A stretch of DNA of 64,000 nucleotides from Antedon mediterranea. Lineage: Eukaryota > Echinodermata > Crinoidea > Comatulida > Antedonidae. A model generated the notes under the pieces. The model was not told where the DNA came from. It saw nothing but the letters and a program-made list of their open reading frames with translations, and made no database searches. Below are positions 1-64,000 of this stretch, piece after piece. Where the stretch lies: assembly GCF_964355755.1 (NCBI RefSeq), contig NC_092677.1, positions 25,514,101 to 25,578,100 of the forward strand, written 5' to 3'. A program made the position numbers and the translations under genes. How positions within the stretch are numbered: the stretch's first letter is position 1; the number at the start of each line of letters is the position of its first letter.

Positions 1-238
1 TTTTACTGGAGAAATCTTATGTAGGAGAATTTTACAGTAGGCGGAGGTATGCCCTCTCGGAGTGGCTTTCTAGTTTACTTATTTTATTAGTATTAGCTAT
101 TTTTTGTCTTGTTTTGTTTGTATAAATGAGTTTTGTTGTTTATTACTATAAATAATATAATTATGTGTAATGTTTTTTATAACTGATTGTTGTCTTATAA
201 GATAATATAATTAATACTTATTTGATTTTACATTTTAG
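1..238. other. AT-rich stretch before the first recognised exon
   Basis: I see no exon here whose reading phase joins the exon that starts at 239. A donor-like GTATGC near 47 does not give a stop-free frame in the required phase 0. It is probably intron of the gene that follows. Confidence 0.4.
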
Positions 239-3200
239 GCGAAAGAAGAGAAAAAGAAAACAAAAAAACTATGCAAAAAATTAAAAACATATGGTACCTG
301 CAAGTATGTAAATTGTTTCTTTTTCTTATTTACAATATGTGAGATTTCCTTTCTCTAATGTGTCTGTTGAGATTTATTATACTAGGTAATAGTTGTTGTC
401 AGAAAAGTTTTGGTAAACAGCTTAGCAGTTATGTTGTTCAGATATGCTATTACTACATTAAAACCAAATACAATTTTTGTCTAAATTTTCTGGTTGTTTT
501 TAATATATTTTAATTTTAGGGATGACCATTGTCATTTTCGACACAAACTCTACGCTGAATTGGACAGTCCTGTGATGCTAAACAAAGATACAAGCATTGC
601 TGATTCTAGATATGTTAAGGTATTCATTTCTTCTCTGTACGTCCACCTAATTACGTCAAGAACCAGATTTCCTACAAAGTCCAGAATAAAAATACCTGTC
701 TCATTTAAGTGTCTCTAAATTCTATCTACGTGACACTTAAGTGAAATTCTTAAATATTTTATTGACTTAAGTGAAATATCTAGTATTTAAGGAGAAAATT
801 TAATACGGCCACTGGAGCCATAGATATCAAGTTTTCACAAGAGGCTACTTCTGTCTTAAATATTTATTGGCTTAAGTGAAATGCAGAACAGTAAATACAG
901 CCACTGGACCCTTAAGTATCAAGTTTTCACAAGAGGCTACTTCTGTCTAAAAATTTTATTGATTTAAGTTAAATACTTAATATTTAAGAGAAATATTGAA
1001 TACGACCACGGGAGCCTTAAGTACTGTATCAAGTTTTCACAAGATGCTACTTCTGTCTAAAATATTTATTGACTTAAGGGAAATGGTAAATTTGGCCATT
1101 TGAGCCTTAAGTATCAACTTTTCACAAGAGGCTACTTCTGTCTAAACTATTTATTGACTTAAGTGAAATGAGAAATTGTGAATACGATTACTGAAGCCTT
1201 AAGTATCAACTTTCCACAAGAGGCTACTTCTGTCTAAACTATTTATTGACTTAAGTGAAATGAGAAATTGTGAATACGATTACTGGAGCCTTAAGTATCA
1301 ACTTTTCACAAGAGGCTACTTCTGTCCTAAATTGTCAATATCTCTTCACTTCTGTAGGTTCTCATCTGTTACATTATGGATGCAACACATTACTTCGCTA
1401 GAATCGTTAGCACACAGAACGACCTCTCTGGAGAAGAGCATCTGCTTGATTCAGGAACAACCATCAAATTGAACTCTGACCTTCAGAGTTGGTTTGAGGA
1501 CCCTCGTCGTCGTGTGACACATTCCGATGCAAAGTGCGGTGACTTGTGCGTTATAGAGGACAGCAGATATATGTTTCACAGGGCACGTGTAGAAATGTTG
1601 TTTTCATCGGAGCATGGCACGAAGCAGAATGCTACAGTAAGTCTGTTTTTATTAAATCATAATATTCTACTAGTATTGCCTGTTTAAAAAGTAAACATTG
1701 GTTAATTGGTCATATACACTTATTCATTTTCTAGGTTCAGTTAGTAGACAATGGGAGGTTTGAAGTTGTTACTGTTAATAAGCTGTTAAATCTTCCTGCC
1801 CATTTATACCACATTCCATTTCAAGTAAGTACTGTAACTTCTTTTTTCTTTTTTTTTCATACGCAATTATAGTATGGATAAACTATATTTAATAATTTAT
1901 CATGCTTATAATAAACTAAGTCTCATTTGAGACTTAGAACGTGGAGTTGAACGAGTTGTGAGTCACAACCTTGGCACTAGGTCAGGATTGAACCCTAGAC
2001 CCTGGGATTGGAAGACAAGCATGTTAACCACTAAGCTACAGCTCCACTACATTACAAAAATTGTTTCAATCATTTATTACGATTGTTAATTAAAACAATA
2101 AAATACTTAAAGCTTTGAATGACCTGATAATGTAAAAATATCCATATTTTATGCTTAACATTAGATTATTTACCATTTAAATGTTTGTCCATGTCTATAA
2201 CTCTAGGTTGTTGAAGTGTTTTTGTGTCATCTGAAACCAAAAGATAAAGACACGGATTGGACTAACCAGGTACAATTTTTGTTTGTTTATGAAAAGCAAT
2301 AGAAAGCACTCAGACTACATTTTTTAGTATTTTTTGATAGGGCTAGTAAAATGGCAATTGGGGAAGTATATTCTGCAGCTAACTACCCAAGTGTACAATG
2401 AAAAAAACAATAATTAAATTATTTGGGCAATTGTATAGTCTTCAGCTAATAAACCCAGTGCGCTATTGGAAAAAAAAAAAATAGTTTAATTATTCGGGTA
2501 TATATAGTCTTCAGCTCACTAGATAATGCTGTGTGTTATTGAAAAACATGTTAGTTAACAATAGTTAAATGAAATGTTACCTTTTTTTTAAATCTTCAAC
2601 AGGCATCAGCATTTGTGCATAACCTGATCTACCAAAAGGAACTTTGTGGTAAAGTGGTTTTGAGGTATTAAGTTTCTCCATCTTGGTCTACACTATCAAA
2701 CTTGATGTGAAAAAAAAATGTAATGTGCCCATATATCGACACGATGACATTATATCACTACCTTATTTGGGCATATCACTACCATATTTGGGCACATCAC
2801 TACCATATTTGGGCACATCAACTAGTGTAGGAAGAGCTTTAAAGTCGACGATTTTCGTGACATGCATATTGGACTTAGATGTTAAACTTTTCAACTACAT
2901 GCTTCTTCTTTAGGGTCATGTCATGTCATGTCAGTGCTCTATCATCTTCTTTGTTGCAGATTATAAATAATTTTCTTTTCTTCTTAGTCTTGGGAATACA
3001 CTTTGGCTTGATCCACTGGTTGAACGAGTACAACTGAGTACAATCAAAACGGTCGTCAACGAACATAATATCAGGTTGGAACTACTGAGGGCAGGCTTCG
3101 CTGAACATAACACAGAGGTAATATTTGTATATTTCCCTTTTAGTTTGGTACAATTTATACATATTTCTTGTTCTTTTAATGATTTGTTATCATTCCAAAA

Positions 3201-6200
3201 ATTCTTCAGTTACTGCAGTAACTACAATTTGTTTACAGCAATAATATTATGATTTTAGTTTGTTTCTATGTCGAAGTTTATATGGAAGTCAATAAACAAT
3301 GAAGTAATTTTTACATGATTCCTTAGTTGATCAAATACTGATTGAATAACTGTTTCTCATAATGGCTGTAACCATTGTCATATTGCTTAAGCATATTTCT
3401 TATTTTTTGTTTCTCAGCACATAAAATTATTGAAAGAGCGTTGCCAAGGAAAAATAGATATCTGCTCTCCTACTGCTACTGAAAAAGATGAAGAAAAGTA
3501 TAAATAAGTCATTTTTTTTCCACATTGTTGAAATCATCATAATTATCATAAGCGTGACAATGATGATATCTTCTTGTCTTCATTATCAGCATTATTAGGC
3601 AAGTCAGTGGCTGAGCGATTAAGACAGTGGAAGCGTAATTATGTAGCCTTAACATCGGCAAGGGTTTGAAGCTCACTCGCTCCATGGTTCTGGTGGTAGA
3701 ACGAGTCTTCTCGGATATGGACTATAAACCATAGGTCCAGTGTACACATCTGGCTCATGTGCACTTTAAAGAACCTAGTACATCTTTCTAGACGAGTAGG
3801 AATATTACCCCGGTGTACTAGTACATCACAGCCACTGATCATAACTGGACCCTCTGGGAGACCAGTCTTTAACTCAAGAGGTTGCCAGTATAAATCAAAC
3901 ATTTAAATTTAATCATAATTACCATTATCATTATCTCTCGATTTAATATAAACTACAATTTTTCAGGGAAGCGCAACAATTGGTGACACAATCAATGCAG
4001 CTATCAATACGGGGTGTCAATGAGGTATACCTGTCAGCTATGGACACTCCGGATCTTATCTATGTCCAACGGATCGATAAATTCAAAAGGTAGAATATTG
4101 TAATTCATCAGATTTTCTTTAATTTGAGCTTATAGCGCCCCAAATGACTCACAATTGTCCCTTATGTCAACCGATATATTTTCAATTGACTGTATCACAT
4201 TTTTAAATATGTTATATAAATATTTTTTTACAGACTAGAGGCATTAATGAAGGAAATAAATAAAAGAATGGAAAAGTCTTTGGACAATTCAGTTGAGAAA
4301 GTTCCTGTAGATGGTGGTGGAGATTGCTCGGAAGATGGATCTGCAACAGAGGGAGGAATGACAGATAAATCAAAAGCAAGTGTCAGACAATGGAATCCAG
4401 GTTCTTACTGCCTGGCAAAGTTACTATTGGATGAAACGTAAGTGATCACAATAATAATAAAAATCAAATGAATAAATCAAATCAATAAATGATGGTTTAA
4501 TGGTATTTTACTTGTCCTGTCCCTGAGAAATCACAGGGTCAAATCCAGTCCAGCTCTAAAATAAGATGTTTTGACTAACTTGTAGGTGGTACAGAGGAAA
4601 GATAGTTGAACAAGTAAAATCAGAGAAACTAGTATATACCGTGTTCTTTTTGGATTACGGGGATCTAGAAGACATCGCAGGGGAAGATATCTATCCTATT
4701 TGGGATGATGCCCTACAGGTAAAACAAGTTTTATTTTCATGTCTTACTGTGAAGGTAGCACCTGTCCATGAAAAAAAGACAATGGTATGCAATACACAGT
4801 ATATGCATACATACACTTTGGCTATGCTCCCCTCTAAAGCTCTGTCTACACTATCAAATGTGACAAAAAAATGTGATGTGCCCATATATGGACATGATGA
4901 TGTCATAGCACTACCATATTTAAGAATATCGCTACCATATTTAGGCACATCACAAACTAGTTTGATAGTGTAGACAGAGATTTAGCAGAAGTCATGCTTA
5001 TATGCATATAGATAAACACATAAATACATAAATGTGATACTTGCTACGAGTATCCGTTTTATTTATTCACTTTTACACAATTGAAAGATGCTGATTATGA
5101 AAAACTCCCAACTATTACTATTTGTTTTTTATAGCTACCATTCCAGGCGATAGAATGCAGACTGTATGGTGTGCTGCCCACCGATGAAACCTGGAACCAG
5201 GATGTTGGCAATACAATGTGGGATATATGTAATGAGAATGAAGGAAAACGAATCCTGGATGCGACGGTGAGATATATTTACTTTTGGGTTTTTTTTTTTA
5301 ATCTGCTATATTTACCTCATGATTAAATTCTCACCATCTAATGTGTTGTAGGTTTTTGTAGCTTTCTAACAAGTCAAAATAGTCTTTTTATTTCACTTTG
5401 CTTAAAATGCACTTTGATTTAGAAAATTTAAGCTTTGTTCCCACTAGAACGCAAGTGCCTTACCGACAGTACTGCAAACATCGCCACAGAAAATAAAATC
5501 AGTTTAAATTCATGCAAAGGCAAAAGAACACTGGAAAACATAGTACAGCGCGTACTCAAAAGTATGCGGGTTGAACCAGGTCAAAGTCTACGGCATGCTA
5601 ACGTTGACGCGCAGCAAGCAGGTTTGATTTCACAATTTTTGGAAGGGCATTTCATTCCGTTGCGTCGGTTGTGTTACGTTGCATCGCTAGTGGGAACTAA
5701 GCTTTAGAGGGCGCATGACTCCATGTGATGTCTATCCAACCTCGTGAAGTGAATTTTTTTGTAGATGACGTAAATGCAACTCTGTTTAATTTTTTTTTGA
5801 CCAGGTGAAATCAAAAGAACTATCTGATAGTTTGACTGCCGTAGAATACTATAATATTGAATTGAGGTTTAATGCAGCTACACCAAGTTCCTTAAGCTGC
5901 ACCAGCTGTGACCTCTCGGTGAACCTTGTGCTGCAAGGTCTTGCTCTGCCATCTGAAGACACAGTTCAAGTGAGTATGTCGGAGATTCCTTTAAAAAAGT
6001 TGAATATCTGGTAATTTATGAAAGCATAGCCAACGTTAACAAACTAGGCCTAGTAGTTGAGCATATATTAAATGTATACATTATTGGGATATTTTATTAT
6101 TTTTATTAAAAAATAAAATGAAGCAATTGCTCTTAGTGGGAGGCAGGAAGATGACTCAAAATATTACCGGCCTAGGGGGTATTGTGCTGCAACAGTAATA

Positions 6201-9200
6201 ACTATAGCTTACAAAAAGCAGTTTCTTTCAACTATATTTATATTTTAAAATCCAATAATAAATTGACTTGTTTCATTTTAGCGCATGTTTCCAACTTCTC
6301 AAGATATAGAATCTGTATCAGGCAAATGCAAGGAATATTACCAAGCCAAAGTAAGATATTTTTGTTTAGTAGAGATGAGAGATGATTGGATTGTGTTAGG
6401 AAACTAGCAAAGCTTCTACCAAATATATTCTATGCTTATGATAACATTATGACAAACATAATAAAACATAGTTTTGTTTACAGCTCTGTCTACACTATCA
6501 AACTTTATGTGTAAAAAAAAAAATGTGATGTGCCCATATATGGACACGATGTTGTCATATTACTACCATATTTGGGCATATCACATTTTTTTGTCAAACT
6601 AGTTTGATAGTGCAGACAGAGCTTAAGAGAATAAAAAAAATTGCTAATAGTCTTGTGGTTATGATGGTACCAGAATGTCGAACAGATGAGTCTAGATTTG
6701 TTGAAGAATACCGACTCGCACAAACTCACACCTGGTTATGCAGATTACATTGTGTCAAAGTTCAGTGTTGTTTTTTTTTTTAGGATGATGATGTAAAGCT
6801 ACAGCTTGTTAAAGATATTTCAAATATTACTTCAAACATTATTAAAAGGTTTGTATAAATTTTACTGCAGTAAGTACATTTTTTTAAACTGAATTAACAT
6901 GATGTTTTAATATAAAAGTTTATGAGGCAGACACTGTAATAAACAATTACCCCAAAAAAGCTTACTAAATGATTTCATAAACAGAGTAACAAAATATAAT
7001 TCTTGAAGGCTGCAGTAACTGCAGTACAATAAATTTCATATGATTCATATGTGAAATTAGCAACCAGGTTCCCAACACGTATCCTAAAAAACAGCATAAA
7101 AACACAAAACAATTCAACATTAATAAGAAATAGCCAAAAAATCTGAGATATTCAATTAAACTTACTAACAAAAAGGTTTTCATGTTTGCTATGCTTATAG
7201 ATGGACAATATGGCTATCCTGATTAATTTTTAACATAGCCCAATTGTTGTAATATTAATTCATTATTGATATTTAAATTTGATTTATTACAGTGATGTAG
7301 GTCTTGAACCGCAACATGTTCGATCTCTTTGTTACATATTCTCGGTATCCACCAATCCAAATGAAAGGTTATTGCTGTTACAATCCATAGTCAGGACTTC
7401 ATATAGAAACTTCAGGTAAGAATGTGCGCTTTATTGTGCTAAGGAAATCTAACAACAGGACGCTGAGCTTGCCTTGCTAAGATAGGAACTCGTAACAGTC
7501 CATTGATCTTATGTCTGGCTGCGACAAATACCAACAGTACTGTACTATGTACATATTATCCGTGGTGCAGTGTCTGGTAACCAAACATTAGAGGAAGCCA
7601 ATCAAAAATCAGTCAAAACTTTAAGGGTGTTGAACTGTTTGTGTCGCAGCCACAGATAAACCCTTTGATCTCAGGAGCGCAGCATTTCTTGTATATATTT
7701 ACTGTATATTTAACAAATTACATCTGTAGTTCACCATTTATTGGTTGCAATATGATAAATATGGATTGCTCAGAAACTAGGAAAATATTTCAAAATCCCA
7801 CAAAAACTTTCCATTTTTTTTCTCTTTTAGAAATTGTGATGTAATAATTGAGCATGGTTGTATCAAGGAAGTGTGTTCACTATTGAAAAAAGTTAGTTAT
7901 AAGAGATTATGTCAACAGTATCAAACTTGTTTGACAAAAAAAGGTGTAGGTGTCTGTGTTAATTAACTAACCAAATTTCTTAAGACCCTTGGGCCTGTTA
8001 AGCTATGTCTACACTATCAAACTAGTTTGACAAAAAAGTGTGATGTACTCATATATGGTCGAGATATTCCCAAATATGGTAGTGATATGCCATCATCATG
8101 TCCATATGGGCACTTTGCATTTTTTGTCACATAAAGTTTGATAGTGTAGACAGAGCTTAAGAGAAAATGTCAACATTATACGGATACGGCTTTACCACGT
8201 TGAAACACCGGTTCTCGTCAGATCACCGAAGTTAAGCGACGTTGGGCCTGGTTAGAGCTTGGATGGGAGACCATCTGGGAATACCGGGTGCTGTATACGG
8301 AGCTGGTGTCCCGTTAGGCATTTGAAATCAGCACTGCTGACTCTTATGGCAGCCCCTGCATCTGGTATCTGCCTCAGACCTCTGGTCAAGGTGGGCACTG
8401 GACAAGAGAAGCCCTTGATCAATGTTAGGACCAATCAAGGTGCTTTAGACATTCCTGGCTTTGTTTGTATCAAACCTGTTAGTGGCGGTAATTATCGCTG
8501 TTGGGGTCGATTAAATAAAATTTTAAAAAAATAAAAAAAATATTTTACTGTAGTTACTGCACTTCATTAGTCTGTCCTGTAATAATATTGTGTATGACAA
8601 CCCTAAAAATTGGTAAAGACATTTTTAAATCAGTCTCCCCTCCCCCACCTTCCCCTCAATGCAGTGCCTTTACTGTTACTATATTACATAGCCTATGTAA
8701 ATATATGAACGTGACAGATATTGCCTGCTTAGAGGTTAAATATAAGATTTGACATCCCCTTGTGAATGATATTATCATTTCTCGAGAAATATATTTCCCT
8801 CATCTAGCGCTTCGGGAAATATATATTCCCTCGAACAAAATATCATTCCCTCGGGGATGTCAAATCTTATATTTAACCTCTAAGCAGGCAATATCTGTAA
8901 AATATTGCTTTTTTTCATTGATGCACTTATTTTATCATTTGTATAGTACAGTATATATTTTAAGTTTGATCAGACTAGCTTTCAATTAATAGATTAACTT
9001 TTATAACTTTAACAAATAATGTTATAACTTATTTTTACAGTCAGATGATTGTGATGTAATTGAACAAGTTCTTTGTATTCTGAAGATTGTATCTATCACA
9101 AAGCGGTATGGCTTGATATTTGGGAAACCCCTATTCAGGGGACAATTTCTTGTTAAATGAACGACGGGCAATATGTATTATAGCTAACCCCATTCAGGCA

Positions 9201-12200
9201 GGGAGATACATCTCCCTGATTCAGGGGAGATCCCTATTTAGAGGAAACTTTCTTACGAAATTGATGAGAGGCAGTCTTATGTTTTAACACCAAGACCAGC
9301 CCCTATTCAGGGGACATTTCCCATGAAACAAACTAAAAGGCCAACCAACACTTATTAAGGGATAGCCTTGTTGGTCCCTAAAGCGTGGTTCCCACTAGCG
9401 ACGCAACACAAGGACGCAACGCAAGTGAATTGACCAATCACAAGCGATGGCTTATTCGCTTGTGATTGCTAACTGTTTATAACTTCGCTTGTCATTGGTT
9501 AAAACGCTTGCGTTGCGTTTACGTCCTTGCGTTACGTTCTAGTGGGAACCACGCTTTAAGCCTAAAGGGAAGTCCATATAAAATCTTTGATTATGTTCTT
9601 CTTGTCTTTCTGTTAGCAAACAGTGTTATTCTTTGTCTTTTAGGGTACGAGACAATTTGAATGAATTAGATGTGGATTCAATATGTGGTTTACTCGCTAG
9701 TAACAATCCATCTATTGTTAGTAATTGTTGTTTAGTTTTAAGAAAGCTGATGGCAGAGCATCCGGAGTAAGTACTCCTTGAAACTTAGTATTTCAATAAC
9801 TAATATTAAAGATGCATTGTCCCCCTGAACAAATAATTTGTACAAATTTTTTGTTGAATATGCCATTTTAATGTCACATAAACGTTATCCACTGACCAAA
9901 AATTGGATCGAAAAAAAATGTATTTACCTGACATAACTATAATATAAAGCCAATTATGTTATTTTAAAAGTGAAAACATTTTTTTCGTTTTTTTTTCTAC
10001 AGAAGTTATTTTTTAATATTATTAAAACCACAAAATAACCTATTCAAAGTCTGATTTAATTAAACTTTATGTTTTTGAGAGGACAATATATCTTTACTAG
10101 AATAAATTGCTTATTTAATAATATATTAATGTTGGTATGTGAAGGAACCAAGAACTATTGAAACAAGCTGGGGGTCTGAAGATGCTCTGTGATCTTCTGA
10201 AACTGCAGAGAAGGAATGTTGATACCTGCCAAAGTATTCTGGGTGTGCTTGTAGAATGTGCGAGTAACAGTAGGTAAGAGTCAAAGTTCAAAGTTCAATT
10301 CCCATTAGCAGAAAATGCATCCATAAGAGTTCAGTTTAGAGGCTTGGTTTTTTTTTAATCGAATGGTTTCAGGTACATGTGCACATGTAAAATGATATAT
10401 AAAATATATAATTATGATAAATAACTCCTTAAAAAATCACTCTTTTTCATCACTAATGTTTACAAATTTTTCATAACATCTAGAAAATCAGGCATTTTTG
10501 TTAAATGTTTGAGAGATTAATTATGTAATCTTAATCGATCAATTTCTGTCATATTTTAGGTATCGTGATAACATAAGGGAATTAGGCGGCCTTGATGAAT
10601 TGTGTGATATTATGTGGAATGTAGAAAATGAAGAGGTATTTCTTTTTGCCATCTCAAAATTATATATATATATATGTCCAAGTACTCTCGCTTGCACTGA
10701 TGAAGAGCTAGTGTTTTACTTTATCGTTTTGATTTAGCTTATTGCTTATTTTATTTTGTATCTCTCCATTGAGATCCAGTCACTGATGCCCACAGCATTG
10801 TCATTTTTCAGTGCTTATTTTATTTTGTATATCTCCATTGATATCCAGCCACTGATGCCCACAGCATTGTCATTTTTCAGTGCTTATTTTATTTTGTATA
10901 TCTCCATTGAGATCCAGTCACTGATGCCCACAGCATTGTCATTTTCCAGTGCTTATTTTATTTTGTATATCTCCATTGAGATCCAGCCACTGATGCCCAC
11001 AGCATTGTCTGTTTGCCTTTGGATTTATATATATACAAATCTATATAAATAAATAACCTGGTCAGCCTATTACTATGGATAATAGCAACTGACTGTAGGA
11101 TGGTCTATACCAATGCATTTGAACCTTGGAATGTAGGGGAAATTCCAAGGTGGGTGGAGCTAATGGGGGTAGTGCTTTGGTCGTTTGTTCCCCACAAAAT
11201 TATGATCTACTTTAACTATTACTATTTGTAACTATGGACGTCCGTTTCCGAAATAAAAGTAAAATGAATTTATGAATTACTATTATTATGATGACAGCTC
11301 GTCCATGTTTAAAACTCATGGTTCCGCCCCGAAATGTGATGTGATATAACGTAATTCGACTGTTTGTTGTTCTTTATTAGTTACTCTGTCTCTCAGCACA
11401 AACTTTAAAGTTCTTGGGAAACGGTAACACAGCCAACTTGACAGCAATGATTAATGAGGGGATGCAAGATAGTATTGAAAGGTAAAGAATTATACTCTAT
11501 AGCACAGTTCACAAAGCATTGCACCCAAAGGAATGAATTGAAATGAAATACATTGGGAGCCTAAAAAAGGTCCCTTAATAGGGGTTGGCAATAGTCTTAA
11601 AACATACACTGCACTTCATTAAGATCATGAAAAATTGTCCCCTTAATAGAGGTGTCTCCTGAATAGGGGTTTGCCAAACATATACTGTTCATTATTTTAA
11701 TGAAATATTGTCCCTTGATACAGGTTCCAAGGGTCTGCAGTGCATTGCTTTATCAAAATACCTTTTGGTTTACATTTTTTAAAGAACAGAATGGGGTACC
11801 ACTCGCAGCTCATTTCAGTAGTTCATACCTTACTTTTTGACTAATTCTTCCCCCTACAGTTTGTTGATGTCACCATCATACTCTGAAGTCACCGTGCACA
11901 CGCTATCGGATCTGGACATTCAGCTGCTAGAGTTTAGTTTCATGAACAAAGCTAAATTAGAACTCGTTAAAAGAGCCGAGGTAGAGGGAGTGGACATACA
12001 CGCCTTACAGACTATCGAACCGCAAAGCAAACCTTTGGCGATTGCGGACAACATTCCAAAAATTGCACCAAAGAAAAAAATCGAACAGAACATTATTGTA
12101 AAGAGTAAATTGGTCAGTAGATCAAAAGATATGTCTGAGATGTACCCTGGTTATAAAGCCGCAATGTCACCGATTTATACGCCCAACAGCTGTGACGTTG

Positions 12201-15200
12201 AAGAAGTTGATTTATCGGATCTTCCACCCCTTATTATTGCCGATACTACAACAAGGTACAGTACTAACATTATAAAAATATTTACTAAATCAACAGATAA
12301 TTTTTAATACTTTTTTATAACTTAAGCTCTGTCCACACTATCAAACTAATTTGACAAAACAATTGTGATGTGCCCAAATATGGTAGTGATATGCTTAAAT
12401 TTGGTAATGATATGTCATCATCATATCCATATATAGGCACATGACATTTTTTTGTTACAAAAAGTTTGATAGTGTAGACAGAGCTTTAATAATAAAAATT
12501 AAATTTACCAGAACAACTAACTTCTATTTTCAGAACTCATCCAAAGGTGCTATGGTCACAAAAACCGAATTTAATTTTATTAAGCGTTCAGTTGAGAGGC
12601 GTCCAGGAGCATGACACTAATGTAACAAGCCAGACCGTGTCTTTCAGGTGAATACCAGGTTAAAGTTCAAAGGTTAAATATGAATTAAGAGAGTACTAAT
12701 CTGTGACTATTAATATGCTTGAAGGAACATGATATAGGCCTGTAGCTATATCTTAAACTTCTCCCATCGTTAAATAAAATGTAGTCCAATTAAACCAAAA
12801 TGTATTCTTCTCTAAAGCTCTGTCTGCTTCATCTGACAAAATAATGTGATGTGCCCATATGTGGACATGATGCTTTAGGAATACAGACATCTTGTATTGT
12901 ATGTTAAGCTCTGTCTACATTATCAAAGTTTATGTGACAAAATAATGTGATGTGCCCATATATAGACACGATGCTTTAGGAATACAGACATCTTTTATTA
13001 TATGTTAAGCTCTATTTACAATATCAAAGTTTATGTGACAAAAATATGTGATGTGCCCAAATATTGTAGTAATATGACATCATCATATCCATATATGGTA
13101 ACATCAAATTTTGTCACATAAAGTTTGATAGTGTAGACAGAGCTTAAGAAATACAGATATCTTGTATGTCCTGTTTGTAGAATTATAATACATATTTTTA
13201 TTTGTTTGCATTCTAGCACTATTTTAGATATAGTTTGCTACGAGTTTAGCCTGGACCTATTTGGTAGCGTATCGACTACAAACCACGTGGTGTTGGTAAC
13301 CGGTGGCGAGGTTCTTATTACATTATTTAAACAAAATCTTGTTTGTTGGCCAAGATTGACAAAATCAAAGACAAAGGTATTATTGTTTACTTCAGTTTAG
13401 ATGCCTAAAGCTCTGTCTACACAATCAAACTTCATGTGACAAAAATGTGATGTGCCCGTATATGGACATGATGATGTCATATCACTACCATATTAAGCAT
13501 ATCACTATCATATGTGGGCACATCACTCTTTTTTTAATAGTGTAGACAGAGCTTAAGTGTATCCCTACCATTTGATTGGTTGATAACATATCGCATATTG
13601 TACATTTAATTTAATTCCACATTATTTAACCACGAGGCCCAGATCAACACAAGGTTGTCCTTCCCTGGGATTGTTGTCAGTGTGTTGAAAATGATTGTAC
13701 AAAATAAAATCTTTTCCATACAAAATTCACATTTTTGTAAACATTTTGTGAATTTGTTTAGGATGCGAGGCTGGTGACTATTGCATGTTTAAAAACTAAC
13801 CAGCAGTGTAACTTGTTCGTTGCGCCTCTACTCCAAAATTATAAGCACAATAAGTTTATCCAATTGGTGGGTTGCTTGCTGTAGAATTCGGATAAAAAAA
13901 AAAACCAATTTTTTTTTAAATACCTGACTGTCATAGTGTATGATTCTAAATAACTAGAGCTGACACAATGAAAAAGCAGAATTAAAGATATATTGTCCAC
14001 ATGAAAAATAATTTTTTTTTACATTTTTTTTAAATGTCATGTTACTGTCACATAATAGTTATTTACTTTGACCAAAACTGGATTGAAAATAACATTATTT
14101 ACCTGAAAAAATATTATTTAAAGCAAGAAATACTTAAATTGTCTGTCAGACAATGAGTTTTTGGTTACCATTTATTTTGTCTTTGTATAAGCATGGAGAA
14201 ATAAGCTAACTTATTTCTCCATGGTATTAGTGAAATAAATGAAGTGAAGAACTTAATCAAAATGGCCTATTCAAAGTCTGATTTTATTAATCTTCATTTT
14301 TCATGATTTTGGGGTACAATACATCTTTAAAGTAATCATACAATAATAACGTGAGTAAATAGAGAAATAAAATGATATCGGAACTAAATAATGTCAGGGA
14401 TTATAGGGGAAGTACATTTTTAAAGGTAAAGTGTAGCCCTTCCTATAAAATTTAACTAACTAATTTAACTTTTAGTAATATTTAGATCATCTAATTAAAA
14501 TGCTAAGCCATCTCTTGAATTCTTTTCTTGCTCATCATTTTTCTGTCTGGAAAATTAACAAATAGTTTTGTCATTATTTTAGGGACAATTAATATATCTT
14601 TAAACTATTGTGTATAAATGTTGGGGTGATTTGTATATTGTAGGTATCATTTATTGGAGTTGATTTTGAACGCTGGCAAGACAATTCGTCTAGTTCTGAT
14701 GGCGTCAAAAAGGAGAAGTCAGTAAAACCTACTGTAAGTCCAAAGTCAAAAGGTCAGTGAATGTTGTTTATTTTGTTATATATTGTTTGAAGGTTTGCAT
14801 GGCGAAATCAAATGTTGATATAAAGTGTAAAGACACCACGTATATTTGTTCTGAAAAGAACTGTTGAGTTTCTCAACGTTTCACTCTTGAGGACAATCAA
14901 AGTATATTGATTGAAATAGTTAAAATAAAAGAAAATTATGAAAAAAGTGGATATATATATATATATCTGACCGAATTGTTTCGATCAAATCGTACAAAAG
15001 ATAAAAGAAAGTACAAGAAAATAACAGAACAGAATAACAAGGGAATATATATTTGTATGAAGTGTAAAATCATTGTATTGATAATTTGAGAATGAAATGA
15101 ATAAAATAGTGGTTAACGCCACAAAAGAGAAAAAAAAAAGTATATTGATTGAAACATGGAGAAACTCAACAGTTCTTTTCAGAACTAATATACGGTGTAC

Positions 15201-15886
15201 CGCAAACTTTATATCAATATTTTGTTATAGTAATTCTATTTTTTTATGAAATGTTTGATGCAAATTTTTGTTATCGGAATGAAATATGGAGACATTTTTT
15301 TGTCATGCCTAGTTTTTTTAGGGTCTGTTTCTATTGAAAAATTACGAAAGAAGGTTTTTCGTATAAACTGTTATCGGTAGTTTGTTTATAAATGAAGATC
15401 GTATTCCAGTTTAGTATTTACTACAATAAAATCATTTGCGTCAAGTATCGTTTGTTATGAAATGACATTATTACCCACAATACAGTTTGTTGGACGGAAA
15501 TGCCACTGTTAAATGTTCAATTCAATTCAACGTCAACATTTATTTTCTTTCTTTCAATCAATAATAAAACAATTGAATAAGGTATTAAAAAAGAAAGTTA
15601 GAGTTTCAAATAATACATTTTATAAATATCAGCTATATTCATATATAGTATTTTGTTTTGTAGAGCACTCTTCATTTCGAAACGGTACATTTTTGTTGTG
15701 AACACTATTAGCATTTTGCAAAGCTTGTTGAGCTTGTGCACTCTTTGTGTTCATAATCAGTGTACCATGTCCCGCATACCTGGCTCAGCCTATATATTGT
15801 GCCAGTTATGCGGTACATTTCATTTCGAAACCTGAGCTGCACTGACGAGATCTAATAAGATCGAAACAGTACTGTCTGCAGATTGG

Positions 15887-15918
<32 letters not shown>

Positions 15919-16509
15919 TTTCATTGAGTTGAGTTGAAAAAAATCACCATTCATACTGCTTTAGGTATGAAATAAAATAAACATTTCTTGCCGATCCAAA
16001 CTGGAATCAGTTGGGGTTTTTTTTCGTGGACCTATTTCTGCTAACTTTTAAAAAAAAGTATCGAATGCCGCATTTTCGTACTCAATAGAAATGGGCCCTA
16101 AAAACCCTTCTCCTCAGCCCTTTAATTACTTCTGTCAAGATTTACTCGGATAATTGTATTGGTGGAGCTGTAGCTTGGTGGTTAACATGCTTGCCTTCCA
16201 ATCCCGAGGTCCGGGTTCAATCCTGACGTAGTGCCAGGGTTGTAACTCAAGACTCTTGCTCCCTAAGCCTCAAATGAGACTTTGTTTATAAGCATGATAA
16301 ATTATAGAAATAGTTTATCCATCTATAATTGGAAAGGTACTCGCTGTTCGATGCGTATGAAATAAAAAAAATAAAACGATGTTTCATAAACTGTTACAGA
16401 AAACAAAACGATATCAAGTCAACCACAAACAGTCGTGCTTCCAGAATTTGATTCGTCCAGTGGAAAAACTGATGAGACCTCCAGCAACAGTGAAGACTTT
16501 AATTTTTAG
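239..16509 (+). CDS. CCCH zinc finger / double Tudor / armadillo / CS-domain protein (5' partial)
   Basis: The exons are 239-303, 520-619, 1358-1636, 1735-1824, 2207-2269, 2603-2664, 2988-3117, 3418-3497, 3967-4089, 4234-4437, 4586-4718, 5135-5266, 5805-5969, 6282-6350, 6784-6848, 7293-7415, 7831-7891, 9041-9105, 9644-9766, 10145-10273, 10560-10635, 11381-11481, 11860-12255, 12534-12647, 13217-13376, 14644-14752 and 16400-16509. All junctions are GT/AG and phases agree (3327 nt, 1108 residues plus stop). In visible residue numbers: CCCH finger C12-x8-C21-x4-C26-x3-H30; Tudor 1 about 55-190 (GDLCVIED, VQLVDNGRF); Tudor 2 about 380-430 with hallmark FLDYGDLEDI; armadillo-like helices about 565-780 (LCDLLK, GGLDELCDIM); linker; CS/p23-like domain about 945-1060 (WPRLTKSKTK, VSFIGVDFERW); acidic Ser-rich tail. 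Known: Tudor domains with CS domains occur in TDRD12/Yb-type piRNA factors. Inferred: a germ-granule/piRNA protein. The start lies upstream of the window, so a helicase could precede the finger. Confidence 0.8.
722..1335. repeat. Intronic minisatellite, about 90-105 bp unit, about 6 copies
   Basis: A unit containing CACAAGAGGCTACTTCTGTC followed by TATTTATTGACTTAAGTGAA recurs about six times in the intron between the second and third visible exons of the Tudor/CS gene. The last two units are nearly identical, so expansion is recent at the 3' end. Confidence 0.75.
1847..2051 (-). repeat. tRNA-Gly-derived SINE (copy 1)
   Basis: Read on the - strand this begins GTGGAGCTGTAGCTTAGTGG and carries a tRNA-Gly(UCC)-like anticodon region (CTTCCAATCC) and a B-box-like GGGTTCAATCCTGAC. 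It ends in a short A-rich tail. A second copy lies at 16163-16377 on the + strand, sharing the tRNA-unrelated body. Confidence 0.65.
2680..2843. repeat. MITE-A copy
   Basis: Left end TCTACACTATCAAACT, right end partly decayed (GTGTAGGAAGAGCTTTAA). The interior carries three units of CCATATTTGGGCACATCACTA, one of the longer internal arrays of this family. Confidence 0.7.
3599..3905 (+). repeat. tRNA-derived SINE, second family (copy 1)
   Basis: A-box-like TGGCTGAGCGATTAAG (tRNA-Leu/Ser-like) and B-box-like GGGTTTGAAGCTC are followed by a conserved body ending CAAGAGGTTGCCAGTATAAAT. A diverged copy lies at 52885-53180. It sits in an intron of the Tudor/CS gene. Confidence 0.65.
4836..4984. repeat. 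MITE-A copy
   Basis: Both ends are visible (AAAGCTCTGTCTACACTATC and GATAGTGTAGACAGAG). The arms pair as a near-complete palindrome. Intronic in the Tudor/CS gene. Confidence 0.8.
5430..5705. repeat. MITE-B copy, enlarged
   Basis: Ends AAGCTTTGTTCCCACTAGAACG and CGCTAGTGGGAACTAAGCTTT are in inverted orientation. This copy is about 275 bp, longer than the usual 180 bp, so its centre holds extra sequence. Confidence 0.7.
6482..6625. repeat. MITE-A copy
   Basis: Near-complete palindrome with ends CAGCTCTGTCTACACTATC and GATAGTGCAGACAGAGCTT; intronic in the Tudor/CS gene. Confidence 0.8.
8000..8160. repeat. MITE-A copy
   Basis: Full-length palindromic copy with ends AAGCTATGTCTACACTATC and GATAGTGTAGACAGAGCTTA. 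It lies immediately upstream of the 5S-derived SINE. Confidence 0.8.
8182..8545 (+). repeat. 5S-rRNA-derived SINE
   Basis: The first ~115 bp resemble 5S rRNA: TACGGCTTTACCACGTTGAA at the 5' end, GAAGTTAAGCGACGTTGGGC (box A region), then GGTTAGAGCTTGGATGGGAG and CTGGGAATACCGGGTGCTGT (box C region). A ~230 bp unrelated body follows and ends in an A-rich tail. A free-standing 5S gene would end after GCTGT and a T-run, so a 5S-headed SINE (SINE3 type) fits best. It is intronic in the Tudor/CS gene. Confidence 0.75.
8714..8898. repeat. Perfect foldback element, 46 bp arms
   Basis: Arms 8714-8759 and 8853-8898 are exact reverse complements (46/46), with a ~93 bp AT-rich loop. The arm begins ACAGATATTGCCTGCTTAG. 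It lies inside an intron of the Tudor/CS gene. Confidence 0.85.
9380..9559. repeat. MITE-B copy
   Basis: About 180 bp palindromic element with ends AAAGCGTGGTTCCCACTAGC and CTAGTGGGAACCACGCTTTA, interior CAATCACAAGCGATGGCTTA. It is close to the family consensus. Confidence 0.8.
9811..10094. repeat. MITE-C copy
   Basis: Left end GATGCATTGTCCCCCTG, right end GAGGACAATATATCTTTAC, with the family interior AATGTCACATAAACGTTAT. It contains a polypyrimidine-ACAG stretch typical of this family. Confidence 0.7.
10745..11010. repeat. Tandem repeat, about 70 bp unit, 4 copies
   Basis: The unit contains TCCATTGAGATCCAGTCACT followed by GATGCCCACAGCATTGTC. A single diverged unit with the same flanks (TTTTACTTTATCGTTTTGAT, TTTGCCTTTGGATTTAT) occurs at 41945-42070. 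This is therefore an interspersed element whose core amplified here. Confidence 0.75.
12323..12488. repeat. MITE-A copy
   Basis: Full-length copy, ends TAAGCTCTGTCCACACTATC and GATAGTGTAGACAGAGCTTT, between the two exons flanking the start of the CS domain. Confidence 0.8.
12817..13147. repeat. Tandem half-MITE-A units plus one full MITE-A
   Basis: Two truncated left halves of MITE-A (from 12817 and about 12905), each followed by GGAATACAGACATCTT, precede a full-length copy (13006-13147). The right flank of the full copy also reads AGAAATACAGATATCTT. This points to tandem duplication of a MITE plus its flank, with loss of right halves. Confidence 0.7.
13406..13555. repeat. MITE-A copy
   Basis: Full-length palindromic copy, ends TAAAGCTCTGTCTACACAATC and TAGTGTAGACAGAGCTTA. 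It lies in the intron inside the CS-domain coding region. Confidence 0.8.
13762..13866 (+). CDS. Possible 35-codon cassette exon inside the CS domain
   Basis: This stop-free 105 nt segment has a TTTAG acceptor and a GT donor (TTG/GTGGGT). It is phase 0 at both ends, as are the flanking exons, so it could be included without a frameshift. It has higher GC than its surroundings. However, it would interrupt WPRLTKSKTK-VSFIGVDFERW, which is contiguous in CS domains. It may be an alternative exon or a chance ORF. Confidence 0.35.
13982..14328. repeat. MITE-C copy
   Basis: Ends AAAGATATATTGTCCACATG and GGGGTACAATACATCTTTAA bracket the family interior (ACTTTGACCAAAACTGGATT). It lies in the Tudor/CS gene, in the intron before the last CS exon. 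Confidence 0.75.
14808..15230. repeat. Inverted-repeat element with about 70 bp arms
   Basis: The left arm (GTTCTGAAAAGAACTGTTGA, preceded by GATATAAAGTG) is reverse-complemented at about 15160-15230 (AACTCAACAGTTCTTTTCAG, then CTTTATATC). Separate from the other MITE families; it lies in the last intron of the Tudor/CS gene. Confidence 0.6.
15300..16112. mobile_element. TIR element about 0.8 kb enclosing the ribozyme region
   Basis: Left end TTTTTAGGGTCTGTTTCTAT is matched in inverse by ATAGAAATGGGCCCTAAAAA at the right. A second inner match, ATTCCAGTTT, supports arms of roughly 100 bp. No transposase is visible. The interior holds the hammerhead ribozyme and an (AT)n run. Confidence 0.5.
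15837..15881 (+). ncRNA. Type I hammerhead ribozyme
   Basis: Stem I is CTGCA (15837-15841) pairing with TGCAG (15877-15881). The core is CTGACGA (15842-15848). Stem II is GATCT/AGATC with an AATA loop (15849-15862). GAAA (15863-15866) follows. Stem III is CAG/CTG with a 2-nt TA loop (15867-15874). TC (15875-15876) gives the predicted cleavage site after GUC. Every invariant core position of a hammerhead is present. A tiny stem III is typical of ribozymes in Penelope-like elements and retrozymes, which may act as dimers. An (AT)n run follows. Confidence 0.85.
16163..16377 (+). repeat. tRNA-Gly-derived SINE (copy 2)
   Basis: Starts GGTGGAGCTGTAGCTTGGTG. The region TGCTTGCCTTCCAATCC resembles the anticodon arm of tRNA-Gly(UCC), and CCGGGTTCAATCCTGAC is B-box-like. 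The tail ends TATGAAATAAAAAAAATAAAA. It sits just before the last exon of the Tudor/CS gene. Confidence 0.7.
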
Positions 16510-16949
16510 AAACATTTGTTGTTTTGTTCAAATATTGCAATTAATTTTGACGCATTGGTTTAGTGAATGCATGCTCACAAATTTTAATAGTCAGTGTGTG
16601 AGATATAGGGATTTTTATGCAGAAAGAAGTTCTCAGTTATTTGTATCTGATTTTCTTTAATTGCATTAAATGTAAAAAAGTATGCAGAATTATTGTTTTA
16701 TAGTACAATTTTTATACGATTTTGAGAAAAATGTGCATAAAAGTATTTGAATAAAAAAAAAAGTAATATTTCTTCTGTTAAAAAATTTTTGGCAGATTTA
16801 TTGTTTTATAGTACACATTTCTTTCCAAATATCTTTTTCTACGATTTTGAGAAAATTAAAAAAAAGTAATATTTCTTCTGTTAAATTGGTATTTGTTCTA
16901 TTGATAATTTACAGTAATTTGTTTTAGATATACGTTGTAGTTTGTAAGT
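16510..16949. other. 3' flank of the Tudor/CS gene
   Basis: AT-rich sequence with a ~50 bp direct repeat (TTTTATAGTACA..., ACGATTTTGAGAAAA) around 16695-16750 and 16800-16860. Several AATAAA-like hexamers could end the mRNA. No further gene is seen. Confidence 0.45.
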
Positions 16950-17164
16950 AAAGCTTGGTTCCCACTAGCGACGCAACGTAAGGCAACCTACGCAACGTAA
17001 GAAAGTCCCCTTCCAATAATTGTATTTTCCCCCACCTGCGTAAAATCAAACCTGCGATGTTTGAAGCACTGTTTCATCGTCGGTTCCCACATGTGATTAC
17101 TGAATACATCACTTTGCTTTGCGTCGATCCGGCGTTGCGTTACGTTCTAGTTAGAACCACGCTT
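16950..17164. repeat. MITE-B copy, diverged
   Basis: Ends AAGCTTGGTTCCCACTAGCG and ACGTTCTAGTTAGAACCACG; the interior is largely replaced. Confidence 0.65.
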
Positions 17165-17173
17165 AACGTTTCA

Positions 17174-17255
17174 GCGAAGGGACGTATCTGCCCAGGGACG
17201 TTTCTGCCCAGGGACGTTTCGGTCCAGGGACGTTTCTGTCCAGGGACGTTTTTTG
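17174..17255. repeat. Short tandem repeat, 18 bp unit
   Basis: About five units of CCAGGGACGTTTCTG.CC run head to tail in the 3' flank of the first sulfotransferase gene. Confidence 0.8.
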
Positions 17256-17623
17256 CAGAGGGATATGTAAGCAAAAATAATAATAAAGCAAATAAAAAAG
17301 ATACCATTATGAAATTGAGCTATTGGTACAAGTACTACTGTATATACTGTACTAGCATCAGTATACAAGCAAGGTAATAAACATGTATTCGTGCAATGGT
17401 ACAAATAATTTCATCGGAGGTGAAAGTTGTTCTATTTTTACGTCCGAAAATTATTTGAAACTTTCTTCTCCCCATAAAGAATTCCTTCGTATCCAGCTGC
17501 CGCCAAATGACACTCATTAGTCGTCGGTCCATTTGGTTTTAGTCGTCAGAAAGTTGTAGTATAACTTTTCTTCTTTTCAATTTCGAGTTTAAGGTGTTCG
17601 GGACTGGTGTTTAAATGACACTA

Positions 17624-18713
17624 TTAGTCAGTCCATTTTGTTGAAATTTCCATTGTAACTTTTCTTTTTTTCCATTTCGACTTTGGAGGATTTGGGTCAG
17701 GTCTTTCAAATCGTACTATTCCCATTGACTCCTCTATCCGACTGTTCATCAGTTTTGAAGTGTTCATAAAATAGTTGCATCTTGAGTTTGATGCCACGTG
17801 CTGTATATTCGTATCGTGTTGATCTTTTCCCTTTTCCACTTCTTGGAAGCAATCTTTGATAAAATTGGACTGTAGCATTTTAAATGTTGCTAAATCATCT
17901 TTAAATGAATCGCCATATTCAACAATTCTTTCTTTGAATCTTTTCAGAAAATAATCGTAAAGTTGACTGTCTGCCCAATTCCAATTTCGAATGTGTTGTT
18001 TAAGATTGCTGTCGAGTACACTCCGTTTAACTTTTTTTCTTCGATTTATTGGTAAATAAACCAAATCGCGTAAATCCCAGCAAAGAACTTTGCTAAGTAA
18101 AACTAAAGATTCGTCATAGTATTCATTTATCAGTATCAAATCCATTTCTTTGTCAAGTTTTCTTATTTTCGTGGTTACAATCCCGGTATTTCTAAAATCT
18201 TTCTTATCCAGGCCTAGATCAAAAAACTGGCTGTTGTGAATGTATGGTAATTTGTCGTAAGTGATGCGTGACATGTAAAATTTCGTTTTCCTGAAGAACT
18301 CTTGCATTTGTCTGAAGTGGGTTCGTCCTGGTACGAACTGACCAAAATAAAAGAAGATAAAGGAGGACTCAAATTGTAGAGCTGGCTCTCTTAGAATGGA
18401 AATATAGACGGGATCACGTCGCATGAACTCGTTAAAAATGTCCGGCGTGTATCGAACATGTAGCGTCAATATATTGTATTTATAATGTTTAAAGTCTCCC
18501 ACAGCAACTCCTTGAGGTGGTATGAACGATTGATAAGATATTGCGTTAAATCGTTTGTTGCTGCTGTGAAAATTGGTTTCATATTGTAGCTTGCGAACAA
18601 ACGATAAAGAGTGTTCATATCCGTAGATGTCAACGAGCCGCGAAAGCGTCGTGCTGCCTGTTTTGTGAGTTTTGGCAAAAACTATCGTCTGTCTTGGCTT
18701 GCATTCCCGCCAA
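17624..18713 (-). CDS. Galactose-3-O-sulfotransferase, catalytic exon (copy 1, 5' exon not found)
   Basis: The enzyme family transfers sulfate from PAPS to the 3-OH of galactose on glycolipids or glycans in the Golgi. The frame is open from an acceptor-like AG at 18714-18715 to the stop at 17624-17626, about 363 residues. It shows the PAPS 5'-phosphosulfate loop (VFAKTHKTGSTTL), the 3'-phosphate motif region (LREPALQFESSF), and family blocks HNSQFFDLGLD and MDLILINEYYDESLVLL. The acceptor and phase 2 match copy 2 exactly, so a membrane-anchor exon should lie at higher coordinates. The exon-1-like sequence at 25677-25847 is frameshifted for this join. The C-terminus is Lys-rich and abuts a ~110 bp degenerate duplication (17510-17700). 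Could be a working gene with an unseen first exon or a young pseudogene. Confidence 0.75.
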
Positions 18714-18845
18714 CTTTGATAAGAATGAAGAAAGAATAATATGCACTCATTACAGTAATATTAATGTCCTATTATTTTTTTCAAACTAGATATTTTATGC
18801 AATTGTACTATATTTTGTTTAATAATATGAAAACTGATCCTTATA

Positions 18846-19026
18846 AACCCTGGTTCCCAATAAGGTAACGCAAAGACGGAAGCGCAACGCAAATTTGGTC
18901 AATCATGACGCGATGATAACAGACCAATGGCAAGTGAAAGTTTGAATAATCCAACGCATGTGATTGGTCACTTTCGTTTCTTGTGGGAAATTGAACCAAG
19001 CTAATTCCTTGCGTTGCATCCATCCA
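18846..19026. repeat. MITE-B copy, degenerate
   Basis: Contains TGGTTCCCAATAAGGTAACG and, near the right end, CTTGCGTTGCATCC; arms are much decayed. Confidence 0.5.
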
Positions 19027-19204
19027 ACCGTACCAATGATTTGTAATAAATATAGTAAAATGTTGGGTTTCGTGAGCTGTGATAAAGTTTAAATAGCTTA
19101 ATTTATAACGTGTTTACTGTACCTTCTGTGTGGTGGTCCAACCTGCACAACCTTAGATAGATTCCTTGCGGGTGCACTACATGAAATGAAAATATATTAG
19201 GCCT

Positions 19205-19334
19205 AAAGCTCTGTCTACACTATCAAACTGTGTGATGTGTCCATAATGGACATACACGATGATGTCATATCACTACCATATGGACACATCACACTTTTTT
19301 GGGAAATGAGTTTGATAGTGTAGACTGAGCTTTA
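19205..19334. repeat. MITE-A copy, short
   Basis: Ends TAAAGCTCTGTCTACACTATC and GATAGTGTAGACTGAGCTTTA. It abuts the next MITE-B copy, so the two share GCTTTAAGCTT. Confidence 0.8.
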
Positions 19335-19512
19335 AGCTTGGTTCCCACTAGAACGTAACCCAAGGACGTAAACGCAACACAAGCGTTTTAACCAATGACA
19401 AGCGAAGTTATAGACAGTTAGCAATCACAAGCGAATAAGCCATCGCTTGTGATTGGTCAATTCACCTGCGCTGCGTCCTTGTGTTGCGTCGCTAGTGGGA
19501 ACCACGCTTTAG
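19332..19512. repeat. MITE-B copy
   Basis: Near-consensus 180 bp copy with ends AAGCTTGGTTCCCACTAGAA and CGCTAGTGGGAACCACGCTT. Confidence 0.8.
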
Positions 19513-19754
19513 GAAATCAATATGTGAAAGATATTGTCAAGGATTAGAGTAACCGCACACGATCTTACCGTATTAATTTTTTCCTATACAAAGTATCTGC
19601 CAAACTTAATTTCCTGCAGGGAACAAACATACTACATTATGATTTAAAAAATAATTATTGTTGCATCAGTAGTTTAACATTCAATTTCTACGATTTGTTT
19701 TTAATCGGTATTGTTTATTTGTTTTGGTTTCATCTTCCGTTTGTTTGTAAGGAG

Positions 19755-19985
19755 TCGAATAGTCCAATAGGGTTGGTGAAATCTGTCCATAATAGGTTAC
19801 TTTTCTGTCCATAATAGGGGACTTTCTGTCCATAATAGGGACTAGAGGGCGCTGTTGTTTGTCCATAATAGGTAACTTTCATAGTTGGCTGTCCAAAATA
19901 GGTAACTTTGTGTCCACAATAGGGGATTTTATTGGAGTAGTGCACCATCCATTGGACAGATTTCACCAACCCCGCTCGAATAGTC
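19755..19985. mobile_element. Small TIR element with 10 bp target duplication
   Basis: TCGAATAGTC (19755-19764 and 19976-19985) flanks an element whose ends are CAATAGGGTTGGTGAAATC and the inverse GATTTCACCAACCCCGC. The interior is a short-period array of GTCCATAATAGG..ACTTTC with about six units. A 9-10 bp duplication is reminiscent of Mutator-like elements. Confidence 0.7.
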
Positions 19986-20361
19986 TGAGTTCCAGACGGA
20001 GTTTTGACTTAATATTAGTTAAAGATAATAACAATTTTGACATTAATGGCGTTTCATAGGTATACTACTTGAGCTTGTAAAAACTTCATCTGAGGAAACA
20101 CGTACAATCATAAATGTTAGTTTCACTGACATTTAACGTATTAATCGATTAATCGATCATGAACATATAATATAGGTCCATTAATCGATAATCGAATAAT
20201 ATGAATAATTTTATCATGGAAAAAATAGACCAATTTACCCGTGTCGTTTTTTCAATGGTTTTGTTGGTTTATCAGGCGGCTTTTTTCTGTTTGTCTTCAC
20301 ATCCGTCTTCCCATCCGGTTTTACATAGTGATGATGGACAGTAGAGTATACAAAATCAGTA

Positions 20362-20440
20362 TTAGTGAGGTTGGCTTGGTAGTTAGGACGCTCCACCAAC
20401 CATCTCAGAATCCCGGGTTTAAATCGATGTCATGATCTTT
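20362..20440 (+). repeat. tRNA-like SINE head
   Basis: A-box-like TTGGCTTGGTAGTTAGGACG and B-box-like CGGGTTTAAATCG lie 30 bases apart, as in a tRNA. The 3' boundary is unclear. Confidence 0.4.
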
Positions 20441-20531
20441 ATGTCAAAACAACTGCATTTCCAAAGGCATGGTATTAAGATTATTATATTATTTGTATAA
20501 ATTATATGTTCCTTGTATAATGGTCAAATGT

Positions 20532-23040
20532 TAGGCCCTGTCTACACTATCAATCTAGTTTGACAAAAAAGGTGTAATGTGCCCAAATGGTTGGTAGTTA
20601 TATGCCCAAATATGGTAGTGATATGACATCATCAGGCCCGTAGCCAGGGGGGGTTTTTATGGTTCGGGCGAACCCCCCTTTACAGCCGAACCCCCCTTAA
20701 CCGACTGCGAACCCCTATCCCCGACATCCACAATACCTCACCACACCCTCATTTCTGAAAATCCTCCAAATACGTGCCCCACAATACAAAAGGTTGTTTG
20801 TAAATTGAAAAATTTGTAAACTCGTTCGTGAATAACTCATACCTTATTGTTAAACAAATGAATTGGTTGCCGATTTTCACCTGAAAAATGATACGAATTT
20901 TTGGTCCCAGGATGTAACATGATATTGACGCGAGCTTGGGCACAAACGAATCGTACAAAGAACACCGCTAGACACCCGCGTACCTATTGTTTCGATCACT
21001 GGCAGTCAGCATGCATAAAGTATATAGCCTTAAAAATGGAACGCGGCGGTTACCTACAATATTTATGTGTGGCTATGAAGTATAGTGTATCATCATCATA
21101 GAGGATTATAGTGAATTTAATATATTACACTATAATATCTATGGTATCATGTATACTGTAGTTTACATTAGGCCTATGGCATTTGATTATTTTTTTCTAG
21201 ACCACCAGCCGATACGTAGGCCTACTCAACTGTATTAATACCACCTATTTACATTGATATATTTAGTTTCCTCAACAAATTGCTGTAAATAAATATAGAT
21301 AGAGCTATCAGGGGCGGTCGCAGGACTATTTTAAGAGGGTTGCCCAAAGACTCCAGGGCTGTAGAGTATTTGAGCAAGCAAATTGTTAAATGACACCCCT
21401 AGATGGCCGCAAATAGTATTCTCGCACGTAAATTTATGATAATTTTTTTTCGTTCAATGCAAACGTCGCGGGGAAGTCTCCGATTAAGGTACTTTTGGTA
21501 CGGTAATACATTCTAATAACTGTACTCAATTAATGTAAATTAATTATCAATTAATAATTTTAAAAAGTTGTACAAAAAATATGAAGCAGTTGCTATAAAT
21601 ATATTGAGCAAAAGGTTAAATTGTATAATTTGGAATTTTAATTCATTTAAAAATGCTAAATAAAGTCAGATGTTAAAACCACATTTTCCAAAAATTCATT
21701 TTCATTTATCCACTATAAACTTTACAAAAGTGTTGTTTTAAACCACACTCAAAATAAAACAAAGAAAATAATGATAGGAAATTTGCAGAAAGAAGCAAAC
21801 TTTGCTCTGTTACCGGTATAACACGGTTCAAATTTTGGAACGTCTATAAATTACTACGGAAATTCGGCCTATTTACGACGAACGTACGGAAATGAAGATA
21901 AATAGGGTACTACACGCATCGGAAATACAACACTATACGCACAATTATGATTTGGCCTAAACATTGGCCTTAGATTATGGAAAACCCCCGGCAAAACGCA
22001 ATAATTATGGACAAATCGATTATTAGCCTTGGCAATATGCTTAATATTTAAAAGGAATGAATATAGGCTATATTTCGTTTGTCGATGAATTTTTTAAATC
22101 ATGTGTGAATGATTGATCCATTAGAGGTAATCTGTGATGGTTCTAGTAACACTGCTATGCGTGCGTAATTTGTGAATAACGTAGTAGTATGCTACATACA
22201 CGAGCCTAGATAGGGAGGATCTGTACTGTCGTTCATTGCGAGAGGAGGGGGAAGTCCGGTAATGTGTCATGAAAAATGTAACAAGCCAGAGATGAAATAA
22301 AATTACTAACATTTAGCTGATTGTCGTTGTTTTAGTCGTCGTCAGAAGTTTATCGACCGACATCTATTTCTCATGTGTAGTAGAGCGTTTCTTTGATTGA
22401 ATAATTTTTTTTGTATTATAACACAAGTTCATTTTGGATTTTCAGTAAATTACCAATTGTTTATTCAAAGTCAAACTGTAACTAATCCCTCACTATTCAA
22501 TCAAAATGTTATTATACTACTGTATTGTTGAAAAATGGATTGCGTGACTTGAAAATAGATTGATAGTAAAATGTAATAAAGACACGTCCTTGTCTGGTTA
22601 TTAGGTATGCATGCTCTGATAAAGCAGAGAATTATTTTTGTAGCGTTCCATTTAAAATAGATTTTATTACAAAGAAATATTTTGGTTGTGAAGGTCGTTT
22701 TAACAATTAGGCTAATATCCAAACAGTCAACAATGATAAAATGCCCTGCAACTCTGTAACTACTTTATGACTAAGCCTATCAAGTTCCGTGTCCGGATGG
22801 TATACGATGAAATGGAACTCAATTTCAATTTAGTGGCAGAAACAACATTTAGTATGAAATTAAGGCTGTTGCCCGGGCCACCGTGACAAGGGAAACACAG
22901 TGACAGTGGGACAGTGACCCAAATACTTAGTGTCCAAACCCCCCCTTGACAGATCCTGGCTACGGCCCTGATCATCATGTCCATATATGGGTACATCACA
23001 TTTTTTTGTCACATAAAATGTGATAGTGTACATAGTTTTA
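20532..23040. repeat. MITE-A copy split by a hAT-like insertion
   Basis: Left part 20532-20632 and right part 22971-23040 join at ATCAT into a normal MITE-A (GATATGACATC/ATCATGTCCATATATGG). Everything between is the inserted element. Confidence 0.8.
20633..22970. mobile_element. hAT-like DNA transposon, 2.3 kb, non-autonomous
   Basis: Ends CAGGCCCGTAGCCAGG and CCTGGCTACGGCCCTG are inverted, with a 5 bp target duplication ATCAT (20628-20632, 22971-22975). G/C-rich runs lie just inside both ends. I see no transposase. A second terminus-like motif, CAGGGGCGGTCGCAGG at about 21309, hints at a nested fragment. Confidence 0.7.
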
Positions 23041-23466
23041 GGTCAAAGGTTAAGTTTAATGTGATGCTGTATCAAGTAACCAATTAATAAGTAATCAATT
23101 AACTATGATACTGGACAGCTTTATATGCACTACCGAGAATCGGTTATTAAATTTAGACTGGGATGCATTTTTAAGATCATGTTTATCTACACAACGATGT
23201 ACCAGTAGCTTACTAAGGTTTAGACCAGCTGACATGTCGCCACATTTTTGGTACTATTTTGACAAACGGTGTGTGTACTTCCAAAGTGTACGAACATATT
23301 AACAAGAGGACAGAAATGACCAGTGATGAGAACAACCGTTGCATTGCCTGAAAGAGAATAATATTGAGAAAATAATTAAATACAATACCGTACGCATGCG
23401 TGAAATATAAAATGGATATGCATCGTCACCGTCCAGTGCGTAACGGCTATGAGCGCTCACTGGCTA
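23041..23466. other. Intergenic, nothing recognised
   Basis: No gene-like exon or repeat family member is evident here. Confidence 0.5.
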
Positions 23467-23806
23467 AAGCTTGATTCCCACTAGGACGCAACGCAAGGAC
23501 GTAAGCGCAACGTAAAGCTTGATTCCCACTAGAACGTAACGCAAGGACGTAAACGCAACGCAAGCGTTTTAACCAATGACAAGCGAAGTTATAGACAGTT
23601 AGCAATCACAAGCGAATAAGCCATCGCTTGTGATTGGTCAATTCACTTGCGTTGCGTTACGTCCTTGTGTTGCGTCGCTAATGGGAACCACGCTTAAGCG
23701 AGTTGACCAATCACAAGCGAAAATTCGGATAATCCATCGCTTGTGATTGGTTAAATTGCTTACGTCGTGCTTACGTCATTGCATTACGTCCTAGTTGGAA
23801 CCAAGG
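23467..23806. repeat. Cluster of three MITE-B pieces
   Basis: A truncated left end (23467-23513), a full copy (23514-23697) and a shorter third copy (about 23694-23806) follow one another. Two successive AAGCTTGATTCCCACTAG ends show local re-insertion or tandem duplication. Confidence 0.75.
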
Positions 23807-24347
23807 TTATACCCAGGAGCCATGGAGCTTATGGGGGCCCTGACCTGAGCAGTACCCAGGAGGGAAAAATAGACATTCAAAATATGTCGAAAAAGGCTAA
23901 AATCGCCCGAGACCTCCAGCATTGGAGGGCCACTTCTAGGAGGGGCCTGAGGCCTCAGCGTTACGCACTGTGTCAGCACCACTTTCTAATCCCACTCTGC
24001 ATGTTGATAAGCATAGGCTATTTTGCCCAAAGTCAAGAATATAGAAGCCAGTCAAACTTACCCTACGATGCATTTAGCTGCATTCACTGCCTTAACAGTA
24101 ACAATGGCCAATGGTTTATTTCTCAAGACACATCTGCTGCTATACATGCATATTATATAAGTAAAGAACGTCAATGTATTACTGGATTCAACTCATCCGA
24201 TACTGCATCTATTTTAAGAATTATTAGACTCATCCTTCCAAGTCGATCGTGTTATTGCAATCAATTCTTATTGATTGTAAAACTAAGAGGTTAGATAATT
24301 TCTTAACAATGGCAATGACACTTGTGTGTTTTATTGATCTTATAGCA

Positions 24348-24765
24348 AGGCAACAACCAGCAATTACGAAGACGAGTTTACTAGGCTTAATTTACTAGAA
24401 ACTGAATTCGAAATTCCCTTCACAAGACTAACTTGCAGTCAACAGTTTATACACATATATGGACCAAAATTGTGGAAAGAATTCACTTGTAATGGTGGTA
24501 ATAAACCGGTTATCTTAAAGAAACAAAATAAATGTATAAAAAAACAGGTTAAAAAATACTTTTTATCACTATATGCTGATTAACAACACCTTTGTTTATT
24601 TAAGTTCTATATACTTGTTCTTATGTAAAAGGGTCCTACAAAAAAACGAAGCTATAGCCTTTTTATGCAGGATCCCTGTTCTCAGTTGTACTGTAATTAT
24701 GATGTACTGTAATTGATGACTAAATAAATGTGGAATAAATGAAATGAAATGAAATGAAATATCGA
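24348..24765 (+). mobile_element. 3' end of a non-LTR retrotransposon
   Basis: The reading frame to the stop at 24581-24583 contains IPFTRLTCSQQFIHIYGPKLW and a Lys-rich KKQVKKYFLSLY end, a layout seen at the C-terminus of many non-LTR reverse transcriptase ORFs. The element ends in an (ATGAA)n tail at about 24740-24765. The catalytic part is absent (5' truncation). Confidence 0.5.
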
Positions 24766-24871
24766 ATGAAAAAAAGAAGAGAAGTTGTAGTTTGTTATTA
24801 ATTAATTAATTAATTAATATTGGATGTTAAGTCTCAGTTGTACCGTTGTTCTGTCGGATCGTCCCTTATTA

Positions 24872-25217
24872 TTAAACATATATTGTCCCCCTAACAAATC
24901 TTTTTTAATTTTACATTTTTTTTTTGCAAAATGCCATTTTAATGTCACGTAATAGTTATTCACTTTGACCACAAACTGGATGGAAAAAAAATTATTTACC
25001 TGAAAAAATGTAATTTAAAGCAAAAACAATGCTTAATATTGTCTTGTCAGACAATGTTTTTTTGTTAAAATTAACTGTTTCTTTTGTCTTTTTATATGTG
25101 AAATAATAATTTGTTTTTACAGAAGTGAATAACTTTATTAAAACTGCAAAATTGCCTATTTAAAGTCTGTTTTTATAAATCTTAATTTTTCATGTTTTTG
25201 GGGGACAATACCTCTTT
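24872..25217. repeat. MITE-C copy bordering the duplicated block
   Basis: Left end ATATTGTCCCCCTAAC, right end GGGGGACAATACCTCTTTAA. The right end meets the sulfotransferase-derived block A at about 25214. Confidence 0.75.
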
Positions 25218-25353
25218 AAACACCACTGTTTGTTGGGCCGTGCACGTCTTATCAAATCTAGAAGATAAAAGTATTACGGTTTTTTTTTAAATATTGTCAT
25301 TGGTTAATTATCCCAGGGAAGAGTGAGAATAATTGCACTCCTCCCTGATTATC

Positions 25354-25482
25354 CTAAAGCTCTATTTACACTATCAAACTTTGACAAAAAATGTGATGTA
25401 CCCAAATATGGTAGTGATATGACGTCATCGTGTCCATATGGGCAAATCAATTATTTTGCCACATGAAGTTTGTAGAGTAGAT
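25354..25482. repeat. MITE-A copy (block A intron)
   Basis: Left end TAAAGCTCTATTTACACTATC; the right end is decayed (AGTTTGTAGAGTAGATC). The same copy recurs at 29113-29243 in block B, so it predates the duplication. Confidence 0.7.
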
Positions 25483-25676
25483 CATTATTTTCCTCCATGT
25501 TAATGGAATGTATGATGGGCGTATCTGTAATTGATTCAATAGGCCTAATTAAATATCATTAAGTAATTAACATTAATCTTTATTTTCAATCACACGAACA
25601 CAGTCTTTTACGTTATTGTAGCCTATTCATTACGAGCAACTATTATGACACGCCATGTGTGCAAAAATGTATCACC

Positions 25677-25847
25677 ATGACCAATATTCTTACCCAGCAT
25701 AATCTCCGTTTTGTAAACTCTTGGAGACGGCGGCTTTCCTTGATATACTGAATTAGTAGGTCCAGACAGTGTGCTGATTGCCGTATACATGCCTAACACT
25801 AATGTTGAAATCACAATACCAATCTGTGTTAAAATCAACATTAAATA
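25677..25847 (-). pseudogene. Duplicated membrane-anchor exon of a Gal3ST gene, frameshifted
   Basis: This copy of exon 1 keeps the ATG, the hydrophobic stretch (LILTQIGIVISTLV) and GPTNSVYQGKPPSPRVYKTE. Compared with 29453-29607 it has lost 3 bp in the hydrophobic stretch and 4 bp before the donor. The donor is therefore phase 1 instead of phase 2 and no longer joins either catalytic exon in frame. Confidence 0.7.
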
Positions 25848-25854
25848 AACATTG

Positions 25855-25961
25855 AAAGCTCTGTCTACACTATCAAACTTTAGTTTGGTCATATCACCAC
25901 TAAATTTGGGCACATCACACTTTTTTTGTCAAAATAGTTTAATAGTGTAGACAGAGCTTTA
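25855..25961. repeat. MITE-A copy with the empty TTAA site
   Basis: Shortened MITE-A. It reads AGTTTAATAGTG where the family usually reads AGTTTGATAGTG, which creates TTAA at 25939-25942. In block B the same TTAA is occupied by the 9.2 kb element. Confidence 0.85.
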
Positions 25962-26337
25962 CATTTCTTCTAAATCGGAAGATACCGTATTTCCTATAAC
26001 ACGACGCTTTAGGATTAAGTTCAATTAATAAACGTTTTCAACTTTTATCCATGTCTTTAGCATCATACAATCTGTGGATATTTTAAACTATATTTTAAAT
26101 TTGTTCACGGGCATCTTTACAATTTGTATGTAGGCCTATCGGTTTGAGGCAAAAATAAACGAAAAATATAATTGTGAGGAATTCCGTGATGAGGCTGTTT
26201 CGGAATAAATTTGAATACAGCATTCATGCCTGTTGTATTAAGTTGTTCCGGTCTACTACCAGGTAACCACGGACAGGTACATACATACAAGCAGCCAAAA
26301 CCAAGCCTTTGTTGGCCAAAATAAGTCTGTAAATGTT

Positions 26338-26395
26338 TTTATTAATTTTAATTTTTCATGTTTTTGGGGGACAATACCTCTTTAAACTACCATTC
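26338..26395. repeat. MITE-C right-end fragment
   Basis: Only the last ~55 bp (CATGTTTTTGGGGGACAATACC, given here in two overlapping parts in the family) remain, at the right border of block A. Confidence 0.65.
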
Positions 26396-27217
26396 CCTAA
26401 TATTACATTATACAAATGACTCGGCCTATAAACAATATTGGTTTTTGGTATTTTTTTGCTGTTCCGCTCGTTAGGCCTATTTGCTATTGGTAAATAAAGA
26501 AAGAATGTAATATCTGTCAGTTCTTGACGTGTTCAAACAATATACTCCTACTTCCTTTGTGAAAATAATGTTAGTTATAAACATATAAGGATCACGTTCA
26601 ATGTCGTACATTGACGGCGCCACTCATTGAGTATTCGATATTTTACGGTAAAGGCCTGGGGTTATTATGACATTTTGCATTGCATTACTGTATTATCAAT
26701 GTGCATATATATTTTGTCTTTGTAGTATTAATTTACTCTTTTATTAGCAAATTTTAACGAGTATTTATGCATGTGTTTAACCTTTAATGTTCTAAAAACA
26801 GGACCATATGTAACAGGTGCTACATCTAAAAAAAGTTGCAAAAAAAACATCAACAAAAAACTTCTTTAATCGGTATATTTTGATTGTATTATCGTTTTTA
26901 TTAATGTAGAGACTACGGAGGAGGTAGATATATATATGAATATACAATTCCTATAATAATTATATATAAACGTAATACCATATGAATATTATAAGTACGA
27001 ATACCAATCATTCAGAATTAATTAAGTAAGCCTGGCCGATACTTTTTGGGGAGTAACTATAACCTCCCCAGACCCCTGACCCCCATTGTTAGTCGCTGTG
27101 GTATAATGTTGAAAATGACTCTGTCTACACAATGGAGACATGGTGCATATTAACCAAACTACCGGTGACGTGTTGGTTCCACTGCCTTTTAAAGCACCCG
27201 ATAGAATAATTATATGT
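26396..27217. other. Intergenic, nothing recognised
   Basis: AT-rich sequence downstream of sulfotransferase copy 2. I see no exon or known repeat. Confidence 0.5.
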
Positions 27218-29607
27218 CTACTTATAGTTTACAGTTGGCGCCTTCATTAACTGTCTTATTCTCTTATTTGACTCAGGTGAGGCTTCGGTATAAATTCTGC
27301 ATTCTTTGCTCATATTTTCTGTTTGGTTGTACAGTATCTGCTTTCCACTGACGTATTGTCCAATAACGCATTTCTTACGTACATCAGCCATCATGTCACG
27401 ATAGCGCATAAGATCTACGTGAAAAGACGGTCCATAATCACGTATACGTTCATGCAGTCTTTTAACAAAGTGATCATACAGCAATGTATCGGCATGGTTT
27501 TTTTCGCGCGCTTTTTGGCGAAGTGCAGACGACAGTGGAGTCTTTTTATAGTCTGCCCGTCTGTTCATCGGAAGGTATAAAATGTCTTCAAGTTTCCAAC
27601 AAAGGAGTTTTCTAAGTAGCAGTAACGATTCGTCAAAAAACTCGTTTATGAGAACTAGGTCCATTTCTTCATCAAGATTGGATATCGTCTCATTAATTGC
27701 AGTTTCGTTGTTAAAAAAATTGTTGTCTAAACCAAGATCGAATATTTGATCGTTGTTAACATATACATGTGATGCGGCTTTGGGGTATTTTTGTGGAGTC
27801 AAAAGAAACTGTTCGATTTTTGAAACACTAGATTTTGTGTTTTTCATTAATCTTTCTATGTTAAAAAAAGAAAATGCTGATTCCAACTGCGTGGATGGAT
27901 CTCTCAAAAGTGTTGTATATTTCGCACCATCTTCCATAAATTCTTCTATATATTTACGAGTATAGCGAACATGTAGGGTCAGCATGTTGTATTTGTAGTT
28001 GGAATAATCTCCCTTGGTTACGTTCGGTGGTGGGAGAAACCCATGGACAGATTTGCTATTAAACCGAAGATTAGCAAAATGAATTGACTTTTTGTCGTTA
28101 ATTTTTCTAACAAACGTTAGGTTGTGTCTGCAGCCGTATCGTTCGATCGTTCTAGCTAATGTTTGAGAGCCAGTTTTATGAGTTTTTATAAACACCACCG
28201 TTTGTTTGGCCGTGCATGTCTTATCAAATCTAGAAGATAAAAGTATTACGTTTTTTAAAAAACAATATTGTCATTGGTTAATTATCCCAGGGAAGAGTGA
28301 GAATAATAGACACGTTTCGCGCTCGCAAGGTCACCGTCAGTTTGACCTTTTAGTGGGTATACAATGGTAAACAAACACAGCGAGAGGTATGTTAAAGCAT
28401 GGGAGAACTGAGAGATGATCATCTTAAAAAGCAATCGTCAAAACTAGCCTTTGATGGAATGGCATGGTAAGGATGTTATTTATTTTCTAAACTTATGTTT
28501 TATATTCACTGTAGAATTGGTTTGGAATCATCGACTTTATTTATGTATTTATTGTCATTTTTGGTTTGACACATATATATTACGGTGCATTTAATACATG
28601 TTAACTGTTGATTTTATTTACAAATGTTGCGTAAATATATTAATTATTATCTTTCATTCTTCTTCATGCTCCTATTGCATCTTCCATGTATTATGTGATG
28701 TTCTTCGGCGCTTAAACAGACACCCAAGCCTCCTAGGCCTATAGTAGACGAAGTACCGCATCAGGCAACGCCACCGGGCGGGCGGAGAGACACGAGCACA
28801 TCGTGGACGTACCTTTCCTTGAAAAATTTCCAAGATTTTGCGCCACTATCCTTCGGAGCCGACGCAAACTACTCAGCGTCGTGTTTGAAAATTAAAAACA
28901 GGAATATTATTCAGTGATTTTGTGTAGTTAAATTCACGATTTATCCAACATTTATGATGCACCTTGCAACAAAAGCACTCGGCAGTCGCCATTTCGCTAT
29001 GCTTCAACACGCACTAGGCGAGAGGTGTTCGGTTTGTTTACAAATCTATACCCACTATTTCTGATTGGTCGCGAGCGCGAAACGTGTCTATTGCACTCCT
29101 CCCTGATTATCCTAAAGCTCTATTTACACTATCAAACTTTGACGTGACAAAAAATGTGATGTGCCCAAATATGGTAGTGATATGAAGTCATCGTGTCCAT
29201 ATGGGCAAATCAATTTATTTTGCCACATGAAGTTTGTAGAGTAGATCATTATTTTCTGTATGATGGGCGTATCTGTAATTGATTCAATAGGCCTAATTAA
29301 ATATCATTAAGTAATTAACATTAATCTTTATTTTCAATCACGCGAACACAGTCTTTTACGTTTTATTGTAGCCTATTCATTACGAGCATTACGAGCAACT
29401 ATTATGACACGCCATGTGTGCAAAAATGTATCACCATGACCAATATTCTTACCCAGCATAATAACCCTCCGTTTTGTAAACTCTTGGAGACGGCGGCTTT
29501 CCTTGATATACTGAATTAGTAGGTCCAGACAGTGTGCTGATTGCCGTATACATGCCTATAAACACTAATGTTGAAATCACAATACCAATCTGTGTTAAAA
29601 TCAACAT
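27218..29607 (-). CDS. Galactose-3-O-sulfotransferase (copy 2, complete two-exon CDS)
   Basis: Exon 1 is 29453-29607 and exon 2 is 27218-28229; GT/AG and phase 2 fit (1167 nt, 388 residues). It is a type II Golgi protein: hydrophobic anchor at residues 2-23, short stem, then the PAPS-binding loop FIKTHKTGSQTL (HKTGS at 69-73) and the second PAPS motif LLRDPSTQLESAF (about 159-171). Family blocks NDQIFDLGLDN and MDLVLINEFFDESLLLL follow. Known: Gal3ST enzymes sulfate the 3-OH of galactose (as in GAL3ST1, cerebroside sulfotransferase); exact acceptor unknown here. The intron holds MITE-A and a 0.78 kb TIR element. A MITE-A begins 13 bp upstream of the ATG and is itself split by a 9.2 kb element. 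A 3-codon uORF (29607-29618) overlaps the start as TAATG. Confidence 0.85.
28307..29090. mobile_element. TIR element, 0.78 kb, with paralogous near-empty site
   Basis: Ends TAGACACGTTTCGCGCTCGC and GCGAGCGCGAAACGTGTCTA are exact inverse matches; weaker pairing continues for about 60 bp (TAGTGGGTATA, GTAAACAAAC). Block A reads GAGAATAATTGCACTCC at the same place, so a TA target duplication is likely (block A is 2 bp shorter than expected). No ORF is evident. Confidence 0.8.
29113..29243. repeat. MITE-A copy (block B intron)
   Basis: Counterpart of the copy at 25354-25482, with the same decayed right end. Confidence 0.7.
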
Positions 29608-30095
29608 TAAATAAACATTTAAAGCTCTGTCTACACTATCAAACTTTAGTTTGGGCATATCACCACTATATTTGGGCACATCACACTTTTTTTTGTCAAA
29701 ATAGTTTAACACTTTCACCGCCAGGCATTCAATAAAGGAAGTACCCCTCACCGCCAGCCATTTTAGATAAATTTACCTGTTTTTCAAAGCTCATAGAGTC
29801 ATAGCAAAGGTGTTTGTAATCAGAATAACATGCAATATACACTCAAATAATGAGATAGAAATAAACTTTCCAATGGTACCAAACACTTTATTGAAATAAA
29901 ACTATAATACCACATAATTGTACAAATAACTTGGCTCACTTTTAGCACTTTAGGCTCAATCGGAGAACAAAGCAGAGATAATGAGGTTTTTAGCCTGGCT
30001 CTGTCAGTGTCACGTTTCTCAACCTATTCTACAAACTAGCCTAGGCCAGGCTAGCTAAATTATCTCCAATTATTTATTACATTTTATAAACCAGG

Positions 30096-31019
30096 TGGCG
30101 CTAGTTCCGTTTCGCACCTGTTTTTATTTCGACTTCCTTTTGACTCCAAATTGTTAAGCAACTTATTGTGAATACCACACCTTAAAATTGGGCCTCATAA
30201 GTACTTTTATGAAGAAGAATCACATAAAAAGTAACAAATAAATCCTTAAATTGATGATTTTACAGACATGTTTCTCGCATACCGTTCGCGAATTTAGAAT
30301 AGGCCTACTCGAAGTTCAATATTTTCGTTTCTATGGAGCGCCAAAAGAGCAACAACAATAGATGGTTACAAACTCAGTGGAATGCGTCTTCTTATTATTT
30401 ATTATTGAAATACACGTTTAATTTAAATATATTTTGTCAATAAAATGCTTTAACATTTTACTGCTAACAGTGCTGTTTTCAAATAGCAACCTACCCTAGG
30501 CCTAACTAATAGTAAGACTATAGACTAAGAGGAATATTATTTAGGCCTATGCCTAGATCAGGTATACCTCTACTCTACAGCATGCAGTACATGTAATATG
30601 ATGATGAATTTGTCGATTTTCATTCCTAAAAGTTCCTGCAAAAACCATGTACAGTATCAACAGTAATATTTTTGTTGCATTGACATTGACAAAATATGAT
30701 AAAATTGAACGTAATTTTCACCAATAAATGCATTAAATATACGCAATTTACTGAGTTTTTAGCCCTCTGTTATAATTACTCTTTTGGCGCTCCATAGAAA
30801 CAACAACATTGAACATGGAGTATGCGAAATTCACAAACCGATGTGCGAGAAACACGTCTGTAAATTCATAAATTTAAAGGATTTATTTTTTACTTTTTGT
30901 GTGATATCCTTCGTAAAAGTATTTTTGAGGCCTAATTCTAAGGTGTGGTACTCACGATAAAGCTACTTAACCAATTTTGAGTCGAAATAAACGACAGGTG
31001 CGAAACGGGACTAGCGCCA
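30096..31019. mobile_element. Foldback element inserted next to the transposase remnant
   Basis: ACCAGG (30090-30095, 31020-31025) flanks ends TGGCGCTAGTTCCGTTTCGC and its imperfect inverse GCGAAACGGGACTAGCGCCA. The arms run about 260 bp each (inner ends GGAGCGCCAAAAGAG and CTCTTTTGGCGCTCC) around a ~420 bp AT-rich centre. Confidence 0.8.
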
Positions 31020-31040
31020 ACCAGGTTTAGGTACAAATAT

Positions 31041-31290
31041 ACCTTCATCATCTGGAGATAATAAATACTCATTTTCAGAGTCAGAGTCGGCAATTACAGT
31101 ATTTCTGCAATTGCTTCGTCCGCAGTAAGCACATTAGCGAGCTTTCGTTGTAGTACGGAAGTAGTTGAGTACGGTAATTTGAACCGAAATGTGATCCACG
31201 CATGCGCAGAAATTTGAGACTCACCGTAGCGTTAAATTTGAGAACGGTAGTGAGAAGAAATAGCGTCCTGTCTGAAACGTACATTCAGCC
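31041..31290 (-). pseudogene. piggyBac-type transposase N-terminal remnant
   Basis: Translation shows LTADEAIAEIL and then, one frame away, DSDSENEYLLSPDDEGIFVP, a typical start for piggyBac transposases. The frame breaks at TACTGTAATTGC, and the sequence is interrupted by the foldback after VPKPG. No DDD catalytic region is seen. Confidence 0.55.
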
Positions 31291-31423
31291 ATAGAGTAAA
31301 GAATTCAGCTGTGTATTTTAATTATGGAGGACACGATGGAAGTAGTATCGTCAAGAATAAAGCAGTTTAATCAGTCGTTATTTTAACTTATTGTAATCAA
31401 ACATGAACTAGGCTATAGCATTA

Positions 31424-32054
31424 TTAAAGACCCCTTCCCTGCAATTTTGGACGTTTTTTGGAAAATAATACATATATATCACTTTAAAAACATTAACCAT
31501 GTCTTTCCTTGTCTTAAATGTACGTTTTATGGTAAATTATGATAAAAAGTGAGAAACAATGCACTACCTAAGTAGCTCGCGGCGATCGACCTCTCGTGGA
31601 CGGTCTCAGGCCTAGCCTAGCTAGGCTTAGTTTTGTAGGCCTAGCTGGTAAACATCGGTAACGTACGAACATCGTACGCTAGCTATATACCTAGCCTGAC
31701 GTTGTATAGTTGCTGCATTAATTATCTTTCTATTTTTGCCAGACTCCGTTGATACAAATTGGGGGAAACCCGGTATTTTCGCTGAAAAGTTAGGAGTCTT
31801 CCATTTGTTTTGGCTTCACGATCGATCGAAAAGTGGGCGAATTACAGGTGAAAAACAACAATATCAATCCGCGCGCAATGCATTTTGGGATTTATAGCGG
31901 GCCGCTATAATTATTAAAATCGATTTATTTTTCACATTTTTAACCGTTTAAAGACGAAAAAAGTTATCGCAATAGGACCATATAGTATTATTTTTACATT
32001 AAATATAGTTTGTGATCTTAAATTAGATCTAAAAAACGTAGGGAATGGGGCTTA
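31424..32054. mobile_element. TIR element, 0.63 kb, no ORF
   Basis: Left end AAAGACCCCTTCCCTGC and right end AACGTAGGGAATGGGGCTT are inverted relatives with a poly-T/poly-A continuation (GACGTTTTTT, AAAAAACGT). No coding content. Confidence 0.55.
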
Positions 32055-32164
32055 TGAATGTTCATTGTCAAGTTTCAAGTTTATTATTTCACACAATACA
32101 ATACAATATAATACAGAAACATAAATTAATAAATACAATTGTGTGAGCAGGATGTTGAATCCAT

Positions 32165-32335
32165 TGTAACCTGGAATCGGGAATATATAGAAATAATAAT
32201 ACAGAAACTACGGAAATTAAAGAGCAAAGTGTGTTTTATTTATCATCTCACGAGGTTTCACCACAAAAAGAGACCCGCGAATAATGACAGTATGGCACGT
32301 CAAATGTGCATTATATATGAGGGGATAACTTAACA
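32165..32335 (-). repeat. Probable Copia 3' LTR
   Basis: On the minus strand this begins TGTTAAGTTATCC directly after a purine-rich GATGTGGGGG tract, contains AATAAAACACAC, and ends GGTTACA, giving TG...CA ends and 171 bp. The 5' LTR is absent, so the boundaries rest on these signals only. Confidence 0.45.
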
Positions 32336-34443
32336 CCCCCACATCACCTCATAATCTTAAACCACTACAAAAATAACACACAAAATTCAATACAACAATG
32401 TAACATTTTTAACATCAACTATTCTCCAAATAGAAATATTTTTAAATTTCTCTAGTTTAACCTTGGTGGCTGGTTTGGTTAAAATATCTGCCACCATGTC
32501 TTCTGTTGGACAATACTGGATATCTATTTGTCCATCTTTTAAGACATCCCTTATGAAATGATACCGTATATCTGTATGCTTAGACCTTTGTCTTTGCACT
32601 GGGTTTCTGCTTAATGCTATAGCACCTTGGTTATCACATGAAATATGAGCACATTTAAACTCATTTTTCATATTTGTCTTAAAATCACTAAGTACATTCT
32701 CATTTGTGGCTGCAATTAATATATCGTCAACCCATATTACAACAATTACTAAGTCATCTTTGTTGCGTTTTGTATATACACAGTAGTCTGCTGGGTTTCT
32801 TTTAAAATCATTACTCTTCAAGTGGTTGTGCAGCAGCTGATTCCAATTTCGACCTGACTGTTTAAGCCCGTATAATGACTTGTTCAATTTTAATACTAAT
32901 TTTTCCCCATTTTCAGACTTAATTTTGTAACCTTCAGGTTGGCTTAAGTATATTTCGGTATCAATATCTGCATTTAAGTATACAGATTTCACATCCATCT
33001 GGTGGACTATAAGGTTATGTTGTACAGATATTTGCATTAATGTTCTAATTGAGGTCAAATTGGCTGTGGGCGAGAATGTCTCATGATAGTCTATGCCTTT
33101 TATTTGGTTAAAACCCTTGGCAACGCATCTTGCCTTGTACGTGTGATTACCCTCGGCCGATTCCTTTATAGCAAATACCCATTTTCCGCCAATGAGGTGT
33201 TTGTCATTGGGTAATGTGACTATCTTAAAGGTGTTATTATCTTTCAATGATTGTAATTCTTCATCCATTGCCCTTTTCCAACTTTCTGAATATTGGGAAT
33301 TTGTAGCTTCTGTATATGTTAAGGGAACATTTTGACATGACATATGATAGATCGAATCATCACTGTCAAATTCAGTCTCATACTCCTGTAGGTAATTGGG
33401 ATACTTTCTCTCCCTTTGAGGGTACCTTCTGTGGGCATCATCAATATCTACCCCATTGTTGTCATTTTTCTCTAAGTTATCATAATTATTAACATTTGGG
33501 GTATTTTCATGTTCAATAATTTGGGATTCATTTGTGTTCTCATTATCCTCCAAGTTTACATTTGTTTCGTCACTTTCATCTGTCTGTGTTTGGCAGTGAA
33601 GATTCCAGCAAAAGACATCTACCCATTTCAAAAAGAGTGCGCCAATTACGTTCCGCGGTTCCATTTTGATGGGGTGAATTTGGAGATGAAAACTCATGTT
33701 TAATACCTCTATCTGTCATTAGGCTTTTGAAGTCAGAACTGACATATTCACCACCGTTATCAGTTCGCAAGCACTTAACTTTGCCTATTGGGGCACAGTC
33801 AGAAAGAAATTGTTTGGTAGCTGCTGCAGCATCACTTTTCATTCTGAGGAAGTAAACAAAAACAAAACCAGAATGGTCATCAGTAAATGATATGGCGTAT
33901 TTGAATTCGTCTTTAGCCAATGGTGATATTGGCCCTGCCAGATCAGAATGTACTAAGGCTAATGGACAATTTGCCCTTTTGTCTGGTTCTCTATTTCTTA
34001 CATTAACAAATTTACCTTCAGTGCATATGTTACATGTTTCCTTAACTTTACTACCTTTGATTTCCATGCCGTCCACTACCTTTTCTAATTTTAGTACATC
34101 GTCAAAGTTACAATGTCCTAGGACTCTATGCCAATATTGTAAATCTTTAACAAGGCTTAATTTATCTACTTCTCTAGGTGCACTTGTGGTTGGTAAGTAG
34201 TATAGGTTGTCAATAATACTCATTTTGAATGTTCTTCCAGCATTAGTGATTGTGTTTTCTTCTTTACTAAGGGTTACTCTTGCTCCTGTTGTCGTTGCAG
34301 CTCTTACGCTCATTATGTTGTGTGGGTACGTTGGTATGTACAGGGCATTTTTTAAGACAGTTTCTACTTTCTCGTTGTTTTCATCTATCAGGTTTATGTG
34401 TGCATGTCCTCTCTTTACTGCAACACCATTGACCTTGACATGC
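32336..34443 (-). mobile_element. Truncated Copia (Ty1-type) retrotransposon pol
   Basis: Reading 34443 down: protease end (LKNALYIPTYPHNIMSV), gag-pre-integrase (WHRVLGHCNFDDV), integrase (FTDDHSGFVFVYF, CLRTDNGGEYVS, NGTAERNWRTL), then in another frame the RT (SFSPTANL-type block FSPTANLTSIRTL, WVDDILIA) and RNase H (AHISCDNQGAIALSRNP, KHTDIRYHFIRD). Two internal deletions are inferred: one after LLLESSLPN, shifting the frame near 33600, and one joining RT residues MKNEFK directly to the RNase H. Gag and the 5' LTR are missing. It cannot be autonomous. Confidence 0.85.
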
Positions 34444-35242
34444 TATATTTCGATAATGACTGACTGAGATACTGAGGTAATGGTCTAATCTACCCATGGA
34501 ATTAAGAGCTTTCCTGGGAATCAAGTAACTGTAATATCTTACATTTATTATATTATATTTAGAATATGAGTTCAAAAACGAATATAATAATAATTTTAAA
34601 TTTATAATTACGGTATAGCAGCAGTTGATTGGATATTGTGCATGTATTTAGTACGGCATCCTAAACAACTGTTCCAACTTCGTCTTCATTATCGTCATCA
34701 ATCTCTCTATCTACGTTGTTCCATTCTTCTAGTTGACTCACTCAACAAACTGAAGCACATGCCAATCCATAGCATCTACAACTGCAACATACAGTTTTAC
34801 ATCCAGTAGTACAGTTACAATGGATGATTTTCAAAAGTTCTTCTGAAGCAGCAGTTTCAATCGTCATTATTGGCACAAATGTTTTATTAAAAACTTCCCC
34901 GACTTGGCAGCATCCATGGTACAGTATTATCTTTCTTTATTCATTGCATGATTTGATAGTATACTCTAAGACTGTGACATTTTGTAGCAGATGAGGTTGG
35001 TGGTAGTAGTTGTTGAGGTTTGATAAATTATTTACCCTCAGCAACTTTCTTATTAAACAGCTTGCATCTGTAGCTATTTAGGAAATCCAGTGACTTGGCT
35101 CCAAAAAGAATAGACATGGCCTTTAATCCAAACTCCTCGATAGTTTGAAGTTTCTGATGCGATTGAGTGAAAATATCGGCACGCATCAGTGTCATATTCT
35201 AGGTTACTTTCTATCAATTTATTGGTTTATTTGCCTTCCTAA
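34443..35242 (-). pseudogene. Inverted partial copy of the PIN-like/CXC gene
   Basis: Reverse complement of 35960-36620 with scattered substitutions and indels. It includes the Cys-rich end (complement of GTTGTAGATGCTATGGATTG) and the acidic DDDDED-type tail. Frames are broken by many stops. Confidence 0.7.
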
Positions 35243-36484
35243 AGATGTCTTTGGCTTCGAAGAGTGAGGGTGGAAACGGACTTAGTTCATATTTCATTAC
35301 ATCGTCTAGAGAGATTTGTCCTAACTGAATTTGATGGAAAGAAAGAAGAATTCCTGTCAAGGCATGAGAACAAACACAAATTTATCAACGTGCTTTCATA
35401 TGAGCTACAGAAAAAAGAATGTCCTGTACGACATGCAGCCAACGAGTTATGGTTATGATGCTTGGCTACCACTCCAAGGGTCCTGAGTTCAAGTCCCGTC
35501 ACATGTCAGGATTTTTTCTAAGGACCAAATTACTCCACTCCCAAAGACTTGTAATAAGACTTTGTTTTGTAGAGCATCTTGTGTATATGTTTGTCTTGTG
35601 AACCTCTGAGGGTCCCTAATGATCAGCAATAGCTGCGTGGATCACCCTCATTAAATATGGTTTAAAAAAAACAAAAAAAACAATGCCGATGTTGACATTG
35701 CTCTGGCAACAGTTGAAGTCTCTGAACATAATACAGTAACTTTGATTGGAGAAGACACGGACTTACTGGTACTTTTACTGTATCATGTAAATACAACAAA
35801 CCGAGAAGTGTATTTCAGATTAGACAAAGGAAAAGATGGGCCTACTAGAGTGATTAATGTAACCAGATTGAAATCTGTTTTAGGATATAAAATGTGAAAT
35901 GCATTACCCATAGTGCATGCATTCACTGGTTGTGATTCGACGTCTAGGATTTTCGGAATCGGCAAGAAAGCGGCATTTAATAAATTGATTGAAAGTAACC
36001 CAGAATATGACATGTGTGCGCGCCGATATTTTCACTCAACCGCATCAGAAACTTTAAACTATCGAGGAGTTTGGACTGAAGGACATGTCTATTCTTTTTG
36101 GAGCGAAGTCACTGGATTCCCTGAATAGCTACAGATGCAAGCTATTTAATAAAAAAGTTGTTGAGGGTAAATCATTTATCAAACCTAGCCTCAACAACTA
36201 CCACCAACGTCATCTGCTACAGAATGTCAGTCAAATCATGCAATGGCTATAGAAAGATAATACCATGGATGCTACCAAGTGGGGATGGAAAGTTTGTAAT
36301 GAAACTGCTGCTCCAGAAGAACTTTGAAAATCATCCATTGTAACTACTGGATGTATGTTGCAGTTGTAGACGCTATGGATTGGCATGTACTTCAGTTTGT
36401 GGAGTGTGTCAACTAGAAGAATGGGACAACGTAGATAGAGAGATTGATGACGATGATGAAGACGAAGTTGGAACAGTTGTTTAA
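35243..36484 (+). pseudogene. PIN/XPG-like and CXC-type transposon gene, degenerate
   Basis: Readable blocks are FDGKKEEFLSRHENKHKFI, then (after the SINE) ADVDIALATVEVSEHNTVTL, IGEDTDLLVLLLYH, and after a stop HAFTGCDSTSRIFGIGKKAAF. The 3' end encodes a Cys-rich CRC/CXC-like block (C-C-S-C-R-R-Y-G-L-A-C-T-S-V-C-G-V-C) and an acidic tail ending at 36482-36484. GEDTD and GCDSTS-GIGKK fit a PIN/FEN-like nuclease fold. Similar combinations are expanded, probably as mobile genes, in several invertebrates (recollection). It is broken by stops and by a SINE. Confidence 0.55.
35448..35690 (+). repeat. tRNA-derived SINE inside the PIN-like gene
   Basis: A-box-like TTATGGTTATGATGCTTGG and B-box-like GAGTTCAAGTCCC sit at tRNA spacing; the copy ends in TTTAAAAAAAACAAAAAAAAC. 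It separates HAANE from ADVDIALATVE in the host frame. Confidence 0.65.
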
Positions 36485-36539
36485 GATGCCGTACTAAATA
36501 CATGCACAATATCTAATCAATTGCTGCTATACCGTAATT

Positions 36540-38720
36540 AGAAATTTAAAAGTTATAATTATATTCTGAACAAATTGAGCCATAAATGGTGTATCTCAGT
36601 CAGTCATTATCGAAATATAGCATATCAAGGTCAATGGTCAAACATGTCGTTTCTGGTCATTTTCTGTCAAACTGTTTCATTAGAGTAAATATAAATGTGA
36701 CCCGATCTCGCAAAACCCTCTCTTTGTCGGCAATTCAAAATTCACGTAATCAGTCAAAATACGTCCAATTCGACTACCCTGGCAGATTACATGTTTTTGC
36801 ATTTTCGAAATATTTCACTATTTAAGAATACGTCTACCTGATTTAAACTCCCGAAATTTATTTAAAATTATGAAAAAAAAACGTTTTAAAAACATGTATT
36901 TTCCTCAAGCCTAAAAATTTATTCACGATCTACGCTAAAATTTAGCGTAAATTCAGTTGAAAGTTGCCGAGTTTGACGACATTTTGATCGCCAGTTCGCT
37001 GCACAATGTTGAAAGGTCACGCATCAAAATAAAGCTCATCCATTTGACATTCCAAATATGGAAGTTTTAGGGCGGAGTTTAAAGAAGGAACCAATGAAAT
37101 CTTTGATTTACTATGACATCATTTCAGAAAATTCGGTTCTTCGAAGTTTCTGGAACAGCGAACTGCGTGTGTTGCTATGGCGCATCATCGCAATAACAAA
37201 CGTTATTGGTCAACGCGCTAGATTTCATACGCTCTACGCGCGGAAATAAAAAGTTGTTTACATTTTTGTGAGGTTATTTTCATTTTACACACAGCATGTC
37301 GTAAATTGGAATAAAAACGATTTTAATATTCAAAGTAAAGTGTTCGGCGTGTTCTGCAATAGCTGTAGCCTGTATTTGTTTATTCCATAGTAAAATAGAC
37401 AAGTCAAAAACAATTCACGTCATAAATTAAATTGTATTTTCTATATTTTTTTGGGCTAGGCCTTAATTTTATTATGGTTGTATGCCTACTACTACTGGGC
37501 CTAGCTTAATTGTCAATAATAGTTTTCTTTATACATTTTATATATCCAATCGGCTCTTAATTATTTAATTTATTGTCCAGTCCAGTAAATGTTTTTTTTT
37601 TAATCATTGGATTCAAGTCCAAACATTACAGCGAATCTTCCACGTTATAAAAAAAAATAAATGTATTAAATCGTCAATACAATCTTAGTAGCTAGCAAGT
37701 TGTGACTCTGCAAGGCGCCAAACTTGTCTAGGCTAGTTTACTACTAACGCCGGCCCAGTGTCGATGCACCGCTGCCATACACGGCTTGATGAACACCCAT
37801 CAGTAAAGTCTTAACAGGCGATGACGGCAAAAATCTGAATAGGCTTAGCTAGGCCTAGGCCTGCTTGGTTTTTCGCTGTTGATATCGTAAACACCTACGA
37901 AACCAGTTAAAATAAGCTTGACGTTATAATGCTGCTTTTCAATAGTGCAAAATAGTTAATTCGAGTGACTAAATAGGTTAAAACGGGGTCTGAAATCAGT
38001 CAAATTGACTATGATGTGCACGCTGCTATTATCGCACACACTTCCTGGTATGACGTCATTGTGCCTTAGACCAAAATACCGCGTTGCTACGGAGTGAGTT
38101 TTCAGCGCGTATCAAAAAGAATTTCATTGCAAACTTCAAACGCGATTTTCTCGTAAACTAATTGAATGATTTGTAAGTTTTTAAAATGTAATAACTTTTT
38201 AAATATTTACTCAATTTTTATGAAATTAACACCACTACAAAGCTTATGATTAAAATAATCCAAATATATAAAAAAATACAAAATGAATATTTCCGACAAA
38301 AGTAGGGTTTTGCCAGATCGGGTCACAAATAAGTATATTCTCAGTATTTAGAGCCCAATTTTAAATCTCTACCACACATAGTTGCCGAGATATGAAAATT
38401 CTACATAGATAAAGGTTAAAGGTCAATAACCTTTACTTCTAACCATTTTTTGACAAAATGTCTCATTACAATAAATGTAAATATGTACATTCTGAACAAT
38501 TTGAGCCATCATTTGTTTACCTACGGTCAGTGGTTACCAAGATACAACATATCAAGGTCAAAGGTCAAATTGTCAGAAATGGTATTTCCGGTCAATTTTG
38601 GCCAAAATGTTCTATTATAGCGAATATAAATATGTAGGTTCTGAGTATGTTGGTACCAAAATTATATCAATAGACCAAGTAGTTTAGGAGGTATGGCCAT
38701 TTTCACTTTTTATCTATTTT
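36540..38720. repeat. Subterminal tandem repeats of the 9.2 kb element, about 110-120 bp unit
   Basis: Units share ATTCTGAACAA.TTGAGCCAT, ATATCAAGGTCAA.GGTCAAA, TTTC.GGTCA.TTT and AATATAAATATGTA. At least three units are seen (about 36567-36696 continuing at 38327; 38400-38500; 38500-38640). The array is interrupted by the 1.6 kb TIR element. Confidence 0.6.
36697..38326. mobile_element. TIR element, 1.6 kb, nested in the subterminal repeats
   Basis: Ends GTGACCCGATCTCGCAAAAC and the inverse GTTTTGCCAGATCGGGTCAC continue into TTTGTCGG / CCGACAAA. The flanks suggest a 4 bp duplication (AAAT). No transposase ORF is evident. Confidence 0.7.
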
Positions 38721-39322
38721 GGCGGCCATCTTGAAAAAACCCACTTTCCGGGGGTCGAAATTCTTGAGACTTTTTTTCTGTTGTTTAGTACACCTAATAC
38801 TACCAAAATCCGTTGAAATACCTTTTGTTGCAATTTTTTTGAGGTGAAACCTTATTTCTACTCTACTAAGACGGAGATTTCCGTCTTTGGCGGTGAAAGT
38901 GTTAATAGTGTAAACAGAGCTTTATTCTTCTAAATCGGAAGATACCTTATTTCCTATAACACGACGCTTTAGGATTAAGTTCAATTAATAAACGTTTTCA
39001 ACTTTTATCCATGTCTTTAGCATCATACAATCTGTGGATATTTTAAACTATATTTTAAATTTGTTCACGGGCATCTTTACAATTTGTATGTAGTGTAATA
39101 AATTACAGGTAGTAGGCCTATCGGTTTGAGGCAAAAATAAACGAAAAATACAATTGTGAGGAATTCCGCAATGAGGCTGTTTCGGAATAAATTCGAATAC
39201 AGCATTCATGCCTGTTGTATTAGGTTGTTCCGGTCTACTACCAGGTAATCACGGACAGGTACATACATACAAGCAGCCAAAACGTCTAGAAGCCTTTGTT
39301 GGCCAAAATAAGTCTGTAAATA

Positions 39323-39716
39323 TGATAATATCTCTATTATGCATGATTGAGTCTTAATTTATTATCAATGGACCAGGTGCTTAGATATTCTAATTTTTTT
39401 AACGAGCATGGATATGTATTCATTCCAGGCCTAGATACTGTACGTTGTTTTGTTAAAAACTTGAATGAACTTGGTAAAGGTGAATTTTTGTTGTTATTGT
39501 TTGAGACTTTTTCACTTGTATGTTTGTTAAAGCACGTCAGCATGTGTGAAGGCTTATATATTTGATTTACAGAATAACATTTTACTTGTAATGTATCACT
39601 TGTATTCGTGAAACACTATAGTAGTACGTAAATAATCTTATCTTATCATACATACCGGCCAGCTAATGTTGATATTTTTCATCTTTTTATGGGTAGACCT
39701 AGATAAGCTGGAGTAC
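39323..39716. other. Intergenic, nothing recognised
   Basis: Unique-looking AT-rich sequence to the right of block B. Confidence 0.45.
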
Positions 39717-41016
39717 CAGGGGCGGATCCAGGATTTTGAAATAGGGGGGGGGCGTATGTTTGCGAGCGAAGCGAGCAAACACTGGCTGGGGGCCAGGGGG
39801 CCGCCAAGGGCCCCCGGTCGGGGTCCAGAATTTTGGCGTTCTAGCGCATTGTAAGTCGTTTAAAACGATTTACAAACAATTCATATTCATAATGTCATTT
39901 ACCAAACGCTCTAAAGCTCGCAAATTACGACATGTGGAACATGCAGCTGATACTTACCTAAGGTACCAAAGCAAGCTAACAACTTGCCTGTACTTTACAT
40001 CTAAATTTTTACAACGCGACGATGTTTTTCAGCTTTTATATAAGCATAAACTTGTCCTAGCCTAGGCCGGTATTATTTTCTTACACGCGCGCCGGGTCGA
40101 TCGCGGTGACGTCTACTTCTTCGCATCCATCATCCATGCAGCTAAAGTAAAATGACGTCACGTTAAAGCGGGTCATCACAGAGTCTCATGCATATTAATG
40201 AAGCAAACTTGCTGAGAGTGTTTTCCACCACCACGCAACAACACATGCGACGCGAGATTTATCGAAACTCCGAGCCATCGACTGACGATCATGTTTTTGA
40301 CAATAAAAATCACGGCATATTCAACGACCTGGTTTAAACGATCGTTTAAAAATTAGCGGTCCGGCTCGATCATCATTACATTATATTTAGTGATTTGAAA
40401 AAAACAAAACACCCCTTTTGTCATCGCGATTTGTTTATGAGACTCATCGACGGAAAAGCAAATAAAACACTACAAGGCCCGGTCATGAAATGCTGCATGC
40501 AGCATTGTTAATATTTTAATAGTAATATGTTTTAATAAAATATAGGCCTAACGGGATAATTTTCATAGGCACTACAGTCCTAGCCTTTGTTTTTATTGTA
40601 TTTAATAAATGGGCGCGTAGTGTAGCACTGACCATGTGACTTCATAAACTCTATTGATCGTCGGAGGTACGTACCGCTACTCTACAACGGGAGTGACGAT
40701 CACAAAGGATGCCGACCTGCTTAGTAAAACGCGACCAAGCTCACCACGTGGCTTTTATCAACTTGCTCCTTTTAGTTTTACACTTAACTGTGAATGATCG
40801 TTGGTAAATTGATAGTACACAAAGGATGTTGACGTACATACTTGGTGAAATGCGATCAAGCTGACGATGTGCTCCGACGTACTATTTTCACTATGAAAAT
40901 GACCGTCGAAACGATACGTGTTTTTAAAATCTATTTAATTTAAAAAAAAAAAAAAAAAATCTTTAAAAAATAGGGGGGACGTACGCCCCACACGCCCCCC
41001 GCTAGATCCGCCACTG
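39717..41016. mobile_element. hAT-like DNA transposon, 1.3 kb, non-autonomous
   Basis: Ends CAGGGGCGGATCCAGG and CTAGATCCGCCACTG are inverted, with target duplication AGTAC (39712-39716, 41017-41021). G-rich and C-rich runs lie just inside, as in the element at 20633-22970. No transposase is recognisable. Confidence 0.7.
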
Positions 41017-41021
41017 AGTAC

Positions 41022-42428
41022 TGTACCTTTAAAATAATAATTATCTTCTAGACTTCTTTTACCGGAAAACTTACTCCGTTACCATTTCATTGCCAGGAAT
41101 TCTTCTAATTAATTGAAATATTTTAACGACAGTATATTCAAATGAGGCAAATGTGACCGAGGAAGAATAACCTACCGTGTCAAATGTTCATTAAATCATG
41201 GTAGATACAAAGGCGCATAGAAGACAATCTCACTGCTGAGTAGGAAAGCATTGAAATTTTAATTTATTGTATAAAGGACAATTTTAGTAGTATAGTTTTT
41301 CCTTTTTGGGAATTCGCATTCATTTCGGCATAATTTACATACATTGAACAAAGTTTATTGTAAAGAATATCTCGACACAATTCTAACCAGGTTTTAACAA
41401 ATTAATGGAAACCGAAATTAGCTCGACTGCTTTTCCTACCAGCAAAGAATAAGATGCAATCCAAAGATACAAAAAATATATAATAATAAACAACTCTAAC
41501 TTATGCTACATTTTGCAAATTGTAGAATTACTAAATTTATTTTTAAAAAGTAATAAGAAAAGCTTTTATTGTGGCCATGTATATCAATGAATTAGTTAGA
41601 ATAATATTAATATACCGCTTACACACAAAAATATGTTTAAAAAAATATTCAAAAATTGATATGAATAGCCTGAAGAACCAAAATTATAATCCAGAATAAA
41701 CGCGTCATGTTTGAATCTGGTTAGTTACCTATGGAATGCCATCAAACTTCAATTCTATTCGGCTCTTTTAGCAATCGGCGCTCAATATTTACCGGCTACA
41801 TCACGTCATATTCAGTGGAGCCAATTATTATGCTTACAAAGTTTATAGTGTTATCAGTAGTATTATGGCACCCTTTAGATTATTATCATAGTTTGGAAAG
41901 TATATAATAAATAGTGTTGCCCGAAAGCTCTGCTATTCTTTCTGGCTGTTTTACTTTATCGTTTTGATTTAGCTTTCTCTTATTGTGTTTTGTATCGCCA
42001 TTGAAATCCAGCCACTGATACCCACAGGATTGTCATTATTTTCAGTAATTTGCCTTTGGATTTATAATAAAGACGAAGAAAGACACACAACAAGTTCAAT
42101 GAAGTGTTCCACATTTTGCAGAAATATCACAAGACGCCATCTATCGTTGTGTTAATATTCAAAGTGAATGAACAGAAGTAGGCCTAGATGTGAAAGTTTT
42201 AAATCATATATTTAAATTATAGGCATCAACAGGTTTTAGTTCCCGTCCGGTAAGATTGGCCATTGCTAACCATTTCATAATCTGTATTTTTTAGTTGCGT
42301 TTAATAGAGGTAAATGACCAATGACGTAAAGTAATAATTCATAAAGTGAATTAATTAGGTATAAAATCACAACAAACTGTTTGGGGGCGCTAAAATGTTT
42401 ATACACAGTGAGTGCCTGCCTTCTCTGT
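41022..42428. other. Intergenic, one diverged interspersed-repeat unit
   Basis: Mostly unrecognised AT-rich DNA. 41945-42070 matches one unit and both flanks of the tandem element at 10745-11010 (ATCCAGCCACTGATACCCAC). Confidence 0.5.
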
Positions 42429-43451
42429 CTATTTGCAACTCTCTTTCCTTTTAACTTTCATTTCTGTCCATATGTGAACAAAGTTTGGTGAAGTGTGCGA
42501 GGTAAACAATTTCTGGTAGGCACAATGCGAATACTTAACTTGATAATTGTGGAATTTTGAATTTCCTTCTGGCTTAACGCCTAACTTTTCCCAAATAGTT
42601 CCAGCAAAGACATCTTCCAGATGTAAATAGGAAATTTCGGACGACACCTTGTACATTCTAGATACTAGATCACGTGACATTATATAGCCTGTACCCGATA
42701 AAAATGGCGGGTATATATTTTTAGAAAAAATCTGTTTTGGCATATACCATTTGCTTCTAACATTTCTGATTGGCTTAGTTTTCATATAGCAGCCAACAGC
42801 GAAATTCTTCTTTTTAGTTTTTCCCGCCAAAAACTGTACAATATTTAAGTAGTGGACAAACATATCATCGTCTGTTTTCATGACGTAATTAGCGTCAGGG
42901 CAAAATTGTGTTGACCATTTCAACGTTTGAATTGTTTTTAGCGTGAGGTTTTTATAAGTGTCGTCAAAATCTCCAATTATGATGTCATTGTATTCCTTGT
43001 TTTCTTCCTCAACTTCGTATTGCAAATCATGATCGTGCACTCGACCCAGGAGAAATATTGTAACAATGTTTCTATCATTCACAACGTTAACAGATCCCCA
43101 TGATTTCCGAATCAGTCTCCGATTCTCAAAGTGTTCATGCGTAGAAAAAACGACAACAAGTAGAAACACGGTATTATTCGTTTTACATGCCTGGTCGTTG
43201 TTTAAAGAAAATGAATAATTACTACGCGGGTCTACATTGAATGCTTGTTCTGTGGTCTTGGAAGCTTCCATTGGTATCAAAACGTCATCGGTTGGTAACT
43301 CCTTATTAGGTGGTAAGTTTCGGTACTGCAATTGCAGAAGTTTTTTCATTTCTGCTTTTTCAGTTGCCATAAACATCATAACGTAAAAATAAAACAAGAA
43401 ATTAGCAAAAGCAACTATCGCTATGAGTAAAAGGTTTCGATATAGATCCAT
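42429..43451 (-). CDS. Beta-1,3-galactosyltransferase (GT31), complete single exon
   Basis: Encodes 340 residues from the ATG at 43449-43451; an in-frame extension upstream has only a TTG, so I start at this ATG. It is a type II Golgi enzyme that moves galactose from UDP-Gal to GlcNAc or GalNAc. A membrane anchor occupies residues about 7-28, followed by a stem. GT31 landmarks occur in order: ENRRLIRKSWG, GDFDDTYKNLTLKT, the metal-binding VMKTDDDMFV, PPFLSGTGYIMS, and EDVFAG. N-glycosylation sequons NYS, NNT and NLT are present. Length is usual for B3GALT/B3GNT proteins. The exact linkage cannot be assigned. The frame has no defects, so it is probably functional. It may supply the galactose that the neighbouring sulfotransferases modify (inference). 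Confidence 0.9.
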   Translation of the reverse strand: MDLYRNLLLIAIVAFANFLFYFYVMMFMATEKAEMKKLLQLQYRNLPPNKELPTDDVLIPMEASKTTEQAFNVDPRSNYSFSLNNDQACKTNNTVFLLVVVFSTHEHFENRRLIRKSWGSVNVVNDRNIVTIFLLGRVHDHDLQYEVEEENKEYNDIIIGDFDDTYKNLTLKTIQTLKWSTQFCPDANYVMKTDDDMFVHYLNIVQFLAGKTKKKNFAVGCYMKTKPIRNVRSKWYMPKQIFSKNIYPPFLSGTGYIMSRDLVSRMYKVSSEISYLHLEDVFAGTIWEKLGVKPEGNSKFHNYQVKYSHCAYQKLFTSHTSPNFVHIWTEMKVKRKESCK

Positions 43452-44388
43452 TTTTCCAACCAAGTATGAAACGTCGATGTAAAATTAAATGATAAACAAT
43501 ATTTAAACCGGCGTGTTATGCAATATTAATGAAATTTAGAAAAATAACAACATCCATCTTGCGTTAGGATCGGACACACCTGGTTGGTTTCATATAAAAC
43601 TTCATTGAAAAGCGCCACCCTGATCGAATTTTGATAATCGTGTATCAATACTTTGGGTAAATTGATAAACGAGAGGTCGCAATCATGTAAGAAGTTTGTA
43701 TTTAACAGCTGTGCATTCTCTCTGATTTTGTACAATATCTGCCGCAAAATATCGATCGTTCAGTAGCTCCAGTAGGCCTACCATTTTGAGTATTGTGTAA
43801 ACATGTGATTTATCGATAATTGTTTTAACCAGGTGTGATATGTTACGCTTGCGCATGCGCTCCACAAAGTGTTAGTTGAGAACGTACCGCCGTAGGCTAC
43901 TTAGTAGATGAAAAACCTTGCAACGAAAACTTTAGTGACATGTGACTGTGAATATATTTTTTTTAATGGCTTGGTTTGAGAATGGTCACGGCTTTATTAT
44001 TATAGGCCTACCTAAGTATATTATAATAGGCCTCAGATTATCGATTATCGATCGTCTCAGAAACAATTATTCCTAATAATAAATAACAATAAATATACGA
44101 GAACACTCTGAAATATTGTTTTTCTTGAAAGTATTGCATTAGTAAGCCTAAAAATTGTAAACATTTTAAAGTTGTAAAAGTTTTATTGCGTCTGGTGTGT
44201 AAAAAAGTGCACGAAAAAAAGTTTTTCTTACAGGGCAGAGATAGAGGCGCTCTCTATATTATTTTGTAAAAAGGATCAAAGGCATGCGCATTACATTATC
44301 AACAACTACCCCCTCTATTGTCTATAGATAGATAAAGAGAAAAAAACATTGATTGATGATTTAAAAAACAAAGGAAAATGTTCCGAAA
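43452..44388. promoter_or_regulatory. Intergenic region between divergent B3GalT and SMIM13 starts
   Basis: About 0.94 kb separates the two start codons, so promoters of both genes should lie here. I see no TATA box I would defend. A short inverted TCGATAAT/ATTATCGA-type palindrome lies near 44038-44052. Confidence 0.4.
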
Positions 44389-45202
44389 ATGAAGGATGTT
44401 TTTCTAGCAGCTGTGTCAATTTGGACAGCTCTAGCTGTTGTACTGTTATTTATTGCATTTGGTAGGTATCATAATGATGTATTAAACACAATCAAGCCTA
44501 GAATAGGGCCTAGGCTAGTAGAAAAGTTTAGCTAGCTAGTAGTAGGCTAGCTAGTAGGCTCAGCAACAGCAGGCAGCCTCCTACCTACACCGTCCTCTAG
44601 GCCTTTGGTTTGAGTATAGGCCTACTTACTACTCTCTAGCCAAGACGTGACCAGGACTACCGCCGCCAACTAGCCTACTTTATCTAGGCTGGTCCAGCTG
44701 TGTACAGTAGTTTTATATTCGACGTAGGTTCTCAGAGCTCAGGGAGAGTATTAAGTCCAGTCATGTCCCGGTAAAAGTACATAACATAAATAATTTAAAT
44801 AAAAGTACAGTTCTGTTTAGTAAATACAATAGCTTCATTATGTAAAGTCTGGTAATATTTGTGAACAAAAATTGTGTGGGAGAGAGAGTTTAATCTCTCT
44901 ATGGTTACACACACAGATTTATTTTTATGTAAAAAATGTATGCTTTCAGTAAACAGAAATATAGCAACAACAAATTGTATAAATTAATAATAAGTAAGAA
45001 ATTAGTTGTTTTTTTGTTTTTTTTAGGATGGTATGTTGTGTGGAAAGCATTTCTTTCACGTTTTAAACTTGTTCGTGAGTTATTTGGATTAGGAAATGAT
45101 AAGACAAAAGGTGGCAGCACACAAGAGCAGCAGCCGATTACGACAACAGCATCCACAAGAAGAAAGAGATTACATCAACAACAGCACGAACTAAACTCAT
45201 GA
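44389..45202 (+). CDS. SMIM13: Small integral membrane protein 13
   Basis: Exons 44389-44461 and 45027-45202 (249 nt, 82 residues). One membrane span covers about residues 5-25 (VFLAAVSIWTALAVVLLFIA), followed by the family signature GWYVVWKAFLSRFKLVREL and a basic, Gln-rich cytosolic tail. Vertebrate SMIM13 has the same span-then-GWYFVWHLFLSKFKFLREL layout; its function is unknown. An upstream ATG at 44378 opens a 4-codon uORF whose TGA overlaps the main ATG (ATGA), so translation may be coupled by reinitiation. The intron is rich in AGGCCT palindromes. Confidence 0.85.
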
Positions 45203-45621
45203 CCTCAGCTTAAAATACAGTAATTCTTTTTAATGAGAAAAAACAGTGGAAATGCTAACAGTTAGAGTAGACATAATATATCCAGGAATATTGTTATTGA
45301 TTATGATGAGGCAGAAAATGTAGATTTTCATTGTACTGTATTATATGAATAGATCACAGTGTTGTAGTTGACAGTGGAAATGCTAACAGACTTTAATAGC
45401 ATATCTCAGAATGTTTACTTAACTGTAGTAGGCCTACCCACCGTGGTTGATGAAGCTAAAAAAGAAGACATTTTATGAGCATTCAAGTTCAAGTTCAAGG
45501 TCAAATTTATTCACATAATGCAAACATATACAAAATATAAAAGATACAAGTGGTTGGAAATTAAGTAAATAATAGTTGCATTATGCCTGGAGAATACCAT
45601 TTAAACCCCAAGGGGCTTTAA
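45203..45621. other. SMIM13 3' flank with a retroelement-like tail
   Basis: CAAGTTCAAGTTCAAGGTC followed by TTTATTCACATAATG at about 45483 resembles 32075-32110 (CAAGTTTCAAGTTTATTATT), probably a shared 3' end of an interspersed element. No gene is seen. Confidence 0.4.
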
Positions 45622-45972
45622 GCCTGGATGCGATATTTCTTTTCGTACATAAGTTGAGGACCCCTCGTGAAACGTCATAAAATAAACATGAATATTCATT
45701 AGTTATATCCATAAGGTGTGACGTAAGAATCGAGCTAATTACAATTCGCTAATGTAAACGATTTCTGTCGAGCCGTCTGTGTAGTCAAGTGAATAAGACT
45801 ATGGACTTTACATGTCGATGTATGGGGTTCGACTCCCATGAGCTACTCTTTTACTTTATAGTGAGAGAGAGATTATTTGGAGGGTTAGGTTTAGTTATAT
45901 TTAGGAAGTAGTTTGGCTATCTTTCACATGGGGTCCCCAACTTATGTACGAAAAAAAAAATCGCAGCCTGGA
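45622..45972. mobile_element. TIR element carrying a tRNA-like sequence
   Basis: TTTCGTACATAAGTTGAGGACC (left) and the inverse GGGGTCCCCAACTTATGTAC (right) define ~45 bp arms that include GATGCGAT/ATCGCAGC outward. Between them, 45770-45848 contains a perfect B box GGTTCGACTCC and an A-box-like TGTGTAGTCAAGTG. Confidence 0.65.
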
Positions 45973-46516
45973 TCCACCAGAAAGAATAAAAAAGTAAGCT
46001 ACTGACAGACATCTGGCCTTCTAAAAAAATTAATATTACAAACATGAATTTAGGCGTGAATATTTCCATGTATAAGAACTTGCAAAAATGTAGAAAAAAA
46101 CTGTCATTGTCAGTATAAAATAAGTACAGTATTCTAAAAAATTGAATTGGAATTTTTATAAGATGAAATTACAAATTTGAGGGTGGGTGGAGAATTTAAT
46201 TTTTAAAATAATTATATGCAATAAAAAATCAACAATAAAGCAAATATTTAGTGTATGTGCATTTCTTCTATCAAGTATGCAAATTAAGTTTTGTTTAACA
46301 TACAAAATAGATATATATACGATAAATATATTAACGTATAAACTGTAATAAATACATTAATAATTTACAGCACTTGACTTAGTTTTCTGTTTAAAAACAT
46401 GTAGCACGCCCTCAACAACATCGTTGTGGCGACGCTTACGGCGCCATATTTCGGAATAGCGGTAGCGTTGTTCACACAATTTTTAAGGGGATAACAATAA
46501 GTTATCTTCATTCATC
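45973..46516. promoter_or_regulatory. Upstream region of SNRPD1
   Basis: AT-rich until about 46380, then a short GC-rich patch (GTGGCGACGCTTACGGCGCC) 60-100 bp before the start codon, suggesting a TATA-less housekeeping promoter. Confidence 0.4.
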
Positions 46517-47923
46517 ATGAAACTCGTGAGGTAAACACACAATTTTTTGATATATTACTATTTTATAAATATTTAGTTACAATTATATATTAACATTTTT
46601 GAAAATAGTTGGCTAATTCTTATACTTTAAGGGCATGCTTAGCTACCTTGGCAATGGTATTGTTTACTAGGCCTAGATAGTTTAGTCCCACTGCAATCTT
46701 GTTCCTAGAACCTGTCTAGTATCTCAATGTATTGGGCCTAGGCGAGTTTCAGTACTGTACCTATAGTTATTATCAGTTTAACTCATGATCATTGGACATG
46801 TTCGCTAGTAGGCCTAGCCTAGTACTATAGATAGTACAATAGGCTATAACCCACCACACGCTTGTTTCAGTTAAACGTTTTTTTATTTAATGGTAATTAA
46901 TGGTTTTTGTATATTCCTAGCCTTCCAGTACTACTACTAGCAGAGGAAAGTGTAAAAAAGGTAGACTAGCCTAGTAGTAAGCTAGCTTTCTTTCACTATC
47001 TTGACCAGTAGGCCTAGCCTAGGAGGACTATAATATATATTATATAGCCTCTAGCTAACAAGTCTGACATTTGTTATTTATTCACAGATTTTTAATGAAG
47101 CTTAGTCATGAGACGGTGACAGTGGAGTTAAAAAATGGAACTCAAGTTCACGGAACAATAACCGGTACAAATGAATACATTATAGTGATTACTTAATATA
47201 TAGGCCTATCTTTTTTACGTTTTTTTTTTTTAAATCACACATTCATTGTCAACATAAACAACAAATTTATCAAATTGTTTTTTAGTTTAGATCAAAATAA
47301 GGTTGTTTCCTTTTGATAGAAATTATAATTTTCTTTCTTTTCTAGGTGTCGATGTAGCAATGAACACACATCTGAAATCTGTAAAAATGACCGTTAAAGG
47401 CAGAGAACCAGTCCAGTTAGACACATTAGTTGTTAGGGGCAACAACATACGATACTTCATATTACCCGACAGTTTACCGTTAGATACGTTACTAGTAGAC
47501 GATACGCCAAAAGCCAGAGCAAAGAAAAAGGAAGCAGGTACGTTAACTTAGTCTATGTTATAAAAATGATGTTATGTATCTGCATTTATAGATAGTATCA
47601 AATCAAGTGTTATTATATGCAATATAAAATAAACATTCTAATGGAATAAAGCACCTTTTTTTTCTTTGAAATTCAATTTGTTTTTCTTTATTTTTATTTT
47701 CAGTGATTTGGGACAATATGTATATTGTTAAAAGCGCTATATAAATTTGAAAACATTAACATTATGAAGGATGATTAAAATCGGTATTATTTTTTTTTTG
47801 CTTTTTTCAGCTGTCGGCCGAGGCAGAGGTCGCGGAAGTAGGGGTAGAGGTGGCGGACGGGGAGGTGGACGAGGACGCGGAAGAGGTGGTGGTGGAGGAG
47901 GAGGCGGCGGAGGTCGACGATAG
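46517..47923 (+). CDS. SNRPD1: Small nuclear ribonucleoprotein SmD1
   Basis: Exons 46517-46530, 47088-47164, 47346-47537 and 47811-47923 (396 nt, 131 residues). SmD1 is one of seven Sm proteins that ring the U-rich site of spliceosomal U1, U2, U4 and U5 snRNAs. Sm1 ([15 protein letters not shown]) and Sm2 ([21 protein letters not shown] region) are almost identical to vertebrate SmD1. The C-terminal RG/GR-rich tail (GRGRGRGS, then RGGGRGGG) is the target of symmetric arginine methylation and SMN binding in known orthologs; here a ten-Gly run replaces part of it. Intron 1 is full of AGGCCT palindromes. An AATAAA lies about 18 bp after the stop (47941-47946). Confidence 0.95.
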
Positions 47924-48801
47924 AATATGGAAGGATGAGAAATAAAAGACTTTTTGTCGGGTGGGGATTGGTACCTTGTTATGTGGACCTAAAATTTGGT
48001 CAAAAACTGGAAAAGTAATGTTTTTGGCGCAGAAAGAAGCGCTAACGTAGAGGCATGTACATTTGATTTCAGAAGATATTTTGTACATTTACAGTCCACT
48101 GTCCTATTCAGGTGTTTACGCTATGAAAGATTTTTAAAACATAAAATGATGCATAGATCAGATGGGGTCAGTGTGTGACCGGTAACGCCCAAGGGGTTGA
48201 GGTGTACATTTTTATACTGCAGTATAGTATGGGTCTACATCATTCTGAAAGCCACACAGATATTAAATTTGATTTTACAGAAGTGCCCTTTTGTGTATAG
48301 TATTTAATCATGGTTAGTAGCTCAAACCGCTCTACTGGCTAGCAAAACAAATTAGTATCGTGTTAAGGTACCTGTACTAGGTCTAGGCTTTTCAAATCAA
48401 TAGACATTATTTACAAAATCTGAACACAAAGGAAAACAAGAAACAGGATTGTACAGAATTATAAAAATATGTTTCAGAAAATGAAGGCAAAAGCCCTGAA
48501 AGATGTTGGTAAACATCTTGTGTTGGGCGAGCCTTAACTCAAATAGAAAAGTTTCTACTAGACTGCGTGAAGTGGTCGAATCAGTGTGTCCAATCATTTT
48601 TACTTTTGTAGGACAGTACACTTCTTTCTGGGTCGTCTAGAAAAAATGACATTCCGACCAGTGAAGCTTTGTTGATTGAGAATAAAATTTGTAAAGTAAC
48701 CTTTTAACTGTTGGTTTTGTTAATTTAGTGTTGTACGTATGGTCATCACAGTAAATATTATTTTTATTCATTGAATGATAATGTAAAATTATAAATCAAT
48801 T
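47924..48801. other. Convergent 3' region between SNRPD1 and LENG1
   Basis: 3' UTR-like sequence shared by two convergent genes. It holds no recognised repeat. AATAAA-type signals occur on both strands (47941 on +, about 48757 on -). Confidence 0.45.
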
Positions 48802-51016
48802 CTAAATATTAAAGTCATTTCTGTAACGTTTTTTCCTTGCCAATTCAGGGTGAAACTGCGAATTGTATCGCTCTCTTGTCGTTTCAACTGTTTCGGGAAC
48901 ACTCATTGCAGGTTGATGCGTTTCTTCTTGTTTGCCCGATAATAATCTCTCAGTCTTCGCCTTTTCCGCAGCCTCTCGTTGCAATCTTTCGGCTCGCAGC
49001 CTTTCGATGGCAGCATTGCTTATTTTGCGCTTTTTCTCTTCATCATCACCAGAATGTTCAGTATCAGAGCTAGATGAGGATTGATGTTTGTTTTTTCTCT
49101 TGTGTTTCTTTTTGTGTTTAAATTTATTTTTCTTATGTTTTTTTCTACTATCTGAACCTTCACTATGTGTTTTGTGTTTCTTTTCTTTCCTGTGTACCTC
49201 TCTTTCTTTTAAACTCCTGGCAGATGGTTGTTCTACCTAATGGAAAAAAAATTTGGGGTAAAAAAAAATTAGAATTCTTGTTTTGGAATTTGGCTGTCAT
49301 ATGAATTCGGTAAAACAACAACACTTGCCTCGCGTACAAAGTCCACAGTACTTCGAGCGACGCATGGTTTCGGCCTATCTACTGCCCTCTTTTGTCTACC
49401 ATCTGTCTTTTTTCCGAGATATCGGTTCATATCTTCCATAGGGTCAAGCAATTTTTTCCTCTTTACGTCTATGGTACTATATTTATTAAAATAATAACAA
49501 AAGGTACAAATCTTGCATACAAAAATCATTTGATTGCGAACTTTCAAGGTGTATATAAAAAACAATAAAAATTACCTTGTTTTTGATGTCTCGTCTGCAC
49601 TTGATTTCCGCGTATTATCATCTTTCATATACCACGGCTTTACAGTCTGAGTTTCCGCTGCACTTTGACCTAAGTATGTCAGTAACCCAATCTTTTTTTC
49701 ATAGTTTATTTTTTCGGCTTCTTTTTCTGCTTCATGTTCAGCATTCACTCCTCCAATTTTTTTCTATAAATTTTAAGTGAAAAAGTAATGTAACATTTCC
49801 AAATACCGTATATCCTCTGGTATGATCCCACCCCACTACAACACGAAATTGGACCGACTTTGCGGGGTGGGACTATAACTGGCAAAACCCTTGTTCAGGA
49901 AAAAAATAATTAGGAAGCATCTGAGCTGGCTAGAGAGAGGCCTACATCCAAACTAAAGTCAACACTGGGACTATACCCAGGGATATGCCTGTTTGTGAAA
50001 TCAGATATAAAGTAGGGGGTGGGATTAGACCAGAAGTGGGATTATACACGAGGATATACGATACTTATATGATTTTTATTTAACAACACATTGTAACTGA
50101 TCGTAACCAAATGACACAAACAGAAGTATATACAAAACCTTTAATTACAAACATTGTTGCTCCAACTCTACAATTGTATATTCATTTAAAAAATTACCCC
50201 TTCTTGAATATCTTTAAAGAAGTTGATGTGTCCTTTTGGTTGGTCGTCAATTGCAACGACTGCATGTTCTTCATCACCTGGGCGATGGGAAAGTTTTTGT
50301 GTCACGTCGTACCGTTTGTTTGCTTTTTCACGCAATCTTGTTGTCCTTGCTTCTTGCTCCTGAAAGAGAATGTTCGGAAAATTGTATGGTTGCTTTAAAA
50401 AAAATATAATAATTTGGTGGCTTTATTGTGAGACCTATATAAAGCACTATCAAACTTTATGTGACAAAAAAATGTGATGTACATATGTCATATCACTACC
50501 ATATATGGGCACATCACACTTTTTTTTTCAAAATAGTTTGATAGTGTAGACAGAGCTTAATACTAGAAATTCTTTTAAAGGTAGATAGCTTATAAATAAA
50601 AATAATACAAAGGTCCTGAAGATACAGTGAAGTATGGCTAATGGTATACTCACAGCTAGGGCAACTCTTGCCTGTCTTTGCTTCTCCTCCTCGGCTGCCT
50701 TGGCTTCATCCCTCCTAACTCTCTCAATGTTCTCCTTTTTCAGAACATGCCAGCTGTCAAAATAAATATGTAACAATGTCTGTATCAATATAATAGTAGT
50801 AAATGAATAGATTAGTACAGACATAGTAAAGTCAATAAAGAATTGATGATCTCTAGGCCTTCTATATTCATCAATTGCAGCCAAGTCTCTTTTTCAATGG
50901 TGAGGATGCATTGTTGATCAAAGGTAGGTAGACATATTCATAAACATTGATATATAATAATAGTAAATAGTATTACTATTAGACTGGCATTACCTCTTTT
51001 TTGGTAGAATATTCAT
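48802..51016 (-). CDS. LENG1: LENG1-like protein with N-terminal Cir_N motif
   Basis: Exons, in coding order, are 50994-51016, 50654-50753, 50198-50359, 49576-49763, 49329-49476 and 48802-49236 (1056 nt, 351 residues). The N-terminus [20 protein letters not shown] with following [11 protein letters not shown] is the Cir_N motif of LENG1. Downstream matches include [30 protein letters not shown], a Lys/Ser-rich middle, and the conserved end [19 protein letters not shown]1 proteins are nuclear and linked to the spliceosome (recollection). The last intron (49237-49328) starts AG/GCAAGTG: a GC-AG intron, the only choice that keeps frame. Introns 2 and 3 contain MITE-type elements. The gene diverges from CEP72. 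Confidence 0.88.
49801..50067. repeat. TIR element in LENG1 intron 3
   Basis: CCGTATATCCTCTGGTATGA and the inverse TATACACGAGGATATACG mark both ends; GTGGGA/TCCCAC runs lie inside (about 265 bp). Confidence 0.6.
50439..50560. repeat. MITE-A copy in LENG1 intron 2
   Basis: Left end truncated (AAAGCACTATCAAAC), right end intact (GATAGTGTAGACAGAGCTTA). Confidence 0.75.
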
Positions 51017-51757
51017 TTTTTCAAGATTTTATTGCATCAAACACCAAAACAAATGAAAACTCTGCAGATGATATGAAAAAAAGAAGCATTAATATAATAA
51101 TTAATACACATGGATCAGTAGGCTTCTTGCTACTACCTAGGCTAGGCCTACTTACCTCCATCATACCTAGAAAGCTAGCCTCCCTTTATATAAGTTAGGG
51201 TGGAGTACTCCTCTCCTAGGAGGCCTAGCTAGTCGCAGCGAGAGGCCTAGGCTCCTAGCTTTTAAAGAATCATAAATACGACAGAAACTCCATAACCTTA
51301 GATATGAGTATAATACTAATCTACAAACAGAAAATAAGAAAGTTAATACGTACCGTTTTATAAACGATTAGGATTATAAAAGAAGGGAGCTGAAAATACA
51401 CAATTTGTTTACAAACGTTCCACCCACACACTTATCGCAGGTTAAAGACACGGCGGCCGGTGGTTTAAGGTATGAACCCTGTCAAAATATTTTGAAAGGT
51501 CAGGGAATCCCTGATTTATTGAGACGAATCTATTATTTGTAAATAATATTTTGTTGTAAAAAAAGTGACATGAATAATTAACTGATAAAAAAAAGTACAA
51601 AAATATCAAAATTATTATTCCTATTGAGAGAATAACACATCAATTGACAATATAATTACTTAGCTTAAAGGAGAATAAAAGAAGCACTTAGAAAAACACG
51701 ATGTAACCTTCCTCCATTGAAATGGTCGAGTCAACGTTTTTGTTTCAACTTTGAAAA
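51017..51757. promoter_or_regulatory. Shared LENG1/CEP72 upstream region
   Basis: The two start codons are 741 bp apart and point away from each other. The region holds an AGGCCT-rich patch (51128-51260) and a GC-rich spot (CACGGCGGCCGG, about 51450). A bidirectional promoter is likely; positions of start sites cannot be read. Confidence 0.5.
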
Positions 51758-54700
51758 ATGGCGGTCGAGGCAACGGAGAAGTGGGTGCGAGAAAGAGTCA
51801 AATTAAACTACGAACATCTTGGTAAATGTTGAATATTACACAAGTTATTATTGACAATATGTCAATATTGTCTTTTGATTTATTAACTTGTTTGTTTTTA
51901 TGACCTTACACGTTTTTTTCTTTCAAGTAAAAATGCTAGGCCTCTTTATTTTTTTAGGCTAGGAAGATCTCACACGATCAATCGCGGCTAACTCAGCAGG
52001 TTCACGAATCACGTCACACAGACCAACCATGGAGGTATAAACCTCCATGGACCAACTAGGCCTAGACCTTGATAGGAAGTGAGGCATACTAGTAGTAGTA
52101 GTACAATACATAGGTTAATGATGGCCTAGACCTACCTAGCAACTAAAATCATGAATTAATGGCTTTTTTAACATGTAAAATGTTTGTATTTAAAAAAATT
52201 TATAACATATAATAATTATTTAATTCAATATTATTTCATTATAAATTAATAATATTTTATTTTTATATAATAATTATTAATAATAATATATTTGTTATAT
52301 TTTATATTAATTAATATAAATGATTATTTTTAATAAATATGATAGCATAGACTACAGCATAATTTAATACAATACCTCAATAATACAATGAGCTATACTA
52401 TTATTACTAATATAATGTGCCTGCCTACTCCCTTAGTTTCTGTGTTTTGTTTGTTTGTAACTGGTTTTTGGCAATAAATAATAATAATAATAAGAAGGCA
52501 AAGAGTATTACTCGTACGTATAGAAATAGGCTGTCTCCTCTCATAGTTTTTATGTGCGAGTCGTATGTTCGTTTAAAAGTGCTGAGTATTGTTGCATTTG
52601 TTTTTTAACAATATTTTTGTTTTCTTTTAAGGTGATGTTCGGTCTTTGTCTCTTCCTGGAAGCTATCATGAGAAGATTACTGTCCTGGGTACTGCATTGC
52701 AGAGCTTTGAAAGGCTGAAGAACTTAGACCTATCAAGAAATTCACTGACAAGCTTAGAAGGCCTAGACCATCTGAGTGTACTTGAAACACTCAACCTGTA
52801 TCTTTTGCAGAGATGATGATAGAAAGTCTACGTCATTATTAATGTTAGCCTTTGAATACTTTATTTCGTTTATATAGTTGTTGTTTCAAGCGGTTAAGAC
52901 GGTGGAACCGTAATTAAGTAGCCATAACATCAGCAAGGATTCAAGGCTCACTCGCTCCATGGTTCTTGTGGTAGAACGAGTCTTCTAGGATAAGGACTAT
53001 AAACCATAGGTCCAGTGACATCTAGCTCATGTACACTTTAAAGAACCTAGTACATCTTTCGAGACAAGTAGGGGGTTACCCAGGTGTACTAGTACACACA
53101 CAGCCACTGATCATAACTGGGCCCTCTGGGAGACCAGTCTTTGACTGAAGAGGTTGTCCGGTATAAATAAATAAATTCAAAAATGCAAACGTTTTCTTTA
53201 ATTAGTAACCTGTAGATATTATAATAACATTTCAAGCTTACAAGATCTGTTTTTACTTCGTCACAATAATCGTCTGCAAGAGTTGGATCTTAGACTGAAT
53301 CCAGTCACTAAGAACGAACCAGATTACAGACTGTTCGTTGTGCACATGTTACCGAACCTCCGCAAGCTAGGTAAAAAAACGTTTCATTCTGAAATTTGAC
53401 GTGCTAAATTAAAATATATATTTCAGAAATTATTAGTAGTTATTTTGTTGTGGTGAAACCAGCTTATTTGTCTTTGCATCTTTTATTTAATACTTCATTA
53501 TTATGAGTGAATTAATCTATAATAACTTAACGAATGAATGAATAATATAATAAATTACTTTTTGTTACCAGATGATCGTTCTGTGCGAGATAGTGAAAGG
53601 AAAGCTGCTTTGCTTCACTTCAATTCAGAACAGGTAAACACCACTCTATACAATACAATACTGTCTGTAAAGCTCTGTCTGCACTATCAAACTAGTTTGA
53701 CAAAAAAGTGTGATGTGCCCAAATATGGTAGTGATATGCTTAAATATGGTAGTGATATGACATCATCGTGTCCATATATGGCTACATCACATTTTTTGTC
53801 ACATAAAGTTTGATAGTGTAGACAGAGCTATTTATGCCATGCAGTACTATTTTTGGAGTGTAAGAGGCGAGAAAAAACAAAGTAAAGAGCAGTTGCTTGT
53901 TGACGCTTAAAATAATTATTTGTTTTGAATTATTTTAGGCCAATGAGCTTACAGAACATTTTCGGGAAGACAACTTAAGAACAAAAACAGAAAGAGTTCA
54001 GCAACCGAGAGCCGAGTATATACGAGGGATGAGCAAGAAAACATCAGGTAAATGTTTACCAGTAAACTTGTCAATGAACATATGTGACTTTAGACTTTCT
54101 GAGCTCTAGAGTGTTAAGCTCTGTCTACACTATGATGTGCCCATATATGGACATGATGATGTCATATCACTACCATATCTGGGCATATCACTACCATATT
54201 TAAACACATCACACTTTTTTGTCACATAAAGTTTGATAGTGTAGACAGAGCTTAACACTCTAGAGCTCAGTAAGTCTAAAGTCACAAATGTTTCTAATGC
54301 CTTAAGTTGTTAGCCCCAAAATCTCTAGGAGCTTATTCCTTACTTAAAACTGATTATCAGCCTACCTTTTTCTCAGAAGAAGGAGATATTTCTCTTATAT
54401 AACCTTACATTTTCAGTTGTAGAGGATGATGATTCAGAGTTGTTGGACCTGATCGCCAGAACTGGTGGTGATCTCCGACAAGCGAGGCATCTGTCTGGAT
54501 CTGCTGCTATAGCGCCATCAATCGAACACCATGAACGAAATCCAAATACAGGTTATCCATTTTATTATTATATTATTCCAATGTCATTATAACTCAATGA
54601 ATCTGTAATTTCTATGTCATCAACCAAAGTTTATTTTTAAAGTAATTGAATTTTATAAATTTTAAATAGTTTGTTTAAATTTTGAGAAACTAGTTTATAA

Positions 54701-57700
54701 ATTCTACTGCCAATTTCTTTCTCACAAGGTATTCAATTTAGCAAAGAGACGCATGCAACTATAGATAATCAGAACTTCTCCAGCTATGGCACATACGTCG
54801 GGTTACCACCTGCTCCGTCACGCCTTGTGCCTGCTGTGGCTACTGAATGTAGAGACCTCCATGACAGGGAGTCCTACAGTAGGGAAGGGTTGTATGGTGG
54901 TTATGAAGATGTAGAGCATTGTAGAGAGATAGAAAGAGACAGCCATCTGTACTCAAAACATCCCATCCAAGGTATTTATTACATAAAAGTAAAATATGAA
55001 CCTGTCAAACTTTTTTGTGACAAAAAAATGTTAGGTGCCCATATATGGACATGATGATCTCATATCACTGCCATAATTTTTTGGGCATATCACTACCATA
55101 TTTGCGCACATCACACTTTTTTTGTCAAACTAGTTTGATAGTGTAGACAGAGCTTTAGGTGAGTATCACACCATTAGCCCAAGAGAGCCATATGGACTAA
55201 CTTAACAATTAATTTTACCTCTGCTCTGCTTGTTTCAAAACACTATGGTACAACTGATACTGGAGTTTAGTAATTTTGTTAAAAATTATACTTTAGCGAT
55301 AATTTGGCAAAAAATAATACTGAAAACTCTTTTTACAAAAATTTCAGGCACTACACAGGCTGTGAAGCCTCATAGTCCTAGTAGACAGCGTACCAGAGTG
55401 CAGTTTCAAGATGACATTGGGCCTAGAGAAACACAACTTGGCGATCCTAACCTTAAGTTTACAGATGAAACCGACGCTTACACGTCGTATAAAACTACTG
55501 GACATTTTACACCTAACCCTAGTAAGTTCAGCCAATTCTCGGTACTGTATCTATTTCTGAAGTATCACAGGAATATTAGGTAATACAACATCACATGTGT
55601 TTCACATGTATCTAGAGTAACCTAACCCTTAACCTGACCTTACATGATACAGCCACCACATGTGATATAAATGAGATGCTGTGTTACCAAATATTCCTAT
55701 CATACTATGAAAAAGATAGTATGTTGAGATACAGCACTAGGAATCGAGTTTACATTTGTGTCATGGTCATTTATGTGCGTAATTGGTTTTCTTTTTATCA
55801 TATTTATTTTTTTTTAGAATCCACTGAAACCGATTCCAGGCGTAATATTCCACCAAATCCAAGGATGTTTACAAGCATCCAGGACAAACAGACACACTTA
55901 CAGCTGTCAGAGATGTCTGATAGGATACCAGATGACAGGGTAATGACATCACCACGTCACAGGCCCGTTGAGGGCAGGCTCTTAGCAGAGCAGCGTGATA
56001 CCTACAAACCAGTTTCAATGCCGTCCAATGAGAACGTAAGACTTATGAGTTTATTGTGTCAATGAAGAGTTAGATTGAAATAAGATTTACTAAAAGCCTT
56101 ACACTACCATATTTGTGCATATCACTACCATATTTGTGCATATCACTACCATATTTGGGCACATCACACTTTTTTTGTCAAACTAGTTTGATAGTGTGGA
56201 CAGAGCTTAATACTAACAGAAAGAATTTTTACTACAGTCTTCGTCTTCGGAAAAAGAAAATTCAATCGATAGCGTATCAGATGAATTCCTTGTCAAGTTT
56301 CTGAATCTTGTTGACAGATATTGGAATGGTTCCAAGTCTCTACACAAGCATCAGAAGTTTCAAGGTAAATTTTACATTATTTCAAGGTAAATGTTCAGGG
56401 GCATAGCGCTTGGGGCACACCACTGACAGCTAAAATTACATAATAACAAAATATTAAAGATATACAATATTCTCCCCCTAAAAAATTTTTTTTCACATTT
56501 TGTAATGTCACATAATAGTTATGCACTTTGAACAAAAACTGTATCCAAAAAAAAATTAATTTAAAGCAAATTGTCTCTCAGACAATGGTTTTTGGTTAAA
56601 ATTAAACGTTTCTTCTGTCTTTTTATAAGAAAATCTTTTTTTTTTTTACAGAAGTGAATAACTTTATTAAAACTGCAAAATGGCCTATTTAAAGTCTGAT
56701 TTTATTAATTTTCATTTTTCATGTTTTTGGGGGACAATACATCTTTAATGTAATGTTAATTAGTTATTTTTGCCCTTGTGGTTAAAATAAAAATATTTAA
56801 CATATTTACTACTCTGAAATCATTTTCAATTTATTCACCTAAAAAAACATTTATTCATAATAAATATTTTGCGGGCAGGTCAAGCAAGAACAATGCTATC
56901 AAACTTTGTGTCGGATGTCACAGCAGACAGCCAACATAAAGCCGACATGTACCAGAAGGATCTCGCTAAATTTGCTCAAGAGAATGTCGGCCTACGAGGG
57001 CAGCTCACAAACACCGTGAAAGAACACTCGCAGAATCAAATCAATCACGAAGGCCTGCAGAACGCTCTACAGTTGGCGCAGGAAGATGTGGTAAGATACT
57101 TGACTTTCATTTTCAGAGTATTGTGTTCAAATCATTTAAAAGTGCCAAGTTAGAAAATAAATGTATTCATATTTATTTATTATTACAAGTTCGTTTGATG
57201 ATTTTCTTTAGGAAGTTTTAAAGGAAAAGTTAAACAAAGCAAAAGAAGAAAACCAAGTCTTAAAAGGTCAAGTGTCGTCAATAAGTATAGCACTACCAAC
57301 AGTACAAGATTTAAAATCATCTGAATTACAAAACAAACATATAAGTAAGTGTGAACTTATGTATGGAAGGCAATAGCTGCCAAAAATACACATGCCATGG
57401 CTTAGTACAATGAACTCCTAACAGCTTAATACGGGACTTTATCTTACCCATATGGAAGGCAATAGGTGCCAAAAATACACATGCCAAGGCTTAGTACAAT
57501 GAGCTCCTAACAACTTAATTATTATTAGACTTTGTTTACCTTACCCATATGAAAGGCAATCGCTGCCAAAAAAAATGCATGCTGAGGCTTAGTACAATGA
57601 GCACCTAACAGCTAAAAATAAAAAAGCAGTGTTATTGGTCAAATTACTTACATTATGCATAAATGTGTTTATAAAATTTAAATATCGATATTTTAGGTGT

Positions 57701-58351
57701 ATTAGAAGATGAAAATGAAAACTTGCAGAGAGAAATAGACAAGATGAGGTTACAGCTAAAACACTACACACAACTACAGGAGCTTACAAACATGCTACAG
57801 GAAAGCCATAAGTTAGTATTATTTAAATGTATTCTAATTTATTCAAATTTATTTATTTTGTTCATGCAAATTTTAATGTCGCATAATAGTTATTCACTTT
57901 AACAAAAAAACGGGATCGAAAAAAATTATTTTCCTAAAAAAATTTTAATTTAAAGCAAAACAAACCGTAAATTGTCGGGTCAGTGGTTTTTTGGTTAAAA
58001 TTAACCATTTCTTTTGTCTTTTTATAAGTGAAATAATTATTTTTGTTGATTTTTTTTTCTACAGAAGTGAATAACTTTATTAAAACTGTAAAATGGCCTA
58101 TTAAAAGTCTGATTTTATTAATCTTTATTTATTTTTTTAGATCTTTAGTTACAACAAATGATCATTTACTTCAAGAACTTAATGAAACGAAAGATCGTCA
58201 TAGCAACGAAGTAAAACAACTTCATTGGTCGTACAGTGAGCTTAAACGGACAATGGACATTATACCAAAATATTCCACCTCACAAGGACCATCGTCCAGT
58301 AGTTTCATGAGTGACCCGTCCAGGCGTTACAATGGCGATGTTCTTACCTGA
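51758..58351 (+). CDS. CEP72: Centrosomal protein of 72 kDa
   Basis: Fourteen exons: 51758-51821, 52632-52797, 53216-53370, 53572-53633, 53939-54047, 54417-54551, 54729-54971, 55348-55521, 55818-56035, 56238-56364, 56879-57090, 57212-57344, 57697-57811, 58141-58351 (2124 nt, 707 residues). All phases agree. N-terminal leucine-rich repeats plus LRR cap (LKNLDLSRNSLTSLEGL, LQELDLRLNPVTKNEPDYRL), an acidic/polar middle, then a conserved FLVKFLNLVDRYWNGSKSLH block and a C-terminal coiled coil (LQELTNMLQESHKSLVTTND, LHWSYSELKRTM). These match vertebrate CEP72, a pericentriolar protein that recruits CG-NAP/kizuna and works in spindle and cilium assembly. It is slightly longer than human CEP72. The introns carry four MITE-A and two MITE-C copies, and the exon 14 acceptor abuts a MITE-C. 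Confidence 0.93.
52885..53180 (+). repeat. tRNA-derived SINE, second family (copy 2)
   Basis: Diverged copy of 3599-3905 in CEP72 intron 2: GCGGTTAAGACGGTGGAACC, then CAAGGATTCAAGGCTCACTC and the body ending AAGAGGTTGTCCGGTATAAA. Confidence 0.65.
53669..53829. repeat. MITE-A copy in CEP72 intron 4
   Basis: Full palindrome, ends AAAGCTCTGTCTGCACTATC and GATAGTGTAGACAGAGCT, with two GATATG...AATATGGTAGT units inside. Confidence 0.8.
54082..54292. repeat. MITE-A copy inside a longer palindrome, CEP72 intron 5
   Basis: MITE-A (about 54113-54255) is flanked by inverted sequence outside its own ends: GACTTTAGACTTTCTGAGCT on the left and AGCTCAGTAAGTCTAAAGTC on the right. The hairpin thus extends about 30 bp beyond the family boundary. 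Confidence 0.75.
55002..55156. repeat. MITE-A copy in CEP72 intron 7
   Basis: Left end decayed, right end intact (GATAGTGTAGACAGAGCTTT). It starts about 30 bp after the exon 7 donor. Confidence 0.7.
56100..56210. repeat. MITE-A right half in CEP72 intron 9
   Basis: Only the right half remains, but with three ACCATATTTG.GCATATCACT units. It ends GATAGTGTGGACAGAGCTTA, 27 bp before exon 10. Confidence 0.7.
56448..56748. repeat. MITE-C copy in CEP72 intron 10
   Basis: Right end TTGGGGGACAATACATCTTTA is intact; the left reads AAGATATACAATATTCTCCC. It contains TTTTTTTTTTACAG in the sense direction. Confidence 0.7.
57361..57615. repeat. Tandem repeat in CEP72 intron 12, about 92 bp unit, 3 copies
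   Basis: Units start TATGGAAGGCAATAGCTGCC and continue AAGGCTTAGTACAATGAGC. The third unit is more diverged. Confidence 0.8.
57850..58130. repeat. MITE-C copy abutting the CEP72 exon 14 acceptor
   Basis: Family interior (AATAGTTATTCACTTTAAC, AAAATGGCCTATTAAAAGTC) runs to TTTATTAATCTTTATTT, then TTTTTTTAG/exon. The distal right end (GGGGGACAATA) is missing. Confidence 0.7.
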
Positions 58352-58437
58352 TAATGTTTGGCGAATTGGTCATTTTCTCTTTTTGGCAGTATAATTTTTG
58401 CTTCAACCCATAGCCGTCATGTGTTTATTTATATCAT

Positions 58438-58592
58438 AAAGCTCTGTCTACACTATCAAACTGTATGTGAGAAAAAAATGTGATGTGCCCATTATATGGA
58501 CACGATGATGTCATATCACCACCTTATTTAAGCATATCACTACCATATTTAAGCATGTCACTACCATATATGGGCACATCACATAAAGTTTA
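58438..58592. repeat. MITE-A copy just downstream of CEP72
   Basis: Left end intact (AAAGCTCTGTCTACACTATC), right end truncated after GGGCACATCACATAAAGTTT. It lies about 90 bp after the stop codon, probably in the 3' UTR. Confidence 0.75.
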
Positions 58593-58947
58593 TTATATTT
58601 ATAGCCTTTGTGTGACCATGTCAAATGATTTTATATCATATTCTATATCTTATAAAACTTAAATCATCCAATGATGTGGGGTGCCTATAGCAAACAGTGC
58701 GAAAATGCATGTGAATTATTGACGTGATAAATTCTACCGGCGGGTCATTACCTTAGTTAAACTAGGGGCTAAAAAATAGACAAAAAAGGGTTACTTATTT
58801 TCGTAAAACTTAAAAAATTGGCCTCTCAAGCTACTAGTACACCTCCCATCGCCTATCCCCATCACTGACCACGACCAGACCCCTCCCCCACTCTCTCTCC
58901 CGTCTCCCCTTTCCGTCCCATCTCTTCCATCTCCTACAGTATAGTGT

Positions 58948-59349
58948 AAAGGCCCATTTACACTAGGACGATAACGATCGACGATAAATAGACAAATGTG
59001 CATTTTTCATACATAAAACAAAAGAAATAAAAACTTTTCATTCTAGAACTATAGAATAACCTTCTATTCTTCCTTTGATGAAAATGATATTTTCACACGT
59101 CCAATCAAATGACGTCATGATTAGTAAGAGCAATAATATCGTGACAATACGATTTTATTGTTTTTATTTATCATGACGTCATTTGATTGGAATTTTAAAA
59201 ATATTACTTTTATCAAAGACAGCATAAATGATTATCCTATAGTTCTAGAACGAAAACCTTTCTAATTTATTTTGTTTATGTAAAAAAAATGCATTTTTAT
59301 ATATTTTGTTATCGTCCATCGTTATCGTCCTAGTGTAAATGGGCCTTAA
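58948..59349. repeat. Foldback MITE, 0.4 kb, about 180 bp arms
   Basis: Ends AAAGGCCCATTTACACTAGG and CCTAGTGTAAATGGGCCTT. The arms include GACGATAACGAT, TTCTAGAACTATAG and CAATCAAATGACGTCATGA with its inverse TCATGACGTCATTTGATTGG. Confidence 0.8.
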
Positions 59350-59934
59350 GTGAGAGAGTGAGTTTGTTTTACTTGTTTAAGGCATTATATAATAATACAC
59401 CCTCCTCTAATTTTAATTTAAAAACCGTATATTTTGTCCCAAGTCCCTTTACAAAAGGGCAACAATTTTCTGTGTGTATGTCATATACAGTAGTAGAAAT
59501 TGTATTACTAACGATTGATGTGTGTCCTAATATATTCCTATATTTAATATATTTTTACGTGTAAATAATGCTAGCATGCCTTGTTTTATATTATCGTAAA
59601 TCTTTTTACATTTTCAACATCCACTTTTATATCCTTAATACACGCATTATATATAATTTAATCAATTATGAAGTATTTAAATAAATTGTGAACATACTTT
59701 ACTGTACTTGTGTTATATTAAAAGCTATCGTCGATGGAAAAAATGAAAAAAAAACCCGCACATTATAATTAAATATGTAAATGATGTTTGTAAGTCTACT
59801 TAATGTATGGAAGACCGTCGTCGCCTAATTAATAAAGTAATGAATGAGAATAATATTAAGGGAAATAACGCTTATATAATTGTGTTTTTAAACTATAGAT
59901 ATATTGATACTGATTTACAGACACAAAGAATATC
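59350..59934. other. Intergenic, nothing recognised
   Basis: AT-rich; AATAAA near 59680 may be a distal polyadenylation signal for CEP72. Confidence 0.4.
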
Positions 59935-60096
59935 TCACACTTGTTCCGGCACGGTTCCGGCGCCGGCAAATCAAATCGAACGTCAATGTTTCGTTTTCAC
60001 GACGTTACACGCGGCTATGCGCCGATAATCGATATGTCCGTATCCGCGTGAAAACGAAACATTGACGTTCGATTTGCCGGACCGGAACAGGTGTGA
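59935..60096. repeat. 160 bp palindromic element
   Basis: AACGTCAATGTTTCGTTTTC and the inverse GAAAACGAAACATTGACGTT, plus CACACTTGTTCCGG / CCGGAACAGGTGTG at the ends, form long near-perfect arms around CACGCGGCTATGCGCCGATA. Confidence 0.8.
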
Positions 60097-60109
60097 AAGA
60101 CCCTTGATA

Positions 60110-60180
60110 AACTTATAGATTCGAACCAGCGACCCGCATTTTACTATGGCGTGGAAACATGTCGCTAGACCACACATGCA
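60110..60180 (-). repeat. tRNA-like sequence (pseudogene or SINE head)
   Basis: Minus strand: A-box-like TGTGGTCTAGCGACATG and a perfect B box GGTTCGAATC with a GGGTCGC/GAATC T-arm region. The acceptor stem does not close convincingly, so I do not call a functional tRNA. Confidence 0.45.
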
Positions 60181-61155
60181 ACGAACAATCTTCTGTAAAA
60201 TGCAGTTAATTTGCATAATACAGATGTTATATACGCATTCAGCATTTCTGTGGTTGTTCAAGTCGGTAATCCTTGGCCAAGAGACCTGCAATGACGTAGG
60301 CCTACCTATAGTATTGTACCGGTACATCAGTAGGCTCAACCTTAAGGTAAGACAATACTTTACAACTAAACCATGTGAAAATAGCTTGGCTTGGCCAAGG
60401 GTTTTCGATAGAGAATTCATCTCTTCTGTTTTTCGGTAGCCAGGCTTCGGAATGTATGTCTCCTTTCTAAGCCTCATAGTATTTACTTTGTGTGTCGTAG
60501 AGAAGACTGCTACCGAAGAATTGGTACGCGTGTTGAAATAGGTTGATTTCGAGCCGCGAAATAATAATAGTCTGCTAATGAATATGATTTCATATGTTGA
60601 TTTCAGTTTCCATAGCAAAGATCGCAGCGATGGACGATGTTATTTGTTTGATTTTGCTTTCAATTATTAATTTGGTAAATGCATTGTTGTATGAGCATCT
60701 TCGATGTCTGTCTAATAGACATCATTCGATTAACTTCCATTTACTATTTTAAATTAAACCAAGACAATCTAACAACAGGACACTGAACTCGCCTTGCCAA
60801 GATAGGAGCTCGTAACAGTCCTTTGAGCTTGTGTGTCTGGACAGTACAATTATCCGCAGCGCAGTGTCTGTTTAAAGGGCGCGGAGAACTGATCGTATCG
60901 CAGGCAAAGATAATCCTATTGATCTCCGGAGCTCAGCATCCTGTTGTTCGATTGCCTTGTTTAAACTTGGTTCCCACTAGGATGCTATCCATCCACGATT
61001 GGTCGAAAAGTTGAACCCAATCAAAGGGTAGAATATTTAGCACGTCATTTTGGCCAGTATCTCTATTTGCAAACTCCTGAATCCGCCATCTCATGCATAT
61101 TGTATTATTGCTACTGTTACTTTTATTTAAGACATCTTCGTTTTATCTAGATAAC
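60181..61155. other. Intergenic with one weak interspersed repeat
   Basis: 60770-60945 (ACTCGCCTTGCCAAGATAGG, CTCGTAACAGTCC) matches 7450-7680 in the Tudor/CS gene, so this is a repeat of unknown class. The rest is unrecognised. Confidence 0.45.
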
Positions 61156-61246
61156 AAATAACTGTAACGATAACGATAACTGTAACGATAACGATAACTG
61201 TAACGATAACGATAACTGTAACGATAACGATAACTGTAACGATACA
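61156..61246. repeat. Tandem repeat, 18 bp unit AACTGTAACGATAACGAT
   Basis: About five near-perfect units. Confidence 0.9.
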
Positions 61247-61474
61247 ATTTTTGCAAGATTTTTATATTTTATTACCTAGTCTATTTACATCGTAAAACAA
61301 TTGTTTCTGTATTTCAACATATGGAGAGCTATATAATTATTGTAATACGTAAGCTATTTTTTAAAATTACTATGTCAATTTCGTTCCGCTGACGGGAACG
61401 ATTGTAAAATTTTTTATTATTTGTTACTGTTTTTATTTTAGTATTTATTTAGTTTAAACCAAGTATAAGATTTA

Positions 61475-61612
61475 ACCGTGGTTCCAACTAGGACGCAACG
61501 CAAGCGAGTTAACCAATGACAAGCGACAGAGTGAATAACATCGCTTTTTTGATTGGTCAAATCACATTGAGCGTACGTCCTTGCGTTGTGTCTCTAGTAG
61601 GAACCAAGCTTA
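61475..61612. repeat. MITE-B copy, short
   Basis: Ends CCGTGGTTCCAACTAGGACG and TCTAGTAGGAACCAAGCTTA. Confidence 0.7.
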
Positions 61613-61790
61613 ATCAATTAATATTGTAATTAATAGTTTTAAATCGTAAACAAAAAAATCACACAGCAGAATTGAACACTAAACACTAACTAAATACTCC
61701 ATGAATAAATATCACTATTTTCAAGTCAAATATCTCATTTACAATTCAATCAAATTACTTACTAGATTATAAAAACATTTTTAGACTTAA

Positions 61791-62395
61791 GCTTGATTCC
61801 CACTAGGACGTAACGCAAGAACGTAAACGCAACTAAAGCTTGGTTCTCACTAGAACGTAACGCAAGGACGTAAACGCAACGCAAGCGTTTTAACCAATTA
61901 TTTTATTTATTTTATTTTATTTTATGTCTTTAGGCAAGGTGGCCAAGGATTACCAATAGTGAATTAATCACTGTCCTATCAGATAGGTGACAAGAGAAGT
62001 TATAGACAGTTAGCAATCACAAGCGAATAAGCCATCGCTTGTGATTGGTCAATTCACTTGCGTTGCGTTATGTCCTTGCGTTGCGTCGCTAGTGGGAAAG
62101 CTTGGTTCCCATTAGAACGTAACGCAAGGACGTAAACGCAACGCAAGCGTTTTAACCAATGACAAGCAAAGTTATAGACAGTTAGCAATCACAAGCGAAT
62201 AAGCCATCGCTTGTGATTGGTCAATTCACTTGCGTTGCCGTTACGTCCCTGTGTTGCGTTGCTAGTGGGAACCACGCTTTAAGCGAGTTGACCAATGACA
62301 AGCGACAGTTCAAGTAATCCATCGCTTGTGATTGAACTCACTTACGTTGCGTTACGTCCTTGTGTTGCGTCTCTAGTGGGAACCAAGCATTATAG
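61791..62395. repeat. Cluster of four MITE-B copies
   Basis: A truncated end (about 61793-61834), a full copy with a foreign insert (61835-62098), a full copy (62098-62283) and a shorter copy (62281-62395) sit end to end, as at 23467-23806. The insert at about 61907-61988 carries an (ATAAA)n tail on its minus strand, a tiny 5'-truncated retro-insertion. Confidence 0.75.
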
Positions 62396-62601
62396 AAATT
62401 CAGTGTTAGATATGAATAGAAGATTGAAAGACAGTGAAAGGAAAACGCACTACAGTAATAACCGACTACTGCGCATGCGTGATAAACAGTAACCTCCATG
62501 ATTAGATAATTATAAGTTACGAAAGCTTAAAAGTGCCATTCAAAGTGTAAACTATTTTGAAAGTCAATTTGAGCCTCCGTAGGTGGTAATTGGTCACGTG
62601 C

Positions 62602-64000
62602 TCATTTTTTCTCATACGTATCCTTTTCTTTGTAGCCTTGTACATAGCCGTCGTTGGCCGGTCGATCTTTTCGACCGTCTAAGCCTTTTCCTTTACCCTC
62701 TGCGTCGAATCTTTCTTTATGACTGCCTGTGTACTGACTTGCGTCCGTCATTTTAGCTACACCGCCTGTTTTAGACGTTCCCTAATTAAAACAAAAATTA
62801 AATTAAAATTACACAAAACTGTATAATCATCGCATTGCTACATTCTCGGCATTTGACCAATCTTAAATCTCAATAATAAAACTAGAAATACAATATAATC
62901 TACTATTGCTAACATATATATCAAAGAATTTGGTGGTATCAGATCACTTATAAAACAAGAAATATTTCTTACAAAAAACGCTGCTCGCTTATTGACGTAA
63001 CAGTTTTAAAGATACGTATATTAAACGTTTCTTTTCTCTTTTTATACGTGAATAAATAATATTTTTTTTGTTACAGAAGTGAATAACTTTGATATGAAAC
63101 ACAGACTCAATTTCTTTACTTTAGTTTATTTTATTGCTAAGGCCAAGTCACTTCATCACGCCTAGATACTTCAAGTGTGAAGTATCCTATTACAAACAAA
63201 AACTTTAATAGACTGTTTTGATAATAATTCAATGATTATCTGACAGCGAATTACAGTATTATAGTAAAATGGGACTCATAAATACCAGAAATGCTTTGGG
63301 ATTTGTAATTTTAGCATGACATGTCCTAATAGACTCTTTTCCCAGACGTTTTTTGGGTCCAGCAGCTGGGACCTATAAATTATAGGCGAGTTTCCATTTT
63401 AGCAAAAACGTCAGTGTCTAGTACTATAACTGCTGCTTGCTTTCAGCTAAAAAATGAGTCATCTCTTGTGACGTAGAGCAGCAGCGTGATAACATAACTA
63501 AAGGTAAATATTTACAGTTTCCATAGCGACAATGAACAAGCCGGTAAAATTACACAAAACTGTATAATCATCCCATTGCTACATTCTCGGCATTTGCCCA
63601 ACCTTATTTCTCAATAATAGAACTAGCTAGACTTGCCCCAAGTCTGTATTTATTGTCTTTTTTATGTTAGTCCACCAGACGACGTTTCGATTTTTGTCTG
63701 AAAATAGGAGTTTACAAGCACAAGTAGTATACGTATGAAACGCCATATGTGCCAAAATATTTATATTTTTTACTAATAAGGCAAAACTCCGTCTGGAACC
63801 CAGACTATGTCCAGGCATTTCCCTAACCACTCTCAGTGTACTCACTGTTGTTCCGGCTGTACTTGGTCCGCCTCCAGCGACAATTTTGGCGATGATTTGA
63901 TCAACTTTGTTGTCGTCGCCAAGTTTGGATTTCGCAACATATTCTAATGCTTTTTGAAATTGTGTAAATGTCAACACCTTATTTCCTGGTCCTCCTTTTG
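62602..64000 (-). CDS. TPPP: Tubulin polymerization-promoting protein, last two exons (5' partial)
   Basis: Exons 63846-64000 (continuing past the window) and 62602-62781; phase 0 join GTGAGT/AG. The protein reads [49 protein letters not shown], then [37 protein letters not shown] and [15 protein letters not shown]. This is the p25-alpha domain; the [16 protein letters not shown] stretch is the family signature. Known p25-alpha proteins bind tubulin and bundle and stabilise microtubules, also in cilia. Which paralog (TPPP, TPPP2, TPPP3) is not decidable, and the symbol is for the family. Confidence 0.9.
62808..63630. repeat. 80 bp direct repeat within the TPPP intron
   Basis: AAAATTACACAAAACTGTAT and ATTGCTACATTCTCGGCATT occur at about 62808-62893 and again at 63545-63630. 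A MITE-C fragment (about 63040-63085, TTTACAGAAGTGAATAACTT) lies between them. Confidence 0.75.

What the first reader, a model, noticed from the sequence alone, without database searches (positions are those of the whole stretch)
15837..15881. Complete minimal hammerhead ribozyme in an intron
All invariant core nucleotides and three stems are present, with a GUC cleavage site at 15876/15877. Stem III has 3 bp and a 2-nt loop, the form found in Penelope-like elements and retrozymes. Repeated CATTTCGAAAC motifs (about 15670 and 15820) and an adjoining (AT)n suggest a small mobile element. Self-cleavage could cut the host pre-mRNA just before its last exon.
Basis: seen in the sequence. Interest (0 to 1): 0.78.

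Follow-up and report, generated by a model that had tools for sequence, protein, structure and literature searches.

The report
Retrozyme fragment with a hammerhead ribozyme
A short RNA-cutting element of a kind already known from animals sits, cut short at one end, in what looks like an intron; its copies share one fixed end and one kind of landing site with a Penelope-type retroelement, which suggests whose machinery copies it.

Summary
The hammerhead is real: 15837-15881 holds the full type I core, with the predicted cut at 15876/15877. Rfam Hammerhead_HH9 matches at 32.5 bits, below its 52-bit gathering score. It is the 3' part of a non-coding repeat, here 15632-15886 plus (AT)14. The 40-nt ribozyme (up to 3 mismatches) occurs 193 times in this 354-Mb genome, reversed-pattern control 0. 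In 115 loci compared, the unit is 281 nt, 40% GC, and 18 loci hold unit-to-unit junctions. This fits published metazoan non-LTR retrozymes: a new member of a known kind.

New here: the 3' end is fixed. 111 of 113 terminal ribozymes end 10-16 nt after the cut, usually GATTGGAT joined to (AT)n, while 5' ends vary. This suggests target-primed reverse transcription at AT-rich DNA. A Penelope-like element with a minimal hammerhead (1522 sites) ends in TTTGGATT(TA)n, lies in the fetched flanks of 30 of 115 retrozyme loci, and is joined head-to-head with the retrozyme directly in two. I infer a shared machinery; it is not shown.

The window copy is one 5'-truncated unit, so it cannot make a unit circle alone. 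Cleavage, circles and host effects are untested.

The parts
15632..15890 (+). retrozyme copy, one unit truncated at its 5' end (unit positions 33-281, then 1-14)
   Evidence: 95.4% identical over 263 columns to the 281-nt unit taken from locus L016
15837..15881 (+). type I hammerhead ribozyme; predicted cut 15876/15877
   Evidence: identical to the commonest 40-mer in the genome (one search lists this place with 0 mismatches)
15831..15886 (+). hammerhead with outer stem I (CC 15831-15832 / GG 15885-15886) and internal loop
   Evidence: HH9 alignment, MFE fold
15671..15683 (+). first arm with TTTCGAAA
   Evidence: pairs with the second arm in the predicted fold
15819..15831 (+). second arm with TTTCGAAA
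15882..15890 (+). 3' tail ATTGGATAT: the fixed 3' junction zone of the family (unit positions 6-14)
   Evidence: 111 of 113 terminal ribozymes in 115 loci break at unit positions 10-16 (recounted)
15887..15914 (.). (AT)14, landing-site microsatellite joined to the tail
   Evidence: letters; 85 of 104 loci have TATA or ATAT in the first 12 nt of the 3' flank against 166 of 1000 control 12-mers
15516..15629 (-). another repeat (tail (TTGAA)n on the minus strand) that stops at the retrozyme's 5' end
12256..16460 (+). putative last intron of the host gene, holding the element in sense
   Evidence: my reading of splice signals AAG|gtacag and tccag|TGG; no transcript evidence

Best explanation
The feature is the 3' two thirds and more of a metazoan non-LTR retrozyme, a non-coding retroelement whose 281-nt unit carries a type I hammerhead. 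Elsewhere in the genome tandem copies would be transcribed, cut by the ribozyme and closed into a circle. A reverse transcriptase supplied in trans starts at UUGGAU-AU, where the 3' end of nicked (AT)n DNA can pair, and runs round the template, giving copies with one fixed 3' end and variable 5' ends, sometimes longer than one unit. The machinery is most likely that of a Penelope-like element whose own 3' end is TTTGGATT(TA)n. The window copy is such an insertion, next to an older repeat, in an intron. Shown: motif, copy number, unit, tandem junctions, fixed 3' end, variable 5' end, AT-rich landing sites, co-location with the Penelope-like 3' end. Inferred: cleavage, circles, circular template, target priming, the Penelope partner (about 0.6), the intron.
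For: 193 ribozyme sites, control 0. Unit of 281 nt, GC 40%. 132 ribozyme instances in 115 loci: 19 internal junctions in 18 loci (14 after dropping duplicate loci L034, L037, L040, L039) and 113 terminal; 111 of 113 break at positions 10-16, 91 of them at 14 (one search gives 39 of 40 for the loci picked by whole-element similarity and 72 of 73 for those picked by the ribozyme pattern). 5' breakpoints spread over the whole unit. TATA or ATAT in the adjoining 12 nt: 68 of 104 at the 5' side, 85 of 104 at the 3' side, control 166 of 1000. The unit as a circle folds at -71.8 kcal/mol, z -3.9, and the window copy at -86.9, z -7.9. Penelope-like 3' end (T1): directly downstream of an RT plus GIY-YIG frame in 4 of 4 copies fetched for this (L149-L152; GIY-YIG 22.5 bits against a cut-off of 22.6); present in the fetched flanks of 30 of 115 retrozyme loci where about 0.5 would be expected from 1522 sites; head-to-head joints with 0-1 nt between in L080 and L110.
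Against: Target-site duplications are not found beyond chance: 4 of 99 loci against 2.24 on average, 6 at most, in shuffled pairs, although L102 has a 16-nt one. The four orientations of retrozyme and T1 are about equally common (8, 7, 7, 5), so co-location may reflect only a shared liking for (AT)n. The shared tail is six letters, TTGGAT. Two other Penelope families here end differently. No sign that the ribozyme is better kept than the rest once the reference copy's own five differences are set aside. The Rfam match is sub-threshold.
Confidence: 0.78

Rival explanations
1. The retrozyme is moved by a LINE-type retrotransposon with an (AT)n-like 3' tail and merely shares AT-rich landing sites with Penelope-like elements.
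For: Variable 5' ends with a fixed 3' end are equally typical of LINE-driven copies (general knowledge). No orientation bias in retrozyme-T1 pairs. A repeat with a (TTGAA)n tail also abuts the window copy. PMC7229834 names LINEs beside PLEs as candidates.
Against: The tail TTGGAT+(TA)n is shared with the T1 Penelope 3' end. Direct head-to-head joints with T1 resemble the inverted 5' ends of Penelope copies in this genome. I did not search for LINEs with a matching tail.
Confidence: 0.3
2. The template is a linear multimeric or uncut transcript and not a circle; the ribozyme plays no part in copying.
For: In the anole PLE, ribozyme mutants insert as well as wild type in vitro (PMC11167929). Most loci are shorter than one unit (25 of 111 reach 281 nt), so few need a template longer than one unit.
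Against: The 3' end lies 10-16 nt beyond the cut, which a cut linear unit could not give; 18 of 115 loci run across a unit junction.
Confidence: 0.3
3. The repeat is an ordinary satellite or a DNA-level element and the hammerhead is a relic.
For: Loci are spread out and many are old-looking; HHR conservation is not above the rest.
Against: One fixed 3' end with scattered 5' ends, dispersed single copies, and 72 exact ribozyme copies in the 115 loci (note that 75 of these loci were picked for 0-1 mismatches).
Confidence: 0.06
4. The window ribozyme has been kept for a host function, as proposed for intronic hammerheads of amniotes, and regulates the host gene by cutting its last intron.
For: Intact core in sense in a putative last intron; best Rfam match is the amniote-type HH9 model (that HH9 is intronic is recalled).
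Against: It is one of many near-identical copies scattered by retrotransposition; nothing marks it as older or better kept.
Confidence: 0.04

Closest known systems
Metazoan non-LTR retrozymes (Cervera and de la Pena 2020, PMC7229834)
   Same: Type I hammerhead with weak helix III, unit within 150-450 bp, low GC, non-coding, tandem copies, highly self-paired predicted circle.
   Different: Here most copies are single and 5' truncated; the 3' junction, the AT-rich landing site and the link to one Penelope-like family are described; no RNA evidence.
Penelope-like elements with minimal hammerheads (PMC11167929 for the anole element; the 2014 and 2017 primary papers were not held)
   Same: Hammerhead a short way upstream of the 3' junction, AT-rich landing sites, internal start of reverse transcription, inverted joints.
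   Different: The retrozyme has no reverse transcriptase frame and has helix III.
Plant LTR retrozymes (PMC4918200, seen in a search listing and as described in PMC7229834)
   Same: Non-autonomous, ribozyme-processed, circular RNA intermediate.
   Different: Type III hammerheads in LTRs with PBS and PPT; none of this here.
Rfam Hammerhead_HH9, RF02275
   Same: Same fold and core; best family match.
   Different: 32.5 bits, below the gathering score of 52.

Membership tests
Metazoan non-LTR retrozyme | type I hammerhead with invariant core | tested here: met
Metazoan non-LTR retrozyme | unit of 150-450 bp with low GC | tested here: met
   281 nt, 40.2% GC
Metazoan non-LTR retrozyme | tandem copies | tested here: met
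   19 internal junctions in 18 of 115 loci; the window copy itself is single
Metazoan non-LTR retrozyme | no coding capacity | tested here: met
   longest stop-to-stop frame overlapping the window copy is 69 aa
Metazoan non-LTR retrozyme | highly self-paired RNA | tested here: met
   prediction only: z -3.9 as a circle, 0 of 200 shuffles as good
Metazoan non-LTR retrozyme | self-cleavage and expression as linear and circular RNA | not testable with these tools
   no RNA data or assay
Metazoan non-LTR retrozyme | target-site duplication, when present | tested here: inconclusive
   4 of 99 loci against a shuffled mean of 2.24; (AT)n targets hide duplications
Penelope-like element | RT and GIY-YIG frame | tested here: not met
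   no long frame in the 281-nt unit (for the window copy)
Penelope-like element | minimal hammerhead lacking helix III | tested here: not met
   helix III of three pairs or more
Rfam Hammerhead_HH9 | gathering score of 52 bits | tested here: not met
   32.5 bits in the window; 0 of 17 genome matches over the cut-off

The most novel reading that the evidence does not exclude
Animal retrozymes are satellites of Penelope-like elements: the circular RNA carries a copy of the Penelope start signal (UUGGAU followed by U/A), the Penelope protein nicks (AT)n on both strands and starts there on the circle, and when one strand primes on retrozyme RNA and the other on Penelope RNA the two cDNAs meet head to head, leaving the mixed inverted joints seen in L080 and L110.
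Probability: 0.4. Interest if true: 0.72.

Novelty: new member of a known kind. Interest (0 to 1): 0.52.

Why it matters
Which autonomous element moves animal retrozymes is open: PMC7761336 (passages seen) says their repeats show no conserved motif that would help to deduce it, and PMC7229834 proposes PLEs as a strong candidate. A fixed tail shared with one Penelope-like family of the same genome, shared landing sites and mixed head-to-head joints make that question directly testable with a named protein, RNA and target. In the held library I found no description of retrozyme insertion junctions (searches, listings only beyond the three papers opened).

Tried and rejected
CATTTCGAAAC repeats as element borders or duplications: rejected, they are pairing arms. 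Target-site duplications as a general mark: not supported. Excess of one retrozyme-T1 orientation: none. Better conservation of the ribozyme than of the rest: 29 of 1335 against 256 of 5877 mismatches, but 102 of the latter come from five positions where the reference copy L016 differs from most, so no claim. A hammerhead in the young Penelope family L128-L131: the strict patterns and Rfam found none; a degenerate motif is seen by eye. Retrozyme sequence inside the first Penelope loci L041-L046: only 12-13-nt chance matches. A paralogous empty site for the window insertion: the 3' flank has no other copy and the upstream repeat does not resume. An excess of 5' ends at full unit length: 11 of 115 in the first 20 positions, bins range from 1 to 18. 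Other species could not be searched: the collections on hand hold no animal genomes apart from the window's own. The last line (span quantiles) used a wrong field and was replaced.

Selection: 115 loci were compared, of at least 193 sites. L001-L040 are the best 40 of 331 candidates of a whole-element search; L047-L121 are the remaining listed places, all with 0 or 1 mismatch, a list cut by the tool. The ribozyme pattern reaches to unit position 5, so 3' ends before that were not sampled in the second set.

Full report
Observation. The letters at 15837-15881 form a complete type I hammerhead with the cut expected at 15876/15877. Rfam's HH9 model matches with 32.5 bits and E 3e-6 but stays below its gathering score. 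The motif alone does not fold better than many shuffles. The copies settle it: 193 sites of a 40-nt ribozyme pattern at up to 3 mismatches, none for the reversed pattern.

The element. A whole-element search gave 92 matching pieces from the best 40 of 331 candidates. From a locus with two successive complete junctions (L016) I took one real unit of 281 nt, 40.2% GC, counted from the first base after the cut. The window copy covers unit positions 33-281 and then 1-14, that is 15632-15890, followed by the rest of (AT)14. It is one 5'-truncated unit with one ribozyme, so it cannot release a unit circle by itself.

Ends. In 115 loci I found 132 ribozyme instances. Nineteen, in 18 loci, continue into a next unit; 113 are terminal, and 111 of these break at unit positions 10-16, 91 at 14. 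The result is the same for the 40 loci chosen by whole-element similarity (39 of 40) and the 75 chosen by the ribozyme pattern (72 of 73). The 5' ends lie all over the unit. Spans range from 48 to 821 unit positions, median 162, with 25 of 111 non-duplicate loci at 281 or more. TATA or ATAT occurs in the adjoining 12 nt at 68 of 104 5' sides and 85 of 104 3' sides, against 166 of 1000 control 12-mers. One fixed 3' end, scattered 5' ends and AT-rich targets are what target-primed reverse transcription would leave. Because the 3' end lies past the cut, a cut linear unit cannot be the template; a circle or an uncut multimer can. Target-site duplications do not exceed shuffled pairs.

The partner. 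Flanks share one repeat, T1, with a minimal hammerhead motif that occurs 1522 times at up to 3 mismatches, control 0. T1 lies directly downstream of a frame with reverse transcriptase in L149-L152, 4 of 4 copies fetched to test this; the 650-aa frame of L151 gives RVT_1 (37.4 bits) and GIY-YIG (22.5 bits, cut-off 22.6). T1 is thus the 3' end of a Penelope-like element. It ends in TTTGGATT(TA)n; the L151 copy lacks this end. The retrozyme ends in GATTGGAT(AT)n. T1 is found in the fetched flanks of 30 of 115 retrozyme loci; 0.5 intact copies would be expected in the 113,880 bases examined. Twenty-seven pairs lie within 60 nt, in all four orientations at similar numbers. In L080 and L110 the truncated 5' ends of T1 and retrozyme meet with 0-1 nt between; L104, L113, L073 and L062 have 5-16 nt between, TATATA in two, which sequential insertion explains as well; L086 shows retrozyme joined head to head with retrozyme. 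Penelope copies here also have inverted 5' ends, and the anole Penelope protein was reported to cut and extend both strands of AT-rich DNA and to start inside its RNA (PMC11167929, parts 1 and 2 of 4 read). I take the Penelope partner as likely (about 0.6) and a LINE as the main rival (0.3).

Host. A Tudor domain and a sub-threshold ARM repeat lie on the + strand upstream. I read a donor at 12255/12256 and an acceptor at 16460/16461, which join ...IADTTT to SGKTDETSSNSEDFNF and a stop. The ribozyme would then lie in sense in the last intron. This is by eye; no transcript was available. Whether cutting there matters is unknown; from general knowledge, splicing can proceed across a cut intron.

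Relation to what is known. PMC7229834 (parts 1-4 of 6 read) describes metazoan non-LTR retrozymes: type I hammerheads in tandem units of 150-450 bp with low GC, expressed as circles of about 170-400 nt. Each of these features that I could test is met. PMC7761336 (passages seen) states that no motif yet points to the autonomous partner. The window element is therefore a new member of a known kind; the junction evidence is what it adds.

Noticed in passing
window 8182-8299 (+): Full-length 5S rRNA match (88.2 bits) inside the region of the putative host gene.
   Followed up: no
window 10694-11033 and 41912-42066 (+): Fragments of the T1 Penelope 3' end; the first holds a 69-bp tandem expansion.
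   Followed up: partly
L128-L131; L132: Two Penelope-like families carry hammerhead-like motifs in which the letters at the C3 and G8 positions read T and A (TTGAGAA, TTGATAA), by eye; a paired change at positions known to pair would be worth an activity test.
   Followed up: no
L128-L131: Penelope-like copies about 99.9% identical with inverted 5' ends, which suggests recent activity.
   Followed up: partly
L092: Retrozyme ends at unit position 5 and is joined to a tRNA-like sequence (by eye), unlike the other loci.
   Followed up: no
L017: Tandem of shortened retrozyme units, about 170-175 nt apart.
   Followed up: no
L152 2967-3001 (-): A retrozyme ribozyme fragment lies about 0.4 kb downstream of a Penelope copy with two T1 ends in tandem.
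   Followed up: no
window 15315-15337 and 16082-16104: Inverted repeat of 23 nt, 87% complementary, around the element; a similar start follows the Penelope copy in L132 (by eye).
   Followed up: no
window 17627-18760 (-) and 27221-28270 (-): Two long frames matching galactose-3-O-sulfotransferase.
   Followed up: no
window 32390-34442 (-): Copia-type reverse transcriptase and integrase pieces in two overlapping frames.
   Followed up: no
window about 16163-16262 (+): tRNA-like stretch, by eye, perhaps a SINE head; ARAGORN finds no tRNA gene in the window.
   Followed up: no
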